NCBI RefSeq assembly: GCF_007005445.1
Contig: NZ_CP041387.1
Span: forward strand, 1,674,001-1,738,000
Length of the DNA stretch: 64,000 bases
DNA from: Rhodopseudomonas palustris
GTDB lineage: Bacteria; Pseudomonadota; Alphaproteobacteria; Rhizobiales; Xanthobacteraceae
Reading direction: 5' to 3'
Part shown: in pieces, positions 1 to 64,000 of the stretch
Layout of the letters: every line of letters starts with the position of its first letter
Position numbering within the stretch: the stretch's first letter is position 1
Translations under genes and position numbers: made by a program
The notes under the pieces: model-generated
Databases searched by the model: none
The model's input: only the letters and a program-made list of their open reading frames with translations
What the model was told of the DNA's origin: nothing

Positions 1-1270
1 GCAGCCGCATGATCAGCGACGACAGCAACGTCAGCGGGTAGGGCGTGTCGGTGAGGATCGCGCGCAGCCAGTCGCCGGCGAGATTGGGCGGGATGTTCTC
101 GCTCTTGCGCAGCACCGCGGTCTCGATCAGGTAGCGCCACAGCGACGGCGACGGCTCGCGCGGCGGCGGATCGATGCGAAGGCGCGCGAGGTGGCGCAGG
201 TAGCGAACGGCAATGACGTCGAAATCGTCCTCGACGTAGAACCGCACCGACAGCCGCGCCGCGTTCGGCGCCAACCCGAGCACATAGAAACGAACGCCGG
301 GCGGCAGGTCGGGCTTCAGATCGCTGATCGGCCGGCCTTGCGCGACCTTTTCCAGGATCGCGCCGACCTTCTTGGATTCGGTGTTTTCGTCCACGGCGAA
401 CAGCGAGGCGAACATCTGTTCGGCGGTGTCGGCCGAGGCCTGGTCCGATGCCTCGGCCCAGAACACGGTGGATGCATCGCCGACCTGAATGCGATGACCG
501 CTGCCGCGATCGAGAAAGCGATTGAGCACCGAGGTGTAGGCGAAGGCGGCGGCTTCCGAGATCGGTGCGTTGGCGCCTTGGTCGTGGCCGTAGGAGGTGA
601 AGGCGTCGAGATTGAACGACACGATCGAAGCGCCGGAGGATTGCGCGCCCCACACGCCCTTGATGGCGGGATGCAGCCGCGCCAGCGGGGCACGTTCGCC
701 GGACACCAGACAGATCGCCTCGGTCTTGTCGCTGCCCGCCATCAGCCGTGCCCACAGCGCGCGCGCCGCGGGGCGGTCGTGCAGATAGATGTTGCGCAGG
801 CGCTCGGTTTCCAGCGCGAACACCACATTCTGGTCCTTGATCTCTTCGGACCAGCCCCATTCCGCGAAACGCTCCGGCGTCCAGGCCTCAAGAAAGCGCA
901 GCAGGGCTTGCAGGCCTTCATCAGTGCTGCCGGCCAGCCAGGCTTGATGCTGGTCGCGGAAGGCCTGATGTTCCTGCGCTGTGCGCTTGCCTTCGCCGGT
1001 GGTGACACCGAGCACATAGGCGGTCTTGTCCCACAGGAAATTCGGTGCAACGCCCGACGTGCGCTTGATCGGCTGCGGAACGGCCAATTGTCTTGCGGTC
1101 TTCTTGCGACCTTCGCCGAGACGAAGATCGATCGGCGCGCCGGCCACCGTGCCGTCGGCGTTCAGCGGGATGACGAAGGCGATGTTCTGCTGCGAGTATC
1201 CGAACGGTGGTACCTCGCCGCGCTGGGCCATTCGATCATAGGCGCGGACGAGGGCCGCCAGCGCACTCAT
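1..1270 (-). CDS. cas8c: Type I-C Cascade large subunit Cas8c/Csd1 (3' end outside window)
   Basis: An open frame on the minus strand starts at ATG 1270 and runs off the left end of the window with no stop, giving 423 codons. The protein begins MSALAALVRAYDRMAQRGE and contains GYSQQNIAFVI and a central segment AICLVSGERAPLARLHPAIKG, the arrangement expected of the Csd1 family. Family members are usually about 570-600 residues, so roughly the last quarter is missing. In type I-C, Cas8c recognises the PAM and helps bind target DNA within Cascade. The start overlaps the stop of cas5c by 4 bases (ATGA), so the two are translationally coupled. cas7, cas4, cas1, cas2 and the array would be expected beyond position 1. 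Confidence 0.9.
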   Translation of the reverse strand, partial: MSALAALVRAYDRMAQRGEVPPFGYSQQNIAFVIPLNADGTVAGAPIDLRLGEGRKKTARQLAVPQPIKRTSGVAPNFLWDKTAYVLGVTTGEGKRTAQEHQAFRDQHQAWLAGSTDEGLQALLRFLEAWTPERFAEWGWSEEIKDQNVVFALETERLRNIYLHDRPAARALWARLMAGSDKTEAICLVSGERAPLARLHPAIKGVWGAQSSGASIVSFNLDAFTSYGHDQGANAPISEAAAFAYTSVLNRFLDRGSGHRIQVGDASTVFWAEASDQASADTAEQMFASLFAVDENTESKKVGAILEKVAQGRPISDLKPDLPPGVRFYVLGLAPNAARLSVRFYVEDDFDVIAVRYLRHLARLRIDPPPREPSPSLWRYLIETAVLRKSENIPPNLAGDWLRAILTDTPYPLTLLSSLIMRL

Positions 1271-1962
1271 CGTCGCAGCTCCGGCGATCCTGGCGGCGGC
1301 ACTTTCACCACCCCATCGACGAGCGTCGCCCGGAACAGGATCGAGCCGCGGTCGCCGCCGTGATTGATGTCGTAGAGCATGAAGCCGAGATCGCGTGGTG
1401 TGCCGAAGCCAAGCGCGGCGGTGCGATCTTGGTTGTCGGGCTGCGGCAGCGCTTGATCAGGTTCGAGCAACGCAAAGGTCGCCGGAAATTCGCGGGCGCC
1501 GAGGCAGGGCTGATGAAACGACTGTCCCTTGCGGGCGCGGCGGTTGAACGTGTCGAGGTGTTTGGCCTCGTTGTCGTCCGGTCCCGCCTTGGCGGTCATT
1601 TCGAAATGCGCACAGATCACATAGTCGACGTCCGACAGCAGCGTCGCGGCGCGTTGCTGCCGATTGTCCTCGACGATCAGCGCAAGGTCGCCGATGTCGC
1701 CGCTCTTCATCGCCTTGCGGATCGACGCCACCGGCGCTTTGGCGCCGACCTCGTTGCGGCGGATCGACTGGAAGCGGATCGGCTTGAGGACGTGGATCTC
1801 GTCGATCACCCAGCGGATCGCCGGCTTCCAGTGGATCGCTTCGAGAATGCCGCGGGCGGCGGACGGCGTCATCACATCATAGGAGACGCGCTCGACCTTC
1901 ATCTCAGGCCGTGTGAACAACGCCCAGCGCCCCTTAACGCGAAGGCGAATCCCATACGCCAT
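1267..1962 (-). CDS. cas5c: Type I-C Cas5c (Cas5d), crRNA-processing Cascade subunit
   Basis: A 231-residue RAMP-superfamily protein starting MAYGIRLRVKGRWALFTRP. The N-terminal ferredoxin-like fold is followed by a conserved region with YDVMTPSAARGILEAIHWKP and by the basic, His-containing stretch KHLDTFNRRARKGQSFHQP. In type I-C systems, which lack Cas6, Cas5c cuts the pre-crRNA and stays bound to the 5' handle. It lies between cas3 (103-base gap) and cas8c (4-base overlap), which is the standard I-C order. Length is normal for the family. Identification is firm; the catalytic residues were not aligned individually. Confidence 0.93.
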   Translation of the reverse strand: MAYGIRLRVKGRWALFTRPEMKVERVSYDVMTPSAARGILEAIHWKPAIRWVIDEIHVLKPIRFQSIRRNEVGAKAPVASIRKAMKSGDIGDLALIVEDNRQQRAATLLSDVDYVICAHFEMTAKAGPDDNEAKHLDTFNRRARKGQSFHQPCLGAREFPATFALLEPDQALPQPDNQDRTAALGFGTPRDLGFMLYDINHGGDRGSILFRATLVDGVVKVPPPGSPELRR

Positions 1963-2065
1963 ACTTCACCCCGAACCACAACCCAGCATTGTGATAGTGC
2001 ACGAAAACCAGTCGAACGCAATTCGTCGCCGGCGGTATTTGCAGCGACGTAGCTTCGGCTGTTCG

Positions 2066-4384
2066 CTAGACGATGGCCCAGGTAAATTCGTCGGCGTCTT
2101 CCCAGCGCAGGCCGATTTCGGCGGAGTATAGGGAAGCCGTCTCCAGCACCGCGAACTGTTCGCCGAACCGTTCGGCCGTGAAATAACGGACGTGGCCATT
2201 GGCGATCATCCGCTCGCGCTCCCGCGGCGGTACCTGCACCAGGTAGTGCCTCAGCCGCCGCGCAGCGACGACGGGCGGCAGCCCGCCGCGGAGCGCCGCC
2301 AGCGTGTCGAGCGCTTCGGCATCTGTCGGCACGATCACTGGCGCCATCCCGCTCTCGATCAGGCGGAAGGCCTCGCCGACAGTGCGGTAAGCGAAATGCG
2401 GCTGCCCGGCGCTGACGGTGAACTGATCCATGGTCTTCGCCGGGACCTTTCGGCCGTCCGCGTCTGGGATATGGATGCGGTCGAGGCCGTCCTGCAGTCG
2501 CCAATAGACTTCGTTGAAGTACGCCTCCATCGCCTCCGGCGAAAACAGATCGCCTTCGTGGTTCTCGAGAATGCGGTAAGTATCACCGACCAGGCCGTGG
2601 ATTTCCGGCGGCGGTTCGGCGGCGGCGGGCTTGAAGATGGTGACGATACTGACGTCGGCCGGCGCACGACCCTCGCGATTGCAGCGACCCGCCGCCTGGG
2701 CGAGCTGATCGAGCCCGGCCTCCGCGCGCCACACCCGTGGAAAGTCGAGATCGACGCCGGCTTCGACCAGCGAGGTCGCGATCACGACGCACGGCGCATC
2801 GTTCGCCAGCCGCTGCCGAATCTCCGCCAGGATCGCGCGGCGATCGGCCGGGATCTGCCTGGTGGTGAGATGCAGCAATCCTTCGACGGCGCGGCGTTTG
2901 CCAGCTTCGTAGAGCGCGCGCGCATGTCTGCGGCTGTTGACGATCACCAGCGCCTGTGCCGAACCCGATTGTGCGATATCGTCGAGCAACTGGTCGTCGC
3001 TCCACTCGCCCGCGAGCCGTTGCGTCGTGCGGCGGAGCGCTGTGTGGAGCTGCTCCGGGTTCGGTGCCAGTTCGCTGTCTGGAGAGAGCTGCAGGCCGCC
3101 CGTGAACCGGTCGGCTCCGAGCGCCGGCTGGGTCGCGGTGCATAGCACCACGGTGCAGCCGTAGTTGCGCGCCAGTTCGTCGAGCGCGGCGATGCAGGGA
3201 AGCAGAACGTTCCTGGGGATCGTCTGCGCCTCGTCCAGAACGATCACGGCGTTGGCGAGATTGTGCAGCTTGCGGCAGCGCGAGGTGCGGTTCGCGAACA
3301 GGCTCTCGAACAACTGGACATTGGTGGTGACGATGACCGGCGCCGCCCAGTTCTCGGCAGCGAGCCGCAGCTTGCCGTCGCGTGCGCCGTCGTCGATGCC
3401 GCGGGCTTCTCCATTGTCGGGCTTGATGTCGAGCGCATCGAGTTCGATCGCCGAATGATGTTCGAGCAGGGTCTCGTCGCCGATGGCGTCACGGAAAACG
3501 TCTGCGGTCTGCTCGATAATGGCCGTGAACGGGATCGCATAGATGATCCGGTCCATCTGGTGCCGTTTGGCATGATTCAGAGCAAAGGCGAGCGAAGCGA
3601 GCGTCTTGCCGCCGCCGGTCGGGACATTCAACGTGAAGACGCCGCGCGGCAGCTCTGCCTTGCTGCGGACGTGCGCGAGGATGTCGCGCCGTAGTGTGTT
3701 GAGTTGGCCGTGTCGCGCGCGCTGCTGCTTGTCGGCCATGTAGCCGTCGAACCGGGCGATCAGCCCATCGACGATCTGCGGCAGCCTCGGCCAGTCGCGA
3801 TCGACCGGGCGCCCTTCGACCGCGGCGTAGAACGCTTCTGTACACAGGAAGTCGGCGTCGACCAGGCACGAGAAAAGCATCCGGCCCAGGAAGGCGAACT
3901 GAAAAGCCTGACGCGGAGGCCCCGGCTGCTGCGCGCCCTTGTAGAGTTCGAATGGTGCCGGCATCAGGGGGGAGGCCTCGCACGCCACCTCGCTTCGCCA
4001 GATCGGATCCAGTGGCTCGACGGATTTTTTCAGCCGGTCGTCGAGGCTGCCCGCGCCGAGTGGATCGGGCAGGCCGCCGTGATGCCCAGCGATCCCGCAA
4101 GCGAGCAGTCTGGCGATCAGGCCATTTATCCCGGTGCCGAGTTTGACGACCTCCTGCGCGCCGGCAGTCGCATGATCGACGCCGCGAGGCCGCTGTCCCC
4201 GCAGATAGTGCTGAAACGCGGCCGAGTACTTGCCGAGATCGTGAAGACGACCGGCGATCTCGGCGGCGTTGCCGCCGCCGAATTTGGCGCCGAACTGCCT
4301 TGCAAGCTTCGCGACCTCGTGCAGATGTCGAGGCAGCGGCTCCCAGTCATCTTCCGAAGTCGGTGTCGAATGGGCGAAATGCAT
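2066..4384 (-). CDS. cas3: CRISPR-associated helicase/nuclease Cas3 (type I-C)
   Basis: A 772-residue protein starting MHFAHSTPTSEDDWEPLPRH, the usual beginning of I-C Cas3. The frame stays open to a TTG at 4444, but the ATG at 4384 fits family starts better. The N-terminal HD nuclease shows HD at residues 48-49, DH at 70-71 and HH at 101-102. The helicase has Walker A VPTGGGKT at 254-261, a DEAQ box at 384-387 and CTATQPAL shortly after. Cas3 is recruited by Cascade after R-loop formation to unwind and degrade target DNA. No frameshift or lost motif is visible, so it looks functional. It is the first gene of the visible cas operon. Confidence 0.94.
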   Translation of the reverse strand: MHFAHSTPTSEDDWEPLPRHLHEVAKLARQFGAKFGGGNAAEIAGRLHDLGKYSAAFQHYLRGQRPRGVDHATAGAQEVVKLGTGINGLIARLLACGIAGHHGGLPDPLGAGSLDDRLKKSVEPLDPIWRSEVACEASPLMPAPFELYKGAQQPGPPRQAFQFAFLGRMLFSCLVDADFLCTEAFYAAVEGRPVDRDWPRLPQIVDGLIARFDGYMADKQQRARHGQLNTLRRDILAHVRSKAELPRGVFTLNVPTGGGKTLASLAFALNHAKRHQMDRIIYAIPFTAIIEQTADVFRDAIGDETLLEHHSAIELDALDIKPDNGEARGIDDGARDGKLRLAAENWAAPVIVTTNVQLFESLFANRTSRCRKLHNLANAVIVLDEAQTIPRNVLLPCIAALDELARNYGCTVVLCTATQPALGADRFTGGLQLSPDSELAPNPEQLHTALRRTTQRLAGEWSDDQLLDDIAQSGSAQALVIVNSRRHARALYEAGKRRAVEGLLHLTTRQIPADRRAILAEIRQRLANDAPCVVIATSLVEAGVDLDFPRVWRAEAGLDQLAQAAGRCNREGRAPADVSIVTIFKPAAAEPPPEIHGLVGDTYRILENHEGDLFSPEAMEAYFNEVYWRLQDGLDRIHIPDADGRKVPAKTMDQFTVSAGQPHFAYRTVGEAFRLIESGMAPVIVPTDAEALDTLAALRGGLPPVVAARRLRHYLVQVPPRERERMIANGHVRYFTAERFGEQFAVLETASLYSAEIGLRWEDADEFTWAIV

Positions 4385-4749
4385 GGTCGGCAATGATCGT
4401 TCTGGAAAGAAATCTGACGGCGTAATCGAGAGACGAAAGCCCAATTCAGCGTCTTTGTCGACCTGAGTTCGGTACCGTCCGGCGCCGGGTGCGTAACCCG
4501 CCGTTGTCTGCGGCGGGAGCGGTGATCCGCATCGCTGCGCCGGACTGTGGTCGGTCGATCACCTCCGCCACGGATGGCGCAGCCGCTCACCTTGCTCGTC
4601 TGCCGCGGACACGTCTTCGCGGATGCCTCGACCGGCCGCGTACTTGAGAGGCTGGTGAAGGTCGTGATCGAGATGCCAATTTCAGGATGAAACCCGTTCT
4701 CACCGGTTCCGCCCGTCAACAGATTTTGCAAAATACAATCAACGGTTTA
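4385..4749. other. Gene-free region upstream of cas3
   Basis: No convincing coding frame is seen. The stretch must carry the cas operon promoter on the minus strand. A small inverted repeat (CCCGCCG at 4497-4503, CGGCGGG at 4511-4517, 7-base loop) is present without a T-run. No CRISPR repeats are visible here, so the array is not on this side of cas3. Confidence 0.5.
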
Positions 4750-4839
4750 TGGCGGAAGGGGTGGGATTCGAACCCACGGTACCCTTGCGGGCACGCCGGT
4801 TTTCAAGACCGGTGCCTTAAACCGCTCGGCCACCCTTCC
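4750..4839 (-). tRNA. tRNA-Ser (anticodon UGA)
   Basis: On the minus strand a 90-base class II tRNA runs from GGAAGGG at 4839 to an encoded CCA at 4750. The acceptor arms GGAAGGG and CCCTTCC pair fully. The anticodon stem CCGGT/ACCGG closes the loop CTTGAAA, giving anticodon TGA. A long variable arm and the T-loop GGTTCGAATCC are present. It lies about 365 bases upstream of cas3, so it could have served as an integration site for the CRISPR region, but no duplicated 3' end was seen in the window. Confidence 0.96.
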
Positions 4840-5162
4840 AGGCTTGGCGCCGTGGGTCACAGCGGCGGAGCCTGACCGTCGCTGCGGTTGTCACAGCATC
4901 CGCGTCGCCAGTTGTTTAGGGGGGATTGCTGGGGCGGGTCAATGTCCAGGCAGACGAATCGGGCCCCTTCACGCGGGCGGAACGTCGCGTCGTCGGTTTC
5001 GGCGGACCGCAATTGGCGTGTGCCGAGGTGCCAGAAGGTGCGTTCCGCGAGCGGGTGAGTACCGGTCCTGAGCAGTAATGCTCAAATTTGAGCATTACTC
5101 TGGCCGGCGAAGTGGCCCGCCGTCCGCTGCGCCAGAAATCCGCGGGAAGTGAGTTCGTTGGA
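4840..5162. other. Intergenic region between tRNA-Ser and the AraC gene
   Basis: No coding sequence is supported here. The notable content is the 26-bp palindrome listed separately. It lies 63 bases upstream of the preferred ATG of the regulator gene, a normal operator distance. Confidence 0.5.
5074..5099. promoter_or_regulatory. Perfect 26-bp palindrome, putative operator
   Basis: The half-site AGTAATGCTCAAA is followed immediately by its exact reverse complement, with no spacer. It is AT-rich inside GC-rich DNA, and a perfect 26-bp match is very unlikely by chance. It lies upstream of the AraC-family gene at 5163. AraC proteins usually bind direct repeats, so a dimeric regulator of another family may be the ligand. 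With no central loop it is a poor RNA hairpin, which favours a DNA-binding site. Confidence 0.6.
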
Positions 5163-6167
5163 ATGCGCCAGCCCGAGTTTGACGTTCGTTTGAACGCCGA
5201 CCCGATCGACTATCCGCTCAATCGTGCCCCCGTCGTTCACACACGCGATCCTGAGGCGATGCGCGAGGCGATGTTGTCGGTGTATGGTGCCAGCGACTTT
5301 ACGGCGGAGGCGGACGGGTTCGAAGGCTTCGGCAGTTATGTCGCGTTCGACGGTGCCGGGCTCGGATTCTGCGCCTATGCGGCGCCGGCCGTCGCAGAGT
5401 TCGGCGAGACCGATTTCGCCCGCGTTCAGATTGCGCTGCGTGGCAGCAGCCGGACCTCGACCGGCTCCTCCTGCGTCGAGGTCGATCCGCAGCATTGGTG
5501 CGTCTCGTCGGCGGGCACGCCGGCGCGGCTCGAATTCGGCGCCGACTATCAGCAGTTGATCCTGCGCATCACCACCGCAACTCTCACAGCCACGCTGGAG
5601 GCGCTGCTCGGCGTCACGCCGCGCGGCAAGCTGACTTTCGCGCCCGGCGTGAATGTCGAGCATCGCGGCGCGCCGGCGTTGCGCGATCTGGCGATCTGCG
5701 TGGCGCGCCACGTCGATCCGGCCGCGCCGGCGCTGCCGCCGTTCATGCTGCGCGAGATGCAGCAGGCGCTGGCGGTGTCCTTTCTCAGCGTGACGCGGCA
5801 CAATTTCAGTGCCCAGCTCGACAGCGACGCTCGGGATACCGCCCCGGACTATGTCCGGGTTGCGGAGGAGTTTATCGAGGCGTCATGGAACAGGGCGATC
5901 ACCATCGTCGATCTTGCTGCCGTGACCAATGTCGGGGTGCGCAGCCTGTTCAAGGCGTTTCAGAAGCATCGCGGCTACTCACCGATGGCGTTCGCCAAGG
6001 CTGTGCGGCTGAACAAGGCGCGCGAGCTGCTGCTGTCCGGGGATCCGTCGCGCTCGGTGACGGCGGTGGCGTTCGCCTGTGGCTTCACCAATCTCGGTCA
6101 TTTCGCCAACGATTATCGCCGCCGCCATGGCGAATTGCCCTCCGAGACGCTGGCGCGGCGGCGCTGA
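5163..6167 (+). CDS. AraC-family transcriptional regulator
   Basis: With the ATG at 5163 the protein has 334 residues. The frame extends to a TTG at 5088, but that codon lies inside the palindrome. The N-terminal two thirds resembles the AraC-binding-like sensory domain. The C-terminal third carries the two helix-turn-helix motifs, with ITIVDLAAVTNVGVRSLFKAF and the conserved signature SVTAVAFACGFTNLGHFANDY. It precedes draT by 154 bases on the same strand but no functional link is established. The effector cannot be told from sequence. Confidence 0.85.
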   Translation: MRQPEFDVRLNADPIDYPLNRAPVVHTRDPEAMREAMLSVYGASDFTAEADGFEGFGSYVAFDGAGLGFCAYAAPAVAEFGETDFARVQIALRGSSRTSTGSSCVEVDPQHWCVSSAGTPARLEFGADYQQLILRITTATLTATLEALLGVTPRGKLTFAPGVNVEHRGAPALRDLAICVARHVDPAAPALPPFMLREMQQALAVSFLSVTRHNFSAQLDSDARDTAPDYVRVAEEFIEASWNRAITIVDLAAVTNVGVRSLFKAFQKHRGYSPMAFAKAVRLNKARELLLSGDPSRSVTAVAFACGFTNLGHFANDYRRRHGELPSETLARRR

Positions 6168-6321
6168 CCGACGGCACGGTGATTGGCGGCCACCGCTCCT
6201 GGGGCTGCTCCGTCGAGTTGCGCATAGGCAGACGGCGTCGTCTTGGCTAACGATCTCGGGGTGAGGATACCATTCGGGGCGCGCCGCGGGCGGGCATGGG
6301 ACAGCGGCAGAGTCGGCCAAG

Positions 6322-7131
6322 GTGAGCGACGACGGCAGCATCGGGCATTCCAGCAACCTCGTCGGCGTGCCGATGCGGTTTCTCACCGGCGTCGGCTTCA
6401 ACGACGCTCCGGTTCCGCTGCATATCGCCGGCGTGCGCGAGATGAATCCCAGCCTGTTCGAGATGCTCGGTGAGGCGCGCGACCTCGCCGAGGCCGGCGA
6501 GGCGTTCGCCTGCTATATGACGGCGCTGTTCGGGATCGATGCCGAACAGCGTGTCCGCGGCCGCGATGGCCGCCGCCGCTTCCGCTCGTCCTATCTCGAT
6601 CTGATCAAGGGCTGGGGCTTCGACAGCAACGGCGCCGAAGGCGCGGTGCTGAAGGGATGGGTGGAAAGCCGGTTCGGGCTGTTTCCGACCTTTCACAAGG
6701 AGCCGATCCGGCGGATCGCCAGTCCGGTGTGGACCGTCTATGTCGAGCAGAAGATGTCGAGCCGTTTCCACAACAACGCGATCTTCGTCCAGCTCGATCT
6801 CTTGTACGAGTTCTGTCAGTGGGCGCTGACCCATTTTGCGGCCACCGGCAGCACCCATGTGACGCTGTATCGCGGCGTCAACGGTTTCGACGAGCATCAG
6901 GTCGTCGAGCGGCTCGACAAGCGCCATTCCATCATCCGTCTCAACAACCTGACGTCGTTCACCTCCGATCGCGGCATCGCCGACTGCTTCGGCGACACAA
7001 TTCTGACGGTCCGGGTGCCGGTGCCGAAGATTCTGTTCTTCAACCGGCTGCTCCGGGCGCACCCGCTCAAGGGCGAAGGCGAATATCTGGTGATCGGCGG
7101 CGACTATCGCGTCACCGCGAGCTACTTCTGA
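6322..7131 (+). CDS. draT: NAD+-dinitrogen-reductase ADP-ribosyltransferase DraT
   Basis: A 269-residue protein with a GTG start, MSDDGSIGHSSNLVGVPMRF, whose length matches DraT. Family hallmarks include STHVTLYRGVNGFDEHQVV and LNNLTSFTSDRGIADCFGD, the NAD-binding ADP-ribosyltransferase region. DraT inactivates nitrogenase iron protein (NifH) by ADP-ribosylating an arginine when ammonium appears or energy falls. It is followed 9 bases later by draG, which reverses the modification, so the two form an operon. No clear sigma-54 promoter was found upstream. No nif genes are in the window. Confidence 0.93.
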   Translation: MSDDGSIGHSSNLVGVPMRFLTGVGFNDAPVPLHIAGVREMNPSLFEMLGEARDLAEAGEAFACYMTALFGIDAEQRVRGRDGRRRFRSSYLDLIKGWGFDSNGAEGAVLKGWVESRFGLFPTFHKEPIRRIASPVWTVYVEQKMSSRFHNNAIFVQLDLLYEFCQWALTHFAATGSTHVTLYRGVNGFDEHQVVERLDKRHSIIRLNNLTSFTSDRGIADCFGDTILTVRVPVPKILFFNRLLRAHPLKGEGEYLVIGGDYRVTASYF

Positions 7132-7140
7132 AAGGGCGTC

Positions 7141-8031
7141 ATGACCTCGCAAAGTCTGCAGGACCGCGCGCTTGCCGCCTATCTGGGCTTTGCGGTCGGC
7201 GACGCACTCGGCGCCACGGTCGAGTTCATGACCAAGTCGGAGATTGCGGCGCGCTACGGCGTCCACAAGGACATCACCGGCGGCGGCTGGCTGCGGCTGA
7301 GGCCAGGTCAGGTGACCGACGACACCGAGATGGCGCTGGCGCTCGGCCGCTCGCTAATCCGCTGCGGCAGGCTCGAGCTCCCCGATCTCTGTGACGAGTT
7401 CGCCGCCTGGCTGAAGACCGGCCCGGTCGACGTCGGCAGCACCTGTCGCCGCGGCATCCGCAGGTACATCACCACGGGCGAGCTGCAGGGGGCGTATTTC
7501 GAAGGCGACGCCGGCAACGGCGCGGCGATGCGGATCCTGCCGCTGGCGCTGGCAACCTACGGTCGCGCGGAGCAGGCGGCGGCGTGGACCATCGCGCAGG
7601 CGCACGTCACTCATCATCACCCGTTGTCGGATGCCGCGGCGCTCGCACTGGTGAAGATGCTGCAAGCGCTGCTGGCCGGTGAGGGACAAAGCGCCGCCCG
7701 CGCCATCGCCGACGATCTGGTGCAGGCCCACCGCATTTTCGGCTTCACGCCGTATCGCGGTCCGGCCACGGCTTACGTGGTCGACACTCTGCGGACCGTG
7801 CTGCACTATTATTTCTCGACCGACAGCTTCGTCGATTGCGTGATCTCCACGGTCAATCAGGGCGACGATGCCGACACCACCGGCGCGCTCGCCGGAATGT
7901 TGGCCGGCGCCACCTACGGGCTCGCCGCAATCCCGAAGCGCTGGCTCGATCGGCTCGACCGCGAGGTGGTCACAGCGATCCGCGGTCAGGTGCCGAAGCT
8001 GCTGGAGTTGGCGGCGTCGGCGCCTCGTTAG
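7141..8031 (+). CDS. draG: ADP-ribosyl-[dinitrogen reductase] hydrolase DraG
   Basis: A 296-residue ADP-ribosylglycohydrolase. The metal-binding motifs are visible: GQVTDDTEMALALGRSL near residue 60 and NQGDDADTTGALAGMLAG near the C-terminus. GNGAAMRILPLAL lies between. DraG removes ADP-ribose from NifH and restores nitrogenase activity; in related bacteria its access to NifH is controlled by PII proteins and membrane sequestration. The neighbouring draT makes the assignment to DraG, rather than a general ADP-ribosylglycohydrolase, strong. Confidence 0.94.
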   Translation: MTSQSLQDRALAAYLGFAVGDALGATVEFMTKSEIAARYGVHKDITGGGWLRLRPGQVTDDTEMALALGRSLIRCGRLELPDLCDEFAAWLKTGPVDVGSTCRRGIRRYITTGELQGAYFEGDAGNGAAMRILPLALATYGRAEQAAAWTIAQAHVTHHHPLSDAAALALVKMLQALLAGEGQSAARAIADDLVQAHRIFGFTPYRGPATAYVVDTLRTVLHYYFSTDSFVDCVISTVNQGDDADTTGALAGMLAGATYGLAAIPKRWLDRLDREVVTAIRGQVPKLLELAASAPR

Positions 8032-8082
8032 AGCGGTTCATCGTTTGATTGAAACGGTCCGACCTTTCCGAAGGCACTGAGT

Positions 8083-8186
8083 CCTCATCCTGAGCCCGGC
8101 GAAGCCGGGCGTCTCGAAGGATGGGGCAACGCATTCCCTGCGTCACATGGTTCGAGACGGCGCTACGCGCCTCCTCACCATGAGGT
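8083..8186. repeat. Dispersed intergenic repeat of the Bradyrhizobiaceae type
   Basis: Two linked units are seen. The first, CCTCATCCTGAGCCCGGCGA followed by AGCCGGGCGTCTCGAAGGAT, contains an internal stem CCCGGC/GCCGGG. The second begins CATGGTTCGAGACGGCGC and ends CTCCTCACCATGAGG, with CATGGT/ACCATG pairing at its ends. From memory, very similar elements occur between genes throughout Bradyrhizobium and Rhodopseudomonas genomes. It lies just after draG and could fold in the mRNA 3' end. The rest of 8032-8370 holds nothing recognisable. Confidence 0.7.
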
Positions 8187-8370
8187 TGTGCGTGTGGCAC
8201 GCGGTGCGGATCAGCTCTGATTCTACAAAAAGCAGAACTGCTCTAGGCACATCGTCCACAGGTCGTTCGCAAATGGGAAAGGCCCCGCATACGGCGGAGC
8301 CTCTCTCACCAACACATCGATCTGGACTACCGACGCCCTGAGATCGTCCGGTTTGCAGGATCGATCACGG

Positions 8371-8490
8371 TCAGCGCTGTTCGATCTCAAGCAGTGCGAC
8401 GAACTGGCGGATGAAATCGTGGATGCCCCAGTACAGAGCGCCGTGCGTGTCGATGTCGTCGGTGCGATAAGTCTCTGCGAATGATGCCAT
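8371..8490 (-). CDS. Small hypothetical protein (39 residues)
   Basis: The minus-strand ORF starting at ATG 8490 encodes MASFAETYRTDDIDTHGALY and ends FVALLEIEQR. A purine-rich AGGGTGG lies about 6 bases before the ATG, a usable ribosome binding site. The frame stays open to 8562 but the upstream part is low-complexity Arg-rich and unlikely to be translated. No family is recognised. It is acidic, has no membrane segment, and sits between the draTG operon and the GrlR-like gene. Confidence 0.45.
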   Translation of the reverse strand: MASFAETYRTDDIDTHGALYWGIHDFIRQFVALLEIEQR

Positions 8491-8751
8491 GACTGCCACC
8501 CTTGTTCTTGTTGTGCCGCGACGCTGCCGGCGTCGGTGCGGGGCAGATTCGGACGGCACCACTTAACAACTGGTTGGAAGTGCAGGCGCTCGTACTTTGG
8601 AACGTTAGCGGACCTTGAACAAAGCTCGTCGACCGGACCGAAACAACTACACCGATACCAAGCAGAGCTGCAGGTCAGAACCCTTGCCGGCAATGATTAC
8701 CTGTGATGGAGATCGCCAGTGGTGGGTGCAAATGTCTCGTTTGGAGCACGC

Positions 8752-9087
8752 TCAATCATCGACACGCGTCAGAATAGCCTTCAGCGGAAGACCCGGCGTT
8801 TCGTGGGCGTAGCCTTCGATCGTGACGTAGCCGTCCTTGGCGACGCCATCGAAGATGATTTCGAACGGCTCGATTCCGAACACCGACAGCCGCGAATGAT
8901 CCGACGAGTAGCGCACCCCGCGCAGGCGGCCGGCGACGGTCAGTCCGGTCTGCGAATACGCGCCGGAGTACAGGAACGTGGAGTCGCCGCCCTGGATCTT
9001 GCCGTCGCGCAGAAAGATCACGCCATGCGACTTCTTCCGCGCCGTTTCGAACTCGGCCTTGTAGAACCCTCGAAGATGATCGGTCAT
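8752..9087 (-). CDS. GrlR-family regulatory protein
   Basis: A 111-residue protein, MTDHLRGFYKAEFETARKKS, with the GrlR-type pattern: an N-terminal strand FYKAEFET, then GVIFLRDGKIQGGDSTFLYS and SVFGIEPFEIIFDG. GrlR of enteropathogenic E. coli is a beta-barrel protein that binds and inhibits the GrlA activator of the LEE type III secretion locus. Homologues in rhizobia and relatives have no assigned partner. Neither grlA nor secretion genes are in the window, so the function here is unknown. Length and motifs fit the family well. Confidence 0.75.
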   Translation of the reverse strand: MTDHLRGFYKAEFETARKKSHGVIFLRDGKIQGGDSTFLYSGAYSQTGLTVAGRLRGVRYSSDHSRLSVFGIEPFEIIFDGVAKDGYVTIEGYAHETPGLPLKAILTRVDD

Positions 9088-9344
9088 ATCCGCCCCCGCG
9101 TTCGCCGGGGCTTCTCTACCACTCCAGGTTTAGCAAGAGAAGGGATGGGTGTATCTTGGGTTGAAAAATGCTGCGGGGGCTCAGGGGAGGCGCGGCGGCG
9201 AGAGCATTCTGATCGCACGCGAAGTCGCTGGCGAGCGGCCGATCGCGGTGCATCAAATTACTGCACAAAGGCGGTAAAAGCGGCAGGTTTCGCATCAACA
9301 ATGCGCTTGACTTGAACTACGAACTCGACGACCGTAATCACCAA

Positions 9345-9371
9345 GCGTTGGGCAACTAAGCCCTGAGACGC
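9345..9371 (+). promoter_or_regulatory. Leader hairpin with six-base loop upstream of amiC (candidate ANTAR target)
   Basis: In the amiC leader GGGC (9350-9353) pairs with GCCC (9360-9363) around the loop AACTAA. An outer helix GCGT/ACGC (9345-9348 with 9368-9371) extends it. A second helix, CGCGC (9398-9402) with GCGCG (9411-9415), lies downstream. ANTAR proteins bind pairs of hairpins with six-base loops; the usual loop has A at position 1 and G at position 4. Here position 1 fits and position 4 is T. A possible promoter lies just upstream (TTGAAC at 9312, TAATCA at 9335), weakly supported. 9088-9344 holds nothing else recognised. Confidence 0.45.
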
Positions 9372-9429
9372 AAAGAGTTTTGAACCATTTCCGACACCGC
9401 GCCGATCGATGCGCGTTTGGTTGGTGGCG

Positions 9430-9471
9430 AAAGCGCCCTCGGCTCGACAGCCGATGGGCGCTTTTTGTTTT
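9430..9471 (+). terminator. Intrinsic terminator (attenuator) before amiC
   Basis: AAAGCGCCC (9430-9438) pairs with GGGCGCTTT (9456-9464). An inner helix TCGGCT/AGCCGA closes on the loop CGAC, and TTTTTGTTTTT follows directly. It ends only 12 bases before the amiC ATG and no gene ends upstream on this strand. It therefore acts inside the leader of the amiC operon. With the ANTAR protein AmiR encoded two genes on, this fits transcription attenuation relieved by AmiR. Confidence 0.88.
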
Positions 9472-9482
9472 TGGACACGAGC

Positions 9483-10640
9483 ATGACGAAGCGGCTGCGC
9501 ATCGGTGTGATGTTCTCGACGACCGGCTCCTACGGGGCGGTCGGGCGCACCATGCTGAACGGCGCGTTGCTCGGGCTCAGCGAGGTCGCCGCCGGCGGCA
9601 ACGGGCCGGAGATCGAGCCGGTCATCGTCAATCCAGGCGGTGACCTGTCGCGTTATCGCGCTCTGGCCCACGACCTGCTGGCCTCCGGCGTCCGGCAGGT
9701 GATCGGCTGCTACACCTCGTCGAGCCGCAAAGAGGTGATCCCGTGCTTCGAGAAGCACGATGGCCTGTTGTGGTATCCGTCGCATTATGAGGGCTTCGAG
9801 AGCTCCGACAACGTCGTCTACACCGGCGCCTCGCCGAACCAGCACGTGTTGCCGCTGGTCGATTATCTCTCCGCCAAGCACGGCAAGCGCGCGTTCTGCA
9901 TCGGCTCGAATTACATCTGGGCGTGGGAGAACAATCGGATCTTCCGCGAAGCCCTGATCGCCCGTGGCGGCACCGTGCTCGCAGAGCGTTATCTCGCTGT
10001 CGGCGACACCGATGTCGATCGCGTCATCGCGGCGATCCTGGAGCAGCGTCCGGATTTCGTCTTCAACAATCTGATCGGCACCAGCGCCTACGCGTTCTTC
10101 CGCGCGTTTCGTGCCGCCTGCCGGGCGCGCGGCATCGACCAGGCCGCCGAAATCCCGGTGGCGAGCTGCACGCTGGCCGAGCCGGAGCTGGCCGAAATCG
10201 GCGCCGAAGCCGTCGACGGACATCTGTCGTCGAGCGTGTATTTCGCTTCGCTGGCCGGGGCGGCAAATGACGCTTTCACCCATGCCTACGCGACGAAATT
10301 TCCGGATGCGCCGCCGACCTCGGCGGATGCCGAGGCCTGCTATATCGCGGTCAAGCTGCTCGCCGCTGCTCTGCAACAGGCCGGAACCGACGAGGCCGCC
10401 GCAGTACGCGCGGCCGTCGCCGACCAGCGCCTGATCGCTCCGCAAGGCGAGGTGCGGATCGATCCGCAGACCTATCACGCCTGGCTGACACCGCGGATCG
10501 GCCGGTCGACCGCGTCCGGCCAGTTCGAAGTGCTGCTCGAAGCTCCCGAACCGATCGCACCCGATCCATATCTGGTGCAAACCTCGCCGCGGTTCGCCGC
10601 CGCCATGCGTTCCCCATTGTTGAGGCTGGTGAAGTCATGA
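9483..10640 (+). CDS. amiC: AmiC-like amide sensor and negative regulator of AmiR
   Basis: A 385-residue periplasmic-binding-protein fold starting MTKRLRIGVMFSTTGSYGAV at ATG 9483. An upstream GTG in frame at 9417 lies before the terminator and is rejected. There is no signal peptide, so the protein is cytoplasmic. Conserved family features include IGCYTSSSRKEVIPCFEKHD and LLWYPSHYEGFE. In Pseudomonas aeruginosa AmiC binds short-chain amides and releases AmiR, allowing antitermination. The stop overlaps the amiR start by 4 bases. The terminator right before the gene and the ANTAR partner behind it support AmiC over a transport protein. Confidence 0.88.
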   Translation: MTKRLRIGVMFSTTGSYGAVGRTMLNGALLGLSEVAAGGNGPEIEPVIVNPGGDLSRYRALAHDLLASGVRQVIGCYTSSSRKEVIPCFEKHDGLLWYPSHYEGFESSDNVVYTGASPNQHVLPLVDYLSAKHGKRAFCIGSNYIWAWENNRIFREALIARGGTVLAERYLAVGDTDVDRVIAAILEQRPDFVFNNLIGTSAYAFFRAFRAACRARGIDQAAEIPVASCTLAEPELAEIGAEAVDGHLSSSVYFASLAGAANDAFTHAYATKFPDAPPTSADAEACYIAVKLLAAALQQAGTDEAAAVRAAVADQRLIAPQGEVRIDPQTYHAWLTPRIGRSTASGQFEVLLEAPEPIAPDPYLVQTSPRFAAAMRSPLLRLVKS

Positions 10641-11302
10641 CCTTTCGACCGGTTCAGAACTTCAAGGGCGGCCGTGCGCTCGTGGTGATGGAACGCACGG
10701 GCAGGGAAGGCGCGCTGGAGCCGACGCTGGCCAAGCTCGGCGTCAGTTGCGAGGCCGCGCCGATCATCGACGGACGGGCTCAGATCGACCTCGCTTCGCT
10801 GGTGCCTGATCGCGACATCCTGTTCGTCGATGGCGATCTCGACGGCGTGCTGGCGATCGACCTCAATCCGCTGTCGCAGTTGCCGCCGGTGCCGGTGATC
10901 GGGCTGGTCGGCGTCGAGGCGCCGAGCCGGCTGAAGGCGCTGGTCAATCTCGGCGCCACCGCGTTCCTGCGCAAGCCGGTGCACGGCGGCGCCGTGTACT
11001 CGGCGCTGTTCATGGGCATCAACCAGTTTCTCCTGCGCGGCGGGATGCAGGAGCGCCTGCAAACGCTCGAGGAGCGCCGTCGCGGCCGCAGGGCCGTGCT
11101 GCGCGCCGTGGTCCAGCGGATGCGGGACAGCGGCCTCGACGAGGACGGCGCTTACGACCAGATCCGCCGGGAGAGCATGCGCGTGAGGCAGAGCCTGGAG
11201 AGTTACTGCGAGGATCTGCTGAGCCGACGGGCGAGGCCGCCCGATTCGACTGGCCACACCGGCACTCCGCCGCTGCACCGTGGCGACAAACGAGCGATGT
11301 AG
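10637..11302 (+). CDS. amiR: AmiR-like ANTAR-domain transcription antiterminator
   Basis: A 221-residue protein. Residues about 1-125 form a pseudo-receiver domain that lacks the normal phosphorylation signature. A coiled linker follows, then a C-terminal ANTAR domain: LRAVVQRMRDSGLDEDGAYD followed by QIRRESMRVRQSLESYCEDL. ANTAR domains bind RNA hairpins and prevent terminator formation. It is translationally coupled to amiC, as in the P. aeruginosa pair, where AmiC holds AmiR inactive until an amide binds. The target is most likely the leader terminator at 9430-9471. Confidence 0.88.
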   Translation: MTFRPVQNFKGGRALVVMERTGREGALEPTLAKLGVSCEAAPIIDGRAQIDLASLVPDRDILFVDGDLDGVLAIDLNPLSQLPPVPVIGLVGVEAPSRLKALVNLGATAFLRKPVHGGAVYSALFMGINQFLLRGGMQERLQTLEERRRGRRAVLRAVVQRMRDSGLDEDGAYDQIRRESMRVRQSLESYCEDLLSRRARPPDSTGHTGTPPLHRGDKRAM

Positions 11303-11313
11303 GAGACAGCAAC

Positions 11314-12552
11314 ATGACCGGAACTGTGTTACGGGGACTGCATGCCGCAGTCCTCACGGGGACGCTTGTCCTCGCGTCAAGCGCGGCGCTGGCCGCGGAG
11401 AAGCCGATCAAGCTCGGCGTGCTGGAGGATCAGTCGGGCGATTTCGCGGTGGCGACGATCGGCAAGGTCCACGCCATCCAACTCGCCGCCGAAGAGATCA
11501 ACAAGGCCGGCGGCATCATGGGGCGGCCGCTCGAACTGGTGGTGTACGACACCCAGTCCGACAACACCCGCTATCAGGAGTTCATGCGCCGGGTGCTGCA
11601 ACGGGACAAGGCCGACGCGGTATTCGCCGGCTTCTCCTCGGCCTCACGCGAGGCGTATCGGCCGATCGTCGATCAGCTCAACGGCTTCGCGTTCTACAAC
11701 AATCAGTACGAAGGCGGCGTCTGCGACGGCCACATGATCGTCACCGGCGCGGTGCCCGAGCAGCAGTTCTCCACGCTGATCCCGTGGATGATGGAGAAAT
11801 ACGGCAAGAAGGTCTACACGCTGGCCGCCGACTACAATTTCGGCCAGATCTCGGCCGAGTGGGTGCGCAACATCGTCAAGCAGCACGGCGGCGAGATGGC
11901 CGGCGAGGAGTTCATCCCGCTCGGCGTGTCGCAGTTCTCGCAGAGCATCCAGAACATCCAGAAGGCCAAGCCGGACTTCATCGTGACGCTGCTGGTCGGC
12001 ACTGCGCAGGCTTCGTACTACGAACAGGCCGCCTCCGCCAACGTCAATCTGCCGATGGCTTCCTCAGTCAACGTCGGCCAGGGCTACGAGCACAAGCGCT
12101 TCAAGCCGCCGAGCCTGAAGGACATGTACGTCACCACCAACTACATCGAGGAAATCGACTCGCCGCAGAGCAAGGCGTTCCTGGCCAAGTTCAAGGCCAA
12201 ATTCCCGAACGAGCCCTATGTCAATCAGGAGGCCGAGAACTCCTATCTGGCCGTGTATCTCTACAAGCAGATGGTGGAGCGGGCGAAGTCGACCAATCGC
12301 GACGACATCCGCAAGGTGATCGCGCAGGGCGACGTCTGCATGGACGCACCGGAAGGCAAGGTCTGCATCGATCCGAAGAGCCAGCATATGTCGCACACCA
12401 TCTACCTGGCGCACGTCAATGCCGACCACTCGATCGACTTCCCGAAGGTCTGGCCGGATATCAAGCCGTATTGGCTGGGTGAGGCCGGCTGCGACCTGAC
12501 CAAGAAGGATCCGATGGCGCAATACACGCCGTCGAACCCGCCGCCCAAGTAA
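11314..12552 (+). CDS. urtA: Periplasmic substrate-binding protein of a urea/short-chain-amide ABC transporter
   Basis: A 412-residue protein with an AGGAG ribosome binding site and a Sec signal peptide (residues 1 to about 28, cleavage after SAALA). The mature part is a type I periplasmic-binding fold: IKLGVLEDQSGDFAVATIGK, then GRPLELVVYDTQSDNTRYQE and NNQYEGGVCDGHMIV. This family includes UrtA and the FmdD protein of amide transport. It opens the five-gene transporter cassette and is separated from the permease gene by a strong hairpin. Its fold is shared with AmiC, so transporter and regulator may recognise the same amide. Confidence 0.85.
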   Translation: MTGTVLRGLHAAVLTGTLVLASSAALAAEKPIKLGVLEDQSGDFAVATIGKVHAIQLAAEEINKAGGIMGRPLELVVYDTQSDNTRYQEFMRRVLQRDKADAVFAGFSSASREAYRPIVDQLNGFAFYNNQYEGGVCDGHMIVTGAVPEQQFSTLIPWMMEKYGKKVYTLAADYNFGQISAEWVRNIVKQHGGEMAGEEFIPLGVSQFSQSIQNIQKAKPDFIVTLLVGTAQASYYEQAASANVNLPMASSVNVGQGYEHKRFKPPSLKDMYVTTNYIEEIDSPQSKAFLAKFKAKFPNEPYVNQEAENSYLAVYLYKQMVERAKSTNRDDIRKVIAQGDVCMDAPEGKVCIDPKSQHMSHTIYLAHVNADHSIDFPKVWPDIKPYWLGEAGCDLTKKDPMAQYTPSNPPPK

Positions 12553-12562
12553 GTGCGGCGGA

Positions 12563-12594
12563 CCGCTCCGGCGCACCCTGACGCGCCGGAGCGG
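12563..12594 (+). promoter_or_regulatory. Stable intercistronic hairpin after the binding-protein gene
   Basis: CCGCTCCGGCGC (12563-12574) pairs perfectly with GCGCCGGAGCGG (12583-12594) around the loop ACCCTGAC. No T-run follows, so it is not a classical terminator. It begins 10 bases after the urtA stop. Such a structure can protect the upstream mRNA from 3' exonucleases and give more binding protein than permease. Confidence 0.65.
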
Positions 12595-12668
12595 CTGCTT
12601 CTCCGCTCAATGGACATTCGTCGGGCCGCCGGAGCCGCGGCCCTCCACGCCACCTTGTTGGACGTCAG

Positions 12669-13541
12669 ATGGACATCGCCACCTTCGCCTTCGCGGCGCT
12701 GTATCAATTCGCCGACGCCTTCGCCTTCCTGGTGCTGTCGGCCTGCGGGCTCGCCGTCATCTTCGGCATGATGGGCGTCATCAATCTCGCCCACGGCGAG
12801 TTCATCATGTGCGGCGCCTATGTCACCGCCAGCGCCGTGCACGCCGGGCTGCCGCTGCCGCTCGCCATCCTGACCGGAGCGCTGGTCTCCGCGGTGGTCG
12901 GCATGCTGGTCGAGTTCGTGGTGGTGCGGCATCTCTATGAGCGCCCGCTCGACACCATCGTCGCCACCTGGGGGCTCAGCCTGATCGCAACGCAAGGGAC
13001 GCTGATCGTGATCGGCTCGACCATGGCCGGTGTCGGCACGCCGTTCGGCAGCTTTCAGGTCGGCGCCTATTCGTATTCGATCTATCGGATCGTGCTGTTC
13101 CTGGCCGCGCTCGGCGTGCTCGGGGCGCTGTATGCGGTGTTCAATTGGACCTCGTTCGGCGTGAAAGCCCGCGCCACCATCCAGGTGCCGCATATGGCGG
13201 ATGCGCTCGGCGTCGACACCCGCTGGATCTACAGCCTGACCTTCGCCTGCGGCGCCGGACTCGCCGGGCTTGCCGGCGGGCTGTACGCGCCGACCATGAC
13301 GCTGGTGCCGACGATGGGCGCGACCTTCCTGATGGAGGCGTTCGTCACCGTGGTGATCGGCGGCGCCGACGTCTTCCTCGGCACTGCGCCGGCCGCGGCA
13401 GTCCTGGCAGTGGTGAAGTCGGCGATGACCTCCTGGCAGGGCCAGTTGTTCGGCCAGATCGGCCTGTTGGTCGCGGTGATCATCGTGGTCCGGGTGCTGC
13501 CGAAAGGCATCTCCGGCTTCCTGCTGCGCGAACGGACCTGA
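12669..13541 (+). CDS. urtB: Urea/amide ABC transporter permease (LivH type)
   Basis: A 290-residue integral membrane protein with about eight hydrophobic segments. The LivH/UrtB signature FGMMGVINLAHGEFIMCGAY lies at residues 35-54, and TFLMEAFVTVVIGGADVFLG lies near the C-terminus. It forms the translocation channel together with the next permease. It follows urtA after 116 bases that include a hairpin, and is 11 bases upstream of the second permease gene. Confidence 0.88.
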   Translation: MDIATFAFAALYQFADAFAFLVLSACGLAVIFGMMGVINLAHGEFIMCGAYVTASAVHAGLPLPLAILTGALVSAVVGMLVEFVVVRHLYERPLDTIVATWGLSLIATQGTLIVIGSTMAGVGTPFGSFQVGAYSYSIYRIVLFLAALGVLGALYAVFNWTSFGVKARATIQVPHMADALGVDTRWIYSLTFACGAGLAGLAGGLYAPTMTLVPTMGATFLMEAFVTVVIGGADVFLGTAPAAAVLAVVKSAMTSWQGQLFGQIGLLVAVIIVVRVLPKGISGFLLRERT

Positions 13542-13552
13542 GGGAGGCGAGG

Positions 13553-14617
13553 GTGAGCGGTTTGATCTCTCTGTTTCGCCGGCTCGAAGGCCCGCAGACC
13601 AAGGGCCGCGGCAAGCTATTCTGGTCGGTGTTCGTGCTCGCGCTGATCGGCGCGATCGCGTATCCGATGTTCAGCGACGGCTACACCGTCGGCAACACTG
13701 CGTACTTTTTCGTCTGGGTGTTCATCGCGCTCAGCCTGTGCCTGATCTGGGGCTATGGCGGCGCGCTGTCGTTCGGCCAGACCGCGTTCTTCGGTATCGC
13801 CGGCTACAGCTACGGCATCCTGACGCTGAATTTCGGCGCGGCGTACGGCTTCACGCTCGTCGCCGTGCTGGCGGCGGTCCTGATCGCCGCGGTGGTGGCG
13901 CTGCTGCTCGGCTACTTCATGTTCTTCGGCCGGATCGAAGGCGTGTTTCTCGGCATCGTCACGCTGGCCGTGACCCTGATGCTGGAGCGCTTCATGGCCC
14001 AGACCGCCGGCCCGGAATGGCGGATCGGCGCGGCGCGGCTCAACGGCTTCAACGGCATGAGCGGAATGCCGCCGATCACCATCCCCTGGTTCGACGGGCC
14101 GATCGTGCTGTTCGCCGATGTCGGGCTGTATTACCTGATCCTGGCGCTGGTGGTGGTGGTCTATCTCGGCCTGCGCATCCTGGTGAACTCCTCGTTCGGC
14201 AACGTCATCGTGGCGATCCGTGAGAATCCGGAGCGCGCCGAAATGCTCGGTTACGACATCCGCAAATATCAGCTCATCAATTTCGTTATCGGCGCCGGGC
14301 TCGCCGGCCTGTCGGGCGTGCTCTACACCGCCTGGGGCCAGTACATCACCCCGTCGAGCATGGGCATGACGTCGGCGGCGCTGCCGCTGATCTGGGTCGC
14401 GGTCGGCGGCCGCAGTGACCTGACCTCGACGCTGGTCGGCACGCTGGTGGTGCTGGCCGGCTTCCAGGCGCTGACGATCTACGGCAGCCAATATGCGCTG
14501 GTGGTGATGGGGCTTCTGCTGGTGCTCACCGTGCTGATCGCGCCGAACGGCCTGGTGCTCGGCGCAATGAACGTGATCGGCCGGCTCGTCGCCCGCGCCC
14601 AGGGAGGACGGAACTGA
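13553..14617 (+). CDS. urtC: Urea/amide ABC transporter permease (LivM type)
   Basis: The GTG at 13553, preceded by GAGGGAGGCGAG, gives a 354-residue protein starting MSGLISLFRRLEGPQTKGRG. The frame is open much further upstream, but that part overlaps urtB. About nine membrane segments are present with the LivM/UrtC signatures LIWGYGGALSFGQTAFFGIA and VIVAIRENPERAEMLGYDIR. It is the second channel subunit. The stop overlaps the start of the ATPase gene by one base. Confidence 0.88.
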   Translation: MSGLISLFRRLEGPQTKGRGKLFWSVFVLALIGAIAYPMFSDGYTVGNTAYFFVWVFIALSLCLIWGYGGALSFGQTAFFGIAGYSYGILTLNFGAAYGFTLVAVLAAVLIAAVVALLLGYFMFFGRIEGVFLGIVTLAVTLMLERFMAQTAGPEWRIGAARLNGFNGMSGMPPITIPWFDGPIVLFADVGLYYLILALVVVVYLGLRILVNSSFGNVIVAIRENPERAEMLGYDIRKYQLINFVIGAGLAGLSGVLYTAWGQYITPSSMGMTSAALPLIWVAVGGRSDLTSTLVGTLVVLAGFQALTIYGSQYALVVMGLLLVLTVLIAPNGLVLGAMNVIGRLVARAQGGRN

Positions 14618-15339
14618 TGGCGCTCCTGCAACTCCGCGGCCTGAACAAGCATTTCGGCGGGCTGCACGTCACCAACCAGGTCAACCTGTCGTTCGAGACC
14701 GGCGAGATCCACTGCCTGATCGGCCCCAACGGCGCCGGCAAGAGCACGCTGTTCCGGCTGATCCTCGGCGAATACGCGCCGGGCTCCGGCGAGATCTTCT
14801 TCGCCGGCGAGGACATCACCGCGCTCAAATCGTTCGCGCGGATCGCGCGCGGTCTGTCTGTGAAGTTTCAGGTGCCCGGCGTGTTCAAAGGGCTGTCGGT
14901 GCGCCAGAACCTCGAAATCGCGCTGCAACGGACGCGGCACGGCGCCGAACTCGACCGCGAGATCGACCGGCTGCTGGCCTTCCTCGGCCTCGAGGCCGAG
15001 CAGAACCAGACTGCCGGCAATCTCAGCCACGGCCAGAAGCAGTGGTTGGAGATCGGCATGGCGACCAGCCTGAAGCCGCGGATGCTGCTGCTCGACGAAC
15101 CGACCGCCGGGATGTCGCCGGAAGAGACGTTCCAGACCGGCGAGATGGTCAAGCGGCTGAATGCCGAAGGCATGACGGTGCTGGCGATCGAGCACGACAT
15201 GGCGTTCGTCCGCCAGGTCGCGCAGCGCGTCACCGTGCTGCATCTCGGTCAGGTGTTCGCGCAAGGCTCGATCGACGACATCGTCGCCGACGAGCGGGTC
15301 GCGGCGATCTATCTCGGGCAGGCTCATCACCATGCGTAA
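14617..15339 (+). CDS. urtD: Urea/amide ABC transporter ATP-binding protein (LivG type)
   Basis: A 240-residue ABC ATPase with Walker A GPNGAGKST, signature LSHGQKQWLEIG, Walker B MLLLDEPTAG and switch histidine in LAIEHD. LSHGQKQWLEIG is the form seen in UrtD proteins, which supports a urea/amide rather than a branched-chain amino acid transporter. It overlaps both neighbours by a few bases, so the transporter genes are translated as a unit. Confidence 0.9.
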   Translation: MALLQLRGLNKHFGGLHVTNQVNLSFETGEIHCLIGPNGAGKSTLFRLILGEYAPGSGEIFFAGEDITALKSFARIARGLSVKFQVPGVFKGLSVRQNLEIALQRTRHGAELDREIDRLLAFLGLEAEQNQTAGNLSHGQKQWLEIGMATSLKPRMLLLDEPTAGMSPEETFQTGEMVKRLNAEGMTVLAIEHDMAFVRQVAQRVTVLHLGQVFAQGSIDDIVADERVAAIYLGQAHHHA

Positions 15340-16045
15340 GGAAGTCATCCTCAACACCGTGGGGCTGCGTGCCGGCTATGGCGGAAAGCCAGTCTTGCAG
15401 GGTCTCGAGATCGAAGTCCGCGAGGGCGAGATCATCGCGGTGATCGGCCGCAACGGCGTCGGCAAGTCGACGCTGATGAAGAGCTTGATCGGCCTGATCC
15501 CGGCGATGGACGGCTCGATCGTGTTCCGCGGCGACGCCATCGAGCATCTGCCGGCGTTCAAGCGGGCGCGGCTCGGCATTGGCTATGTGCCGCAGGGCCG
15601 CGACGTGTTTCCGCGCCTCAGCGTCGCCGAGAACATCGCGGTCGGCGCCTCGATCAAGGGCCGGCTCACCGAGCAGCAGCGCCGCGAGGTGGTCGAGACG
15701 TTTCCGATCCTCGGCGAGCGCTGGAGCCAGCGCGCCGGCACGATGTCCGGCGGCCAGCAGCAGCAGCTCGCGATCGGGCGCGTGCTGGTGGCGGATCCCG
15801 AACTGATCCTGCTCGACGAGCCGTCGGAAGGCATCCAGCCCAACATCGTCCAGGACATCGCCCGCGACATGGTCGCGCTCAACGCCAGGACCGGCGTCAC
15901 CATCATCCTGGTCGAGCAGAACCTCGACATGATCCGGGCGATGGCGCAGCGCTGCTACGTCATGGACAAGGGCCGGATCGTCGCCGACCTCGACCGCGCC
16001 GCGCTCGACGACGAGGCCGAAATGCGCCGCCACCTCGCGGTGTAA
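15332..16045 (+). CDS. urtE: Urea/amide ABC transporter ATP-binding protein (LivF type)
   Basis: A 237-residue ABC ATPase starting MRKEVILNTVGLRAGYGGKP. Walker A is GRNGVGKST, the signature is MSGGQQQQLAIGR, Walker B is LILLDEPSEGIQPN and the switch region is ILVEQN. The DEPSEGIQPN variant is typical of UrtE. It overlaps urtD by 8 bases and ends 24 bases before the formamidase gene, which links uptake with hydrolysis. Confidence 0.9.
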   Translation: MRKEVILNTVGLRAGYGGKPVLQGLEIEVREGEIIAVIGRNGVGKSTLMKSLIGLIPAMDGSIVFRGDAIEHLPAFKRARLGIGYVPQGRDVFPRLSVAENIAVGASIKGRLTEQQRREVVETFPILGERWSQRAGTMSGGQQQQLAIGRVLVADPELILLDEPSEGIQPNIVQDIARDMVALNARTGVTIILVEQNLDMIRAMAQRCYVMDKGRIVADLDRAALDDEAEMRRHLAV

Positions 16046-16069
16046 CTGAATTCAACAAAGGAGACCAAC

Positions 16070-17059
16070 ATGGCCTGGCAGACTGAATCGATCATGGCGC
16101 GCAAGGGCGTCGCCAAGGGCGTGCGCGGCAAGAGCCACACCATTACCGAGGCGGAGCAGGGCAAGTATCACTACGTCTACGGGCCGTATTTCGACAAGGT
16201 CCTGACTGTCGACCCCGGTGCGGTGGTGGCGGCCGAAACCCACGACGCGTTCGAGGGCGCGATCAAGTCTGAGACCGACATCCCGTCTAAGATCCTCAAC
16301 TTCCCGTTCCTCAATCCGCAGAACGGCCCGATCTGGGTCAATGGCGCCGAGAAGGGCGACACGCTCGCCGTGTACATCGAGAGCATCGTTCCGCGCGGGC
16401 CGCAGCCGCGGGGCACCACGGTGGTGATGCCGGAGTTCGGCGGCCTGGTCGGCACCGGCAACACCGCGCTGCTCAACCCGCCGCTGCCGGAGCGGGTCAA
16501 GAAGCTCGAAATCACCGCCGAGCACGGCACCAAATGGAACGACAAGATCACGCTGCCGTATGAGCCGTTCATCGGCACCATCGGCACCTCGCCGGAGATC
16601 GAGGCGATCTCGTCGCTGGTCCCGGATTACTACGGCGGCAACATGGATCTGCCGGATGTCGGCGTCGGCGCCATCATCTATCTGCCGGTGAACACCGCGG
16701 GCGCGCTGCTCTATCTCGGCGATTGCCACGCCGCCCAGGGCGACGGCGAGCTCTGCGGCGTCGCGATCGAGCATCCGACCGTGACCACGGTGCAGATCGA
16801 TCTGATCAAGGGCTGGCCGATCCATTGGCCGCGGCTGGAGACCAAGGATTTCATCATGACGATCGGCTCGGCGCGGCCGATGGAGGATGCCGCCCGCATC
16901 GCCTATCGCGAGCTGTGCCGCTGGATGGCGGCGGATTACGGCTTCGACGAGATCGACGCCTACATGCTGCTGACCCAGGCCGGTCGCGTCCGGCTCGGCA
17001 ACATGGTCGATCCGAAATACACGCTCGGCGCGTCGATCAAGAAGTCGTTCCTGGTGTAA
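16070..17059 (+). CDS. fmdA: Acetamidase/formamidase family amidohydrolase
   Basis: A 329-residue protein with an AAAGGAG ribosome binding site. Family motifs include TVDPGAVVAAETHDAFEGAI, NPQNGPIWVNGAEKGDTLAV, LLYLGDCHAAQGDGELCG and ARIAYRELCRWMAADYGFDE. FmdA-type enzymes hydrolyse formamide or acetamide to the acid and ammonium. Adjacent regulation by AmiC/AmiR and a dedicated transporter indicate use of short-chain amides as nitrogen source. Length is somewhat shorter than the roughly 400-residue FmdA of Methylophilus but matches the shorter branch of the family. Confidence 0.88.
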   Translation: MAWQTESIMARKGVAKGVRGKSHTITEAEQGKYHYVYGPYFDKVLTVDPGAVVAAETHDAFEGAIKSETDIPSKILNFPFLNPQNGPIWVNGAEKGDTLAVYIESIVPRGPQPRGTTVVMPEFGGLVGTGNTALLNPPLPERVKKLEITAEHGTKWNDKITLPYEPFIGTIGTSPEIEAISSLVPDYYGGNMDLPDVGVGAIIYLPVNTAGALLYLGDCHAAQGDGELCGVAIEHPTVTTVQIDLIKGWPIHWPRLETKDFIMTIGSARPMEDAARIAYRELCRWMAADYGFDEIDAYMLLTQAGRVRLGNMVDPKYTLGASIKKSFLV

Positions 17060-17074
17060 GGGGGGGCGACGGCG

Positions 17075-18814
17075 ATGTCGCAACTGCTGAAGGTCGCTAC
17101 CGTCCAGTTCGAGCCGACCATGGCCGAGAAGGAGCGCAACATCGCGCGCCTGCTCGAGCTGTGCGAGGAGGCGGCGGTAGGGGGCGCCAAACTGATCGTC
17201 ACCCCGGAGATGGGGACCACCGGCTATTGCTGGTACGATCGCGCCGAAGTGGCGCCGTTCGTCGAGCCGATCCCGGGGCCGACCACGGCACGGTTCGCCG
17301 CACTGGCGCGCAAGCACGATTGCTACATCGTCGTCGGCCTTCCGGAGGTCGATGGGGACGGCATCTATTACAATTCCGCCGTCCTGATCGGCCCGGACGG
17401 ATTGATCGGGCGTCACCGCAAGACGCATCCCTATATCTCCGAGCCGAAATGGTCGGCGGCGGGCGATCTGCACAATCAGGTGTTCGACACCCCGATCGGG
17501 CGGATCGCGCTGTTGATCTGCATGGATATCCATTTCGTCGAGACCGCGCGGCTGATGGCGCTGGGTGGCGCCGACATCATCTGCCACATCTCCAACTGGC
17601 TGGCCGAGCGCACGCCTGCGCCGTATTGGATCAGCCGGGCGTTCGAAAATTCCTGCTACGTGATCGAGAGCAATCGCTGGGGGCTGGAGCGCACCGTGCA
17701 GTTCTCCGGCGGAAGCTGCGTGATCGCGCCGGACGGCAGCATCGCCGCGGTGATCGACGGCGGCGACGGCGTGGCGTTCGCCGAGATCGATCTTGAAACC
17801 GCGCGGGCGCGGCGGATCGGCGGCGAGGCGGTGTTCCGGCAGCGGCGGCCCGAGCTGTATCCGGAACTGCTGACCGGCACCTTCAGTTGGAATCCGTACG
17901 ACTTCTTTGGCCTGTACGGCCACGAGGCGTGGCCGAGGGGCAAGCGCTCCAAGCTCAGCGCCGCGCAGTTCGCCCCGAGCGGCGACATCAGCGCCAATCT
18001 CGATCGGATCGAGGCGCTGGCCCGGCAGGCGAAGGCGGCCGGCGCCGAGATGGTGGTGTTTCCCGAGCTGAGCGTCACCGGGATCGACGATCCGGCGCGC
18101 ACAGCCGTCGCTGTGCCGAGCCCGGCGACTGACCGGCTCGCTGCGCTGGCGGGCGAGCTGTCGCTGCATCTTGTCTGCGGCCTCGCCGAGCGCGACGGCG
18201 ACGTGCTGTACAACAGCGCGGCGCTGATCGCCCCTGACGGTCGTATCACCATCTATCGCAAGACGCATCTGACCGAGGACGAGCGGAGCTGGGCTGCGGC
18301 TGGTGACAGCTTCGTCGTGACCGATACGCCGCTCGGCCGCGTCGGCCTGCTGATCGGGCACGACGCGATGTTTCCAGAGGCCGGCCGCGTGCTGGCGCTG
18401 CGCGGCTGCGACATCATCGTATGCCCGGCGGCGATCGCGACCCGTTTCAGCACGCCGCACGCCGGGACGAGCGTCTCGCAGCCGGCACCGATCCCGACCG
18501 GGGCCGATCCGCATCATTGGCATCACTTCCGCGTCCGCGCCGGCGAGAACAACGTGTTCTTCGCCTTCGCCAACGTGGCCGATGCGGCGCGCGGCTATCT
18601 TGGGCTGAGCGGCGTGTTCGGACCGGATACGTTCGAATTTCCGCGCCGCGAGGCACTGATCGAAGGCGGGGAGGGCGTCGCCACCGCAACGATCGACACC
18701 TCCAATCTCGACAGCGTGTATCCGACCAACGTGGTGAGGCGGAAGGATCTGGTGGCGATGCGGATGCCGCACAGCTACCGGCCGCTGGTACAGGCCGTTG
18801 CCGGCAACTACTAA
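17075..18814 (+). CDS. Tandem two-domain nitrilase-superfamily protein; second domain lacks the catalytic Cys
   Basis: A 579-residue protein made of two carbon-nitrogen hydrolase domains. Domain 1 (about 5-275) has the complete triad: E45 in TPEMGTTGY, K116 in HRKTHPY and C149 in LLICMD. Domain 2 (about 290-575) keeps E331 in FPELSVTG and K396 in YRKTHLTEDE, but the nucleophile position is glycine (G428, LLIGHD). The second half therefore should not hydrolyse amides or nitriles and may be structural or regulatory. It follows fmdA by 15 bases and likely acts on amides or nitriles of the same pathway. The exact substrate is unknown. Confidence 0.85.
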   Translation: MSQLLKVATVQFEPTMAEKERNIARLLELCEEAAVGGAKLIVTPEMGTTGYCWYDRAEVAPFVEPIPGPTTARFAALARKHDCYIVVGLPEVDGDGIYYNSAVLIGPDGLIGRHRKTHPYISEPKWSAAGDLHNQVFDTPIGRIALLICMDIHFVETARLMALGGADIICHISNWLAERTPAPYWISRAFENSCYVIESNRWGLERTVQFSGGSCVIAPDGSIAAVIDGGDGVAFAEIDLETARARRIGGEAVFRQRRPELYPELLTGTFSWNPYDFFGLYGHEAWPRGKRSKLSAAQFAPSGDISANLDRIEALARQAKAAGAEMVVFPELSVTGIDDPARTAVAVPSPATDRLAALAGELSLHLVCGLAERDGDVLYNSAALIAPDGRITIYRKTHLTEDERSWAAAGDSFVVTDTPLGRVGLLIGHDAMFPEAGRVLALRGCDIIVCPAAIATRFSTPHAGTSVSQPAPIPTGADPHHWHHFRVRAGENNVFFAFANVADAARGYLGLSGVFGPDTFEFPRREALIEGGEGVATATIDTSNLDSVYPTNVVRRKDLVAMRMPHSYRPLVQAVAGNY

Positions 18815-18829
18815 CCGAGGGGAGCGAGC

Positions 18830-19591
18830 ATGGATCTGGGATTGAAGGGCGCCAAGGTACTGGTCACCGGCGGCACCAAAGGCATCGGGCGGGCGATCGC
18901 CGAAACCTTCGCGGCGGAAGGCGCGCATGTCGGCCTGTGCGCGCGCAATGCGGCAGAGGTCGACAGCGCGGTAGCGGCGCTGCAGGCGACCGGCGCGTCC
19001 GCCTTCGGCGGCGCGGTGGATGTGTCCGATGGGCCGGGGTTGAAGGCATGGGTCGCCGACATGGCGGCCAAGCTCGGCGGCATCGATGTGGTGGTCGCCA
19101 ATGTCAGCGCGCTGGCGATCGGCTCGGACGAAGAGAGCTGGGCCAAGGGCTTTACCACCGACATGATGGGCACTGTGCGGCTGGTCGATGCAGCGATGCC
19201 GTACCTCGAACAGAGTCAGCAGCCGGCGATCGTCACCGTCTCCAGCGTCTCGGGCCGTGAGATCGACTTCGCGGCGGGGCCCTACGGCACCTTCAAGGCG
19301 GCGATCATCCACTACACCCAGGGCCTCGCCTATCAGCTCGCCGGCAAGGGAATCCGCGCCAACACCGTCTCGCCCGGCAATACGTATTTCGAGGGCGGGG
19401 TGTGGGAGCAGATCAAGAACGGCAACCCCGATCTCTACAACACCGCGCTGGCTCTCAACCCGACCGGCCGGATGGGCACGCCGCAGGAGATGGCGAATGC
19501 CGTGGTGTTTCTTGCCAGCCGCGCCGCCAGCTTCATCACCGGCACCAATGTAGTGGTCGATGGCGCGCTCACCCGTGGCGTGCAATTCTGA
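18830..19591 (+). CDS. Short-chain dehydrogenase/reductase
   Basis: A 253-residue SDR starting MDLGLKGAKVLVTGGTKGIG, with the nucleotide-binding TGGTKGIG motif. Catalytic Ser lies in TVSSVSGREI and the YxxxK pair in PYGTFKAA. The usual NNAG motif is replaced by VANVSA. A C-terminal FITGTNVVVDGALTRG is typical. It is the last gene of the amide unit, 15 bases after the nitrilase gene. Its substrate is not predictable; it may oxidise an alcohol or aldehyde formed from a substituted amide. Confidence 0.85.
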   Translation: MDLGLKGAKVLVTGGTKGIGRAIAETFAAEGAHVGLCARNAAEVDSAVAALQATGASAFGGAVDVSDGPGLKAWVADMAAKLGGIDVVVANVSALAIGSDEESWAKGFTTDMMGTVRLVDAAMPYLEQSQQPAIVTVSSVSGREIDFAAGPYGTFKAAIIHYTQGLAYQLAGKGIRANTVSPGNTYFEGGVWEQIKNGNPDLYNTALALNPTGRMGTPQEMANAVVFLASRAASFITGTNVVVDGALTRGVQF

Positions 19592-19762
19592 AGTGCTGCA
19601 CGTCAAGATAGGCCGGCTTCATTCTGTAGGATGGAATGATGGTATCACCAATTACCTTTGTGGGGTGAGCACGCCCAAATAACCAAGTGCCGCGTGCTGA
19701 TCAGTTGCGACGCGGCCTTTGGATCAGGCTATACAGCCGCGTTCCGGGTGGTGGGGGCCGCG

Positions 19763-19948
19763 GTGTCGAGTAGCAGAAGTAACTGCGCGGTCTGTCGATC
19801 TGCGACGGAGCTGCTGCGCGCGCGACCGCTTGTCGAGGGCTACGAACTTCGCGACTATCCGTGCCCGCAATGCGGCCGCGTGTTTCAGATCGTCGTCAAG
19901 TGCGAGGAAGTTCAGCCGCGGCAACCGCCGCAGCCGGATAAGCCTTGA
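19763..19948 (+). CDS. Small zinc-ribbon-like hypothetical protein
   Basis: The GTG at 19763, after a GGGGG tract, gives 61 residues with two CxxC pairs: NCAVC near the N-terminus and YPCPQCGRVF about 25 residues later. This suggests a treble-clef or zinc-ribbon fold. The frame is open to a TTG at 19658, but that extension looks non-coding. Its 3' end overlaps the convergent modC by 53 bases, which lowers confidence. No function can be assigned. Confidence 0.45.
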   Translation: MSSSRSNCAVCRSATELLRARPLVEGYELRDYPCPQCGRVFQIVVKCEEVQPRQPPQPDKP

Positions 19949-20840
19949 GCCGGTCGCCGGGGGCGGGCGCGGTGCATTGCACCACGGCCTGATCGACCCG
20001 GAGCGTCACCGGATCGCCGACGCTGAGGTCACTCACTCCTGACAGGCGGAGCCGAAGTTTGCGGCCGTCGACCAGCACTGCGCAGGTGCCGCTCGCATTG
20101 CGTTCGTCGAGATAGATGCCGGTGACGACAAACGGATCGCTGCGCGCGACGCTGCCGAATGACTCGGCAGGCGTGCCGTCGAACACCACGCGGCCGTGCT
20201 CCATCCGCACCAGGCGGTCGGCGAGGCGGAGGATTTCCGAAGGATCGTGGCTGACCAGCAGCGTCGTGGTGGCGAAGCGGCGATGCAGCCGCAGCAGATC
20301 GTCCTGCAGCTTGCGTCGCATCGCCGGATCGAGCGCCGACAGCGGCTCGTCGAGCATCAGCAGAGCCGGCCGCCGCGCCAGCACCCGGATCAGCGCCAGC
20401 CGCTGCTTCTGGCCACCGGACAGCCGGTCCGGCATGGCGTCGGCGAGGCCATGAAGCTCGACCAGGTGCAGCAGTTCGTCGACCTCGTCGCGACACCGAC
20501 GTGATCCGATCGCGTAGTCGACGTTGCCTCGCACCGTCATGTTCGGAAACAGCGCGTAGTCCTGAAACACCAGCCCGATCGAGCGCTTCCGCGTCGGCAC
20601 GTGCAGCCGTGCTGCGGTGTCGCACCAGTGTGTCGCGCCGATGCGGATGCTGCCCTCCGCCGGCCGTGTCAGTCCTGCGGCGGCGCGGAGCAGGGTGGTC
20701 TTGCCGGCGCCTGAGGGACCGGTGATCGCCAGCAGCGAGCCGGGCGCGATCGTCAGATCGACGTCGAGCCAGAATGGCCCGGCGGGCCCGCTCAGCGGTG
20801 TCCGGATGCGCAGCGCGATGTCGTCGGTCCGATTCTCCAT
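19896..20840 (-). CDS. modC: Molybdate ABC transporter ATP-binding protein ModC
   Basis: With ATG at 20840 the protein has 314 residues; the frame opens to 20906, but that stretch contains the ModE-type operator. ABC motifs are Walker A GPSGAGKTT, signature LSGGQKQR, Walker B LLMLDEPLSALDP and LLVSHD. The segment RSIGLVFQDYALFPNMTV is typical of ModC. A C-terminal TOBE-like domain (from about 245) is expected to bind oxyanion. It is divergent from modA-modB and shares their control region. Confidence 0.87.
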   Translation of the reverse strand: MENRTDDIALRIRTPLSGPAGPFWLDVDLTIAPGSLLAITGPSGAGKTTLLRAAAGLTRPAEGSIRIGATHWCDTAARLHVPTRKRSIGLVFQDYALFPNMTVRGNVDYAIGSRRCRDEVDELLHLVELHGLADAMPDRLSGGQKQRLALIRVLARRPALLMLDEPLSALDPAMRRKLQDDLLRLHRRFATTTLLVSHDPSEILRLADRLVRMEHGRVVFDGTPAESFGSVARSDPFVVTGIYLDERNASGTCAVLVDGRKLRLRLSGVSDLSVGDPVTLRVDQAVVQCTAPAPGDRLKAYPAAAVAAAELPRT

Positions 20841-20859
20841 TGCCAGTCCGCCAGTCGAT

Positions 20860-20887
20860 ATCGTTATATAGTGAAATATACAACGAT
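20860..20887. promoter_or_regulatory. ModE-type operator between modC and modA
   Basis: Half-sites ATCGTTATATA (20860-20870) and TATACAACGAT (20877-20887) are inverted repeats matching at 10 of 11 positions, separated by GTGAAA. This matches the known ModE recognition pattern of two TATA-containing half-sites with outer CG bases and a 6-7 base spacer. It lies 19 bases upstream of the modC ATG and 54 bases upstream of the modA ATG, a position suited to repressing both. No modE gene is in the window. Confidence 0.85.
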
Positions 20888-20941
20888 TGGCGTCTCTGCT
20901 AGCCAAATGCGGCGAGCGGAGCCAAAGGCGAGGGGATTGAA

Positions 20942-21667
20942 ATGGCGTGGGCGGTGAGATCGGCGGTGATGGGCTTGGCTGTGGTGTCGTTTGCGGCGCC
21001 GGCCGCCGCGGACGAGACGACGCTGGCCGCGGGCGCCGGCTATCGGCGGCCGATTGCCGAATTGGCGGCAGCCTACGAGAAACAGTCCGGCGACAAGCTG
21101 CTGCAGGTGTATGGCCACATGGGGCAGGTGCTGGCGCAGGCGCGCGAGAGCACCCAGATCGCCCTGGTGTGCGGCGACAAGGCGGTGCTGGAGAAGGCCA
21201 AGGATCTCGGGTTTGCGCAGATCGCGCCCCTCGGCCTCGGGCGGCTGGTGATCGCCTATCGCAAGGGGCTGGCGCTCGCGAAGCCTGACGACGTGTCGGC
21301 GCCCGAGTTCAAGCGAATCGGCATCCCGGATCAGGCCAGCGCCGTCTATGGCAAGGCCGGCCGGCAGTTTCTCGAACGCAGCGGGCTCGCCGCCACGATC
21401 GATGCGCGGCTGGTGCCGGTCGCCACCGTGCCGCAGGTGACCAGTTACGTCGCCAGCGGCGAAGTCGATGCCGGCTTCATCAATGCCACCGAGGCGATCG
21501 GCGCGGCCGGCAACATCGGCGGCTATGTCGCGGTCGACGGCAAGCTGTACGATCCGGCCGAGATCGTCTGCGGCGTACGTGCGCCGGCCGCGAAGGTGGC
21601 CGAGAGCTTTGTGCAATTCCTCGGTACCGAGCAGGCTCGCGCCATCCTGCAGCGCTACGGGCTGTAG
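20942..21667 (+). CDS. modA: Molybdate-binding periplasmic protein ModA
   Basis: A 241-residue protein with ribosome binding site AGGGGA and a Sec signal peptide (cleavage after about PAAAD). The mature sequence shows the ModA-type start LAAGAGYRRPIAELAAAYEK, where canonical ModA has A-A-S-L. It continues with YGHMGQVLAQARE and VASGEVDAGFINATEA. It captures molybdate or tungstate for the ModBC transporter. The AGAGYR start places it among divergent ModA-like proteins, so tungstate or another oxyanion is possible. It is co-transcribed with modB (6-base gap). Confidence 0.8.
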   Translation: MAWAVRSAVMGLAVVSFAAPAAADETTLAAGAGYRRPIAELAAAYEKQSGDKLLQVYGHMGQVLAQARESTQIALVCGDKAVLEKAKDLGFAQIAPLGLGRLVIAYRKGLALAKPDDVSAPEFKRIGIPDQASAVYGKAGRQFLERSGLAATIDARLVPVATVPQVTSYVASGEVDAGFINATEAIGAAGNIGGYVAVDGKLYDPAEIVCGVRAPAAKVAESFVQFLGTEQARAILQRYGL

Positions 21668-21673
21668 GCCGCG

Positions 21674-22369
21674 ATGTTGGCGGCTGCGATCGAAGCGCTG
21701 CGCGATCCGGCGCTGATCGCACCCGCTCTGCTGTCGCTCAAGATCGCCGCAGCGACGCTGGTGCTGCACATCGTGTTCGGCACCTTGCTCGGCTGGGCGC
21801 TGGCGCAGCGATCCTGGCCGGGTCGCACCGTGCTCGACGCGGTGGTGACGATCCCGCTGGTGTTTCCGCCGATCGCGCTCGGCTTCTTTCTGTTGCTGTT
21901 GCTCGGTCGGCGCAGCCCGGTCGGGCAGTGGCTCGACGCCGGCTTCGGCTTCAGCTTCGTGTTCTCGGTCGAAGGCGTTCTGCTGGCCTCGGTGATCGCC
22001 GGCCTGCCGCTGGTTGTGAAGCCGATCGAAGCGGCGATCGCCAGCGTGTCCCGAAGCCTGGGCGAGGCGTCACGGACGCTCGGCCGCAATGAGTTCGAGA
22101 CCTTCCTGTTCGTGATTCTGCCGAACATCCGCGGCGCGATCGTCGCCGGCCTGGTGCTCGGGACAGCGCGGTCGCTCGGCGAGGTCGGCATCACCTTGAT
22201 GCTCGGGGGCAACATCGTCGGCAAGACCAACACGATCTCGCTCGAGGTCTACAACGCCGTGTTCAATGGCGAATACGGCCGTGCCGCGGTGCTGTCGGCG
22301 CTGCTCGGTGCAGTGTCCCTCGTTGTGTTCGGGGTGCTGCGGCGAGCGTCGCGAGCGATTCCCGCTTAG
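21674..22369 (+). CDS. modB: Molybdate ABC transporter permease ModB
   Basis: A 231-residue membrane protein with about five or six hydrophobic helices. The permease motif EASRTLGRNEFETFLFVILP contains the EAA loop that contacts the ATPase. LVFPPIALGFFLLLLLGRRS is ModB-like. It follows modA after 6 bases. Its 3' end overlaps the convergent hypothetical gene by 4 bases. Confidence 0.87.
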   Translation: MLAAAIEALRDPALIAPALLSLKIAAATLVLHIVFGTLLGWALAQRSWPGRTVLDAVVTIPLVFPPIALGFFLLLLLGRRSPVGQWLDAGFGFSFVFSVEGVLLASVIAGLPLVVKPIEAAIASVSRSLGEASRTLGRNEFETFLFVILPNIRGAIVAGLVLGTARSLGEVGITLMLGGNIVGKTNTISLEVYNAVFNGEYGRAAVLSALLGAVSLVVFGVLRRASRAIPA

Positions 22370-22608
22370 ATCGCGCCGCGATCGCGGCCGTCGCTCGGGG
22401 CGAGTTTCGCGCTCAGCTTCTCCAGCGAATCCGCCGATGGTGGCGCCTTCTGAAACTCCCGAATCGCTTCGGCGAGTTCCTGGTCGGTCATCGGCGTTGC
22501 CGGCTGTCGCAGGCTGCCGGCCGCAAGACCGTTGGCGATCCAGTCGAGGTGTTCGTCCGGTCCGTCGAAGAACTGGCGGATGCGGGCGAGAAACGCTCTG
22601 TAGGGCAC
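22366..22608 (-). CDS. Hypothetical protein (80 residues)
   Basis: A GTG start at 22608 is preceded by GGAGG, a good ribosome binding site with a short spacer. The product starts MPYRAFLARIRQFFDGPDEH and contains MTDQELAEAIREFQKAP, a likely amphipathic helical segment. It has no signal peptide or membrane helix. No family is recognised. The 4-base tail-to-tail overlap with modB is compact and compatible with a real gene. Confidence 0.5.
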   Translation of the reverse strand: MPYRAFLARIRQFFDGPDEHLDWIANGLAAGSLRQPATPMTDQELAEAIREFQKAPPSADSLEKLSAKLAPSDGRDRGAI

Positions 22609-22899
22609 GGGGCCTCCGATGGTCGAACCTGCGCCAGATCGCTTCTGTGCGCTTCAGACGTTGCCTCGGTTCCTGAAGAGGAACGAGTCTCGGCACTCTA
22701 GGCGCCTCGCATCGAGTGGTTTGTGTCTTTTGATACAGAGGATGACGCAGCGTCCGGGAGGCAGCCAGACCGGATTCGCCGGCCTGGCACGGAGCGGACG
22801 AATCGACAGCATGAGGTCGCCGCGCGAAAAGGCATCAGGCCGCCTCTCGGGGCAAAGCCGGCGAGGCGAAATTTCGTGAAATATATCAGGGGCTTGGGG
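22609..22899. other. Intergenic region before tRNA-Ser(GCU)
   Basis: No coding frame with good codon use or ribosome binding site is seen, and no terminator or repeat was recognised. Confidence 0.4.
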
Positions 22900-22993
22900 T
22901 GGCGGAGACGGAGGGATTCGAACCCTCGATAGGGCTTTACAACCCTATAACGGTTTAGCAAACCGCCGCCTTCAGCCACTCGGCCACGTCTCC
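22900..22993 (-). tRNA. tRNA-Ser (anticodon GCU)
   Basis: The minus strand carries GGAGACG at 22993 pairing with CGTCTCC, followed by G and an encoded CCA ending at 22900. The anticodon stem CGGTT/AACCG encloses TGCTA, giving GCT. A long variable arm with TATAGGG/CCCTATC typical of class II serine tRNAs is present, as is GGTTCGAATCC. It is the second serine tRNA of the window, also on the minus strand. Confidence 0.96.
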
Positions 22994-23588
22994 GGTGCGC
23001 TCGATATGCCCGACAGCGCCGCGGCCCGCAAGCAGGATTGCGCGGATTGCAGCCGCGACCTTTGGGCCTGTGCACGGTGATCGCCGCAACACCGGGCGGG
23101 AGCCGGCAGAGGACGGGTTCCGAGGCCCACTCTGCAACTCGGATTCGCGCGAAGCGAGGAAACGATTCTCAGGAATCGGCCCGCAGCACGCAGGCAATCG
23201 CCATGGTTTACCCCAGTCATCCACGCTCGGGACCTTGTTGCGATGCGGCATCGGTCACGGGTTGCGGTTTTGGAAATTCTGGAAAATCAATAGCTTATTA
23301 GGCGACAGGGAGAGGTCTGAGTGTTATTTGTGCAACACCCCTACGAAAACGGGACGCAGAGCATGGCTCCCTTGTTGCGTGTGCATCACTGTTAGGTAAT
23401 TGTCGTGATGCGACGGAGGGGGGCATCCCGAGGTCGCCCCGTAATAGGTGGTTCGCTTAAGTCCCTCGCGTTCAGCGGGTGTCCGAAGGCGCGAAGCGGC
23501 TAGGCGGGTTTCTGGGATTAAGGGGCCAAGGCGGGTGCGTGCACTTTGCGGATCGGAACCTTCCCGACAGAGCAACTTGGAGGTTTAC
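22994..23588. other. Long upstream region of the porin gene
   Basis: 595 bases without a supported gene. The last 130 bases are rich in short GC hairpins such as CCTCGCGTTCAGCGGGTG and probably form a long 5' leader, as is common for abundant outer-membrane proteins. A stretch around 23265-23330 (GGAAATTCTGGAAAATCAAT and following) is clearly AT-richer and is a candidate promoter zone, but no unambiguous -35/-10 pair was fixed. Confidence 0.4.
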
Positions 23589-25040
23589 ATGAACATCGTT
23601 AAGGGCCTTTTCCTCGGCTCAGCGGCGGCGCTCCTCGCCGTTGGCGGCGCGCAGGCCGCTGATCTGCCGTTGAAGGCGAAAGCCGTCGAATACGTGAAGG
23701 TCTGCTCGATCTACGGCGCCGGCTTCTACTACATCCCGGGCACCGACACCTGCATCAAGCTCGGCGGCTATCTGCGCGCCGACGTGACCATCGGTGGCGG
23801 TTCGGCCTACAACATGCCGGCCTGGAACAGCAACGCCGGCCAGAAGAACCGCCTGTCGAACGACTACATCTTCCGGTCTCGCCAGGATCTGAACATCGAC
23901 ACCCGCACCGCGACCGAATACGGCGTGGTCCGCACCTACTTCGATGCGACCTTCAACTGGACCACCGGCACCGACACGGTCGCCAACGGTCATCTTGGCG
24001 TGTACTACGCCTTCGTGCAGTTCGCCGGCTTTACCTTCGGTAAGGCGGTGTCGCAGTTCGATACGCCGTGGACCGGCTATCCGGGCAACAACACCTCGTT
24101 CCTGCTCGGCGGCTACGACGACGTCACCGGCATCAACCAGGTGGCCTACACTGCGGAATTCGGCAACGGCGTGTCGGCCTCGATCTCGCTGGAAGATCAG
24201 TCGTCCTACCTGCAGTCGGCGCTGTACAACACCTCGTTCGCTCCGAACTTCCTGGCCTACGGCGCCAACTCCTACGCCGGCACCTCGATCCCCGACATCG
24301 TCGGCAAGATCCGCGTCGATCAGGCCTGGGGTCTGTTCCAGGTTTCGGCCGCCGCGCATCAGGTTCGCGCCAGCTACTACAACACCGCGCTCGAGACCTC
24401 CGGTCATCCGAGCGACACCTGGGGCTATGCGGTCCAGGGCGCTTTGTCGCTCAAGAACCTGCCGACCGGCCCCGGCGACAGCATCAACATCACGGCGACC
24501 TACTCGAACGGCGCGACCCGTTACGTGCTGGGCGGCGTGAGCCCGAACTCGTTCGCGATCTACGGCAACAACTCGGTTCCGGGCACCTATCAGAGCGTCG
24601 CCTTCGGCGTTGCGGCTGACGGCGTGTTCGCCGGCACCAACAACCTGAACGGCACCGGCATCGAGAAGACCTCTGCGTGGGGCGTCCGTGGTGCGTTCAA
24701 CCACAACTGGAACCCGAACTGGTCGACCTCGCTGTTCGGCGCCTACACCAAGCTCGACTACAACGGCACTGCGACCGCTCTGATCTGCACCGGTCTCGGC
24801 GCCAATGTGGCCGGCTTCAACTGCAACCCGGACTTCGCGATCGCGCAGGTCGGTACCGTCACCCGCTGGACTCCGGTCAAGGGTCTGACCCTGTCGGGCG
24901 AAGTGATGTACACCTATCTCGATCAGGCGTCCTCGGGCATCCTGCCGCTGACCGCCGCCGGAACCAAGCCGGCCGCGTTCTACGAGTTCAAGGACCAGGG
25001 CGTCTGGAGCGGCAACCTCCGCGTTCAGCGCAACTTCTGA
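23589..25040 (+). CDS. Major outer-membrane porin (Porin_2 family)
   Basis: The ATG at 23589 is preceded by TTGGAGG and gives 483 residues; an upstream in-frame extension to 23448 lacks coding character. A signal peptide (MNIVKGLFLGSAAALLAVGG, cleavage after AQA) precedes ADLPLKAKAVEYVKVCSIYG and GTDTCIKLGGYLRADV, the signature of alphaproteobacterial porins with a conserved Cys pair. Alternating beta-strand patterns run to the terminal RVQRNF, whose final aromatic residue is the outer-membrane insertion signal. Codon use is strongly biased, as expected for an abundant protein. A strong terminator follows. Confidence 0.93.
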   Translation: MNIVKGLFLGSAAALLAVGGAQAADLPLKAKAVEYVKVCSIYGAGFYYIPGTDTCIKLGGYLRADVTIGGGSAYNMPAWNSNAGQKNRLSNDYIFRSRQDLNIDTRTATEYGVVRTYFDATFNWTTGTDTVANGHLGVYYAFVQFAGFTFGKAVSQFDTPWTGYPGNNTSFLLGGYDDVTGINQVAYTAEFGNGVSASISLEDQSSYLQSALYNTSFAPNFLAYGANSYAGTSIPDIVGKIRVDQAWGLFQVSAAAHQVRASYYNTALETSGHPSDTWGYAVQGALSLKNLPTGPGDSINITATYSNGATRYVLGGVSPNSFAIYGNNSVPGTYQSVAFGVAADGVFAGTNNLNGTGIEKTSAWGVRGAFNHNWNPNWSTSLFGAYTKLDYNGTATALICTGLGANVAGFNCNPDFAIAQVGTVTRWTPVKGLTLSGEVMYTYLDQASSGILPLTAAGTKPAAFYEFKDQGVWSGNLRVQRNF

Positions 25041-25070
25041 TCCTCGCTTCGTAAGCGAGTATCTGATCAA

Positions 25071-25097
25071 CCCCGGCGGGCAACCGCCGGGGTTTTT
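25071..25097 (+). terminator. Rho-independent terminator of the porin gene
   Basis: CCCCGGCGG pairs with CCGCCGGGG around GCAA, followed by TTTTT. It starts 31 bases after the porin stop. Confidence 0.92.
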
Positions 25098-25344
25098 CGT
25101 TGTGGCGGGTCTGACCGCAGGTGTCGGATCGGATGCAGAAGCCGTTGATTCTGTGGCCGGCATCTGCACTCAGCCTGTCGGATCAGGACGCTGCGCCAAA
25201 AGTGGCAGGTCTGCTTCAATCAGTCGATGAAGCTCCGGTGCAGTCCGGGACGGGTGAAATACGATTGGCCCCGCAAGGCGCCTGCTCGGATCGCGCGGCT
25301 GCTTCCGGGGTGTCGATCATGGCTGGCCGGAAAGGTGCGTCGTT

Positions 25345-27579
25345 CTATTCGCGACCGGCGCCGCGGCGCAGGTCGGCTTCGATCTGCAGCCGGTGTCCGC
25401 CGCCGAAACGTGCACGATACACCTGCAGATTTTCCATGATGCGCTGCACGTAGTTGCGGGTTTCCGAAAACGGGATCAGTTCGACCCAGTCGACGGCGTC
25501 GACTTTCGGATCGCGCGGGTCGCCGTAGCGCTCGACCCATTTGCGCACACTGCCGCGGCCGGCGTTGTAGCCGGCGAAGGTCATGATGTAGGAGCCACGA
25601 TAGTCTTCGATCAGGCCGCCGAGCTCGGCGGCGCCGACCGCCGCGTTGTACACCGAATCGGATTTGAGCCGCTGGAGGTCGAAGCTGCAGCCGTGGCGGC
25701 GGCAGACGTATTTGCCGGCGTCGGGCGTCACCTGCATCAGGCCATAGGCGTTGGCCGGAGAAACGACTGCCGGGTTGAAGCCGCTCTCCTGGCGGGCGAT
25801 CGCATAGACGATCGCGCGTTCGACCTCGGGGCCGACCGACCTGAATTGCGGGATGCCGATCACCGGATATGCGTAATGCTCGAACGGCAGGCCACGATTG
25901 AGCGCCGCCTTGCCGACGAGCAGCATCGCGCGAGCATCGTTGTGACGCGCCGCGGTTTCGCTGAGGCCGATCAGGGCGTCGACGTCGCCATTCTCGCCGA
26001 CGTCGGCGTAGATCGGAATCGCCATGTCGCCTTCGTCGATCGCGTACAGCAGGTTCACCGCGCGGACGACTTCGAGCCGATCGGCGTTGCGGCCGTGGCC
26101 GGACGGTGGGCCATTGAGGTCCAGTTGAGGCAGACCGAGCTTGGCGCGCGACAACTGGCCATAATAACTGGTCGAGTGCGCCGCCGATGCGGAATAGGCG
26201 GCACGTGCTTCCTGAATGCGGCCGGCGGCCTCCGCGGCGCGCCCCTGCCAATAGCCGGCGCGTGCCAGTGATGTCGGATTGGTGGTTTCGCGGCCCAGCC
26301 GGGCGAAGTGCCGCGTCGCGGTGGCTGGATCGCTCAGAAACCGCAGCGCGATCCATCCGGCGGTGAATTCATGCTCGGTCTGATAGACGCTTCTGGTCGG
26401 TATGGCCGCATCGCGCGCGACCAGATAGGCCAGACGATAGTCGCCGATGTCGATCAGCTTGCGCGCCACCAGGCGGCGCTCGATCCACCATTCGTCGAGA
26501 TTGTGCAGCCGGTTCGGGTCGCGCGGCACGGTCAGCATCAGGCGGCCGGCTTCGACGATCTTGTCGTCCCGCCGCAGCACGCGAATCTTGCTGAACAGAT
26601 AGCCGGGATCGTGATGAAGTTCGGCCGGGACGGCCGCAAGCAGGGCCTTTGCGTTCGACTCCTTCTTCTCGACCGCAATCCGGGCCCGGGCGAGGGCGAG
26701 CTGTGCATTGCCGAGTCGCCTTGCGGCGCGCAGCGCTGGTCCGAGATCGTTGCCGTAGAGAAATGCGTCCATCCGCGCCTTGTGGTCGCTCGGCGTGATC
26801 AGGGGGCCGAACAGCTCCATCGCGGTGGTTTCGTTCGCCTCGGACATGGTGTCGTTGCGCCAGGCGTCTCGGACCAGTTGCTCGGCCGCGCGGCGGTCGC
26901 CGCGCGCCAGCAGCGCACGCGCCAGTGCCAGCTTGCCTTTGCCGATCGAAGGCTGTGCGTCGTTGAAGAAAGCCAGCACGGCCGCGTCGTCGCGCCGGTC
27001 GTCCCACAGCGCCGCCTCCGCGCGTCGGCGGAAGAAACTCTGCGACGGCCAACTCGGATTCGCCCGAATGAACGCAGAATAGCGCTCCACACTGACGCCG
27101 TTGTTCTCGCTCCGCAGGATCACCCATTCTGCGAGTTTGCGGGCGACGGGATCGGATATCGAGTTCGCGACGTCGGTGGCGTCACCGGGCTTACGCTGGC
27201 GAATCAGCTCGACGACCTTTTGCAGCGCGCCGGCATCGGCAGACGAGGTCGCCGTCGTCGCGGCGACGGCCGAGCGATTGGCCGGCTTGTGCAGGGTCGC
27301 CGCCGGTGGACGTTGTCGCATCGGTTCGACTGCGTCGGCCGGGCTGGTGACGGCGAGCTTGGTCGACGGTCGCGGGTCGGGCTTCGGCAGCGACTGGGCG
27401 GCCACGGGTTTGGGCGCAGTGCTGCCCACCGCCGGCCTCGGTTTCGGCAGAGGCACCTTGTTGGAAGCTGCGAACGCCGCATCGGTGATCCCGGCAACAC
27501 CAATGCAGAGCGCCAAGGTCGCGGCCGAGGTCAGTAGCGCGGCCGCGAACGGGGGGAGGCGTGTGGGGGATGGATGCAA
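25345..27579 (-). CDS. slt: Soluble lytic murein transglycosylase (Slt family)
   Basis: A 744-residue protein with an N-terminal signal or membrane anchor (about 10-38), then a Pro/Lys-rich linker and a long alpha-helical superhelix typical of Slt70. The C-terminal catalytic domain shows IVYAIARQESGFNPAVVSPA, where the Glu of QES is the catalytic acid, then ANAYGLMQVTPDAGK and TFAGYNAGRGSVRKW. It cleaves peptidoglycan glycan strands to 1,6-anhydro products in the periplasm. It is transcribed alone on the minus strand. About 245 bases between it and the porin terminator hold nothing recognised. Confidence 0.92.
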   Translation of the reverse strand: MHPSPTRLPPFAAALLTSAATLALCIGVAGITDAAFAASNKVPLPKPRPAVGSTAPKPVAAQSLPKPDPRPSTKLAVTSPADAVEPMRQRPPAATLHKPANRSAVAATTATSSADAGALQKVVELIRQRKPGDATDVANSISDPVARKLAEWVILRSENNGVSVERYSAFIRANPSWPSQSFFRRRAEAALWDDRRDDAAVLAFFNDAQPSIGKGKLALARALLARGDRRAAEQLVRDAWRNDTMSEANETTAMELFGPLITPSDHKARMDAFLYGNDLGPALRAARRLGNAQLALARARIAVEKKESNAKALLAAVPAELHHDPGYLFSKIRVLRRDDKIVEAGRLMLTVPRDPNRLHNLDEWWIERRLVARKLIDIGDYRLAYLVARDAAIPTRSVYQTEHEFTAGWIALRFLSDPATATRHFARLGRETTNPTSLARAGYWQGRAAEAAGRIQEARAAYSASAAHSTSYYGQLSRAKLGLPQLDLNGPPSGHGRNADRLEVVRAVNLLYAIDEGDMAIPIYADVGENGDVDALIGLSETAARHNDARAMLLVGKAALNRGLPFEHYAYPVIGIPQFRSVGPEVERAIVYAIARQESGFNPAVVSPANAYGLMQVTPDAGKYVCRRHGCSFDLQRLKSDSVYNAAVGAAELGGLIEDYRGSYIMTFAGYNAGRGSVRKWVERYGDPRDPKVDAVDWVELIPFSETRNYVQRIMENLQVYRARFGGGHRLQIEADLRRGAGRE

Positions 27580-27789
27580 AGCGCAGTGGCCTCCCTATGG
27601 GGGCGATTCGGCAAGTCTGTCAGCATCGGCCGACGGAGTGAAGGCATTCCGCGGAGGCCCCGTGGAATTGCCGAATTTTGTTTGCAGCGATTTAGGGGCA
27701 AAAACACGACGCCGCGGTCACGCCGAGGTGAGTCCGATCGCCGCAGGGGGCGGATCGTGGGCGGGAGCCGCGACCGTGTTCGGAAACAG

Positions 27790-27815
27790 AAACGGCGCCG
27801 GTGTCGGCGCCGTTT
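27790..27815 (-). terminator. Probable terminator of the BA14K gene
   Basis: AAACGGCGCC and GGCGCCGTTT pair perfectly around a six-base loop. On the minus strand this lies 20 bases after the stop of the gene at 27836 and is followed by a T-rich stretch (CTGTTTCCG). The T-run is imperfect. Confidence 0.6.
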
Positions 27816-27835
27816 GGAGATCGATCAACGAGGGA

Positions 27836-28471
27836 TTACGGGCAGGGGTGCCGCCGCCCGTCATAACCGAGATAGGTGCCGGAGGCCGGGTCGTAGGATT
27901 TGAAGCGCTTGCGGCAATACGCTTCGGTGCGACGATCGGCGGGCACGACGGTCACGGTCGGCTCGTCGTCATCGTAGTAGTAGTACGGATCGCCGTAATA
28001 GCCGTAATAGTAGGGCGATCCGATCACGCCGATTCCGACGCCGGACCAGTATCCGCCGCCCCGCCAGGGCCGGCCATGCCAGCCACCGCCGTGCCAGTGC
28101 CGGCCACCACCGTGCCAATGCCGGCCGCCACCTTGCCAGTTGCCACCACCGACCCTCGGACCGACGGGGGCACCGCCGGCGATCGCGCGTCCGGCCAAAT
28201 CACCGCGGCTGATACCTCCCCCTCCGAACATCGGGCCGCCGCCGCGTGGCCCGCCTCCTGAGAACGCAGGACCGCCGCCGCGCGGGCCGCCGCCGCCGAA
28301 CGCGGGGCCGCCGCCGACAGCAGGGCCACCGCCGCCGCCGCCCCCTCCAACGGCCGGACCGCCGCCACCGCCGCCGGCCACCGCCGGTCCTTGCGCCAGA
28401 CTCGGCGCGATGCTCAGGGGAAGGGCGACGACAAAAGCCGCCACGGCAGTCAAGGTCTTAAAATTCATCAT
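27836..28471 (-). CDS. Gly-rich BA14K-family secreted protein
   Basis: The ATG at 28471, preceded by GGAG, gives 211 residues; a longer frame to 28831 overlaps the divergent gene and is rejected. A signal peptide (MMNFKTLTAVAAFVVALPLS, cleavage after SLAQ) is followed by about 80 residues of GGGGPAVGG-like repeats and a His/Trp/Gly segment HWHGGGRHWHGGGW. A Tyr-rich stretch comes next. The C-terminal BA14K motif YCRKRFKSYDPASGTYLGYD ends in HPCP. BA14K proteins are immunoreactive, lectin-like surface or periplasmic proteins of Rhizobiales. The DNA repeats here are coding. Confidence 0.85.
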   Translation of the reverse strand: MMNFKTLTAVAAFVVALPLSIAPSLAQGPAVAGGGGGGPAVGGGGGGGGPAVGGGPAFGGGGPRGGGPAFSGGGPRGGGPMFGGGGISRGDLAGRAIAGGAPVGPRVGGGNWQGGGRHWHGGGRHWHGGGWHGRPWRGGGYWSGVGIGVIGSPYYYGYYGDPYYYYDDDEPTVTVVPADRRTEAYCRKRFKSYDPASGTYLGYDGRRHPCP

Positions 28472-28721
28472 TTTTCGGCTCCATCGACGGGAATTGCCCG
28501 GAACACCCGCTCTCGCTCTCAACCCGGTCGGATCGCGGTCGTTCCGGTCACTCGCCGCCGTCGAGCAAAGCTGATCAGATCCCGCTGTATAGAGGCTGAA
28601 TGAATTGCGGTGATTTTGCGGAGCCTGCTCCGGCTTGTTCGCAGGCATTCGCAACGGCTGCTGGACAATCGGTTCGGCGGGTGGCATCAGGGAAACTGCT
28701 GTCGCCGAGGGATGGGCCGAG

Positions 28722-29132
28722 ATGAAACTGTTTTTGCTGCGGATTTTTACCTGGTGGAACGGCTTCACGTTCGGCACCCAGCTCTGGACCTGGCGGTTCG
28801 GCGAGCTGGTCGGTACCGATGACCAGGGCAACCGCTACTTCCGCACCAAAGGCGGCAAGATCGACCCCACCCTCGGCTTCGAGCGGCGCTGGGTGCTGTA
28901 CAACGGCTATGCCGAGCCGAGCCGCGTGCCGCCGGAATGGCACGGCTGGCTGCACAACGTCGTCGACGTGCCGCCGACCGAAGAGAGCTACACGCCGCGC
29001 GAGTGGATGCAGCCGCACCAGCCGAACCTGACCGGCACGCCGCTGGCGCACCGGCCGACCGGCTCGACGCTGTCGATCGGCCGCCGGCCGAAGGCGACCG
29101 GCGACTATCAGCCCTGGACTCCGGGCGCCTGA
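28722..29132 (+). CDS. NDUFA12-family NADH:ubiquinone oxidoreductase accessory subunit
   Basis: ATG 28722 gives 136 residues starting MKLFLLRIFTWWNGFTFGTQ. NDUFA12/B17.2 motifs are clear: VGTDDQGNRYFRTKG, RRWVLYNGYAEPSRVPPEWH and GWLHNVVDVPPTE. It is a supernumerary subunit of respiratory complex I in alphaproteobacteria and mitochondria. In many alphaproteobacteria it neighbours DUF2155 and aat; here about 7 kb of accessory genes separate them. Confidence 0.92.
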   Translation: MKLFLLRIFTWWNGFTFGTQLWTWRFGELVGTDDQGNRYFRTKGGKIDPTLGFERRWVLYNGYAEPSRVPPEWHGWLHNVVDVPPTEESYTPREWMQPHQPNLTGTPLAHRPTGSTLSIGRRPKATGDYQPWTPGA

Positions 29133-29156
29133 AATTTGTCTCGCTGTCGCGGCCGA

Positions 29157-29861
29157 TCAGCCCGCCGGCAGCCTCTCTCGTGACAGCCGATCCGACGCAC
29201 GCTTGACAGCATCGACACGGCGCTGACGCGCCCCCTGCATCCGCTGCTTTAACATCGCCACCACCTCTTGCGGCGCGGTGTCCGGCGAACCGGCGTTGAA
29301 CGGCGGCGCCGGATTGTACTCCAGCATTAATTGAATCGCCTGCGCGGTCGGGCGGTCGGCCAGCAGCTCCGCCAGGGTCAGCGCAAAGTCGATTCCAGCA
29401 GTCACCCCGCCGCCGCTGATGCGGTTGCGGTCGATGCAGACGCGCGACCGCTCCGGAATCGCACCGAACGCCTTCAGATCCTCCAGCGCCGACCAGTGCG
29501 TCGTGGCGCGGTAGCCGCGCAGCAGGCCTGCCGCGCCGAGCACCAGCGCGCCGGTGCAGACGGAGGTGAGATAGCGCGCCTGTTCCGCCTGACGGCGCAG
29601 GAAGGCGAGGGTGTCCTCGTCGTTGACCAGATCGTCGGTGCCGGCGCCGCCGGGTACGCAGATCACATCGAGCTGCGGACAGCCCGCGAAGTCGATGGTC
29701 GGCGGCAGCATCAGCGCGGTGTCGCTGGTGACCGGGGCCATCATCTTGGCCACCAGATACACTTTCGCGTTCGGCAACCTCGAGAACACCTGCAGCGGCC
29801 CGGTGAGGTCGAGCTGCGTCAGGTTCGGAAACAGCAGCAGTCCGATGGTCGTGGTGGTCAT
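29157..29861 (-). CDS. DJ-1/PfpI family protein (isonitrile-hydratase-like)
   Basis: A 234-residue class I glutamine-amidotransferase-like protein starting MTTTTIGLLLFPNLTQLDLT. The nucleophile elbow is LTSVCTGALVLGAAGLL with C102. Downstream are ATTHWSALEDLKAFG and GGGVTAGIDFALTLAELL, which resemble the isonitrile hydratase InhA branch. Proteins of this group hydrate isonitriles or act as stress-linked glyoxalase or deglycase enzymes; the substrate here is not known. It is divergent from an AraC regulator with the same N-terminal fold, 123 bases away, which probably controls it. Confidence 0.85.
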   Translation of the reverse strand: MTTTTIGLLLFPNLTQLDLTGPLQVFSRLPNAKVYLVAKMMAPVTSDTALMLPPTIDFAGCPQLDVICVPGGAGTDDLVNDEDTLAFLRRQAEQARYLTSVCTGALVLGAAGLLRGYRATTHWSALEDLKAFGAIPERSRVCIDRNRISGGGVTAGIDFALTLAELLADRPTAQAIQLMLEYNPAPPFNAGSPDTAPQEVVAMLKQRMQGARQRRVDAVKRASDRLSRERLPAG

Positions 29862-29984
29862 GTTGGTCTCCGTGAAACGGCCTGGCGCGCGTCAGCGCTT
29901 GACGGAGCCAATCTGGCATGCTCGGCTGTTGACCGAAATGGTATATTTCCCTCGTTTTCAGACAAACCCTCAGCGAGGCGCTTC

Positions 29985-30923
29985 ATGATCGGCGTGCTGA
30001 TCTATCCGGATTTCCAACTGCTCGATGCCGCAGGGCCAATCGCGGCGTTCGAGATCGCTGCACGCTACGCGAAGCTGGCGCCTGCCATCAGAGTGATGGC
30101 GGCAGAGGCCGGAGCGGTGCGTAGTTCATCAGGCGTCGAGCTGCTGGCGCGTGGCCTGCGCCACGATCGGACGATGCGGACGCTGATCGTCGCCGGCGGT
30201 GAAGGGGTTCGCGCGGCGGCGCGGTGTCCACGGCTGCAAGCCTTCCTGAAGGCCGCCGCGAAGCGCGGCTGCCGCATTGCCAGCGTCTGCTCCGGCGCCT
30301 ATGTGCTGGCCGAAGCCGGACTGCTCGATGGCCGGCGCGCCACCACGCATTGGGGGCGCAGCCGCGACTTCCGGATGCGCTATCCGCAGGTTCGGCTGGA
30401 GCCGGACCGGATCTTCGTGCGCGACGGCGAGGTGTGGACCTCGGCCGGCATCAGCGCCGGCATCGATCTGGCATTGGCGATCGTCGCCGAGGACTATTCC
30501 GACGCGATCGCGCGCGATGTCGCGCGGCAGTTGGTGGTGGCGCAGCGCCGCGCCGGCGGTCAGTCGCAGTTCTCGTCGCTGGTCGAGCTGCAGGCGCCGT
30601 CCGGGCGGTTCGCCGGACTGCTGTCGTGGATGCGCGAACATCTGGACACGCCGCTCACGGTCGAGCAATTGGCCGAGCAGGCGGGGATGAGCACGCGGCA
30701 TTTCGCCCGCGCGTTTCGGGATGAAACCGGCACCACGCCGTCGAAGGCGGTGGAGCGGCTGCGGCTGGAGGTGGCGCGCAGCCGGGTGCAGGCATCGGGC
30801 GAAGCGATCGAACTGGTCGCACAGGCCACCGGCTTCGGCGATCCGGAGCGGATGCGCCGCGCCTTCATCCGCGCCTTCGGTCACCCGCCGCAAGCGCTGC
30901 GCCGCGCCGCGAAGGCGGCGTGA
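29985..30923 (+). CDS. GlxA-type regulator: DJ-1/PfpI domain fused to AraC helix-turn-helix
   Basis: ATG 29985, preceded by GAGG, gives 312 residues; the longer open frame from 29331 overlaps the divergent gene. Residues 1-185 are a DJ-1/PfpI domain that retains a Cys in the elbow position (IASVCSGAYVLAEAGLLDG) and ATTHWGRSRDF. Residues about 205-312 carry an AraC HTH: LTVEQLAEQAGMSTRHFARA and AQATGFGDPERMRRAFIRAF. Such regulators are thought to sense small molecules related to the substrates of their enzyme homologues. The adjacent enzyme is the likely target. Confidence 0.87.
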   Translation: MIGVLIYPDFQLLDAAGPIAAFEIAARYAKLAPAIRVMAAEAGAVRSSSGVELLARGLRHDRTMRTLIVAGGEGVRAAARCPRLQAFLKAAAKRGCRIASVCSGAYVLAEAGLLDGRRATTHWGRSRDFRMRYPQVRLEPDRIFVRDGEVWTSAGISAGIDLALAIVAEDYSDAIARDVARQLVVAQRRAGGQSQFSSLVELQAPSGRFAGLLSWMREHLDTPLTVEQLAEQAGMSTRHFARAFRDETGTTPSKAVERLRLEVARSRVQASGEAIELVAQATGFGDPERMRRAFIRAFGHPPQALRRAAKAA

Positions 30924-30944
30924 CGATCGCGGCGGCTCCGGTGG

Positions 30945-32279
30945 TCAGGCCAGCACCGGCGCGGTCTCGGCGTGAATCCGTTCGGCCTCGGCGTTGAGCG
31001 CCGTCATCGCCTGGGTCAGCTCGGGATAGACGTCGTCGTCGATCGTGACGACGCCGTAGTTGGAGTCCTCGCCGTCCCAGCGGCCCTGCGCCGGTTGATC
31101 GGCGTGCAGGAACCAATGATAGCCGATCAGTGCCGGATGGCGCAGCGCTGCGGTGGTGTAGCGCGTGAAACCTTCCGCGCGCTCCCGCTGCGTCGGCGTT
31201 CGCGGGCCTGCGCCGTGCGTATTGGGGAGTCCTGCATCGTCGCCGCGGAACGAGTATTCGCCGATCAGGCACGGTCGCCCGGTGTCGGCGTAGCCGTCGA
31301 TCACCGCGTCCGGCAGCGGATCGTAGCAATTGACGCTGATCACGTCGCAGTATCTGCCGGCCGCATCGACGACGTCCTGCGGCGGCACGTAGGCGAACCT
31401 GGCGCCGAGCACGAGGTGATTGGGATCGGCCGCATGGATCGCGGCGGCGCTGACCGACAGATAGCGCTCGGCCAGCAGCCCGGCGAAGGCATCGCAATCG
31501 GCGAAGTAAGTGTGCGCGATCGGATCGTGCTCCTGCGCCCGATCGTTGGTGAAGAAGTTGCGGCTGAACGGCGGCGCCTGCAGCGGCGCGGCGGCGAGAT
31601 CGTCCCACGATGAGAGAGCGCATTGCCACGCCGCATTGAACTGATCGATGCCGTCGTAGCGGTTTTTCAGGAGCGCCAACGCGGCGCGGCGCGAGAATGG
31701 TGCCCCCATCGCGCGAAGGATGGTCGGCAGCAGTTCGTTTTCGCCGCGCCAATCCGGTCCCCACGGCAACTCGTTATCGGTGAACCAGCCGAGCACGTGC
31801 GGATCGTGGCTCTGCGGCGTGCAGACCTTGCGTGCGTGCGCGCGTGCGAACTGCTCGAATTCCGGATCGAAGATGTCGCACAGCGGCCAGCCGCCGCGCT
31901 GTTCGCCGAAGGCGGTCGCGACATAGACGACGCCGGCGGCGGAGGCGAGGGGCACGGCGCCGACGTGTGCGACCTCCGGCTCGGACCAGGCGCCGAGCGT
32001 GTTGAAGCCCCAGGAGGCGAGGCGGTCCGCCGCGACGCGGCGCCACGCTTCGCGGCTGCCGTATTTGCGGGTGCAGGCTTCGCGATACGGCCGGCGATCC
32101 GTGCCCTGAACGTTGTCATGGTCGAATTGCACCGAGACGACGCCCTTGGACAGGAAGCGACCGCCGTCCGGATCGACAAACCACCACACGCCGTCGATCT
32201 GTTCGGTTCGGAAAAAACCGCTGGCTTCGGCCTTGCGATCGGCAAGGCCGCCCCAGCGCGTGCGTGCAAGTTCAGTCAT
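30945..32279 (-). CDS. Glycoside-hydrolase-like TIM-barrel protein (beta-agarase/GH42-like)
   Basis: A 444-residue protein with no signal peptide. Its start resembles the agarase family: FFRTEQIDGVWWFVDPDGGR. The clan-A pattern is seen in LGWFTDNELPWG, where N169-E170 would hold the acid/base, and in RPCLIGEYSFRG, where E341 would be the nucleophile. Beta-strand spacing fits an (alpha/beta)8 barrel. Substrate is unknown; a cytoplasmic location suggests an oligosaccharide. It is convergent with the GlxA-like gene and 107 bases downstream of the esterase on the same strand. Confidence 0.7.
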   Translation of the reverse strand: MTELARTRWGGLADRKAEASGFFRTEQIDGVWWFVDPDGGRFLSKGVVSVQFDHDNVQGTDRRPYREACTRKYGSREAWRRVAADRLASWGFNTLGAWSEPEVAHVGAVPLASAAGVVYVATAFGEQRGGWPLCDIFDPEFEQFARAHARKVCTPQSHDPHVLGWFTDNELPWGPDWRGENELLPTILRAMGAPFSRRAALALLKNRYDGIDQFNAAWQCALSSWDDLAAAPLQAPPFSRNFFTNDRAQEHDPIAHTYFADCDAFAGLLAERYLSVSAAAIHAADPNHLVLGARFAYVPPQDVVDAAGRYCDVISVNCYDPLPDAVIDGYADTGRPCLIGEYSFRGDDAGLPNTHGAGPRTPTQRERAEGFTRYTTAALRHPALIGYHWFLHADQPAQGRWDGEDSNYGVVTIDDDVYPELTQAMTALNAEAERIHAETAPVLA

Positions 32280-32386
32280 TCCGTCGTGACGACCGGCGCC
32301 TGCGCGCCGCTGCTCCCTGTTGACCGCGCAAATCCTCGGACGGCCGGAGCGCGGTCACGTTGACGCCGGTCAATGCCGTCCTGCGG

Positions 32387-33331
32387 CTAAAGCGCCTTCA
32401 GCCAGTCGCCGATCTCGCGCACCGCGACGTTGGCCTGCGGCAGCAGCTTGCCCATGGTGAAGAAGCCGTGGAATTGGCCCGGATAGGTCCGATGCACCAC
32501 CGGGACGCCGGCGTCGGCGAGGCGACGGGCGTATTCGTCGCCTTCGTCGCGGAGCGGATCGGCGCCGGCGGTGATGACGAAGGCCGGCGGCAGGCCCGCG
32601 AGGGTTTCGGCGCGCGCCGGCGAGGCGCGCCAGTCGTCGGCATCCCGCGCGCCGCCCAGATAGTGATCGCGAAACCAGCGGATCACCGAATGGGTCAACA
32701 GCACGCTGGTCTCCGGTTCGTTGTGCGAAGGGTGCTGCATCGAGAAATCGGTGGCGGGATAGATCAGCACCTGACCGGCGAGCAACGGTCCGCCGTGATC
32801 ACGGGCGTGCAGCGCGATCACGGCGGAGAGATTGCCGCCGGCGCTGTCGCCACCGACGCTGAGCTGTTCGGGATCGATGCCGAGCTTTTTGGCGTTGTCG
32901 GCGATCCAGCGCGTCGCGGCGATCGCATCGTCGACGGCAGCGGGGAATTTGTGCTCGGGCGCGAGCCGGTAGTCGACCGAGACCACCAGCAGCTCGCCGT
33001 CATGGGCGATGCCGCGGCACACCACGTCGTGAGTGTCGAGATCGCCGATCACCCAGCCGCCGCCGTGGAAGAACACCAGCGCCGGCGACAGGCCGTCGTC
33101 CTGGCGCAGGGTTTTCGGCGTATAGACCCGCGCCGGAATGTCGCCGGCCGGGCCGGGAAGGGTGATCGACTGGACCGACGCCATCTCCGGCGGCTCAGGA
33201 TTGCTGACCAGCCGCGCCGCCGAGTAGTAGGCGCGCGCTTCGCTTGCGCTCAGCGTCTCGTAGGCGGGGCGGCCGGCGTCCTGGAAGGCCTTGTAAACGG
33301 CAGCGGCGTCGGGATCGAGCTTGGCGGGCAT
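32387..33331 (-). CDS. Alpha/beta hydrolase, hormone-sensitive-lipase family
   Basis: A 314-residue esterase. The oxyanion-hole motif HGGGW is at 89-93, the nucleophile lies in GDSAGG (S163), the acid in GADPLRDEG and the base in GQFHGF. YRLAPEHKFPAAVDD is characteristic of the HSL (bacterial type IV) lipases. It hydrolyses short or medium acyl esters; the natural substrate is unknown. No signal peptide. It may be co-transcribed with the glycoside hydrolase. Confidence 0.9.
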   Translation of the reverse strand: MPAKLDPDAAAVYKAFQDAGRPAYETLSASEARAYYSAARLVSNPEPPEMASVQSITLPGPAGDIPARVYTPKTLRQDDGLSPALVFFHGGGWVIGDLDTHDVVCRGIAHDGELLVVSVDYRLAPEHKFPAAVDDAIAATRWIADNAKKLGIDPEQLSVGGDSAGGNLSAVIALHARDHGGPLLAGQVLIYPATDFSMQHPSHNEPETSVLLTHSVIRWFRDHYLGGARDADDWRASPARAETLAGLPPAFVITAGADPLRDEGDEYARRLADAGVPVVHRTYPGQFHGFFTMGKLLPQANVAVREIGDWLKAL

Positions 33332-33928
33332 GGGGCTTCCTCGTGCTTCCCGGTTCGAGCCGGGGCTTGCTTATTCGCCGGCGGTCAGGCCCGCCGGGAT
33401 TTGAAACCAATATCTCAGGAGTTCCTCGCAATAGCCAGCCGGCCGACCGGAGCGGCCACGCCCTTTCCCCGCCGTTTACGCCTTGCAATCGGATTAGTAG
33501 TAGAATTAGTCGGTTGCGAATATTTGCGTGCCAGCCTGTACCAGGTTGCGCGCAACTAGAATGCAACCAAGAATCGGGATTATGATCCTGTTTGCGCCCT
33601 TTCTTACTGCTCTTTTCAGTCTCCTTGCGCATCAAGATGCATGCGGCAGCATGAAGCTGCTGACGAAACATACGCACCAATCGGCTTAGAAATTCGTGAT
33701 GACCAAGCGTCCATTCTTCGAGGCTGGGTACAAGCTCTCCAGCCACTCGCCGCAGGGACATCGATCAGCATATGAAATTTGGCCCATCTTCGGTCAGTCC
33801 AAATGAATTTAGAGACTGCTCCTAATGTACCATTGGTTGAGCGAATGTCCGATGTTGCAATTTTTCGACGACGCCAATTACAACATGTTGGAGCGCACCC
33901 ACTTCGAAGTTGTAGAACATAGTCCCTT
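33332..33928. other. Gene-poor junction into an AT-richer accessory segment
   Basis: From about 33480 the base composition becomes noticeably richer in A and T and frames lose the codon bias of the neighbours. A minus-strand frame starting at 33761 is open but has no recognisable domain and no clear ribosome binding site. No tRNA, repeat or transposase remnant is identified here. It probably marks the edge of acquired DNA. Confidence 0.4.
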
Positions 33929-34924
33929 ATGAGGCCGGAGATTATTGTGGAGCCTTTGCCGCAGCTGCCAGATTTTGGCCCCGACGTCCTCAAGATGTTT
34001 CAAATTTTTCATCCTTACGCATTCGACAAGACAGCAAAGGCCTTTTTGGCTGGACAGCGTTTCGTCCACTACACGAGCGCGGACAACGCCCTGAAGATGT
34101 TCCGTAATCGGGAAGTGTGGATGCGGAAATCAACTTGTATGAATGATTTTATGGAAATTCAGCACGGCTTCGCTTGTCTTAAGGCATCAACTGAAGTGCA
34201 TGTTGCCGACCTAAAACGTATATTCGATGGGATGTTTCCAGGCTTCAACGATAAGCTCGTATCTGCGTTCAATAGCTGGCTGCCTGCATTTAACAACGAT
34301 ACCTACATCGCCTGCCTGTCAGAGCACGATACTTCTGAGGATCGGCTTGGTCGTTTGTCGATGTGGCGGGCTTATGGTGGATCCGCAGGAGTCGCTGTCG
34401 TCCTTAACGGAGCGCCTTTTATCAGGCCAAGCGATGCTCTTAAGGCCTACACGAGCCCAGTTGCCTATCTTGACCAGGATGGGTTCGATCGGGAGTTCGT
34501 GCGCTTCATTGAATCAGTCGAGGCCAATTCCGATTTTGTGAAGGGATTGGGTGAAGCAGCAGTCCTTGGACGCGTTTTCGAAGTCTTTCGATCGGCCATG
34601 CTTTGCACTAAACACCCTGGCTTCCATGAGGAACGTGAATGGCGTGTCATCTACAGCCCGAGCTACATGAAGTCGAGCTACGTCAAAGCGGAAATCGAGT
34701 CGGTAAACGGAACGCCGCAGCCCGTTTGCAAAATTCCTCTCGCCAATATCCCGGACAAAGGCCTTACAGGGATTGAGATCCCTGAACTAGTTGAACGGGT
34801 GATCATAGGTCCAACTAAGTATCCTCGGGTCATTCAAGAGGCCTTCAGCATACTGCTTTCATCGATTGATATGCCAGATGCAGCAAGCCGCGTGACCGTG
34901 TCCGATATTCCGCTGCGTAACTAA
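33929..34924 (+). CDS. DUF2971 domain protein
   Basis: A 331-residue protein starting MRPEIIVEPLPQLPDFGPDV. DUF2971 hallmarks are present: RFVHYTSADNALKMFRNREV, WMRKSTCMNDFMEIQHG, LSMWRAYGGSAGVAVVLNG and HPGFHEEREWRVIYS. Codon use and base composition are AT-richer than the neighbours, which points to horizontal acquisition. DUF2971 genes are patchily distributed accessory genes; the biochemical activity is not established to my knowledge. No partner gene is adjacent, so if it is part of a larger system that system is reduced here. Confidence 0.8.
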   Translation: MRPEIIVEPLPQLPDFGPDVLKMFQIFHPYAFDKTAKAFLAGQRFVHYTSADNALKMFRNREVWMRKSTCMNDFMEIQHGFACLKASTEVHVADLKRIFDGMFPGFNDKLVSAFNSWLPAFNNDTYIACLSEHDTSEDRLGRLSMWRAYGGSAGVAVVLNGAPFIRPSDALKAYTSPVAYLDQDGFDREFVRFIESVEANSDFVKGLGEAAVLGRVFEVFRSAMLCTKHPGFHEEREWRVIYSPSYMKSSYVKAEIESVNGTPQPVCKIPLANIPDKGLTGIEIPELVERVIIGPTKYPRVIQEAFSILLSSIDMPDAASRVTVSDIPLRN

Positions 34925-34991
34925 TTTAGTAGTGTCATAAACCTCGATAGAGGGGAAACTTGGGTCGTAATTGTGTGGTTGTCGGATGTCA

Positions 34992-35405
34992 TCACAACTG
35001 CCGATTTAATCGGGTCGGTCGGCTGACGAATGCCAGGAGGATGACGGCGGGATTATCCCTGATTGGGGTGACGGTTTCCAGCATCACGTACCGCGCGCGC
35101 TGTACAGTCCATTCGTAGTTCTGTTCGGGCAGAATCTCACCGATCAGCCTGAGGATGGCGTCCTCGCTTGGTGCGATGCGCCAGCGGGAAGTTCATATAG
35201 GTCAGCACATTGACCCCAGCGTCGTCGAGGAAAGCGGCGGCTTCGGCTGCTTCTCGGCCAAAAGGCGCGGCTCCAGGAAGCCGGGCAAGTAGCTCCCTTT
35301 ACGCAGTTTCGGGATGCGCAACTCGATCGTGCCGGCCCATGTCTCCAGTCGCTATCACGGTAGCCGTTGCGCTGGCCAGCCGCTCCGGCATCTTCTCGCC
35401 TGAGC
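34992..35405 (-). pseudogene. Decayed IS256-family (mutator-type) transposase fragment
   Basis: Reading the minus strand with frameshifts recovers ordered IS256 pieces: [10 protein letters not shown], then [20 protein letters not shown] and [10 protein letters not shown]. After an internal deletion come [20 protein letters not shown] and, after another gap, EDAILRLIGEILPEQNYEWT with VQRARYVMLETV, and a stop at 34992. The whole DDE catalytic core (about 200 residues) and the NPLERLN segment are missing, and at least two frame changes occur. No terminal inverted repeats were recognised. It is a scar of a past insertion next to the DUF2971 gene. Confidence 0.8.
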
Positions 35406-35960
35406 CCGGTTAGGCTGCCGACCTACTTCCATCAGTCGCCGGGCGGCAAAGCCGATCCTCTCGCTCAGCAGATTGGCGTCTGGTGTCTTCGGTCATTCTC
35501 CTGTGGCATTGGCGTGTCGCAACCGATCCTACCGGGCGGCTCGTCGATGACCGCCGCTCGCTACGGCGCTATGATAGGGAAGCTCGCGAGCGGCCAGACT
35601 ATGCAGCTAAAGCACGATCGGGGACATGCCCTCATCCTCCCAACGATGACTTCATCGGTGAGCCAATCTGCATAGGAAAGGTCACGCGTGATCAGTGGTG
35701 GCGACAGTCCAAAAAATCGAAGCGACATCGTCATCCATGGGACAGGCGGTGAACAGAAAAGATCGGTACCAACTTCGTACAAGAAACGCGCGAAAACAGC
35801 GTGAACGAGACGCGAACATTCGTCAGCAGATGGATTGATTTTGCTGCGAAAAATCGTTCTGCCGTAGACCCGCCGTATTCCCCGTGTTAACCGGGCCAAT
35901 GCGAGCGGCCCGAAGCTGTAGAATGTCGCAAGCCTGATTCGTCGATTGAAGCCGCGCGGA
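35406..35960. other. Degenerate region between the transposase scar and the DUF2155 gene
   Basis: No intact gene is supported. Frames around 35483-35750 are open but have unusual composition and no recognised domain; they look like relic sequence. One short ORF with a plausible ribosome binding site is listed separately. The promoter of the DUF2155 gene should lie in the last 150 bases. Confidence 0.4.
35688..35804 (+). CDS. Possible very small ORF (38 residues)
   Basis: A GTG at 35688 preceded by AGGAAAGG gives a short hydrophilic, basic product starting MISGGDSPKNRSDIVIHGTG and ending KKRAKTA. Only the ribosome binding site and a protein-like composition support it. It lies inside degraded accessory DNA and could be chance. 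Confidence 0.22.
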   Translation: MISGGDSPKNRSDIVIHGTGGEQKRSVPTSYKKRAKTA

Positions 35961-36935
35961 ATGTCCCGAAGCCTGAGCCTAGTCGGTCTTGCGGCGTTGA
36001 TCGTCGCCCCGTTGATCGCGTTTGCGCCTCCCGCGCAAGCGCAGATCGGCAACATCTTCTCGGATCCGCCGCCGCGGCCGCCGGGCATGGTGCCGCGTGG
36101 CGCGCCGCCGCCTGCCGACGACGAGGAGGAAGAGGTGCCGGATCTGCCGCCGCAGGGGCGGGTGCTGCCGGCTCCGAACCGCGCCATGCAAGGCTCGGCG
36201 ATGCCGGGCCCGGTGCAGTCGCAGCCGCTGCCGCCGCCGCCCGGCTCGACGGTGATCCCGCAGACTTCGCCGCCGGTTCCGGCCGAGCCGAACACAGGCG
36301 TGGCCAATGCACCGGCCGCGACCAATCCGCTGCCCGGCCTGCCGCCGGGCCAACGCCAGCCGCGTGGCACGCCGCAGACCAATCCGCCGCCGGCCCCGGC
36401 GACCTTGCAGCCCGGCGACGAGATCGTCACCGAGCCGCCGGCGCAGAAGATCGTCAACAAGAAGGCGAGCTTCACCGGGCTCGACAAGATCACCGGCCGC
36501 ACCATCAGCTTCGATGCGGACATCGGCGAAACGGTGCAATTCGGCGCGTTGCGGGTGAAGACCGACGCCTGTTACACTCGGCCGTCGACCGAGGCGACCA
36601 ATACCGACGCCTTCGTCGAGGTCGACGAAATCACGCTGCAGGGCGAAGTGAAGCGGATCTTTTCCGGCTGGATGTTCGCAGCCAGCCCCGGTCTGCATGC
36701 CGTCGAACACCCGATCTACGACATCTGGCTGACCGACTGTAAGGGTCCGGAGACGCCGAACGTCGCCAGTGCGCAGCCCGAGCCCCCGAAGCCGGCCTCG
36801 CAGTCTCAACAGCGTCGCCGTCCGCAACAGCCGTCACAGCAAACGCTGCAGCCGCCGTCATCACTGCAGCCGGCGCCGCAGCCCCAGCGCCCGCAACGCT
36901 CCCTGCCGCCGCCGCTGCCGGGTTTCCAGCAGTAA
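35961..36935 (+). CDS. DUF2155 domain protein, Pro/Gln-rich, secreted
   Basis: ATG 35961 gives 324 residues. A signal peptide (MSRSLSLVGLAALIVAPLIA, cleavage after AQAQ) is followed by about 120 residues rich in Pro and acidic residues. The DUF2155 domain is at roughly 160-265: ASFTGLDKITGRTISFDADI, VQFGALRVKTDACYTRP and VYDIWLTDC-like HPIYDIWLTDC. The tail is Gln/Pro-rich. The family is near-universal in alphaproteobacteria and usually sits beside aat, as here, where it is convergent with aat (14-base gap). The function is unknown, but it is probably periplasmic. Confidence 0.9.
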   Translation: MSRSLSLVGLAALIVAPLIAFAPPAQAQIGNIFSDPPPRPPGMVPRGAPPPADDEEEEVPDLPPQGRVLPAPNRAMQGSAMPGPVQSQPLPPPPGSTVIPQTSPPVPAEPNTGVANAPAATNPLPGLPPGQRQPRGTPQTNPPPAPATLQPGDEIVTEPPAQKIVNKKASFTGLDKITGRTISFDADIGETVQFGALRVKTDACYTRPSTEATNTDAFVEVDEITLQGEVKRIFSGWMFAASPGLHAVEHPIYDIWLTDCKGPETPNVASAQPEPPKPASQSQQRRRPQQPSQQTLQPPSSLQPAPQPQRPQRSLPPPLPGFQQ

Positions 36936-36949
36936 TATCGAAACAGCAT

Positions 36950-37627
36950 TCAGCTTCGCGAGGCGATGACCGCCAGCGCTTCGGCGCCCGTCACCGGCCG
37001 ATCGCTCGGCAGTGCATCGAAGGTGGCTTCGCCTTCGAGCGCGTCGTCGAGCAGCGAGCGGTAGCGCAGCCGCGGCACTTCGATGGCGCCGAAGCTCTTC
37101 AGGTGATCGGTGACGAACTGGGTGTCGAGCAGGGTGTAGCCGCCGGCAAGCAGACGCGCGACGAGGTGGACCAGCGCCACCTTCGAAGCGTCGCGAACGC
37201 GGTGGAACATGCTCTCGCCGAAGAACGCCCGGCCGAGGCTGACGCCGTACAGGCCGCCGGCGAGATCGCCGTCCTGCCAGACCTCGACGCTGTGGCAATG
37301 GCCGATGTCGTGCAGGCCGATATACAGCTCGCGAATCCTGCGGTTGATCCAGGTGTCGTCGCGGCCCGGCTGGGGCGCGGCACAGCCGTCGATCACCGCC
37401 CTGAAGTCGCGATCGACGGTGACCGTGAAGGCATCCGACCGCACCGTGCGGGCGAGCCGTGAGGTGACGCGGAAGCCGCCGAGCGGAATGATGCCGCGCA
37501 TGTCCGGTTCCACCCAGAACAGCGACGGGTCGTCGATGCTCTCGGCCATCGGAAAGATGCCGCAGGCGTAGGCGCGCAGCAGCACGTCGGGGGTAATTTC
37601 GGAAGCGGCGGAGTCGCGTGAAGCCAT
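36950..37627 (-). CDS. aat: Leucyl/phenylalanyl-tRNA-protein transferase
   Basis: A 225-residue protein with the Aat signatures [63 protein letters not shown] and [17 protein letters not shown]. It attaches Leu or Phe to proteins with N-terminal Arg or Lys, marking them for ClpAP degradation (N-end rule). Length is normal. It lies convergent with the DUF2155 gene and downstream of the NhaD-like gene on the same strand. Confidence 0.95.
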
Positions 37628-37700
37628 GCACCAAGCATAGCACGACGATGAAAGGGCGCGACTCCGCGGGACTGCTTGCGATGAGGCTGTCTGCGATCAC

Positions 37701-38918
37701 TCAGTGCGGCAGGTCGGGTGACCAGCCGATCAACCACAGCATTGCGAAGAACGCGACGAAATACGCGATTCCGACGTGCCAGCCGTGGCGCAGCCATAGC
37801 GCCACCGACTTGCCCTCGGGAAACATGTTTGTGATCGCGACGCCGGCCGACGAGCCGAACCACATCATCGAGCCGCCGAAGCCGACCGCGTAGGCCAGGA
37901 AGCCCCAGTCGTAGCCGCCCTGTTTCAGCGCCAGCGCGGTGAGCGGGATGTTGTCGAAGCCGGCCGATACGAAGCCGAGGCCAAGCGCGGTCTGCCAGCT
38001 CGCGCCAGGCAGCTCTTCGACCGGCATCAGCGAGGCCGTAGTGACCAGCGCCAGCAGGAAGATCGTCCCCTTGAAGGTTGCTGGCATCAGCTCCCAGTCG
38101 GGACGGCGCAGCGGCGCGGCGAGCAGGATCACTGCCCAGACGGTGAGGCCCAGCACCGGCGCATGGTCGAGCAGAGCCGGGAATTTTATGTTCGCGGTGA
38201 CGTTGGCGGTGAGGGCTGCGATCAGGATCGTGGCCACGATGCCAACCCGCACCCACTCGATCTGCAGACCCTTCGGGGCATTCTTGACGATCGGCGAGAA
38301 CCGCTGCTGCTGGATCGACGCCGGCACCGCGAACAGGGCCAGTGCGATACCGGCAGCGACGTAAGCGTCGAGGACCTCGAGCGGACTTATGCCGGCGATC
38401 CACATCATCGTTGTGGTGGTGTCGCCGACCACGCTGCCGGACCCGCCGGCGTTCGATGCGGCGACGATCGCGGCGAGGTAACCGATGTGGACCCGGCCGC
38501 GGAACACGTGCCGCGCCATCATGCCGCCGATCAGTGCCGCGGCGATGTTGTCGAGGAAGCTCGACAGCACGAACACCAGGCCGAGCAGCACCACCGGCCC
38601 TTTCCAATCGTCGGGGAGCAGCGCCGGCATCTCGTCGGGAATGCCGCTTTTCTCGAAATGCGCCGACAGCAGCGCAAAGCCCATCAGCAGCAGGAACAGG
38701 TTCGCCAGCGTCACCCATTCGTGCTGCATGTGCAGCGCCAGGCCGGACAGGCCGACGCCGGTCTTGAAGCCGGCGAACGCCAGCTTGTAGCCGACCACGG
38801 TGGTCAGGCCGGCCAGCGCGATCAGCAAGGTGTGGCGGTGGAAGATCGCAACCCCGACCAGTGTGGCCGCGAACAAGACGAAATCGAGCGGGATGCCGAA
38901 GATCAGGATCGGTGTCAC
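37701..38918 (-). CDS. NhaD-like sodium:proton antiporter
   Basis: GTG 38918, with GAGG six bases upstream, gives 405 residues starting MTPILIFGIPLDFVLFAATL; the frame opens to 39107 but the extension is Arg/Ala-rich and unlikely. Ten to twelve membrane segments are predicted. NhaD/ion-transporter-superfamily features include FVLSSFLDNIAAALIGGMMA, NAGGSGSVVGDTTTTMMWIA and AGFDNIPLTALAL. It exchanges Na+ or Li+ for protons across the inner membrane. The counter-ion was not tested and the wider IT superfamily includes other anion carriers. Confidence 0.82.
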   Translation of the reverse strand: MTPILIFGIPLDFVLFAATLVGVAIFHRHTLLIALAGLTTVVGYKLAFAGFKTGVGLSGLALHMQHEWVTLANLFLLLMGFALLSAHFEKSGIPDEMPALLPDDWKGPVVLLGLVFVLSSFLDNIAAALIGGMMARHVFRGRVHIGYLAAIVAASNAGGSGSVVGDTTTTMMWIAGISPLEVLDAYVAAGIALALFAVPASIQQQRFSPIVKNAPKGLQIEWVRVGIVATILIAALTANVTANIKFPALLDHAPVLGLTVWAVILLAAPLRRPDWELMPATFKGTIFLLALVTTASLMPVEELPGASWQTALGLGFVSAGFDNIPLTALALKQGGYDWGFLAYAVGFGGSMMWFGSSAGVAITNMFPEGKSVALWLRHGWHVGIAYFVAFFAMLWLIGWSPDLPH

Positions 38919-39158
38919 GGCAGCCTCGTGCAGGGCGGGACGCCCTCTAGCGCCTCCTCGTCCCACCGCGATGCGGACGACAACAGCTTGCCGCTGAGAG
39001 CCTGAACGTTCAAAGGCGCATCTTCCCGATATCGGACTGGCCGAACCGGCAAGGGTCGGCGGCGCGGCGGAAGCTGCCCGAGGTGCGACAAAATGGCAAG
39101 GCGGCAATGGTCTTAGGACACCGGCTTTCGTTCGATGCCGTTTGGCAAGCCCTGGCGT

Positions 39159-39830
39159 TCAGCTTTTGACGGCCAGCCAGATCCAATGCCGTGACCCGGT
39201 GCGCTTGCCGACGGCGCGTACCGGGACTTCGTTGACGACGAAGTCGCTGCGCCGCAGCCGCCGAGTGAAGTTTTCGTCCGGCCCGGACGACCACACAGCC
39301 AGCACACCACCGCCGCGTAGCGCTGCGCGCGCCGCCGCAAGCCCCTTCGAGTCATAGAGCTGGTCGTTGGCGGGGCGGGACAGACCCTCGGGACCGTTGT
39401 CGACATCGAGCAGGATGGCGTCGTAGCGTCCCGCGCCCGTTCGGATCAGTTCGCCGACGTCGCGTTGCAGGATGTTGACGCGGCGATCGCTCAGGCTGTC
39501 GCCGAACAGTTCGGCCATCGCGCCGCGCCCCCAGTCGATCACCTCGGGCACCAGCTCGGCGACCTCGATGACGGCGTCATCGCCGAACACCTTCAGCGCG
39601 GCGCGCAGCGTGAAGCCCATGCCGAGACCGCCGATCAGGACGCGCGGCCGGGGACGCCCGGCGAGTTTCTGGCAGGCGAGGGTGGCGAGCGCTTCCTCGG
39701 AGCCGCCGAGCCGGCTGTTCATCAGCTCGTTGGCATCCAGACGGATGGAGAATTCCTCGCCGCGCCGCATCAGCCGCAATTCGCCGCCACCGGGGATCTG
39801 CGCGGTGGCCAACAGTGTCCAGGGAAGCAC
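39159..39830 (-). CDS. Spermidine-synthase-like methyltransferase-fold protein
   Basis: The likely start is GTG 39830, giving 223 residues beginning MLPWTLLATAQIPGGGELRL. An earlier start to 39971 would overlap the upstream kinase gene by about 100 bases. The Rossmann nucleotide-binding motif is VLIGGLGMGFTLRAAL, followed by AELVPEVIDW and YDAILLDVDNGPEG. These resemble spermidine synthases, but residues for putrescine binding are not recognisable, so a generic aminopropyl- or methyl-transferase is possible. It lies 44 bases after the phosphorelay genes on the same strand. Confidence 0.7.
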   Translation of the reverse strand: MLPWTLLATAQIPGGGELRLMRRGEEFSIRLDANELMNSRLGGSEEALATLACQKLAGRPRPRVLIGGLGMGFTLRAALKVFGDDAVIEVAELVPEVIDWGRGAMAELFGDSLSDRRVNILQRDVGELIRTGAGRYDAILLDVDNGPEGLSRPANDQLYDSKGLAAARAALRGGGVLAVWSSGPDENFTRRLRRSDFVVNEVPVRAVGKRTGSRHWIWLAVKS

Positions 39831-39873
39831 AGCAATCGCTCTCAGTCGCTGAGGGTGGAGGTGCGCGGCGATC

Positions 39874-40962
39874 TCAATGAGCGGCCTGCGCGACCTGGGC
39901 GGCGGGGGCATTGGCGCGGCGGAAGCGCAGCACCATTCGCGTGCCGGCATGATTGGGGTCGCGCTCGACATCGGCTTCCAGTTTGGCGGCCATTGCGCTG
40001 ACGATGCGCTGGCCCATGCCGGTCGACTGCGGGTTGGCCTTGACGTTGAGACCGACGCCGTCGTCGGAGATCACCAGTTCGAGGTCATCGCGGTCGGCCT
40101 TCAGCTCGACATGGATCGGCCCCTTGCCCTCCGGGTAGGCGTATTTGACCGCGTTCATCACCAGTTCGTTGACGATGATGCCGATCGCCACCGCACGGTC
40201 CGGATCGGTTTCGACCGGCTCCGCCGACAGTGTCAGCCGTGACATCCGGTTACCCTCGGCCGAGCGCCGCAGATCTTCCAGCAGGGCCTCGAGGTACTGG
40301 TTGAGCATCACGCTCTTGAGATCGTGCGAGGTGTAGAGCCGGCGGTGCACCTGCGCCACCGCGGCGACACGGCCCATCGCGTTGGTCAGCGCCGCCTTGA
40401 CCTCGTCCTGCTTGCTGGAAGATGCCTGCAGATGCAGCAGCGAGGCGATGATCTGCAGCGAATTGCCGACGCGGTGGTTGACTTCGCGCAGCAGCACTTC
40501 GCGTTCGGCGGCGAGGGCGGCGTAGCGGTCGCGCGACGCGCGCACTTCAGCCTCGGCATCGTCGCGGGCCTTGCGCACCATCGCCTGCTTCAGCGCCTGA
40601 TCGGCGGCGACCTGGAGCAGCGGCACGAACTCGCCCTGTGTGTCCTTCACCAGATAGTCGTCGGCGCCGGCCTTCAGCGCGGTCACCGCGATCTTGGAAT
40701 CCTGCGAGGCGGTGACGAACACCACCGGCGGCGGGTCGGGAATCGACTGAATCTGCTCCAACGTCTCCAGCCCGTCGAGGCCGGGCATGTACTGGTCGAG
40801 CGCGATCACGTCGATGCCGCCCTGGCGCAGCCGTTCCAGCCCGGCTTCGCCGCTCAGCACGTGTTCGACGCAGAAGCCCTGCCGCTGCAGGCCACGCGAG
40901 ACGAGGCGACCGAGCGCCTCGTCGTCGTCGATATAGAGCAGGGTCGGCTTGGCGTCTGTCAT
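39874..40962 (-). CDS. Hybrid protein: receiver domain plus HisKA_2/HWE-type histidine kinase
   Basis: A 362-residue soluble protein. An N-terminal receiver domain (about 5-125) has IDDDE acids, phospho-acceptor D56 in VIALDQYMPGLDG and the conserved Lys in YLVKDTQG. After a coiled linker comes a HisKA_2 dimerisation motif LLREVNHRVGNSLQIIASLL with H163, and an ATPase domain with IVNELVMNAVKYAYPEGKGP. Putting REC before a HisKA_2 kinase makes its activity controllable by an upstream phosphodonor. It overlaps the response regulator gene by 4 bases and is the third member of a phosphorelay operon. Confidence 0.88.
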   Translation of the reverse strand: MTDAKPTLLYIDDDEALGRLVSRGLQRQGFCVEHVLSGEAGLERLRQGGIDVIALDQYMPGLDGLETLEQIQSIPDPPPVVFVTASQDSKIAVTALKAGADDYLVKDTQGEFVPLLQVAADQALKQAMVRKARDDAEAEVRASRDRYAALAAEREVLLREVNHRVGNSLQIIASLLHLQASSSKQDEVKAALTNAMGRVAAVAQVHRRLYTSHDLKSVMLNQYLEALLEDLRRSAEGNRMSRLTLSAEPVETDPDRAVAIGIIVNELVMNAVKYAYPEGKGPIHVELKADRDDLELVISDDGVGLNVKANPQSTGMGQRIVSAMAAKLEADVERDPNHAGTRMVLRFRRANAPAAQVAQAAH

Positions 40963-41402
40963 GGAGCGTCGGGTTGCGGGACCTGGATGACCGAGAAGAA
41001 CAGGCCGAGTTGGCGGATCGCGTTGGCGAAGCTCTCGTAGTTCACCGGCTTGGTGATGTAGACGTTGCAGCCGAGTTCGTAGCAGCGCTTGATCTCGTGC
41101 GCGTCGTCGGTTGTCGTCAAGACCACCACCGGGGTCGTCTTGAGATGATCATTTTCCTTGATCCGCCGCAGGATGTCGATGCCGCTGGCATCGGGCAGGT
41201 TGAGGTCGAGCAGCACCAGCAGGGCGCGATGCTTGTGTTCGATGCCGGTGCCGTCGCTGCCGAACAGATAATTCAGCGCGGCCGTCCCCGAGGTGAACGG
41301 GATGATCTCGTTGTTGACGCCGGAGCGGCGGATATTCCGCTCGATCAGACGGGCATGCCCCTCGTCGTCCTCGATCATGATGATGGTGACAGGGTTACTC
41401 AT
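40959..41402 (-). CDS. Single-domain response regulator (Rcp1-like)
   Basis: ATG 41402 overlaps the kinase stop by 4 bases and gives 147 residues; an in-frame upstream start at 41435 is less likely. It is a stand-alone receiver: IIMIEDDEGHARLI, phospho-acceptor D66 in LLVLLDLNLPDASG, VVVLTTTDD and VYITKPVNYESF. It has no output domain and resembles Rcp1-type regulators that shuttle phosphate between kinases. Its position between two kinases suggests a phosphotransfer role. Confidence 0.9.
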   Translation of the reverse strand: MSNPVTIIMIEDDEGHARLIERNIRRSGVNNEIIPFTSGTAALNYLFGSDGTGIEHKHRALLVLLDLNLPDASGIDILRRIKENDHLKTTPVVVLTTTDDAHEIKRCYELGCNVYITKPVNYESFANAIRQLGLFFSVIQVPQPDAP

Positions 41403-42931
41403 GCGCGCTGTTCCTGACTCTTGTTTGCCGTCCATCGGGCCGGCAGGGTGATGGTGAAGGTCGAGCCTTCGCCGAGTGCGGAAGAAACCGACATGGTGCC
41501 GCCCAGCCGCCGCACCAGGGCTCGCACATGGGCGAGCCCGATCCCTTGGCCGGGCCGATCCTGTGTACCGGCGCGGCGAAAAAGATCAAAGATTCTCTGG
41601 TGGTCCTTCGGATCAATCCCCCGGCCATTGTCCGCGATCTCGAAGATCACGAAGCCCAGCTTCTGCCGGCCTCGGATCACGATGTCGCCCGGCACGCCAT
41701 CTTTCAGATATTTCAGGGCGTTATCGATGAGATTGGAGAAAATCTGTTCAAGCGCCAGACGGTCGCTGACGATCTCCGGCAATGGTTCGATCCGGATCTG
41801 AGCGTCGGCCTCGGCGGCCTGATGCGCCACGGTGGAGGCGATGTTTTCGATCAACTCTCGGGTGTCGATCCGCACCGGCTGGAACTGGCGGCGCCCTTCG
41901 CGGGTGAGATTCAGGATGGCGCTGATCAGGCGGTCCATCTTGCCGATCGAGGATTTGATGAAGCCGAGCGCTTCGGTGAAATCCTCGGAGAGCTGACGGT
42001 CGGCCGGCTCCAGTTCCGGCTCGCCGTCGCTGTCGGCATTGGCGGCGCTCTGCTTGCCGGCGACTTCCCGGCTCAGCGTGGCGATGCGGCGGAAGATGTC
42101 GCTGCGCAGCTCTTCCAGCTCGCTGGTGAAGCCCATGATGTTGACCAGCGGCGAGCGCAGATCGTGGCTGACGATGTAGGCGAAGCGCTGGATCTCCTCA
42201 TTGGCCTCGCGCAGGTCGGTGGTCCGCTCCTGGACGGTGGATTCGAGGTTGAGATTGTTCTCACGAAGCTGCGTTTCGGCCTCGTCGCGCGCTCGCGCGG
42301 AGCGGCGGACCAGGAAGATCGACATCCCGGCGAGCACCAGCACCAACCCGGAGCCGGTCGTGGTGATGATGGTGGCGAGTGCCTGGCTGCGGTCGGCGGC
42401 AGTGGTGCGCTCCGAGAACAGCCGGTTTTCCTCCTGGCGCATCGCGGTCAGCGCGGAAGTCAGGATGTCCATGGCACGGCGGCCATCAATGTCGCGCAGC
42501 AACTGCAAGGCGTCATTGATCCGGTCCTGCTGCGCAAGGGCGATGACCTGACGAAACCGTTCGATTCGGGCGGTGGCGGAGGCGATCGCCTCGTCGATGA
42601 ACGGGACCTGCGCGGTATTGTCGGCGACGAAGTCGCGAAGCCGCTTCAGTCGCGGCACGACATCGGACGCGGCTTCCTCGAATTGAGCAATCAGGTCGTC
42701 CTGGCGGGTCAGCACATAGCCGCGTTCGGCGCTTTCTGCGCGGCGGAGCTGCAGTTGCGCCAGCGCGATCTGGTTCTGGACTTCGAGGGTGTGGGCGACC
42801 CAGGCGTTGTCCTCGCGCGCCTTCTGCAGCCAGTACACCGACGCGATGCTGATAGCGACCAGCACGGCGAACGACAGCGACAAAAGGGCGATCTGGGCAA
42901 AAGAGCGCTTCCGCGCGGATTCAGGCGTCAC
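41399..42931 (-). CDS. CHASE3-domain sensor histidine kinase
   Basis: A 510-residue membrane protein. A transmembrane helix at about 12-34 and a second at about 187-208 flank a helical CHASE3-type sensor (about 40-180, with ESAERGYVLTRQDDL). A coiled region leads to the HisKA domain, AYIVSHDLRSPLVNIMGFTS with H256, and an ATPase domain with SNLIDNALKYL, FEIADNGRGIDP and GQGIGLAHV. It is the first gene of a three-gene unit and would start the relay. The signal is unknown. Confidence 0.9.
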   Translation of the reverse strand: MTPESARKRSFAQIALLSLSFAVLVAISIASVYWLQKAREDNAWVAHTLEVQNQIALAQLQLRRAESAERGYVLTRQDDLIAQFEEAASDVVPRLKRLRDFVADNTAQVPFIDEAIASATARIERFRQVIALAQQDRINDALQLLRDIDGRRAMDILTSALTAMRQEENRLFSERTTAADRSQALATIITTTGSGLVLVLAGMSIFLVRRSARARDEAETQLRENNLNLESTVQERTTDLREANEEIQRFAYIVSHDLRSPLVNIMGFTSELEELRSDIFRRIATLSREVAGKQSAANADSDGEPELEPADRQLSEDFTEALGFIKSSIGKMDRLISAILNLTREGRRQFQPVRIDTRELIENIASTVAHQAAEADAQIRIEPLPEIVSDRLALEQIFSNLIDNALKYLKDGVPGDIVIRGRQKLGFVIFEIADNGRGIDPKDHQRIFDLFRRAGTQDRPGQGIGLAHVRALVRRLGGTMSVSSALGEGSTFTITLPARWTANKSQEQRA

Positions 42932-43115
42932 CGCGCGTCTCCAGCACCTAAGAAACCAACCAAGCCATCCCCCAGGCGTGTCACAAAGCAGAGCTCTAAA
43001 CGCTTTATAACGCGGGCGAAGGCGTTCGGTTCCCGAGGAACTGAGTTTTATCCTCCATGCTCAGAAGCGAGCCGGCGGATCGCGCGAAGCTATGCCGATG
43101 GACGAGGCTGCCGCG

Positions 43116-44468
43116 TCAACCCTGCGGGACTCCCGAGGCCAGATACTGCTCGAGCCAATGGATATGGTAATCGCCGTCGATGATCGAGGGCTCTCGCACC
43201 AGCGCGCGGAACAGAGGCAGTGTGGTTTCAACCCCGTCCACCACCATCTCGTCCAACGCCCGGCGGAGCCGCATCAGGCATTCGCCCCGCGTCTTGCCGT
43301 GGACGATCAGCTTACCGACCAGAGAGTCGTAGTAGGGGGGGATCGTATAGCCTTGGAATACCGCTGAATCGATCCGGATGCCGAGGCCCCCCGGCGGATG
43401 GTAGCGCGCGATCTTGCCCGGAGACGGGCGGAAGGTCACCGGGTTCTCGGCGTTGACCCGGCACTCGATGGCATGGCCGTTGAGGGTGATCTCATCCTGG
43501 GTCACAGGCAGATCGCCGCCGGCGGCGATGCGGATCTGCTCCAGCACAAGATCGATACCGGTGATCATTTCGGTCACCGGATGCTCGACCTGAATGCGGG
43601 TGTTCATTTCGATGAAGTAGAACTCGCCATCCTCGTAAAGAAACTCGATCGTGCCGACGCCGAGGTACTGCATGTCCTGCATCGCCTTGGCGCAGATCCC
43701 GCCGATCCGGGCGCGCGCCTCGGCGCTGATTACCGGTGAGGGGCTTTCCTCCCACACCTTCTGATGCCGGCGCTGCAGAGAGCAGTCGCGCTCTCCGAGA
43801 TGGATTGCGCCGCCGCGCCCGTCGCCAAGGATCTGGATCTCGATGTGACGTGGCTTCTGCAGGTACTTTTCCAGATAGACCGAGGCGTCGCCGAACGCTG
43901 CTTTGGCTTCGTTACCGGCAGTTGAGATCGCCAGCGCCAGATCGTCGGCGGTGTGGGCGACCTTCATGCCGCGGCCGCCGCCGCCCGCCGCCGCCTTGAC
44001 CAGCACCGGGAAGCCGATCGCCTGGGCGATCGCCATCGCGTCATCATCCGGGCCGACCGCGCCGTCGGAGCCGGGCACGACTGGGATACCGAGACGTTTG
44101 GCGGTCTTCTTGGCCTCGATCTTGTCGCCCATCAGCCGGATGTGTTCGGCCTTGGGGCCGATGAAGTGCAGATTGTGATCGGCGAGGATTTCGGCGAAGC
44201 GGGCGTTTTCGGACAGGAAGCCGTAGCCGGGATGCACCGCATCGGCACCGGTGATCTCGCAAGCGGCGAGCAGTGCCGGGACGTTGAGATAGCTGTCCTT
44301 GGACGGCGGTGGGCCGATGCATACGCTTTCGTCGGCGAGGCGGACGTGCATGGCGTCGGCGTCGGCGGTGGAGTGGATCGCGACCGTGGCGATGCCCAGC
44401 TCCTTGCAGGCGCGCAGCACGCGCAGGGCGATCTCGCCGCGATTAGCTATCAGGATCTTGTCAAACAT
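43116..44468 (-). CDS. accC: Acetyl-CoA carboxylase, biotin carboxylase subunit
   Basis: A 450-residue protein starting [20 protein letters not shown]. It contains the ATP-grasp motifs [28 protein letters not shown], the [20 protein letters not shown] signature and the catalytic region [20 protein letters not shown]. It carboxylates biotin on BCCP using bicarbonate and ATP, the first step of fatty acid synthesis. It follows accB on the same strand after 109 bases that contain a repeat hairpin. Confidence 0.97.
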
Positions 44469-44506
44469 TGGGGCCGCCAGGTTGAGAGGCCAACAGGAGG
44501 CGAATG

Positions 44507-44565
44507 GGCGAGTGGCGAATGGCGAACAGGTGAGGCGCGGCCTCCGCGCTCATTCGCCACTCGCC
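44507..44565. repeat. Heptamer-based inverted repeat between accB and accC
   Basis: GGCGAGTGGCGAATG (44507-44521) has an exact reverse complement at 44551-44565, with a 29-base loop. Both arms are built from 7-base units of the type GCGAATG/GCGAGTG, and the right arm continues as CAACCGCTACTCGCTATTC. Similar heptamer strings are found between genes in Bradyrhizobium relatives (from memory). In the accBC mRNA it would form a stable hairpin. Confidence 0.7.
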
Positions 44566-44577
44566 AACCGCTACTCG

Positions 44578-45078
44578 CTATTCAATTACGACCAGCGGTT
44601 CGCCGAATTCGACCGGCTGGCCGTCTTCGACGAGGATCTGGGTTACGACGCCGGCCTTCGGCGAGGGGATCTGGTTCATGGTCTTCATCGCCTCGACGAT
44701 GAACAGGGTCTCGCCGACCGAGACCCGGCTGCCGATGTCGATGAACGGTTTGGCGCCAGGCTCCGGAGCGAAATACACCGTGCCGACCATCGGCGAGGTC
44801 ACCACGCCTGGATGCTTGGCAAGATCGATCGTCGCCGTTTCGATCGAGGCCGCCGCCACCGCCATGGTGGTCGGTGCCGACGCATAAGCAGCCGGGACCG
44901 CCGCAGCGATGCTGACGTTGCGAGCGACGCGCACACGCAGACCCGCCCGTTCGATCTCGATTTCGGTCAGATTGGTCTCGTCCAGCAGCACCGCGAGTTC
45001 GCGGATCAGGCTGCTGTCGTCGGTCGCCGGTGCGGTAGTCGGCTCGGCGGCGGGTTTCTCTGCAGGCTGGCGGGCCAT
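44578..45078 (-). CDS. accB: Acetyl-CoA carboxylase biotin carboxyl carrier protein
   Basis: A 166-residue protein with a helical N-terminus, an Ala/Pro-rich linker and the biotinyl domain at about 88-166. Biotin attaches to K132 in [15 protein letters not shown]. The thumb-region sequence [20 protein letters not shown] is present. It carries carboxybiotin between AccC and AccAD. It lies between aroQ (42 bases upstream) and accC. Confidence 0.96.
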
Positions 45079-45120
45079 GATATGTCGATCCAGATGTCTT
45101 GAGTGAACGGGCGGGCGGGG

Positions 45121-45576
45121 TCAGGCCGTGGCGCTGGTGCCGAGTTTGGCGGCGAGGCCGGCGATGGCCAGCCGGTAACCGTCGATGCCGAAGCCGCACA
45201 GGCTGGCGAACGCGGCCTTCGCAATGAAGGAGTGGTGACGGAAGTCCTCACGCGCAAATACGTTGGAAACATGGACTTCCACCGTCGGGATCTGCACGCC
45301 GATCAGAGCGTCGTGCAGTGCGATCGAGGTGTGGGTGTAACCCCCGGCGTTGATCACGATGCCTGCCGCCTTGTCGTTGCGCGCCTGATGAATCCAGTCG
45401 ATCAACTCGCCTTCGCGATTGGATTGCCGGCACACCGCGAGCAGGCCGAAGCCGGCCGCCGTCTCGGTGCACAGTCTCTCGACATCGGCCAGCGTGGCGC
45501 GACCGTAGATTTCCGGCTCACGGGTCCCGAGCAGATTCAAGTTCGGGCCGTTCAGCACGTAAATCGTCTGAGCCAT
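45121..45576 (-). CDS. aroQ: 3-Dehydroquinate dehydratase, type II
   Basis: ATG 45576 gives 151 residues starting [20 protein letters not shown]. Type II signatures are all present: [16 protein letters not shown] with the active-site Tyr, [34 protein letters not shown] and VEVHVSN. It converts 3-dehydroquinate to 3-dehydroshikimate in aromatic amino acid synthesis. It is the promoter-proximal gene of aroQ-accB-accC, an order common in alphaproteobacteria. Confidence 0.96.
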
Positions 45577-46096
45577 CGAAAATTCCGGCAATATTTGCGA
45601 ATCTGATCCAGCCGAGCGGGGCAAGCCTCCGCAGCGACTGTCGGAATCCGGCGAAACTCACCTGATTGCGGGCGTTATAGGTAACCTCGGGGCTGAGGGG
45701 AAGCCTGAACACCTCTCGGCGCGGATGAAATGCCTGATGCTTTGGGCGAGGGGGGATGCCCAACCAGCAGGAATCGTTTGCAATCGGCGGGCTCTGTTCG
45801 ATCTGCGGTGCGTCGTTGCGCGTTTGGCCGGAAGCTGTATCGGGGCACTTGCTTGTCCGATTCTGCAGTCCCGCGTGGTCGAAAGTTCCGTGCATCGGTG
45901 TTCTCGGAGTTTTGTTTTGTCGTGCCGTCACAAACGGACTAGACTTAACAAGGTGAGGATCGGTGCGACCCTGTATTTGCGACCGTGCAAGTGGGGCGCT
46001 GTCTCCCGGATCCATCCGCTCGCGGCCCGTCAGCCTGAACCAGCCACGTGAGCGGTTCAGGTGCCTTCGCGCCGCGAGTCTCCAACCGGAGGCGTC
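45577..46096. other. Divergent intergenic region upstream of aroQ
   Basis: 520 bases with no well-supported gene. One plus-strand ORF (45756-45956, 66 residues, start MPNQQESFAIGGLCSICGAS) has a CxxC pair and a G-rich tract directly before its ATG, but the second half loses coding character and no second Cys pair is arranged as a ribbon. It is recorded here as doubtful only. The aroQ promoter should lie in this region. Confidence 0.4.
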
Positions 46097-46309
46097 ATGG
46101 CTCGCTACATCGTGCGATTTATGAAGGGCATCCTCGGCGAGAACGGACGTCACGAGGAAATCTGCCAGGGCCTGCTCGAGGTCGACGCCGAGAACAGCGA
46201 CGGTGCGATTGAACTTGCCAAGCAGCGGTTCTGCGAACAGGAACGGCTGCCGGAATGGTCGCTCCACGCTGACCGTGTCGACGTCGCCGAAACCGAGTTT
46301 CCGTCCTAG
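46097..46309 (+). CDS. Small conserved-type hypothetical protein (70 residues)
   Basis: ATG 46097 is preceded by GGAGG at a good distance, and codon use matches the neighbours. The product starts MARYIVRFMKGILGENGRHE and ends VAETEFPS. It is acidic with a basic N-terminus and has no membrane segment. The predicted mix of two strands and a helix (AENSDGAIELAKQRFCEQE) suggests a compact alpha/beta domain. No function is recognised. Confidence 0.65.
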   Translation: MARYIVRFMKGILGENGRHEEICQGLLEVDAENSDGAIELAKQRFCEQERLPEWSLHADRVDVAETEFPS

Positions 46310-46650
46310 ACCTTGCTGAAATTCGCATCCGAACATGATGAGACGCGGGCGGTTGCCGGACTTTCGGGCACAACTTTGCTCGCCTCCGGGCAGGTGCCGG
46401 AAGACCGTCATCTCTGCGTCCGGACAACGCGGGATCGTACGGTTGCGGGTGTAATCTCTACAGTGTAGAAATTGGCGACCGTCAGCGGCTGACAGCGTTG
46501 CGAAAGCTGCTGACGGTGTTGTCGCGACACGTTTCGCGATCCTCAATCAGGCTCTTGGCCGGAACGCCGGTCTTCACCCGTCTGCACCATACGCGGACGC
46601 GCGTGTCCGAGGGCTCAATCGCGACGCGCGGCTCGGACTGCGAGCGAATT
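46310..46650. other. Upstream region of the CDF transporter gene
   Basis: No gene is supported. It contains the short palindrome described separately, followed by about 180 bases of open frame before the preferred ATG of the transporter. Confidence 0.4.
46457..46469. promoter_or_regulatory. Putative TetR-type operator
   Basis: TCTACA and TGTAGA form a perfect inverted repeat around a single G. TetR-family repressors commonly use short palindromes with TACA/TGTA cores. It lies 182 bases upstream of the preferred start of the CDF gene, whose operon encodes a TetR protein, so autoregulation is plausible. Confidence 0.5.
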
Positions 46651-47604
46651 ATGAGCGGACTGCTCTCTATTTTTGATTTGTCAGACGAACGCGGCGTGTT
46701 GAGAACGTCGATCGCCGTGACCTTCGCGATTTCGTTTCTCGGGATCGGCTTCGGCCTGTTCTCGGGATCGTTCTCGATCGTGTTCGACGGGGTGTATTCC
46801 CTGATCGATGCCGGCATGAGCTTGCTGTCGCTGATCGTCGTCAACCTGATCACCTCCTACGCGGTGGCGGATCATCTGTCGCGCAAGCTCAGGGAGCGTT
46901 TTTCGTTCGGCCTCTGGCACCTCGAGCCGATGGTGCTCGGGCTGAACGGAACCTTGCTGATCAGTGCGGCGCTCTACGCGCTGGTCACGGCCATCGGCAG
47001 CCTGCTGAGCGGCGGGCGTGATCTGGAATTCGGTTCGGCGCTGGTTTACGCAGCCGTGACGGTGATCGCATGCGCGGGAATCGCAGCCGTCGAATGGCGC
47101 GCCAATCGCAAGATCGGATCGGAGTTCGTTCGCCTCGACGTGCGCGGCTGGATCATGTCGGCCGGCATCAGCGCCGCGCTGCTGATCGCCTTCATGATCG
47201 GTCTGGCGGTGCAGGGGACGTCATGGCAGTGGATTTCGCCCTACATCGATCCGGCGGTTCTGGCGGTGGTGTGTGTGCTCATCATTCCGCTTCCGATCTC
47301 GACTGTCCGCCATGCGCTCGCAGACATCTTTCTGGTCACGCCGATCGATCTCAAGAAGCACTTGGACACTGTCGCGACGGCTTTCGTCGAGAAGCACGGC
47401 TTCATCTCCTATCGCGCCTATGTGGCGCGTGTCGGCCGCTCGAAGGAGATCGAGCTCTACTTCATCGTTCCCGCCGAGGCACCGGCGCGAACCATCGGCG
47501 AGTGGGACGCATTGCGCGACGAGATCGGAGATCTGGTCGGCGACGACGGACCGAACCGCTGGCTGACCGTCGTCTTCACGGGTGATCCTGAATGGGCAGA
47601 ATGA
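46651..47604 (+). CDS. Cation diffusion facilitator family transporter
   Basis: ATG 46651 gives 317 residues starting MSGLLSIFDLSDERGVLRTS; the frame is open to 46498 but that extension is Arg/Thr-rich and unlike a transporter N-terminus. Six membrane helices are predicted, with the CDF-type second helix SIVFDGVYSLIDAGMSLLSL and the helix-five region EFVRLDVRGWIMSAGISAAL. A cytoplasmic C-terminal domain follows. It exports divalent metal ions by proton exchange; the metal is unknown. The tetR gene overlaps its 3' end. Confidence 0.83.
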   Translation: MSGLLSIFDLSDERGVLRTSIAVTFAISFLGIGFGLFSGSFSIVFDGVYSLIDAGMSLLSLIVVNLITSYAVADHLSRKLRERFSFGLWHLEPMVLGLNGTLLISAALYALVTAIGSLLSGGRDLEFGSALVYAAVTVIACAGIAAVEWRANRKIGSEFVRLDVRGWIMSAGISAALLIAFMIGLAVQGTSWQWISPYIDPAVLAVVCVLIIPLPISTVRHALADIFLVTPIDLKKHLDTVATAFVEKHGFISYRAYVARVGRSKEIELYFIVPAEAPARTIGEWDALRDEIGDLVGDDGPNRWLTVVFTGDPEWAE

Positions 47605-48287
47605 CGTCGACCGCGGATATCAAGCTGCAGATCAAAACGCGTGCGAGCTCCGGGCCGCGTGGTCTTTCGAAGGACACGATCGTCGATACGGCCGTGAGCT
47701 TGATGGAGGAGATCGGGGACTCCGCCTTCAGTCTGCGCAAACTCGGCGAGAGGGTGGGCTGCGATCCGATGGCGATCGTCTATCACTTCAAGAGCAAGGA
47801 CGGGGTGTATCGTGCGATGGCAGACGCCCTGGTGGCGAAGCTGTCGCCGGTCGGCAGCGACCAGCCCTGGCAGGATCGGCTCCGCACCCATGCGCGCGAT
47901 CATCGCGCACTGGCGCTCCGATATCCTCACACGTTCCCCCTGCTGCAAAGATTCTTCAACACGGGGGTCTCGGACTTTCCGCATATCGAGATGGTGCATC
48001 GGGCACTCGCCGATGCCGGTGTGTCCGACGACGAAGCTCCTGCTGTCTGTCTCGCATGGTACGCAAGCGTGATCGGTCTATGTACGGCCGAAATCAGCGG
48101 GCTCATAAGGCCGGCGAGCGAGGCCGAAGTAGCAGAAATCGAGGGACTGTCCCCCGCCGAGTTTCCGGTGTTGAGGAAACTGGCGCAATCCTATCTGGCG
48201 GTCGAAACCGAGGCTGTGTTCGAGACCGCCAACGAGCTGTTTATCAGAGGCGTGTGCAGCCCCAGGGGGCGTTTGCCTGACCATTAG
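47592..48287 (+). CDS. TetR-family transcriptional regulator
   Basis: A 231-residue regulator. The HTH is at about 25-70: LSKDTIVDTAVSLMEEIGDS, FSLRKLGERVGCDPMAIVYH and FKSKDGVYRAMAD. The C-terminal ligand domain is helical with no recognised specificity. The start may be ATG 47592 or ATG 47601; the latter forms a 4-base ATGA overlap with the CDF stop. Co-transcription with the transporter suggests control of metal or drug export through the palindrome upstream. Confidence 0.87.
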   Translation: MGRMTSTADIKLQIKTRASSGPRGLSKDTIVDTAVSLMEEIGDSAFSLRKLGERVGCDPMAIVYHFKSKDGVYRAMADALVAKLSPVGSDQPWQDRLRTHARDHRALALRYPHTFPLLQRFFNTGVSDFPHIEMVHRALADAGVSDDEAPAVCLAWYASVIGLCTAEISGLIRPASEAEVAEIEGLSPAEFPVLRKLAQSYLAVETEAVFETANELFIRGVCSPRGRLPDH

Positions 48288-48389
48288 GTCCGCCTACGCG
48301 ACAGATATGTCAGGGTCGTGCAGCCGACCACGCGCCGTCCAGCGCCAGCAATAGACGGCTGGACGATTGCGGTCGCCTGTCGATCGCGC

Positions 48390-49157
48390 TCAGCACTTCT
48401 CCTTGCCGCAGCGCGCGGTGTTGATCTTCTGGCGCAGCGTGTCGAGGCCGACCGCGCCGACAACCACCTGCTTGCCGATCACGTAGCTCGGCGTCCCGTT
48501 CATTCCCATCGATTCGGCGAGCTTGAAGCTCTCCTCGATGGTGGCGCGTACTTCCGGGCTGTTCATGTCTTTTTCGAGCTTGGCGGGATCGAGGCCGGCT
48601 TCCTTGGCGGCTGCCAGAGCGCGCGCCTTGTCGGCCTGACCGCGGCCACTGAGCAGCTTCTGGTGGAAGTCGAGATACTTCTTGCCGCTCGGATCTTGCA
48701 TCCGCACGGCGATCCCGACCTGCGCGGCCTCGACCGAGGGCGGGCCGAGCACCGGGAATTCCTTCAGCACGACCTTGAGGTTGGGATCGTCCTTCATCAG
48801 TTCGAGCATGTCCACCATTGCGCGCTTGCAGTAGCCGCAGTTGTAGTCGAAGAACTCGACCATCGTGACATCGCCGTTCTTGTTGCCCAGCGTGACGCCG
48901 CGCGGCGAACTGAAGATCAGGTCCGCGTTGTCCTTGATCGCTTGCTGATGCTTCTCCGCCTGCGCCGCGGCTTGGCGCTTGCCGAGTTCTTCCGAGGCCT
49001 CTTCCAGCACTTCGGGGTGCGTCACCAGATACTCTTTGATGATCGTCTCGATCTGGCTGCGCTGCTCGTCGGTGAATTTCTGCGCCGAGGCGACCGCCGG
49101 CGCACCGAAGACGGCGAGCGCGAGCAGGGCTGTAGCGAGCGGGCGGAGCGGCGGCAT
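48390..49157 (-). CDS. DsbA/Com1-family thiol-disulfide oxidoreductase
   Basis: ATG 49157, preceded by AAGGGA, gives 255 residues. A signal peptide (MPPLRPLATALLALAVFGAP, cleavage after SAQ) is followed by an N-terminal helical segment FTDEQRSQIETIIKEYLVTH. The thioredoxin fold holds the active site FFDYNCGYCKRAM (CGYC) and the cis-Pro loop MNGTPSYVIG. It resembles the DsbA-like Com1 group and would oxidise or isomerise disulfides in periplasmic proteins. It is convergent with the tetR gene. Confidence 0.92.
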   Translation of the reverse strand: MPPLRPLATALLALAVFGAPAVASAQKFTDEQRSQIETIIKEYLVTHPEVLEEASEELGKRQAAAQAEKHQQAIKDNADLIFSSPRGVTLGNKNGDVTMVEFFDYNCGYCKRAMVDMLELMKDDPNLKVVLKEFPVLGPPSVEAAQVGIAVRMQDPSGKKYLDFHQKLLSGRGQADKARALAAAKEAGLDPAKLEKDMNSPEVRATIEESFKLAESMGMNGTPSYVIGKQVVVGAVGLDTLRQKINTARCGKEKC

Positions 49158-49291
49158 GGGCGGATCCCTTCGGCGGTCAGATCGTGGAAAATTGCGCGGA
49201 TTCGCAAATTTCATAGCGCTTTTCGTCGGCAAATACGCGGTTTTTGTGGACGCGTCGGCTGGCACGGGCGGCCGGCCTCTTCCGACACAAA

Positions 49292-49326
49292 GACGCCGGC
49301 ACCCGGAAAAAACGAATGCCGGCGTC
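49292..49326 (-). terminator. Probable terminator of the peroxiredoxin gene
   Basis: GACGCCGGCA and TGCCGGCGTC pair perfectly with a 15-base loop. On the minus strand the hairpin starts 20 bases after the peroxiredoxin stop and is followed by TTTGTG, a weak T-run. Confidence 0.6.
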
Positions 49327-49345
49327 CTTCGGATCGCCCGCTATG

Positions 49346-49975
49346 TTACTTGATGGTGGTCAGGCGCAGGTAGGGGCGGGGTTCTTCCCAGCCTTGCGGA
49401 AACGCCTTGGTGGCGGCGTCGCCCTTCACGGACAGCGGGATGATGACCTTGTCGCCGGGCCGCCAGTCGGCCGGTGCGGCGACGGTGTGCTTGTCGGCGA
49501 ATTGCAGCGCGTCGATCACGCGCAGGATCTCGTCGAAGTTGCGCCCGACGTTCATCGGGTAGGTCATGGTCAGACGAATCTTCTTGTTCGGATCGATGAT
49601 GAACACGGAACGGACCGCGGCGGTGTCGCTCTGGTTCGGATGGATCATGTCGTAGAGCTTGGCGACCTTCAGGTCCGGATCGGCGATGATCGGGAATTGC
49701 AGGTCGGTCTGCTGGGTGTCGTTGACGTCGGCAATCCACTTCAGGTGCTCGTCCACGGTGTCGGTCGACAACCCGATCGGCTTGACGTTACGCCCAGCGA
49801 ACGGCTGCGCCAGCTTCGCCGTCTTGCCCATCTCGGTGGTGCAGACCGGCGTGAAATCCGCCGGATGGCTGAAGAAGAAGACCCAGGAATCACCGATGAA
49901 ATCGTGAAACGAGATCTTGCCCTTGGTGGTGTCGGCGGTGAAATCGGGGGCAATATCGCCGATATGGAGGGACAT
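49346..49975 (-). CDS. 1-Cys peroxiredoxin (Prx6 type)
   Basis: ATG 49975 gives 209 residues starting MSLHIGDIAPDFTADTTKGK. The peroxidatic Cys is C45 in HPADFTPVCTTEMGK. The long C-terminal region VIDALQFADKHTVAAPADWR and PGDKVIIP is typical of the Prx6 subfamily, which reduces hydrogen peroxide and organic hydroperoxides. No resolving Cys is visible. It is transcribed alone on the minus strand, with its own terminator. Confidence 0.93.
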   Translation of the reverse strand: MSLHIGDIAPDFTADTTKGKISFHDFIGDSWVFFFSHPADFTPVCTTEMGKTAKLAQPFAGRNVKPIGLSTDTVDEHLKWIADVNDTQQTDLQFPIIADPDLKVAKLYDMIHPNQSDTAAVRSVFIIDPNKKIRLTMTYPMNVGRNFDEILRVIDALQFADKHTVAAPADWRPGDKVIIPLSVKGDAATKAFPQGWEEPRPYLRLTTIK

Positions 49976-50108
49976 CGGGGAAGGACTCCTGTGCGTCTGT
50001 GAAGTGCTTGAACGCGCCGGCCAACGCCGGGCGTGCGAAGAATGGAGATCCCGTAAATGGGGATTCCGCAGCGCAGGATCAAGGAACTCGCTGCAAAGCA
50101 CTCGCACA

Positions 50109-50150
50109 AAAAAGCATCGGGCGGTGCGTGATGCCGCGCACCGCCCGATG
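50109..50150 (-). terminator. Rho-independent terminator of the second BA14K gene
   Basis: CATCGGGCGGTGCG and CGCACCGCCCGATG pair perfectly (14 bp) with an 8-base loop. On the minus strand they are followed by CTTTTTTGTG. It lies about 20 bases after the stop at 50171. Confidence 0.9.
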
Positions 50151-50170
50151 GATGTCCTATCGCGACACGA

Positions 50171-50566
50171 CTACGGGCAAGGCATCTCGCGCCCGCCCTT
50201 CGCGATGTAGGTGCCGGTCGCAGGATTGTACGAACGGAAGCGCCGCGCGCAGTAGTCCTGCTGCCGTGCGGCTTCGGCCTGGCTGGCCGCGATGGCGCCG
50301 CCGACGATTGCCGCACCGATGCCGATGCCGATCGCCGCGCCGGGGCCCGGACCGCCCCAACCGCGCCCGCGCCCACGTCCGCCGCCCCGTCCGCGTCCGC
50401 GTCCCCAGCCACGTTGCGCATGAGCCGGTGTCGAGGCCAACGTCATCGCCGCGCCGGTCGTGGCGATCATCCCCAATCCGTACATCGTCAGCAGCGCAAC
50501 GCTTGCCAGCGCTCGCGTCAGAAACTTGCGGGGCTTTCCGCCCGAGGGCGTCGTCGACTTGGTCAT
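50171..50566 (-). CDS. BA14K-family secreted protein
   Basis: ATG 50566, preceded by GGGAGAG, gives 131 residues. An N-terminal signal/membrane segment (about 15-50, ending AHAQ) leads to an Arg/Gly-rich segment of GRGRGRGGGRGRGRG type and a glycine-zipper-like hydrophobic stretch AAIGIGIGAAIVGGAIAAS. The C-terminal BA14K motif YCARRFRSYNPATGTYIAKG ends in MPCP. It is a paralogue of the protein at 27836-28471. The glycine-zipper part suggests membrane association. Confidence 0.85.
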   Translation of the reverse strand: MTKSTTPSGGKPRKFLTRALASVALLTMYGLGMIATTGAAMTLASTPAHAQRGWGRGRGRGGGRGRGRGWGGPGPGAAIGIGIGAAIVGGAIAASQAEAARQQDYCARRFRSYNPATGTYIAKGGREMPCP

Positions 50567-50751
50567 GGATGTCTCTCCCGTGTTGGTGCAGCGATGTTGT
50601 TTGCTGGCAAGCGCGGCCCGCAAGACGCGCAGACCGAAGGAGCAGAAAATGAGATCCGGTCGCAGGACTCAGCGAACCGATCGCCGCGCGGGGAGTGTGA
50701 CAGAGGCAAAGGGGCGGGACAATCCGCCGCGGCGCGACAATCGACCGCGGA

Positions 50752-52179
50752 TTATTTCGCGCCCGGCATTTTCGCTGCGACGATGTCGTCGGCCTTGACC
50801 CAGCCCGGAGAGCCGACCGGGAAACGGGTCTTGGCGCGGGCAGCGAGGTCGCGCGCGGTCTTGGCGTCGCCGCGCAAATACGCAGCCTGCGCCGAAGCGA
50901 GGTCGGCTTCTGCGTAGTTGCCCTTCTGGCCGTAGGCCATCGCAAGCTGGGTGTAGCCGATCGGGACTTCCGGCTCGCGTCCCAGCGCTCCGCGCAAGAT
51001 CTGGATTGCTTCGTCGGTGTAGGCCTTGTTGTTGCTGGCGACCAGCGCCTGGCCGAGCAGGATCTGGATCAGCGGCGCACCGCGGGTCATCGCCACCGCC
51101 TTGCGCAGCGGAGCGATTGCTTCCGCCGGCTTTCCGCCTTCGAGCAGCGCCTGACCGCGGAGCTCGTAAAAATACGGATTGTTGGGCTGGGCTTGAATCA
51201 GGCCGTCGATCTGCGCCTGCGCGGAACGCGGATCGCCGTGCAGATAGCTGGCGATGGCGCGCGCGTAACGGGCCGGCAGGCTGGTGTTCGATGCCGGATA
51301 GCGACGGTACACCGTATCCGCCCGCTCCATGAAGCCCGATACCTTGGCGCGCATCATGTCGTGGCGGAATTGCAGCGCCGAATCATCCTTCTTGTCCCAG
51401 TATTGGCTGGAGCGTGCCAGTTCGGCGAGCGCAGCGACGCGTTCGGCGGGCATCGGATGCGACTGCGCATACGGATCGGCGCCGCGCGCCGCGAACAGGC
51501 TCTCCTTGGTGAAGCGCTGGAAAGTCTCGTACATCCCCCGCGCCGACTGCTGCGTCGCGTTGAGGAACTTGACCGCGGCACGGTCGGCGTTCTCTTCCTG
51601 CTGACGCTGATACGACAGCAGATTGCGGCGGATCATCTCCTGCGGCGCCGAGATCGCGGCGGCGCCGATGTTGCCGGCGCCGCTGTTCGGTCCCGCACTG
51701 GCCCCGGCCACCATCGCGCCGACGCCGAGCAGCATCGCGACGATCATCTGGGTTTGGGCGTGCGAGATCTGAGTCCGCAGCTTGGAAAGGTGTCCGCCGG
51801 CAAGATGGCCGGTTTCGTGCGCCAGGACGCCGATGAGCTGGTTCGGCGTCTCCGATTGCAACAGTGCGCCGTAATTGACGAAGATGCGCTGGCCGTCGGC
51901 GACGAAGGCGTTGAACGACGGATCGTTGATGATCGCGACCTGGATGTTCTGCTTCTCCAGTCCCGCGACACGCAGGATCGGCCGGGTGTAATCGCGCAGC
52001 AATTGTTCGGTCTCGGTGTCGCGCAGCAGCGGCGGCCCCTTCGGCGTCGGGGCCTGCGCCAGCGTGGGAACCGGCGTGATCGCCAGCGCGAGCGCGGTGA
52101 GCCCAGCGATCAGCCGCGAGGCGTGCTTGCGTGCGGACGGACATAGCCGTCCGGCAAAAACTGCAATGTCCTTCAGCAT
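50752..52179 (-). CDS. M48-family metalloprotease with TPR repeats (BepA/YfgC-like)
   Basis: ATG 52179 gives 475 residues with a signal peptide (to about 43, PTLAQA). The zinc motif is LAHETGHLAGGH (HETGH at 121-125), with a third ligand expected in QQEENADRAAVKFL. The C-terminal half (about 285-475) is a set of TPR-like helices, for example NPYFYELRGQALLEGGKPAE. BepA-type proteins act in the periplasm on outer-membrane protein assembly and degradation. Domain order and length match that family. Confidence 0.9.
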   Translation of the reverse strand: MLKDIAVFAGRLCPSARKHASRLIAGLTALALAITPVPTLAQAPTPKGPPLLRDTETEQLLRDYTRPILRVAGLEKQNIQVAIINDPSFNAFVADGQRIFVNYGALLQSETPNQLIGVLAHETGHLAGGHLSKLRTQISHAQTQMIVAMLLGVGAMVAGASAGPNSGAGNIGAAAISAPQEMIRRNLLSYQRQQEENADRAAVKFLNATQQSARGMYETFQRFTKESLFAARGADPYAQSHPMPAERVAALAELARSSQYWDKKDDSALQFRHDMMRAKVSGFMERADTVYRRYPASNTSLPARYARAIASYLHGDPRSAQAQIDGLIQAQPNNPYFYELRGQALLEGGKPAEAIAPLRKAVAMTRGAPLIQILLGQALVASNNKAYTDEAIQILRGALGREPEVPIGYTQLAMAYGQKGNYAEADLASAQAAYLRGDAKTARDLAARAKTRFPVGSPGWVKADDIVAAKMPGAK

Positions 52180-52287
52180 TGGCCGAGCATCGAATTCCGG
52201 GTATCTCCTGTGTCGGCCCGGCACCACGGAAGCAGCGCGGCGCGCAGCGGGTTCACCGAACAGACCGCGCGGGGATAGCAGAATTCA

Positions 52288-53478
52288 ATGCTCGATGCGA
52301 CCAAGATACAACGTGCGCGCGGATTGTTGACCGCGTCCGCCCGCAGCGACGTACCGCCGTTCATGGTGATGGACGTGATGGCGGCTGCCGACCGGATCGA
52401 AGCGGCCGGCGGTCACGTCATTCATATGGAAGTCGGACAGCCGTGGGCGCCAGCGCCGCGCGCCGCGCTTGCCGCCGCACATGCGGCGCTCGACAGCAGC
52501 CGGATCGACTACACCTCCGCGCTCGGGATTCCGTCGCTGCGCGCACGGATCGCGATGCATTATCGCGAAACCTATGCTTGCGACGTCGATCCGGATCGCA
52601 TCGTCGTCACCACCGGGTCGTCGGGCGCGTTCATCCTGTCGTTTCTGGCACTGTTCGAGCCCGGCGATCGCGTGGCGGTGACGGTGCCGGGCTATCCGCC
52701 GTATCGCCACATTTTGAATGCGCTCGGCTGCGTGCCGGTGCCGATCGAGACGCACAGCGAGACGCGTCATGCGCTGACTGGCGAAGCACTACTCGCTGCG
52801 CACCGCAAGGCGCCGCTGAAGGGCGTGCTGGTCGGCAGTCCGGCCAATCCGACCGGCACGATGATGACGCGCGAAGCGCTCACCGAACTGATCGCGGTCG
52901 CCGAGAGCGAAGGCATCCGCTTCATCTCCGACGAGATCTATCACGGCCTCGACTACGCATTCCCCGCGATGACGGCCGCGGAACTTTCGCCGAACTCGGT
53001 GGTGATCAATTCGTTCTCGAAGTACTTCTGCATGACCGGCTGGCGCGTCGGCTGGATGGTGCTGCCGGAAAGCCTGGTGCGGCCGGTCGAGCGTCTGCAG
53101 CAGAATCTGGCGATCTCGGTGCCGACGCTGTCGCAGATCGCCGCCGAGGCGGCGTTCGGCGGTCGCGACGAGATGGAAGCGGTGAAGCGCGGCTATGAAG
53201 AGAACCGGGCGATTCTGATCGAAGGGCTGCCGAAGGCCGGCTTGACCGAGTTCCTGCCGGCCGACGGTGCATTCTACCTGTACGCCGACGTTTCCGCCTT
53301 CACGTCCGACAGCTACGACTTCACCAGGCGGATGCTGGAGGAGGCGAGGGTGGCGGCGACGCCGGGGATCGATTTCGATCCGGTGCGCGGCAAGAGTTTC
53401 GTGCGGTTTTCCTATGCCAGGTCCGCGGAGGACATGCGCGAAGCGGTACGCCGGATCACCGCCTGGCTCGGCCGATGA
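52288..53478 (+). CDS. PLP-dependent class I/II aminotransferase
   Basis: A 396-residue fold type I aminotransferase. Substrate and cofactor motifs are VTTGSSGAFILSFLALFEPG, GSPANPTGTMM and ISDEIYHGLDY; the Schiff-base Lys lies in INSFSKYFCMTGWRVGWMV. The C-terminal Arg is in SFVRFSYARS. It is closest in style to aspartate/tyrosine/aromatic or alanine aminotransferases, but the substrate is not predictable. The gene is divergent from the M48 protease (108 bases). Confidence 0.88.
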   Translation: MLDATKIQRARGLLTASARSDVPPFMVMDVMAAADRIEAAGGHVIHMEVGQPWAPAPRAALAAAHAALDSSRIDYTSALGIPSLRARIAMHYRETYACDVDPDRIVVTTGSSGAFILSFLALFEPGDRVAVTVPGYPPYRHILNALGCVPVPIETHSETRHALTGEALLAAHRKAPLKGVLVGSPANPTGTMMTREALTELIAVAESEGIRFISDEIYHGLDYAFPAMTAAELSPNSVVINSFSKYFCMTGWRVGWMVLPESLVRPVERLQQNLAISVPTLSQIAAEAAFGGRDEMEAVKRGYEENRAILIEGLPKAGLTEFLPADGAFYLYADVSAFTSDSYDFTRRMLEEARVAATPGIDFDPVRGKSFVRFSYARSAEDMREAVRRITAWLGR

Positions 53479-53557
53479 TCTCGGCCGCATGACAGGATTG
53501 GCGATTTCAAAGGTTGATCTTTGCGGCATTTCGTCGCTATAGGCTCCCGCGACTAAT

Positions 53558-53571
53558 TTCTCCCGGGAGAA
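53558..53571. promoter_or_regulatory. 14-bp palindrome overlapping the bioY ribosome binding site
   Basis: TTCTCCCGGGAGAA is a perfect palindrome whose GGGAGA doubles as the probable Shine-Dalgarno sequence for the TTG start at 53577. It may be an operator or may form a small hairpin that occludes initiation. It does not match the known BioR box pattern (TTAT-N2-ATAA). Confidence 0.4.
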
Positions 53572-53576
53572 TTCCC

Positions 53577-54194
53577 TTGCCGCTCGGTTCGTCCGCGCCG
53601 CCGTGCACCGGCGGCCACGCAGTGCTTGCTGCTCGCTTGTGGCCGCAGCACTCGGGCGGATTCTCTGTCTGGTTGCGGGCGATCGTTCTGGTCGCGTCTG
53701 GCGTGCTATTGTTGGCGCTGTCGGCCAAGGTCAATTTGCCGCTGCCGCTGGTACCGATGACGCTGCAGACGCTGGTGGTGGTGCTGATCGGGGCCGCCTA
53801 TGGCGCGCAGCTCGGTGCCGCGACACTACTCGCCTATCTCGCCTCGGGCGGCGTCGGTCTGCCGGTGTTCGCCGGCCCGGTCGGTGGACTGGCGCCGCTG
53901 CTCGGCCCGACCGCCGGATATCTGGGCGGCTTCGTGGTCGCCGCAGTCTTGGTCGGGTGGTTCGCCGAACGCGGCTGCGATCGCTCGGTGCCGAAGCTGT
54001 TCGCAGCGATGCTCGCCGGCCACCTCGCCATCCTGACACTCGGTTTCACCTGGCTCGCCTTCGGTCTGCATCTCGGCGTGGCCAAGGCCTGGTGGATCGG
54101 TGTGGTTCCGTTCCTCGCCGGCTCGCTGGTCAAGTCCGCGCTTGGCGCGACCTTGTTACCCGCGATGCGCCGCATCCTCGACCGCCAACGCTGA
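53577..54194 (+). CDS. bioY: Biotin transporter BioY
   Basis: A TTG start at 53577 preceded by GGGAGA gives 205 residues; the frame is open to 53514. Six hydrophobic segments are seen with the BioY signature VPMTLQTLVVVLIGAAYGAQ, followed by LGAATLLAYLASGGVGLPVF and GPTAGYLGGFVVAAVLVGW. BioY is the substrate-binding S component of biotin ECF transporters and can work alone. No bioM or bioN is adjacent. Imported biotin would serve AccB. Confidence 0.9.
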   Translation: MPLGSSAPPCTGGHAVLAARLWPQHSGGFSVWLRAIVLVASGVLLLALSAKVNLPLPLVPMTLQTLVVVLIGAAYGAQLGAATLLAYLASGGVGLPVFAGPVGGLAPLLGPTAGYLGGFVVAAVLVGWFAERGCDRSVPKLFAAMLAGHLAILTLGFTWLAFGLHLGVAKAWWIGVVPFLAGSLVKSALGATLLPAMRRILDRQR

Positions 54195-54290
54195 CGGTTC
54201 AAAGTCAATCGACTTGGCTGGCCGGTCTGCCTGCGGTCGGTCAGCAACGTCACATTCTTCGACAGGCATCAAGCGAGTGGAGTGATGGCC

Positions 54291-55628
54291 ATGTCGGCGA
54301 CGACCGATATCGATGCACTGGCGCTGCCGCAGAGCGGCAAGTCGAAGCCGTTCTACAAGGTGCTGTACGTCCAGGTGCTGTTCGCGATCGTGGTCGGCGT
54401 GCTGGTCGGCTGGCTGTCGCCGCACTTCGCCACCAACGAATGGATCAAGGCGCTCGGCGACGGCTTCGTCAAGCTGATCAAGATGGTGATCGCGCCGATC
54501 ATCTTCTGCACCGTGGTGTCGGGTATCGCCCACATCCAGGATGCCCGCAAGGTCGGCCGCGTCGGTATCAAGGCGCTGCTGTATTTCGAGATCGTGTCGT
54601 CGTTCGCGCTGATCCTCGGCCTCGTGGTCGGCAATCTGTTTCCGGTCGGCCACGGTCTCGCCGCCAGGCCGGACGCCGGCGCGGTGGCAAAATACGTCGA
54701 TCAGGCCGGCCACATGAGCTCGGTCGACTTCGTGCTGCATATCATCCCGGACAGCGTGGTCGGCGCCTTCGCGAGAGGCGATATCCTCCAGGTGTTGCTG
54801 TTCGCAGTGCTGTTCGGTTTCGCGCTGATGGCGCTCGGTGAACGCGGCCATCGGCTGCGCGACGTGATCGACGACGCCGCGCACGCCGTGTTCGGCGTGA
54901 TCGCGATCGTGATGAAGGCGGCTCCGATCGGCGCGTTCGGCGCCATGGCTTACACGATCGGCAAGTACGGCCCTGCGGCGCTCGGCAATCTGATCGGCCT
55001 GGTGGCGCTGTTCTACGCCACCGCGGCGCTGTTCGTGGTGCTGGTGCTCGGCACCATCGCCAGGTTCGTCGGCTTCAACATCTTCAAGTTCATCGGCTAC
55101 ATCAAGGACGAGCTATTGATTGTGCTCGGCACCTCGTCGTCGGAGAGCGCGCTGCCGCAACTGATGGAGAAGCTGGAACGGCTGGGCTGTTCGAAGTCGG
55201 TAGTCGGCCTGGTGGTGCCGACCGGCTATTCGTTCAACCTCGACGGCACCAACATCTACATGACGCTGGCGACGCTGTTCATCGCCCAGGCGCTCGGTAT
55301 CGAGCTGTCGTTCAGTGACCAAGTCGCGATTCTGCTGGTGGCGATGCTCACCTCGAAGGGCGCCAGCGGTGTCACTGGTGCCGGATTCGTGACGCTTGCC
55401 GGCACGCTGGCGGCCGTCAACCCAGCGCTGGTGCCAGGCATGGCGATCGTGTTCTCGATCGACAAGTTCATGAGCGAGGTTCGCGCGCTGACGAACATCA
55501 CCGGCAATGGCGTCGCCGCGGTGTTCGTATCGTGGTGGGAGGGCGAACTCGACAAAGACCGGCTATGCGCCAGCCTCGATCGCAGCATCGATCCTTCCGA
55601 CGTCGAGACCGCCGTCACCACCGGCTGA
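54291..55628 (+). CDS. dctA: C4-dicarboxylate:cation symporter DctA
   Basis: ATG 54291 has GGAG eight bases upstream; in-frame GTG 54282 and ATG 54285 are too close to it. The 445-residue product starts [25 protein letters not shown]-family motifs include [57 protein letters not shown] and [20 protein letters not shown]. It imports succinate, malate and fumarate with protons or sodium. No dctBD sensor pair is in the window and no clear sigma-54 site was found. Confidence 0.95.
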
Positions 55629-55666
55629 CGCCGGCGCTGCAATACTGGCTTTGATTTTGATCATGT

Positions 55667-55691
55667 GATGCCCGCGTTCGCCGCGGGCATC
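55667..55691 (+). terminator. Terminator-like hairpin after dctA
   Basis: GATGCCCGCG pairs with CGCGGGCATC around TTCGC, 39 bases after the dctA stop. The following bases (GGTGTTCTTGGG) lack a proper T-run, so termination may be weak. The remainder of 55629-55945 contains no recognised gene. Confidence 0.5.
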
Positions 55692-55891
55692 GGTGTTCTT
55701 GGGTGGGGGCTGTTAGTCCGACAACGCGACCCGGTAGTCGTAGAGAATTCGCTACCTATTAAGATGATGGCCGGTTGGTCACTTACTTGGTCATGGCCAG
55801 GACGAGCCCGGGCATGATGAGCGGAGTGTCAAGGCTCATCAAGCTGATGCAGCGCAGCCGGGCGCGGATCTCATCACCGATCCCGGAAATG

Positions 55892-55921
55892 AAAATGCCC
55901 GCGGCGTGCGCGGGCATTTTT
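55892..55921 (-). terminator. Rho-independent terminator of rne
   Basis: AAAATGCCCGCG and CGCGGGCATTTT pair around GCGTG. On the minus strand the hairpin begins about 25 bases after the rne stop and ends in a T-run (TTTTCATTT); A- and T-tracts on both sides make it usable in both directions. Confidence 0.85.
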
Positions 55922-55945
55922 GAAGCTGTTGTCTTGATGGCGGCC

Positions 55946-58900
55946 TTAGTTGCCGCCGCCGAAGCGGCGGGACCACCAGCCAACGCGGCGCGGGGCGGCA
56001 GAGGAGGACTCCTGCGCTGGCTGCTCGGCTGCTTGCGGGGCGGCCTCGGCGGCCGGGGCTTCTGCCACAGGCGCGGCCGCGGCGGGCTGCTCGGCCTCAG
56101 CGGTCGGCTCGGGCTGCACTTCGGTTGTGGCTTCCGCCGTCGTTTCGGAGGCGGCCGGGGCGCCGAAGCTCACCTTTTCGCGCACCGTGGAGCGGCGACG
56201 CGCAGCCTTCTTCGCGGCGCTGTCGTCCTCGGCCGACGCGTCGTTGGCATCGGGGGCGGCGGCTGCCGTATGCTGCGGTTCGGACGGCGCAGTATCCTGC
56301 GGCGCGACGTGATGCGGCTGTTCGGTCTCGGCGGCCGGTTCGAAGCTCGGCTGCACCGACGGGCTGCCGCCATCGAAGTCGGCGACCGCATCGGCGGATT
56401 CGGCTTCGTCTGCAGCGTTCAGCTCGTCGCTGATCGAGCCGACCACGCCGGCCTCGGCCTCAGTGCCATCCGCAGTGCCACGGCGGCGGCGGCCACCCCG
56501 GCGACCGCGGCGGCGCGGACGGCGTTCGCCGTTCTCGCCCTGGTCGGCGCGGACTTCGGTCTCGCTGTCGTCGTCGCCGGCCTCGTCGCCTTCGTCAGCT
56601 TCGCCGACCTGTTCGACGCCTTCGGCCACGAACGGCTGCTCGCCGTCTTCGCCCACTGCACCGGCCTCGGCGGCCTCGCGCGGTTCACCCGAACGTCGGC
56701 GTCGTCGCCGGCGGCGGCGCTTGCGGTTTTCGCTGTCGGTGTCGCCGGCTTCGCTGGCCTGCTCGTCGGCAAGGCCGACGGTTTCGTCGGTCTCGATCTC
56801 GGCTTCGAATTCGTAGCCGTCGTCGTCCTCAGGCTCGTCAATGGGCGCCGGCGAGGCGGCGATCTGCGCCGCGAGCAGCGCCTTGGCGGTCTCCAGCGTG
56901 TGGACCTGTTCGCCGCGATCGATCACGAACGACTGCTGTCCGCTGACGGTGGGATCGGCCAGCACCGACAGTGACACTCTGAATCCGGTCTCGAGATCGC
57001 GCAGGTGGCCGCGCTTGTGGTTCAGCACGTACAGCGCCACGTCGGTGCGGGTGCGCACGATCAGATTGTGCGTCGCGCCCTTCATCAGCACCTCTTCGAG
57101 GCCGCGCAGCAATTGCAGCGCAACCGAGGATACCGAACGGACATGGCCTGAGCCGCCGCAATGCGGGCAGGGCTCGGTCGAGCTTTCCAGCACGCTGGCG
57201 CGGATGCGCTGGCGCGACATTTCGAGCAGGCCGAAATGCGAGATGCGACCGACCTGGATACGGGCGCGATCCTGTCGCAGGCAGTCGCTGAGCTTGCGCT
57301 CGACCGCGCGATTGTTGCGCTTCTCGTCCATGTCGATGAAGTCGATGACGATCAGGCCGGCGAGGTCGCGCAGCCGGAGCTGCCGCGCGACTTCTTCGGC
57401 AGCCTCCATGTTGGTCTTGAGCGCGGTGTCCTCGATATGGTGCTCGCGGGTCGAGCGGCCCGAATTGACGTCGATCGAGACCAGCGCCTCGGTCTGGTTG
57501 ATCACGATGTAGCCGCCGGAGCGAAGCTGCACAGTCGGTGAGAACATCGCGTCGAGCTGGCTCTCGACGCCCATCCGCGAGAACAGCGGCTGGCCGTCGC
57601 GATACAGCTTCACCGCGCGAACCTGCGACGGCATCAGCATTTGCATGAAATCGCGGGCCTCGCGGTAGCCGGCTTCGCCGGCGACCAGCACCTCGTCGAT
57701 CTCCTTGTTGTAGAGGTCGCGCAGCGAGCGCTTGATCAGCGAGCCTTCCTCGTAGACCAGCATCGGCGCCTGCGACTTCAGCGTCACGTCGCGCACCGTC
57801 TCCCACATCCGGATCAGGTACTCGAAATCGCGCTTGATCTCGGGCTTGGTGCGAGCGGCGCCCGCGGTGCGCAGGATCACGCCCATGCCTTCCGGCACGT
57901 CGAGGTCCTGAACCACTTCCTTGAGCCGGGATCGATCCTGCGCCGAGGTGATCTTACGGCTGATGCCACCGCCGCGGGCGGTGTTCGGCATCAGCACAGC
58001 GTAACGGCCGGCGAGCGACAGGTAGGTGGTGAGCGCCGCGCCCTTGTTGCCGCGCTCTTCCTTGACGACTTGCACCAGCATCACCTGGCGACGCTTGATG
58101 ACTTCCTGGATCTTGTACTGCCGGCGCGGACGGAAGGCGCGTTCCGGCACTTCCTCGAGCACGTCGTCGCCGCCGACCGACTCGACCACGTCCTCCTCGG
58201 CGTCCTCTTCGTCGTCCTCTTCTTCGTCGTCCTCGGCTCCTGCCTCGGTCTCGGTATCAGTATCAATGTCGGTCTCAGGCTCGTGCTCGGCGTGATCGTC
58301 GTGCGCCTCGTGGCCATCCTCGGCTTCGTCGTTCCCGTCGATCGGGAAAGGCGCGTCCTCGGCATACCCGGCGCGGGTCTCGGCGTGATCGTCGCCGTGC
58401 GTCTCTTCCTCGTGCGACGCGGTAGCCTCCGCGGCTACGAACAAGGCGGGGACCTCGCCGGCCGCGGGCTGTTCGACAGCGGCGGGCTCGGCCGCAGCGC
58501 TCACCTCCGCAGGAGACGGAGCGGGCGCTTCGGACGGCGCCGCGTCGACATCGGTGTGCTTGTGGTCTGCGTCGTGCTGCTCGGCGATCTCGCCCGCCGG
58601 CAGCTCGTGCATCAACGGTTCGCCGCTGGCGGACGCGTCGGTCTCTTGCGCCTCGTGGTGCTCCACGACGGCATCGGGCTGATCGACCGTGGCATCAAGC
58701 TGATCGGCACTGGTTTCGACGATCTCGCTCTGCACCCGCTCGCCGTTGTTGCGGCGGCGATGGCTGCGATGGCGCGAGCGGCGGCGGCTCGAGCGCTGTT
58801 CGCTTTCCTCTTCGGCTTCGCGATGGGCTCGTTCGTCTGCCTCGATCAGGGCCTGCCGGTCGGCGACCGGAATTTGATAGTAGTCGGGATGGATTTCGCT

Positions 58901-59113
58901 GAATGCAAGGAAGCCGTGACGATTGCCGCCATATTCGATGAAGGCGGCTTGCAGCGAGGGTTCGACCCGGGTGACCTTCGCCAGATAGATATTGCCGCGA
59001 AGTTGTTTGCGCTGGGCGGTTTCGAAATCAAACTCTTCGACGCGGTTGCCACGGACCACGACCACCCGGGTCTCTTCCGGGTGGGTGGCGTCGATCAGCA
59101 TCTTGTTGGCCAT
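55946..59113 (-). CDS. rne: Ribonuclease E/G (RNase E), with acidic insertion in the S1 domain
   Basis: A 1055-residue protein starting MANKMLIDATHPEETRVVVV. The S1 RNA-binding domain begins at about 38 (GNIYLAKVTRVEPSLQAAFI) but is split by a charged insertion at about 95-328. It resumes with VIKRRQVMLVQVVKEERGNK. Catalytic Mg-binding acids are D548 (SIDVNSG) and D591 (IVIDFIDMDEKRNN), and the Zn-link is CPHCGG at 649-654. The C-terminal 350 residues are Arg- and Glu/Ala-rich, a disordered degradosome scaffold. It processes rRNA and tRNA and degrades mRNA. The insertion is a known trait of alphaproteobacterial RNase E. Confidence 0.95.
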   Translation of the reverse strand: MANKMLIDATHPEETRVVVVRGNRVEEFDFETAQRKQLRGNIYLAKVTRVEPSLQAAFIEYGGNRHGFLAFSEIHPDYYQIPVADRQALIEADERAHREAEEESEQRSSRRRSRHRSHRRRNNGERVQSEIVETSADQLDATVDQPDAVVEHHEAQETDASASGEPLMHELPAGEIAEQHDADHKHTDVDAAPSEAPAPSPAEVSAAAEPAAVEQPAAGEVPALFVAAEATASHEEETHGDDHAETRAGYAEDAPFPIDGNDEAEDGHEAHDDHAEHEPETDIDTDTETEAGAEDDEEEDDEEDAEEDVVESVGGDDVLEEVPERAFRPRRQYKIQEVIKRRQVMLVQVVKEERGNKGAALTTYLSLAGRYAVLMPNTARGGGISRKITSAQDRSRLKEVVQDLDVPEGMGVILRTAGAARTKPEIKRDFEYLIRMWETVRDVTLKSQAPMLVYEEGSLIKRSLRDLYNKEIDEVLVAGEAGYREARDFMQMLMPSQVRAVKLYRDGQPLFSRMGVESQLDAMFSPTVQLRSGGYIVINQTEALVSIDVNSGRSTREHHIEDTALKTNMEAAEEVARQLRLRDLAGLIVIDFIDMDEKRNNRAVERKLSDCLRQDRARIQVGRISHFGLLEMSRQRIRASVLESSTEPCPHCGGSGHVRSVSSVALQLLRGLEEVLMKGATHNLIVRTRTDVALYVLNHKRGHLRDLETGFRVSLSVLADPTVSGQQSFVIDRGEQVHTLETAKALLAAQIAASPAPIDEPEDDDGYEFEAEIETDETVGLADEQASEAGDTDSENRKRRRRRRRRRSGEPREAAEAGAVGEDGEQPFVAEGVEQVGEADEGDEAGDDDSETEVRADQGENGERRPRRRGRRGGRRRRGTADGTEAEAGVVGSISDELNAADEAESADAVADFDGGSPSVQPSFEPAAETEQPHHVAPQDTAPSEPQHTAAAAPDANDASAEDDSAAKKAARRRSTVREKVSFGAPAASETTAEATTEVQPEPTAEAEQPAAAAPVAEAPAAEAAPQAAEQPAQESSSAAPRRVGWWSRRFGGGN

Positions 59114-59812
59114 TTTTCAACTCATGTCGGCGGAGCGCGCGCGAAACGGCTCGCGCAAGCAGCGCGGCCGGCAGACGCGACGGTCCACCTGATTCGGGGG
59201 TGAGGGGAAGGCCGAAACGCATCGCGGTGTGCCGTGCCGGTCGAAGACCCGAGGCGACGCGCGAGGCGAAGCAAATGCTTCGCGGCGGCGCGGCCTTTGC
59301 GTGGGTCGGTTTCGGCATCGCAGTCTGGCGCATTAAGCGTCGGCCCGTCTGAACAGGTGGCGGCTCGATCGGCCGCCGTGTCGTCTTGCTGATGGGCCGG
59401 CTCCGCGCCGAGGCGCTAAGCCGGAGTGAGGCATTCGGCCGGTGAGCCGGATGTGGCCGGTCATGAAGTGTTGAACCGTCCCGGGTACGAGAGAGGGCCC
59501 GGGGACGGACGCCTTTCGGGCTGGGCCGGCACTCCTTGACCTGCCGCGCGCTGCGCTGGCTCGGAGGGGCCGGCAAAACGCAAAATCCTCCGGGTTTGGG
59601 ATCGGGGACTTGGCGCTGCACCGAGTGGCTGAACGCGACACAACCGGTAGTATAGACCGTCAGCAGTAAATACATACGTGGATTGGGTGGCGGTTGCAAG
59701 GTGAGCGTCGCGGCCTGGCAACACCCCGCAGGTTTCATTCCGAGGCACTTAAGCTCCGATTAACCGTGCAGTTTTATTGCGGTACAACGACTTCCGGGAG
59801 GTTGGGATTCGT
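59114..59812. other. Long divergent region between rne and the amidase gene
   Basis: About 700 bases with no supported gene. A TATACT hexamer on the minus strand (59654-59649) is a possible -10 element for rne and would give a leader of about 530 bases. Several GC-rich inverted segments (for example around 59480-59580) could fold. RNase E genes often have long autoregulatory leaders, so this may be one. The last part carries the amidase promoter. Confidence 0.4.
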
Positions 59813-61123
59813 TTGGCACGGCGCGCAAATCATTTTGTTTTGTTCAGTGCGATGGTTGCGTGCGCTGCAGCATCGCTGTGCCTGATGTCTGGGGCGATCG
59901 CTCCGGCCCTCGCCGAGCCGAGTGCACACGGTGTCGCGCCGATTCCGGCCAGTTTTCCGATCGCATCGGACGCGCGTATCGCCGGTGACGATAATCACAC
60001 CCGCCTGATCGTCGATTTGGATACCAAAGTGCCGCTCCGTGCGTTTGCTCTGGCGGACCCTTTTCGTGTGGTGATCGACCTTCCCCAGATCAATTTCAGG
60101 CTGCCGAAGGGGGCTGGGGAAAATGGGCGCGGCCTGATCAAGGCGTTCCGCTACGGGCTGGTGATGCCGGGCGGCTCGCGAATCGTGCTTGATCTCACCG
60201 GACCGGCGAAGATCGCCAAGGTCGAGGTGCTCGAACCGGCCAACGGTCAACCGGGGCGGCTGGTGATCGATCTCGAATCGATCGACCGCAGCAGTTTCAT
60301 GCAGGCCTTGCAGACCGCGGGGAGCGTCGCTGAACTAAGGCCCAGCGTGGCGGGGGGCGATACGACTGCGACGGTGGTTCGCAGCGCGCCGCTGCCCAAG
60401 ATCGAGCACGACGATCCGCGTCCGGTGGTGGTGATCGATCCTGGCCATGGCGGCATCGACAACGGTACCCAATCGGCCGATGGCGTCGCGGAAAAAACCA
60501 TCGTGCTGGATTTCGCCGTCGCACTGCGCGACCGGCTGGCGCAGCAGGGCAAATTCCGGGTGGTGCTGACCCGCGCCGACGATACCTTCATTCCGCTGTC
60601 CGACCGGGTGAAGGTTGCGCGCGAACAATCCGCGGCGCTGTTCGTGTCGATCCACGCCGACGCCCTGCCGCGGCGCGAGGGCGACGCCCAGGGGGCGACG
60701 ATCTACACCCTGTCGGACAAGGCGTCCGACGCCGAGGCACAGCGGCTGGCCGATGCGGAAAACAAGGCCGACGCGATCGGCGGCGTCAATCTCACCGAGG
60801 AGCCGACCGAGGTCGCCGACATCCTGATCGATCTGGCGCAGCGCGAGACCAAAGCCTTCTCCAATCGATTCGCCCAGCAATTGATGAAGGACATGAAGGC
60901 CACCACCCGGATGCACAAGCGTCCGCTGAAATCGGCCGGCTTCCGGGTGCTGAAGGCGCCGGACGTCCCATCGGTGCTGATCGAGCTCGGCTACGTCTCC
61001 AACAAGGCCGACCTGCAGCACCTGCTGTCCGAACAATGGCGCAGCAAGACCGTCGGGGCGGTGGCGAATGCGATCGAATCGTTTCTGAGCAAGCGAGTGG
61101 TTTCGGCCGGCCCGCCGGGCTGA
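59813..61123 (+). CDS. N-acetylmuramoyl-L-alanine amidase with AMIN domain
   Basis: No ATG suits the start. A TTG at 59813 with GGGAGG 11 bases upstream is preferred over the TTG at 59777, which lacks a ribosome binding site; this gives 436 residues. A signal peptide (hydrophobic to about 35, ALAEPS) is followed by an AMIN domain (about 55-150). The Amidase_3 domain has zinc ligands in VVVIDPGHGGIDNG, a Glu in EKTIVLDFA, and VSIHADALP and VLIELGYVSNKAD. It cleaves the stem peptide from peptidoglycan during cell division. It precedes the penicillin-binding protein 1A gene. Confidence 0.9.
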   Translation: MARRANHFVLFSAMVACAAASLCLMSGAIAPALAEPSAHGVAPIPASFPIASDARIAGDDNHTRLIVDLDTKVPLRAFALADPFRVVIDLPQINFRLPKGAGENGRGLIKAFRYGLVMPGGSRIVLDLTGPAKIAKVEVLEPANGQPGRLVIDLESIDRSSFMQALQTAGSVAELRPSVAGGDTTATVVRSAPLPKIEHDDPRPVVVIDPGHGGIDNGTQSADGVAEKTIVLDFAVALRDRLAQQGKFRVVLTRADDTFIPLSDRVKVAREQSAALFVSIHADALPRREGDAQGATIYTLSDKASDAEAQRLADAENKADAIGGVNLTEEPTEVADILIDLAQRETKAFSNRFAQQLMKDMKATTRMHKRPLKSAGFRVLKAPDVPSVLIELGYVSNKADLQHLLSEQWRSKTVGAVANAIESFLSKRVVSAGPPG

Positions 61124-61314
61124 AACCGCCTCGCCGGGTGCGGGACGTGGCCTGGCCGGGCCCTAGTTTGGCCACAGCGTAAGTCTTATAAGACAGGCTG
61201 CACGGTTCGCGCGGTCGATTGCAGTTTGGGCCCCGCCCGGTGGCGCAAGCCGCCTCAGGTTGCGAACGGCGGAATTCTCGGTCAAGGGACATCCGCCGCA
61301 AGGCGCGGCCCTGG

Positions 61315-63825
61315 ATGAAACGGAACTTTCTGATGCGTTTGCTGCTGCGATTTTTCGGCTTCCTGTTCGCGGCCGGCACGATCGTGTTTCTGGTCGGTGT
61401 GGCCGCTGCCGCGGGCCTGATCTGGCATTTCTCCAAGGATCTGCCTGACTACTCGCAGCTCCAGGATTACGAGCCGCCGGTGATGACGCGGATTCACGCC
61501 GCAGACGGCTCGCTGCTCGCCGAATACGCCAAGGAGCGCAGGCTGTATCTGCCGATCCAGGCGGTGCCGAAGCTGGTGATCAACGCGTTCCTCGCGGCCG
61601 AGGACAAGAATTTCTACGAACACGGCGGCATCGACTATCAGGGCATGGCGCGCGCCGCGCTCCTGTATGCGCAGAACATCGGCACCAACCGCCGGCCGCA
61701 GGGCGCCTCGACCATCACCCAGCAGGTCGCCAAGAATTTCCTTTTGACCAACGAGGTGTCGTTCACCCGCAAGATCAAGGAAGCCCTGCTGGCGATGCGG
61801 ATCGAGCGCGCCTATTCCAAGGACAAGATCCTCGAATTGTATCTCAACGAGATCTATCTCGGCCTCGGCGCCTACGGCATCGCCGCGGCCTCGCTGGTGT
61901 ATTTCGACAAGTCGGTCAACGAACTGACCGTATCCGAGGCGGCTTATCTGGCGGCGCTGCCGAAGGCGCCCGCGGCGCTGCATCCGATCCGCAACCACGA
62001 CCGCGCGGTCGAGCGCCGCAACTATGTGATCGATCGGCTGGTCGAGAATGGCTGGATCAACCAGGCCGACGCCGACAAGGCGCGCAAGGCGCCGCTCGCC
62101 GTGACCAACCGTGGCAATGCCGCCCACACCTTCGCCGGCGAATACTTCGCCGAGGAGGTCCGCCGCGACATTCTCGATCGCTACGGCGAGAAGAAGCTTT
62201 ACGAGGGCGGCCTCTCGGTGCGCGCCACGCTCGATCCGAAGCTGCAGATCGAGGCGCGCAAGACCATGGTCGCAGGCCTGGTCCGCTACGACGAAGCGCG
62301 CGGCTGGCGCGGGCCGGTCACCAAGCTCGAGATCGCAGGGGATTGGGGCGTCAAGCTCGCCGACGTCAAGGCGCTGGCCGACGTCACGCCGTGGCGGATG
62401 GCGGTGGTGCTGGAGACGTCCGATCAGTCCGCCCGCATCGGCTTTCAGCCCGGCCGCGAGCTCGGCGGAGCGATCTCCAAGCAACGCGAGACCGGCCTGG
62501 TGATGCTCGAAGGCGTCAAATGGGCCAAGCCTGCGGCTGGTCCGTCGCGCGGCAAGACGCCGAGGACGGTGTCGGAAGTGCTGTCGCCGGGAGACGTGGT
62601 CTACGTCGATCCGCTGCTCGACAAGGACGGCAAGATGGTCGAGGGGCAATACCGGCTTCGGCAGATCCCCGAAGTGTCGGGGGCGATGGTGGCGATGGAC
62701 CCGCTGACCGGCCGCGTGCTGGCGATGGTCGGCGGCTTTTCGTTCGACCAGAGCCAGTTCAACCGCGCCTCCCAGGCGTATCGGCAGCCCGGTTCGTCGT
62801 TCAAGCCGCTGGTGTATTCGGCGGCGATGGACAACGGCTACACCCCGTCGACGGTGGTGATCGACGCTCCGATCGAAATCGATCAGGGGCAGGGCGTCGG
62901 CGTGTGGCGGCCGGAGAACTACTCGACCGGCAAATATTACGGCCCGACCACGCTGCGCAACGCGCTGCAGCGTTCGCTCAACACCGTTACGGTGCGGCTG
63001 GCGCAGGACGTCGGCATGCCGCTGATCGGCGAATACGCCAAGCGCTTCGGCGTCTATGACGAATTGCCGAACTATTTGTCCTACGCGCTGGGCGCGGGCG
63101 AGACCACGGTGATGCGGATGGTCACCGCCTATTCGATGTTCGCCAATGGCGGGCGCCGGGTGAAGGCGACCCTGATCGACCGCATCCAGGATCGTTACGG
63201 CCGCACCATCTTCAAGCACGACCAGCGCGAGTGCCGCGGCTGCGAGGCGCCGGATGGCTGGAAGAACCAGCAGGAGCCGCAGCTCGTCGACCGCCGCGAG
63301 CAGGTGCTCGATCCGATGACCGCGTATCAGATCACCTCGATGATGGAGGGCGTGGTTCAGGCCGGCACCGCGACGGTTCTGCGCGAGGTCGGCAAGCCGA
63401 TCGCCGGCAAGACCGGAACCACCAACGACGAGAAGGACGCCTGGTTCATCGGATTCTCGCCCGATCTCGTCGTCGGCATCTATTTCGGCTACGACAAACC
63501 GCGCAATCTCGGCCGCGGCGCCACCGGCGGCCATCTCGCGGCGCCGGTCGCCAAGGACTTCTTCAAGCTGGCGCTCGCCGACAAGCCGGCGGTGCCGTTC
63601 CGCGTGCCGGCAGGCATCAAGCTGATCCGCGTCGATGCCAAGAGCGGGATGCGCGCCGGCCCCGGGGATGGCCGCACCATTCTCGAGGCTTTCAAGCCGG
63701 GCACTGCGCCGCCGGACAATTACGCGGTGATCGGCGTCGCCGACGCCGACGGCCGGCAGCCGCAGCAGATGGCGCCGCCCGACGATCGCGGTTTTTTCCG
63801 CCCTGGCACCGGCGGTCTGTATTGA
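61315..63825 (+). CDS. mrcA: Penicillin-binding protein 1A (bifunctional class A PBP)
   Basis: ATG 61315 gives 836 residues; the open frame extends to 61219. A single N-terminal membrane anchor (about 10-38) precedes the glycosyltransferase family 51 domain: AFLAAEDKNFYEHGGIDYQG, RPQGASTITQQVAKNFLLTN and RKIKEALLAMRIERAYSKDK. The transpeptidase domain has the active Ser in QPGSSFKPLVYSAAM, the second motif in QRSLNTVTVRLAQ, and KTGTTNDEKDAWF. It polymerises and cross-links peptidoglycan. The pairing with an amidase gene groups cell-wall synthesis and hydrolysis. Confidence 0.95.
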   Translation: MKRNFLMRLLLRFFGFLFAAGTIVFLVGVAAAAGLIWHFSKDLPDYSQLQDYEPPVMTRIHAADGSLLAEYAKERRLYLPIQAVPKLVINAFLAAEDKNFYEHGGIDYQGMARAALLYAQNIGTNRRPQGASTITQQVAKNFLLTNEVSFTRKIKEALLAMRIERAYSKDKILELYLNEIYLGLGAYGIAAASLVYFDKSVNELTVSEAAYLAALPKAPAALHPIRNHDRAVERRNYVIDRLVENGWINQADADKARKAPLAVTNRGNAAHTFAGEYFAEEVRRDILDRYGEKKLYEGGLSVRATLDPKLQIEARKTMVAGLVRYDEARGWRGPVTKLEIAGDWGVKLADVKALADVTPWRMAVVLETSDQSARIGFQPGRELGGAISKQRETGLVMLEGVKWAKPAAGPSRGKTPRTVSEVLSPGDVVYVDPLLDKDGKMVEGQYRLRQIPEVSGAMVAMDPLTGRVLAMVGGFSFDQSQFNRASQAYRQPGSSFKPLVYSAAMDNGYTPSTVVIDAPIEIDQGQGVGVWRPENYSTGKYYGPTTLRNALQRSLNTVTVRLAQDVGMPLIGEYAKRFGVYDELPNYLSYALGAGETTVMRMVTAYSMFANGGRRVKATLIDRIQDRYGRTIFKHDQRECRGCEAPDGWKNQQEPQLVDRREQVLDPMTAYQITSMMEGVVQAGTATVLREVGKPIAGKTGTTNDEKDAWFIGFSPDLVVGIYFGYDKPRNLGRGATGGHLAAPVAKDFFKLALADKPAVPFRVPAGIKLIRVDAKSGMRAGPGDGRTILEAFKPGTAPPDNYAVIGVADADGRQPQQMAPPDDRGFFRPGTGGLY

Positions 63826-63935
63826 CGCAGCCAGGGTAGATGCGGCTTCGAGCCCAACGGGCGATTGCGCTTTGCCGCGTCGCCCGTTAAATCGCGTCTC
63901 AGCATTCGCGGCATCGCCGCTTCCGAAGAGATCCC

Positions 63936-64000
63936 ATGCGCGCAGAAATCGAACGCCTCGTCGAAGAGATCAAGCAGTCAGTCGGGCTGCTGAGGAGGCA
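63936..64000 (+). CDS. prfB: Peptide chain release factor 2, first codons only
   Basis: ATG 63936 begins MRAEIERLVEEIKQSVGLLR and runs off the right end after 21 codons. This N-terminus matches alphaproteobacterial RF2 closely. The last bases contain AGGAGG, the place where frameshifting prfB genes have an internal Shine-Dalgarno-like element; the frameshift codon itself would be just outside the window. The order PBP1A then prfB is common in this group. Confidence 0.75.
   Translation, partial: MRAEIERLVEEIKQSVGLLRR

Follow-up and report, generated by a model that had tools for sequence, protein, structure and literature searches.

A conserved attenuator lacking canonical ANTAR loop letters, probably opened by AmiR, at the head of an amide operon in Rhodopseudomonas palustris

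The window analysed here is a stretch of 64,000 nt, part of the 5.04-Mb genome of the photosynthetic bacterium Rhodopseudomonas palustris (NZ_CP041387.1, positions 1,674,001 to 1,738,000). A conserved attenuator spans 9342-9473 of the window, in the order promoter-like boxes, first hairpin (P1), middle stem-loop (PM), second hairpin (P2) and terminator, followed by amiC-amiR and eight further genes. This head of an amide-use operon is probably an RNA on/off switch whose opener is a protein from the same operon. The features are:

9307-9335, + strand: promoter-like boxes TTGACT (9307-9312) and GACCGT (9330-9335), 17-nt spacer; box positions conserved
9345-9371, + strand: P1 hairpin; outer stem GCGUU/GACGC, 3-nt bulge UGA, inner stem GGGC/GCCC, loop AACUAA (9354-9359)
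9372-9390, + strand: 19 unpaired bases whose 3' end is the conserved CAUUU(CC) (alignment)
9391-9424, + strand: PM stem-loop between P1 and P2; CCGAC/GUUGG and CGCGC/GCGCG (covariation)
9426-9437, + strand: P2, GGC - GAAAGC - GCC, putative antiterminator hairpin overlapping the terminator 5' arm (invariant stem, prefix fold)
9433-9472, + strand: intrinsic terminator; stem 9433-9443/9450-9461, then TTTTTGTTTTT at 9462-9472 (folds, covariation)
9483-10640, + strand: amiC, cytoplasmic amide-sensor-like (kinship)
10637-11302, + strand: amiR; pseudo-receiver, coiled coil and ANTAR domain, 4-nt overlap with amiC (domains, predicted fold)
11314-16045, + strand: five urea/amide-type ABC transporter genes (binding protein, two permeases, two ATPases)
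16070-17059, + strand: acetamidase/formamidase-family gene
17075-18814, + strand: carbon-nitrogen hydrolase gene
18830-19591, + strand: short-chain dehydrogenase gene

For comparison, amiC was scanned for in one genome per species, which gave 149 relatives. The best 80 of these 149 were kept and form, with the window, a set of 81 leaders (hereafter the best-80 set), 44 from Nitrobacteraceae (Rhodopseudomonas, Bradyrhizobium, Tardiphaga) and 37 from others. Four named Rhodopseudomonas genomes encode AmiC proteins with 97, 94, 94 and 82% identity to that of the window.

A ten-gene operon had been proposed by a sequence-only reading of this DNA, and ten co-oriented genes of the named families indeed lie downstream of the leader. 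Two of the names need correction. The gene called fmdA belongs to the acetamidase/formamidase family, but its product scores only 64 bits against the NCBI FmdA model, whose cut-off is 500. The 'nitrilase' is a carbon-nitrogen hydrolase of 579 aa with two carbon-nitrogen hydrolase stretches and is perhaps a tandem fusion. Terminator-like sites on both strands of 9480-19950 numbered seven, against 4.7 in shuffled sequences, so no second strong terminator stands out there. The gap between the binding-protein and first-permease genes holds a perfect 12-bp inverted repeat (12563-12574 with 12583-12594) that has no T-run; it is perhaps an RNA stability or partial attenuation element.

The nearest solved structure to AmiC by sequence is P. 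aeruginosa AmiC (E 1.1e-72), compared with 4.6e-66 for the receptor 8tg1 and ~1e-49 for urea-binding proteins. The protein thus has the AmiC-type binding-protein fold by kinship, begins directly at the fold with no visible signal peptide, and its gene adjoins amiR. AmiR scores 36.7 bits for the ANTAR domain (cut-off 27.3) and 20 bits for AmiR_N, below the cut-off of 27. Its predicted model (mean pLDDT 84; residues 203-221 below 50) has the AmiR-family architecture of pseudo-receiver, coiled coil and ANTAR domain, and the best PDB matches of this model are both AmiR chains of 1qo0, then RNA-bound EutV, 6ww6.

We took the RNA contacts of EutV from PMC8934654 and transferred their positions by counting from the conserved tyrosine. 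Among the 81 AmiR proteins of the best-80 set, the positions of Arg142, Arg168, Met172 and Arg175 are kept in all, and that of Tyr164 is Tyr in 79 and Phe in two. The Lys149 position is Val, Ile or Thr in all 81; it is Lys in P. aeruginosa AmiR and Rv1626, according to the alignment. Pseudo-receiver residues Asp65, Asp67 and Lys113 (window 10829-10837 and 10973-10978; residues 65-67 and 113-114) are also kept in 81 of 81. Residues 18-22, the expected place of a receiver's acidic pair, are seldom acidic and show no conservation in this respect. One other ANTAR protein above the Pfam cut-off is encoded in the genome of the window (G000:C1:3056586-3056741, L146; 76.6 bits).

By a pattern search, the P1 inner stem lies 40-45 nt after TTGAC in all 81 leaders of the best-80 set and exactly 43 nt after it in 70. 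In these 70, the second box has A at position 2 in 69 and T at position 6 in 69. A strict-consensus sigma-70 scan found no promoter at the leader. From the box positions, the transcript would start at ~9341-9344. Further upstream, 58 nt before TTGAC, the sequence TGCATCAAATTACTGCA (9249-9265) is a palindrome of the form TGCA-N9-TGCA. Its exact form occurs at -57 to -60 in 24 of the 44 Nitrobacteraceae leaders versus none of the 37 others of the best-80 set. We take this palindrome to be NtrC-like; it may place the attenuator under general nitrogen control as well.

Of 200 dinucleotide shuffles of the region 9345-9500, 196 fold less well than the native sequence (z -2.62). Energies in the window are -13.2 kcal/mol for P1, -13.4 for PM, -3.6 for P2 and -22.2 for the terminator; with loop bases 1 and 6 paired, which would leave a four-base loop, P2 reaches -5.6 kcal/mol. 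The terminator is ~17-19 kcal/mol better than P2. The 3' arm of P2 doubles as the terminator 5' arm (alignment columns 106-108 belong to both; window 9435-9437), and P2 thereby overlaps and excludes the terminator. In prefix folds P2 appears earlier than the full terminator, and its loop bases 1 and 6 are paired there. Energies and prefix folds together favour the terminator, so termination would be the default and AmiR would have to trap P2 in time. A simple terminator scan found only a partial form of the leader terminator. The T-run ends 10 bases before the amiC ATG (9483), where 12 had been counted earlier.

The best unconstrained fold of the window places the PM region in a shifted register in which it occupies part of the P2 5' arm. 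This fold pairs CCAUU with GGUGG, hiding part of P2, and was considered as an anti-antiterminator. The relatives disfavour it: Bradyrhizobium rows mostly have C where U is needed, and Ancylobacter rows lack the CC (by eye).

PM was found in 67 of the 81 leaders of the best-80 set, 57 by pattern and ten by eye, and these 67 (64 distinct rows) were aligned. P1, PM and P2 pair in 95.7% of cells, and 10 pairs changed on both sides versus 4.3 in shuffles; for P1, PM and terminator the values were 96.7% and 15 versus 6.0. Neither count was reached in any of 500 shuffles. When the structure is slid along the alignment, 34-49% of cells pair, but the counted structure was drawn from the same sequences and so has an advantage in this comparison. 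RNAalifold, given no structure, recovered P1, the terminator and, of PM, the lower stem and some of the upper one. An attenuator with a hexaloop hairpin and a strong terminator ahead of amiC, as first read from the window, is therefore real by folds, covariation and RNAalifold; P2 and PM had been missed in that reading.

By sequence, P1 and P2 each have a stem of 3 bp or more and a six-base loop, and covariation adds support for P1. The search for paired hexaloop hairpins in relatives that had been suggested with the first reading gave a covarying P1 and an invariant P2. The P2 stem never varies in the 67 leaders, so covariation speaks neither for nor against it; conservation, overlap with the terminator and the loop consensus in relatives argue for P2 as a putative antiterminator. 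The C:G pair closing the loops of P1 and P2 is invariant in all 64 distinct rows. The P1 outer stem has mismatches in 17 of the 64 rows at one pair and in nine at another. We think that these come partly from misaligned leaders with a longer bulge, whose unpaired lengths are approximate. The stretch CAUUUCC (9386-9392), which reaches from the unpaired linker into PM, hardly varies (entropy of 0.09 bits in the Nitrobacteraceae rows and 0.19 bits in the 23 other rows) and is mostly unpaired in the consensus.

To relate leader and regulator, a covariance model built from the 67 leaders and the AmiR protein were both searched in 296 genomes of the GTDB family, which holds Ancylobacter-like genomes too. 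AmiR reached at least 150 bits in 53 genomes and the leader at least 70 bits in 48, with both in 47. A strong leader occurred in only one of the 243 genomes without such an AmiR, and this is the telling figure, since the model was built partly from the same, related genomes. A co-oriented leader match lies 1.16-1.26 kb upstream of amiR in 51 of the 53 AmiR genomes. Among the six AmiR genomes with a leader below 70 bits, four hold weaker matches in place. The remaining two, G188 and G206, score 12.9 and 11.9 bits and have, by eye, P1-like and P2-like hairpins with A at loop position 1 (A1) and G at position 4 (G4) before amiC; G206 has an additional 23.7-bit match on a different contig. Matches at E ≤0.01 occurred in 86 of the 296 genomes, of which the co-occurrence count took only those of at least 30.6 bits; four weak matches without amiR that we examined (G008, G070, G016, G140) had no P1.

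The exception, G167 (L151:8988-9116, - strand), has a leader followed by ~14 codons that resemble amiC, after which the resemblance ends. One side of its P1 inner stem is a base short, and the AmiR search, taken to E 1e-10, had no hit in this genome. This leader looks left behind after amiC truncation, with P1 altered. Among 347 genomes of the order, some of them shared with the family set, 19 of the 20 with an AmiR of at least 150 bits also matched the leader model at E ≤1e-4, one of them (G578) in the opposite orientation; G167 and G434 have a match without such an AmiR. The covariance model found no other leader in the genome of the window better than E 2. Taken together, the association with amiR and the anatomy of the leader strongly support AmiR/ANTAR antitermination at the level of sequence. 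The AmiR/ANTAR-type control proposed earlier is thus backed by the ANTAR domain, the predicted AmiR fold, the kinship of AmiC, the hairpin exclusive with the terminator and the tracking of amiR by the leader.

In four of the fetched genomes the covariance model also found a second leader, divergent from amiC (28.5-47.6 bits):

L159:7036-7139, - strand: second leader
L160:6322-6424, - strand: second leader
L163:1820-1923, - strand: second leader
L154:1325-1426, - strand: second leader

All four have A1 and G4 in both loops (by eye), no PM and an unpaired linker of 24 nt. Downstream of the L159 leader lie genes for nitrile hydratase beta and alpha and for cobalt transport (Pfam), and the first divergent ORF in L154 looks like nitrile hydratase beta. 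AmiR therefore probably controls nitrile use in these relatives too, which would tie nitrile use to amide sensing.

The loops of the window depart from what ANTAR proteins are known to read. According to excerpts of PMC3369931 and PMC7496416, A1 and G4 of the hexaloops matter for EutV and NasR, and in EutV G4 flips out onto Tyr164 (excerpts of PMC8934654). In the window, P1 has AACUAA (A1, U4) and P2 GAAAGC (G1, A4). The departure at position 4 of AACTAA had been seen correctly and is larger than was noted, because G4 is in neither loop and P2 begins with G. By its sequence, the leader is not a canonical ANTAR target. Four other Rhodopseudomonas leaders all have P1 without G4, and one of them (L033) has P2 with G4.

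Among the 37 others of the best-80 set, P1 has A1 and G4 in all. Their P2 has A1 in 28 and G4 in 31 of the 32 that were parsed; the P2 pattern missed five (L080, L087, L092, L102, L103), which all have A1 and G4 by eye. In the Nitrobacteraceae leaders of this set the P1 loop has six bases in 42 of 44 and seven in two; position 1 is A in 41 of the 42 hexaloops, and position 4 is G in 14, U in 15, A in 11 and C in two. Their P2 has G at position 1 in 42 of 44, and G (37) or A (7) at position 4. In the 44 Nitrobacteraceae rows, the entropy at P1 loop position 4 is 1.76 of 2 bits, nearly random, versus 0.02 bits in the frozen inner stem; in the 23 other rows of the alignment it is 0.00 at position 4. 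On a quick amiC+amiR tree with long branches outside Nitrobacteraceae, the G/not-G label needs at least four changes, and the starred branches force two; one leader counted among the others (L043) sits in the Nitrobacteraceae clade. We looked for a protein change behind the loss of G4. There were two candidates, Arg instead of Lys at the position of EutV Lys147 and Glu instead of Asp at that of Glu160. Both mark Nitrobacteraceae, and members that keep G4 share both, so they are no more than a lineage mark.

The near-random position 4 beside a frozen stem might mean that AmiR reads P2 only, and that P1 of Nitrobacteraceae has been kept as a hairpin at the 5' end for RNA protection or for the timing of transcription. 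P1 begins within a few bases of the probable transcript start, and excerpts of PMC8934654 propose a single hexaloop as the minimal ANTAR site; this would be a natural case of single-hexaloop recognition. Set against it are the A1 and six-base loop kept in nearly every Nitrobacteraceae P1, the window's P2, which also lacks G4, and the ~12-fold weaker binding of NasR to a single hairpin (excerpts of PMC7496416). We consider P2-only reading rather unlikely, while keeping it in serious account.

A decayed switch is a further candidate for Rhodopseudomonas: AmiR would no longer bind, and the operon would be permanently attenuated or live on leak. G4 is gone from both loops and is needed by EutV and NasR (excerpts of PMC3369931 and PMC7496416), and in G167 a leader appears to have outlasted amiR. 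Decay is nevertheless improbable. The amiR gene is intact, and five further Rhodopseudomonas genomes carry it at 94-97% identity. The aligned Nitrobacteraceae rows show little variation in the P1 inner stem, in PM or in the stems of P2 and the terminator, and most Nitrobacteraceae P2 loops keep G4.

The spacing of the two hairpins is also unusual. The excerpts of PMC3369931 give eut P1-P2 linkers of 5-12 nt, with drastically lower induction at 3 or 14 nt, and those of PMC8934654 report that lengthening the linker by 20 nt abolishes antitermination in vitro; an actinobacterial survey allowed linkers of 2-25 nt (excerpts of PMC8164766). Between the P1 outer stem and P2 we counted 54 nt in the window and 48-58 nt in the 67 PM leaders, so the linker is not short. 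All 67 have 17-20 unpaired nt ahead of PM, and a single base separates PM from P2. Four of the 14 PM-less leaders were measured, with linkers of 19, 19 and 20 nt (Methylobacterium) and 32 nt (Xanthobacter). These lengths suggest that PM was inserted as a folded element with little effect on the effective spacing. It may equally be that the EutV linker limit does not hold for these AmiR proteins.

PM and AUUUCC are highly conserved and have no known role, and a 25-codon ORF (9409-9486) overlaps the window leader. The leader could on these grounds answer to a leader peptide, or PM with AUUUCC could be a riboswitch-like element or the site of another protein. We hold such a signal to be highly improbable, given that the leader tracks amiR, that PM-less leaders exist before amiC and before nitrile hydratase, and that an Rfam search at the leader returned nothing beyond chance (best E 0.64). 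A leader peptide was rejected: 30 of the 67 leaders have no ATG and its position differs in the rest, by a count of ATG starts only.

Our preferred explanation is a dual-hairpin attenuator opened by AmiR, with a linker folded by PM and a relaxed reading of P1 in Nitrobacteraceae, and we put its probability at roughly 0.8. Several observations count against it: G4 is missing from both window loops and P2 begins with G, the 81 AmiR proteins lack the Lys149 equivalent, the linker is far longer than the published limits, P2 loop bases 1 and 6 can pair, and the best fold of the window shifts the PM register. Transcription would begin just before P1. With no inducer, AmiC would hold AmiR, the terminator would form and RNA polymerase would halt before amiC. 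An amide on AmiC would free AmiR, as in the P. aeruginosa system (excerpts of PMC3369931), and AmiR would meet the emerging P1 and then P2. By holding P2 it would keep the P2 3' arm out of the terminator, and the ten genes, including amiC and amiR, would be transcribed. PM would fold the long linker, leaving ~19 unpaired bases from P1 to the PM-P2 pair. Nitrobacteraceae AmiR would read P1 less strictly, with stem and A1 kept and G4 no longer required. Since amiC and amiR lie behind the switch, basal read-through would be needed and positive feedback would follow.

A more specific form of this explanation is put forward tentatively, at a little short of even odds. Nitrobacteraceae AmiR would have an altered RNA code in which G4 is dispensable and P1 is read by its stem and A1 only, and the conserved PM would spatially shorten a linker that exceeds published limits. 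Canonical and altered leaders would then coexist in one gene family, G4 having changed on at least two supported branches.

Published ANTAR searches rest on two rules: both loops carry A1 and G4, and the linker is short. Searches of this design would miss such leaders. A conserved leader that breaks both rules, beside relatives that keep A1 and G4, is a natural experiment on what ANTAR proteins read. Among the literature matches listed, with subscription literature mostly outside their scope, there was no paper on the amiC leader here, on a structured ANTAR linker or on Rhizobiales amiC leaders; PMC3369931 states that its tables include matches before urea transporters.

The leader resembles a textbook ANTAR switch but lacks letters known to be read and has a folded spacer in addition. 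With the P. aeruginosa AmiC-AmiR/amiE leader it shares the protein pair, by kinship, and an attenuator ahead of an amide operon. In contrast to P. aeruginosa, the operon here has an ABC transporter and other hydrolases, and the leader has the extra PM and no G4 in the window loops. The position of amiC-amiR as the first genes is presumably a further difference from the P. aeruginosa gene order. A hexaloop hairpin exclusive with the terminator is common to both systems, according to excerpts of PMC3369931. The Enterococcus faecalis EutV/eut leaders likewise have P1 and a P2 that overlaps the terminator, and most ANTAR RNA-contact residues are the same. EutV differs in being a phosphorylated response regulator, with linkers of 5-12 nt and with A1 and G4 in both loops (excerpts of PMC3369931 and PMC8934654). 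NasR/nasF and the NasT leaders share ANTAR antitermination in nitrogen metabolism, and the C:G loop-closing pair preferred by NasR in SELEX is present in both leader hairpins (excerpts of PMC7496416). NasR and NasT differ as nitrate sensors, and SELEX prefers A1 and G4 (same excerpts), whereas the window keeps only the A1 of P1.
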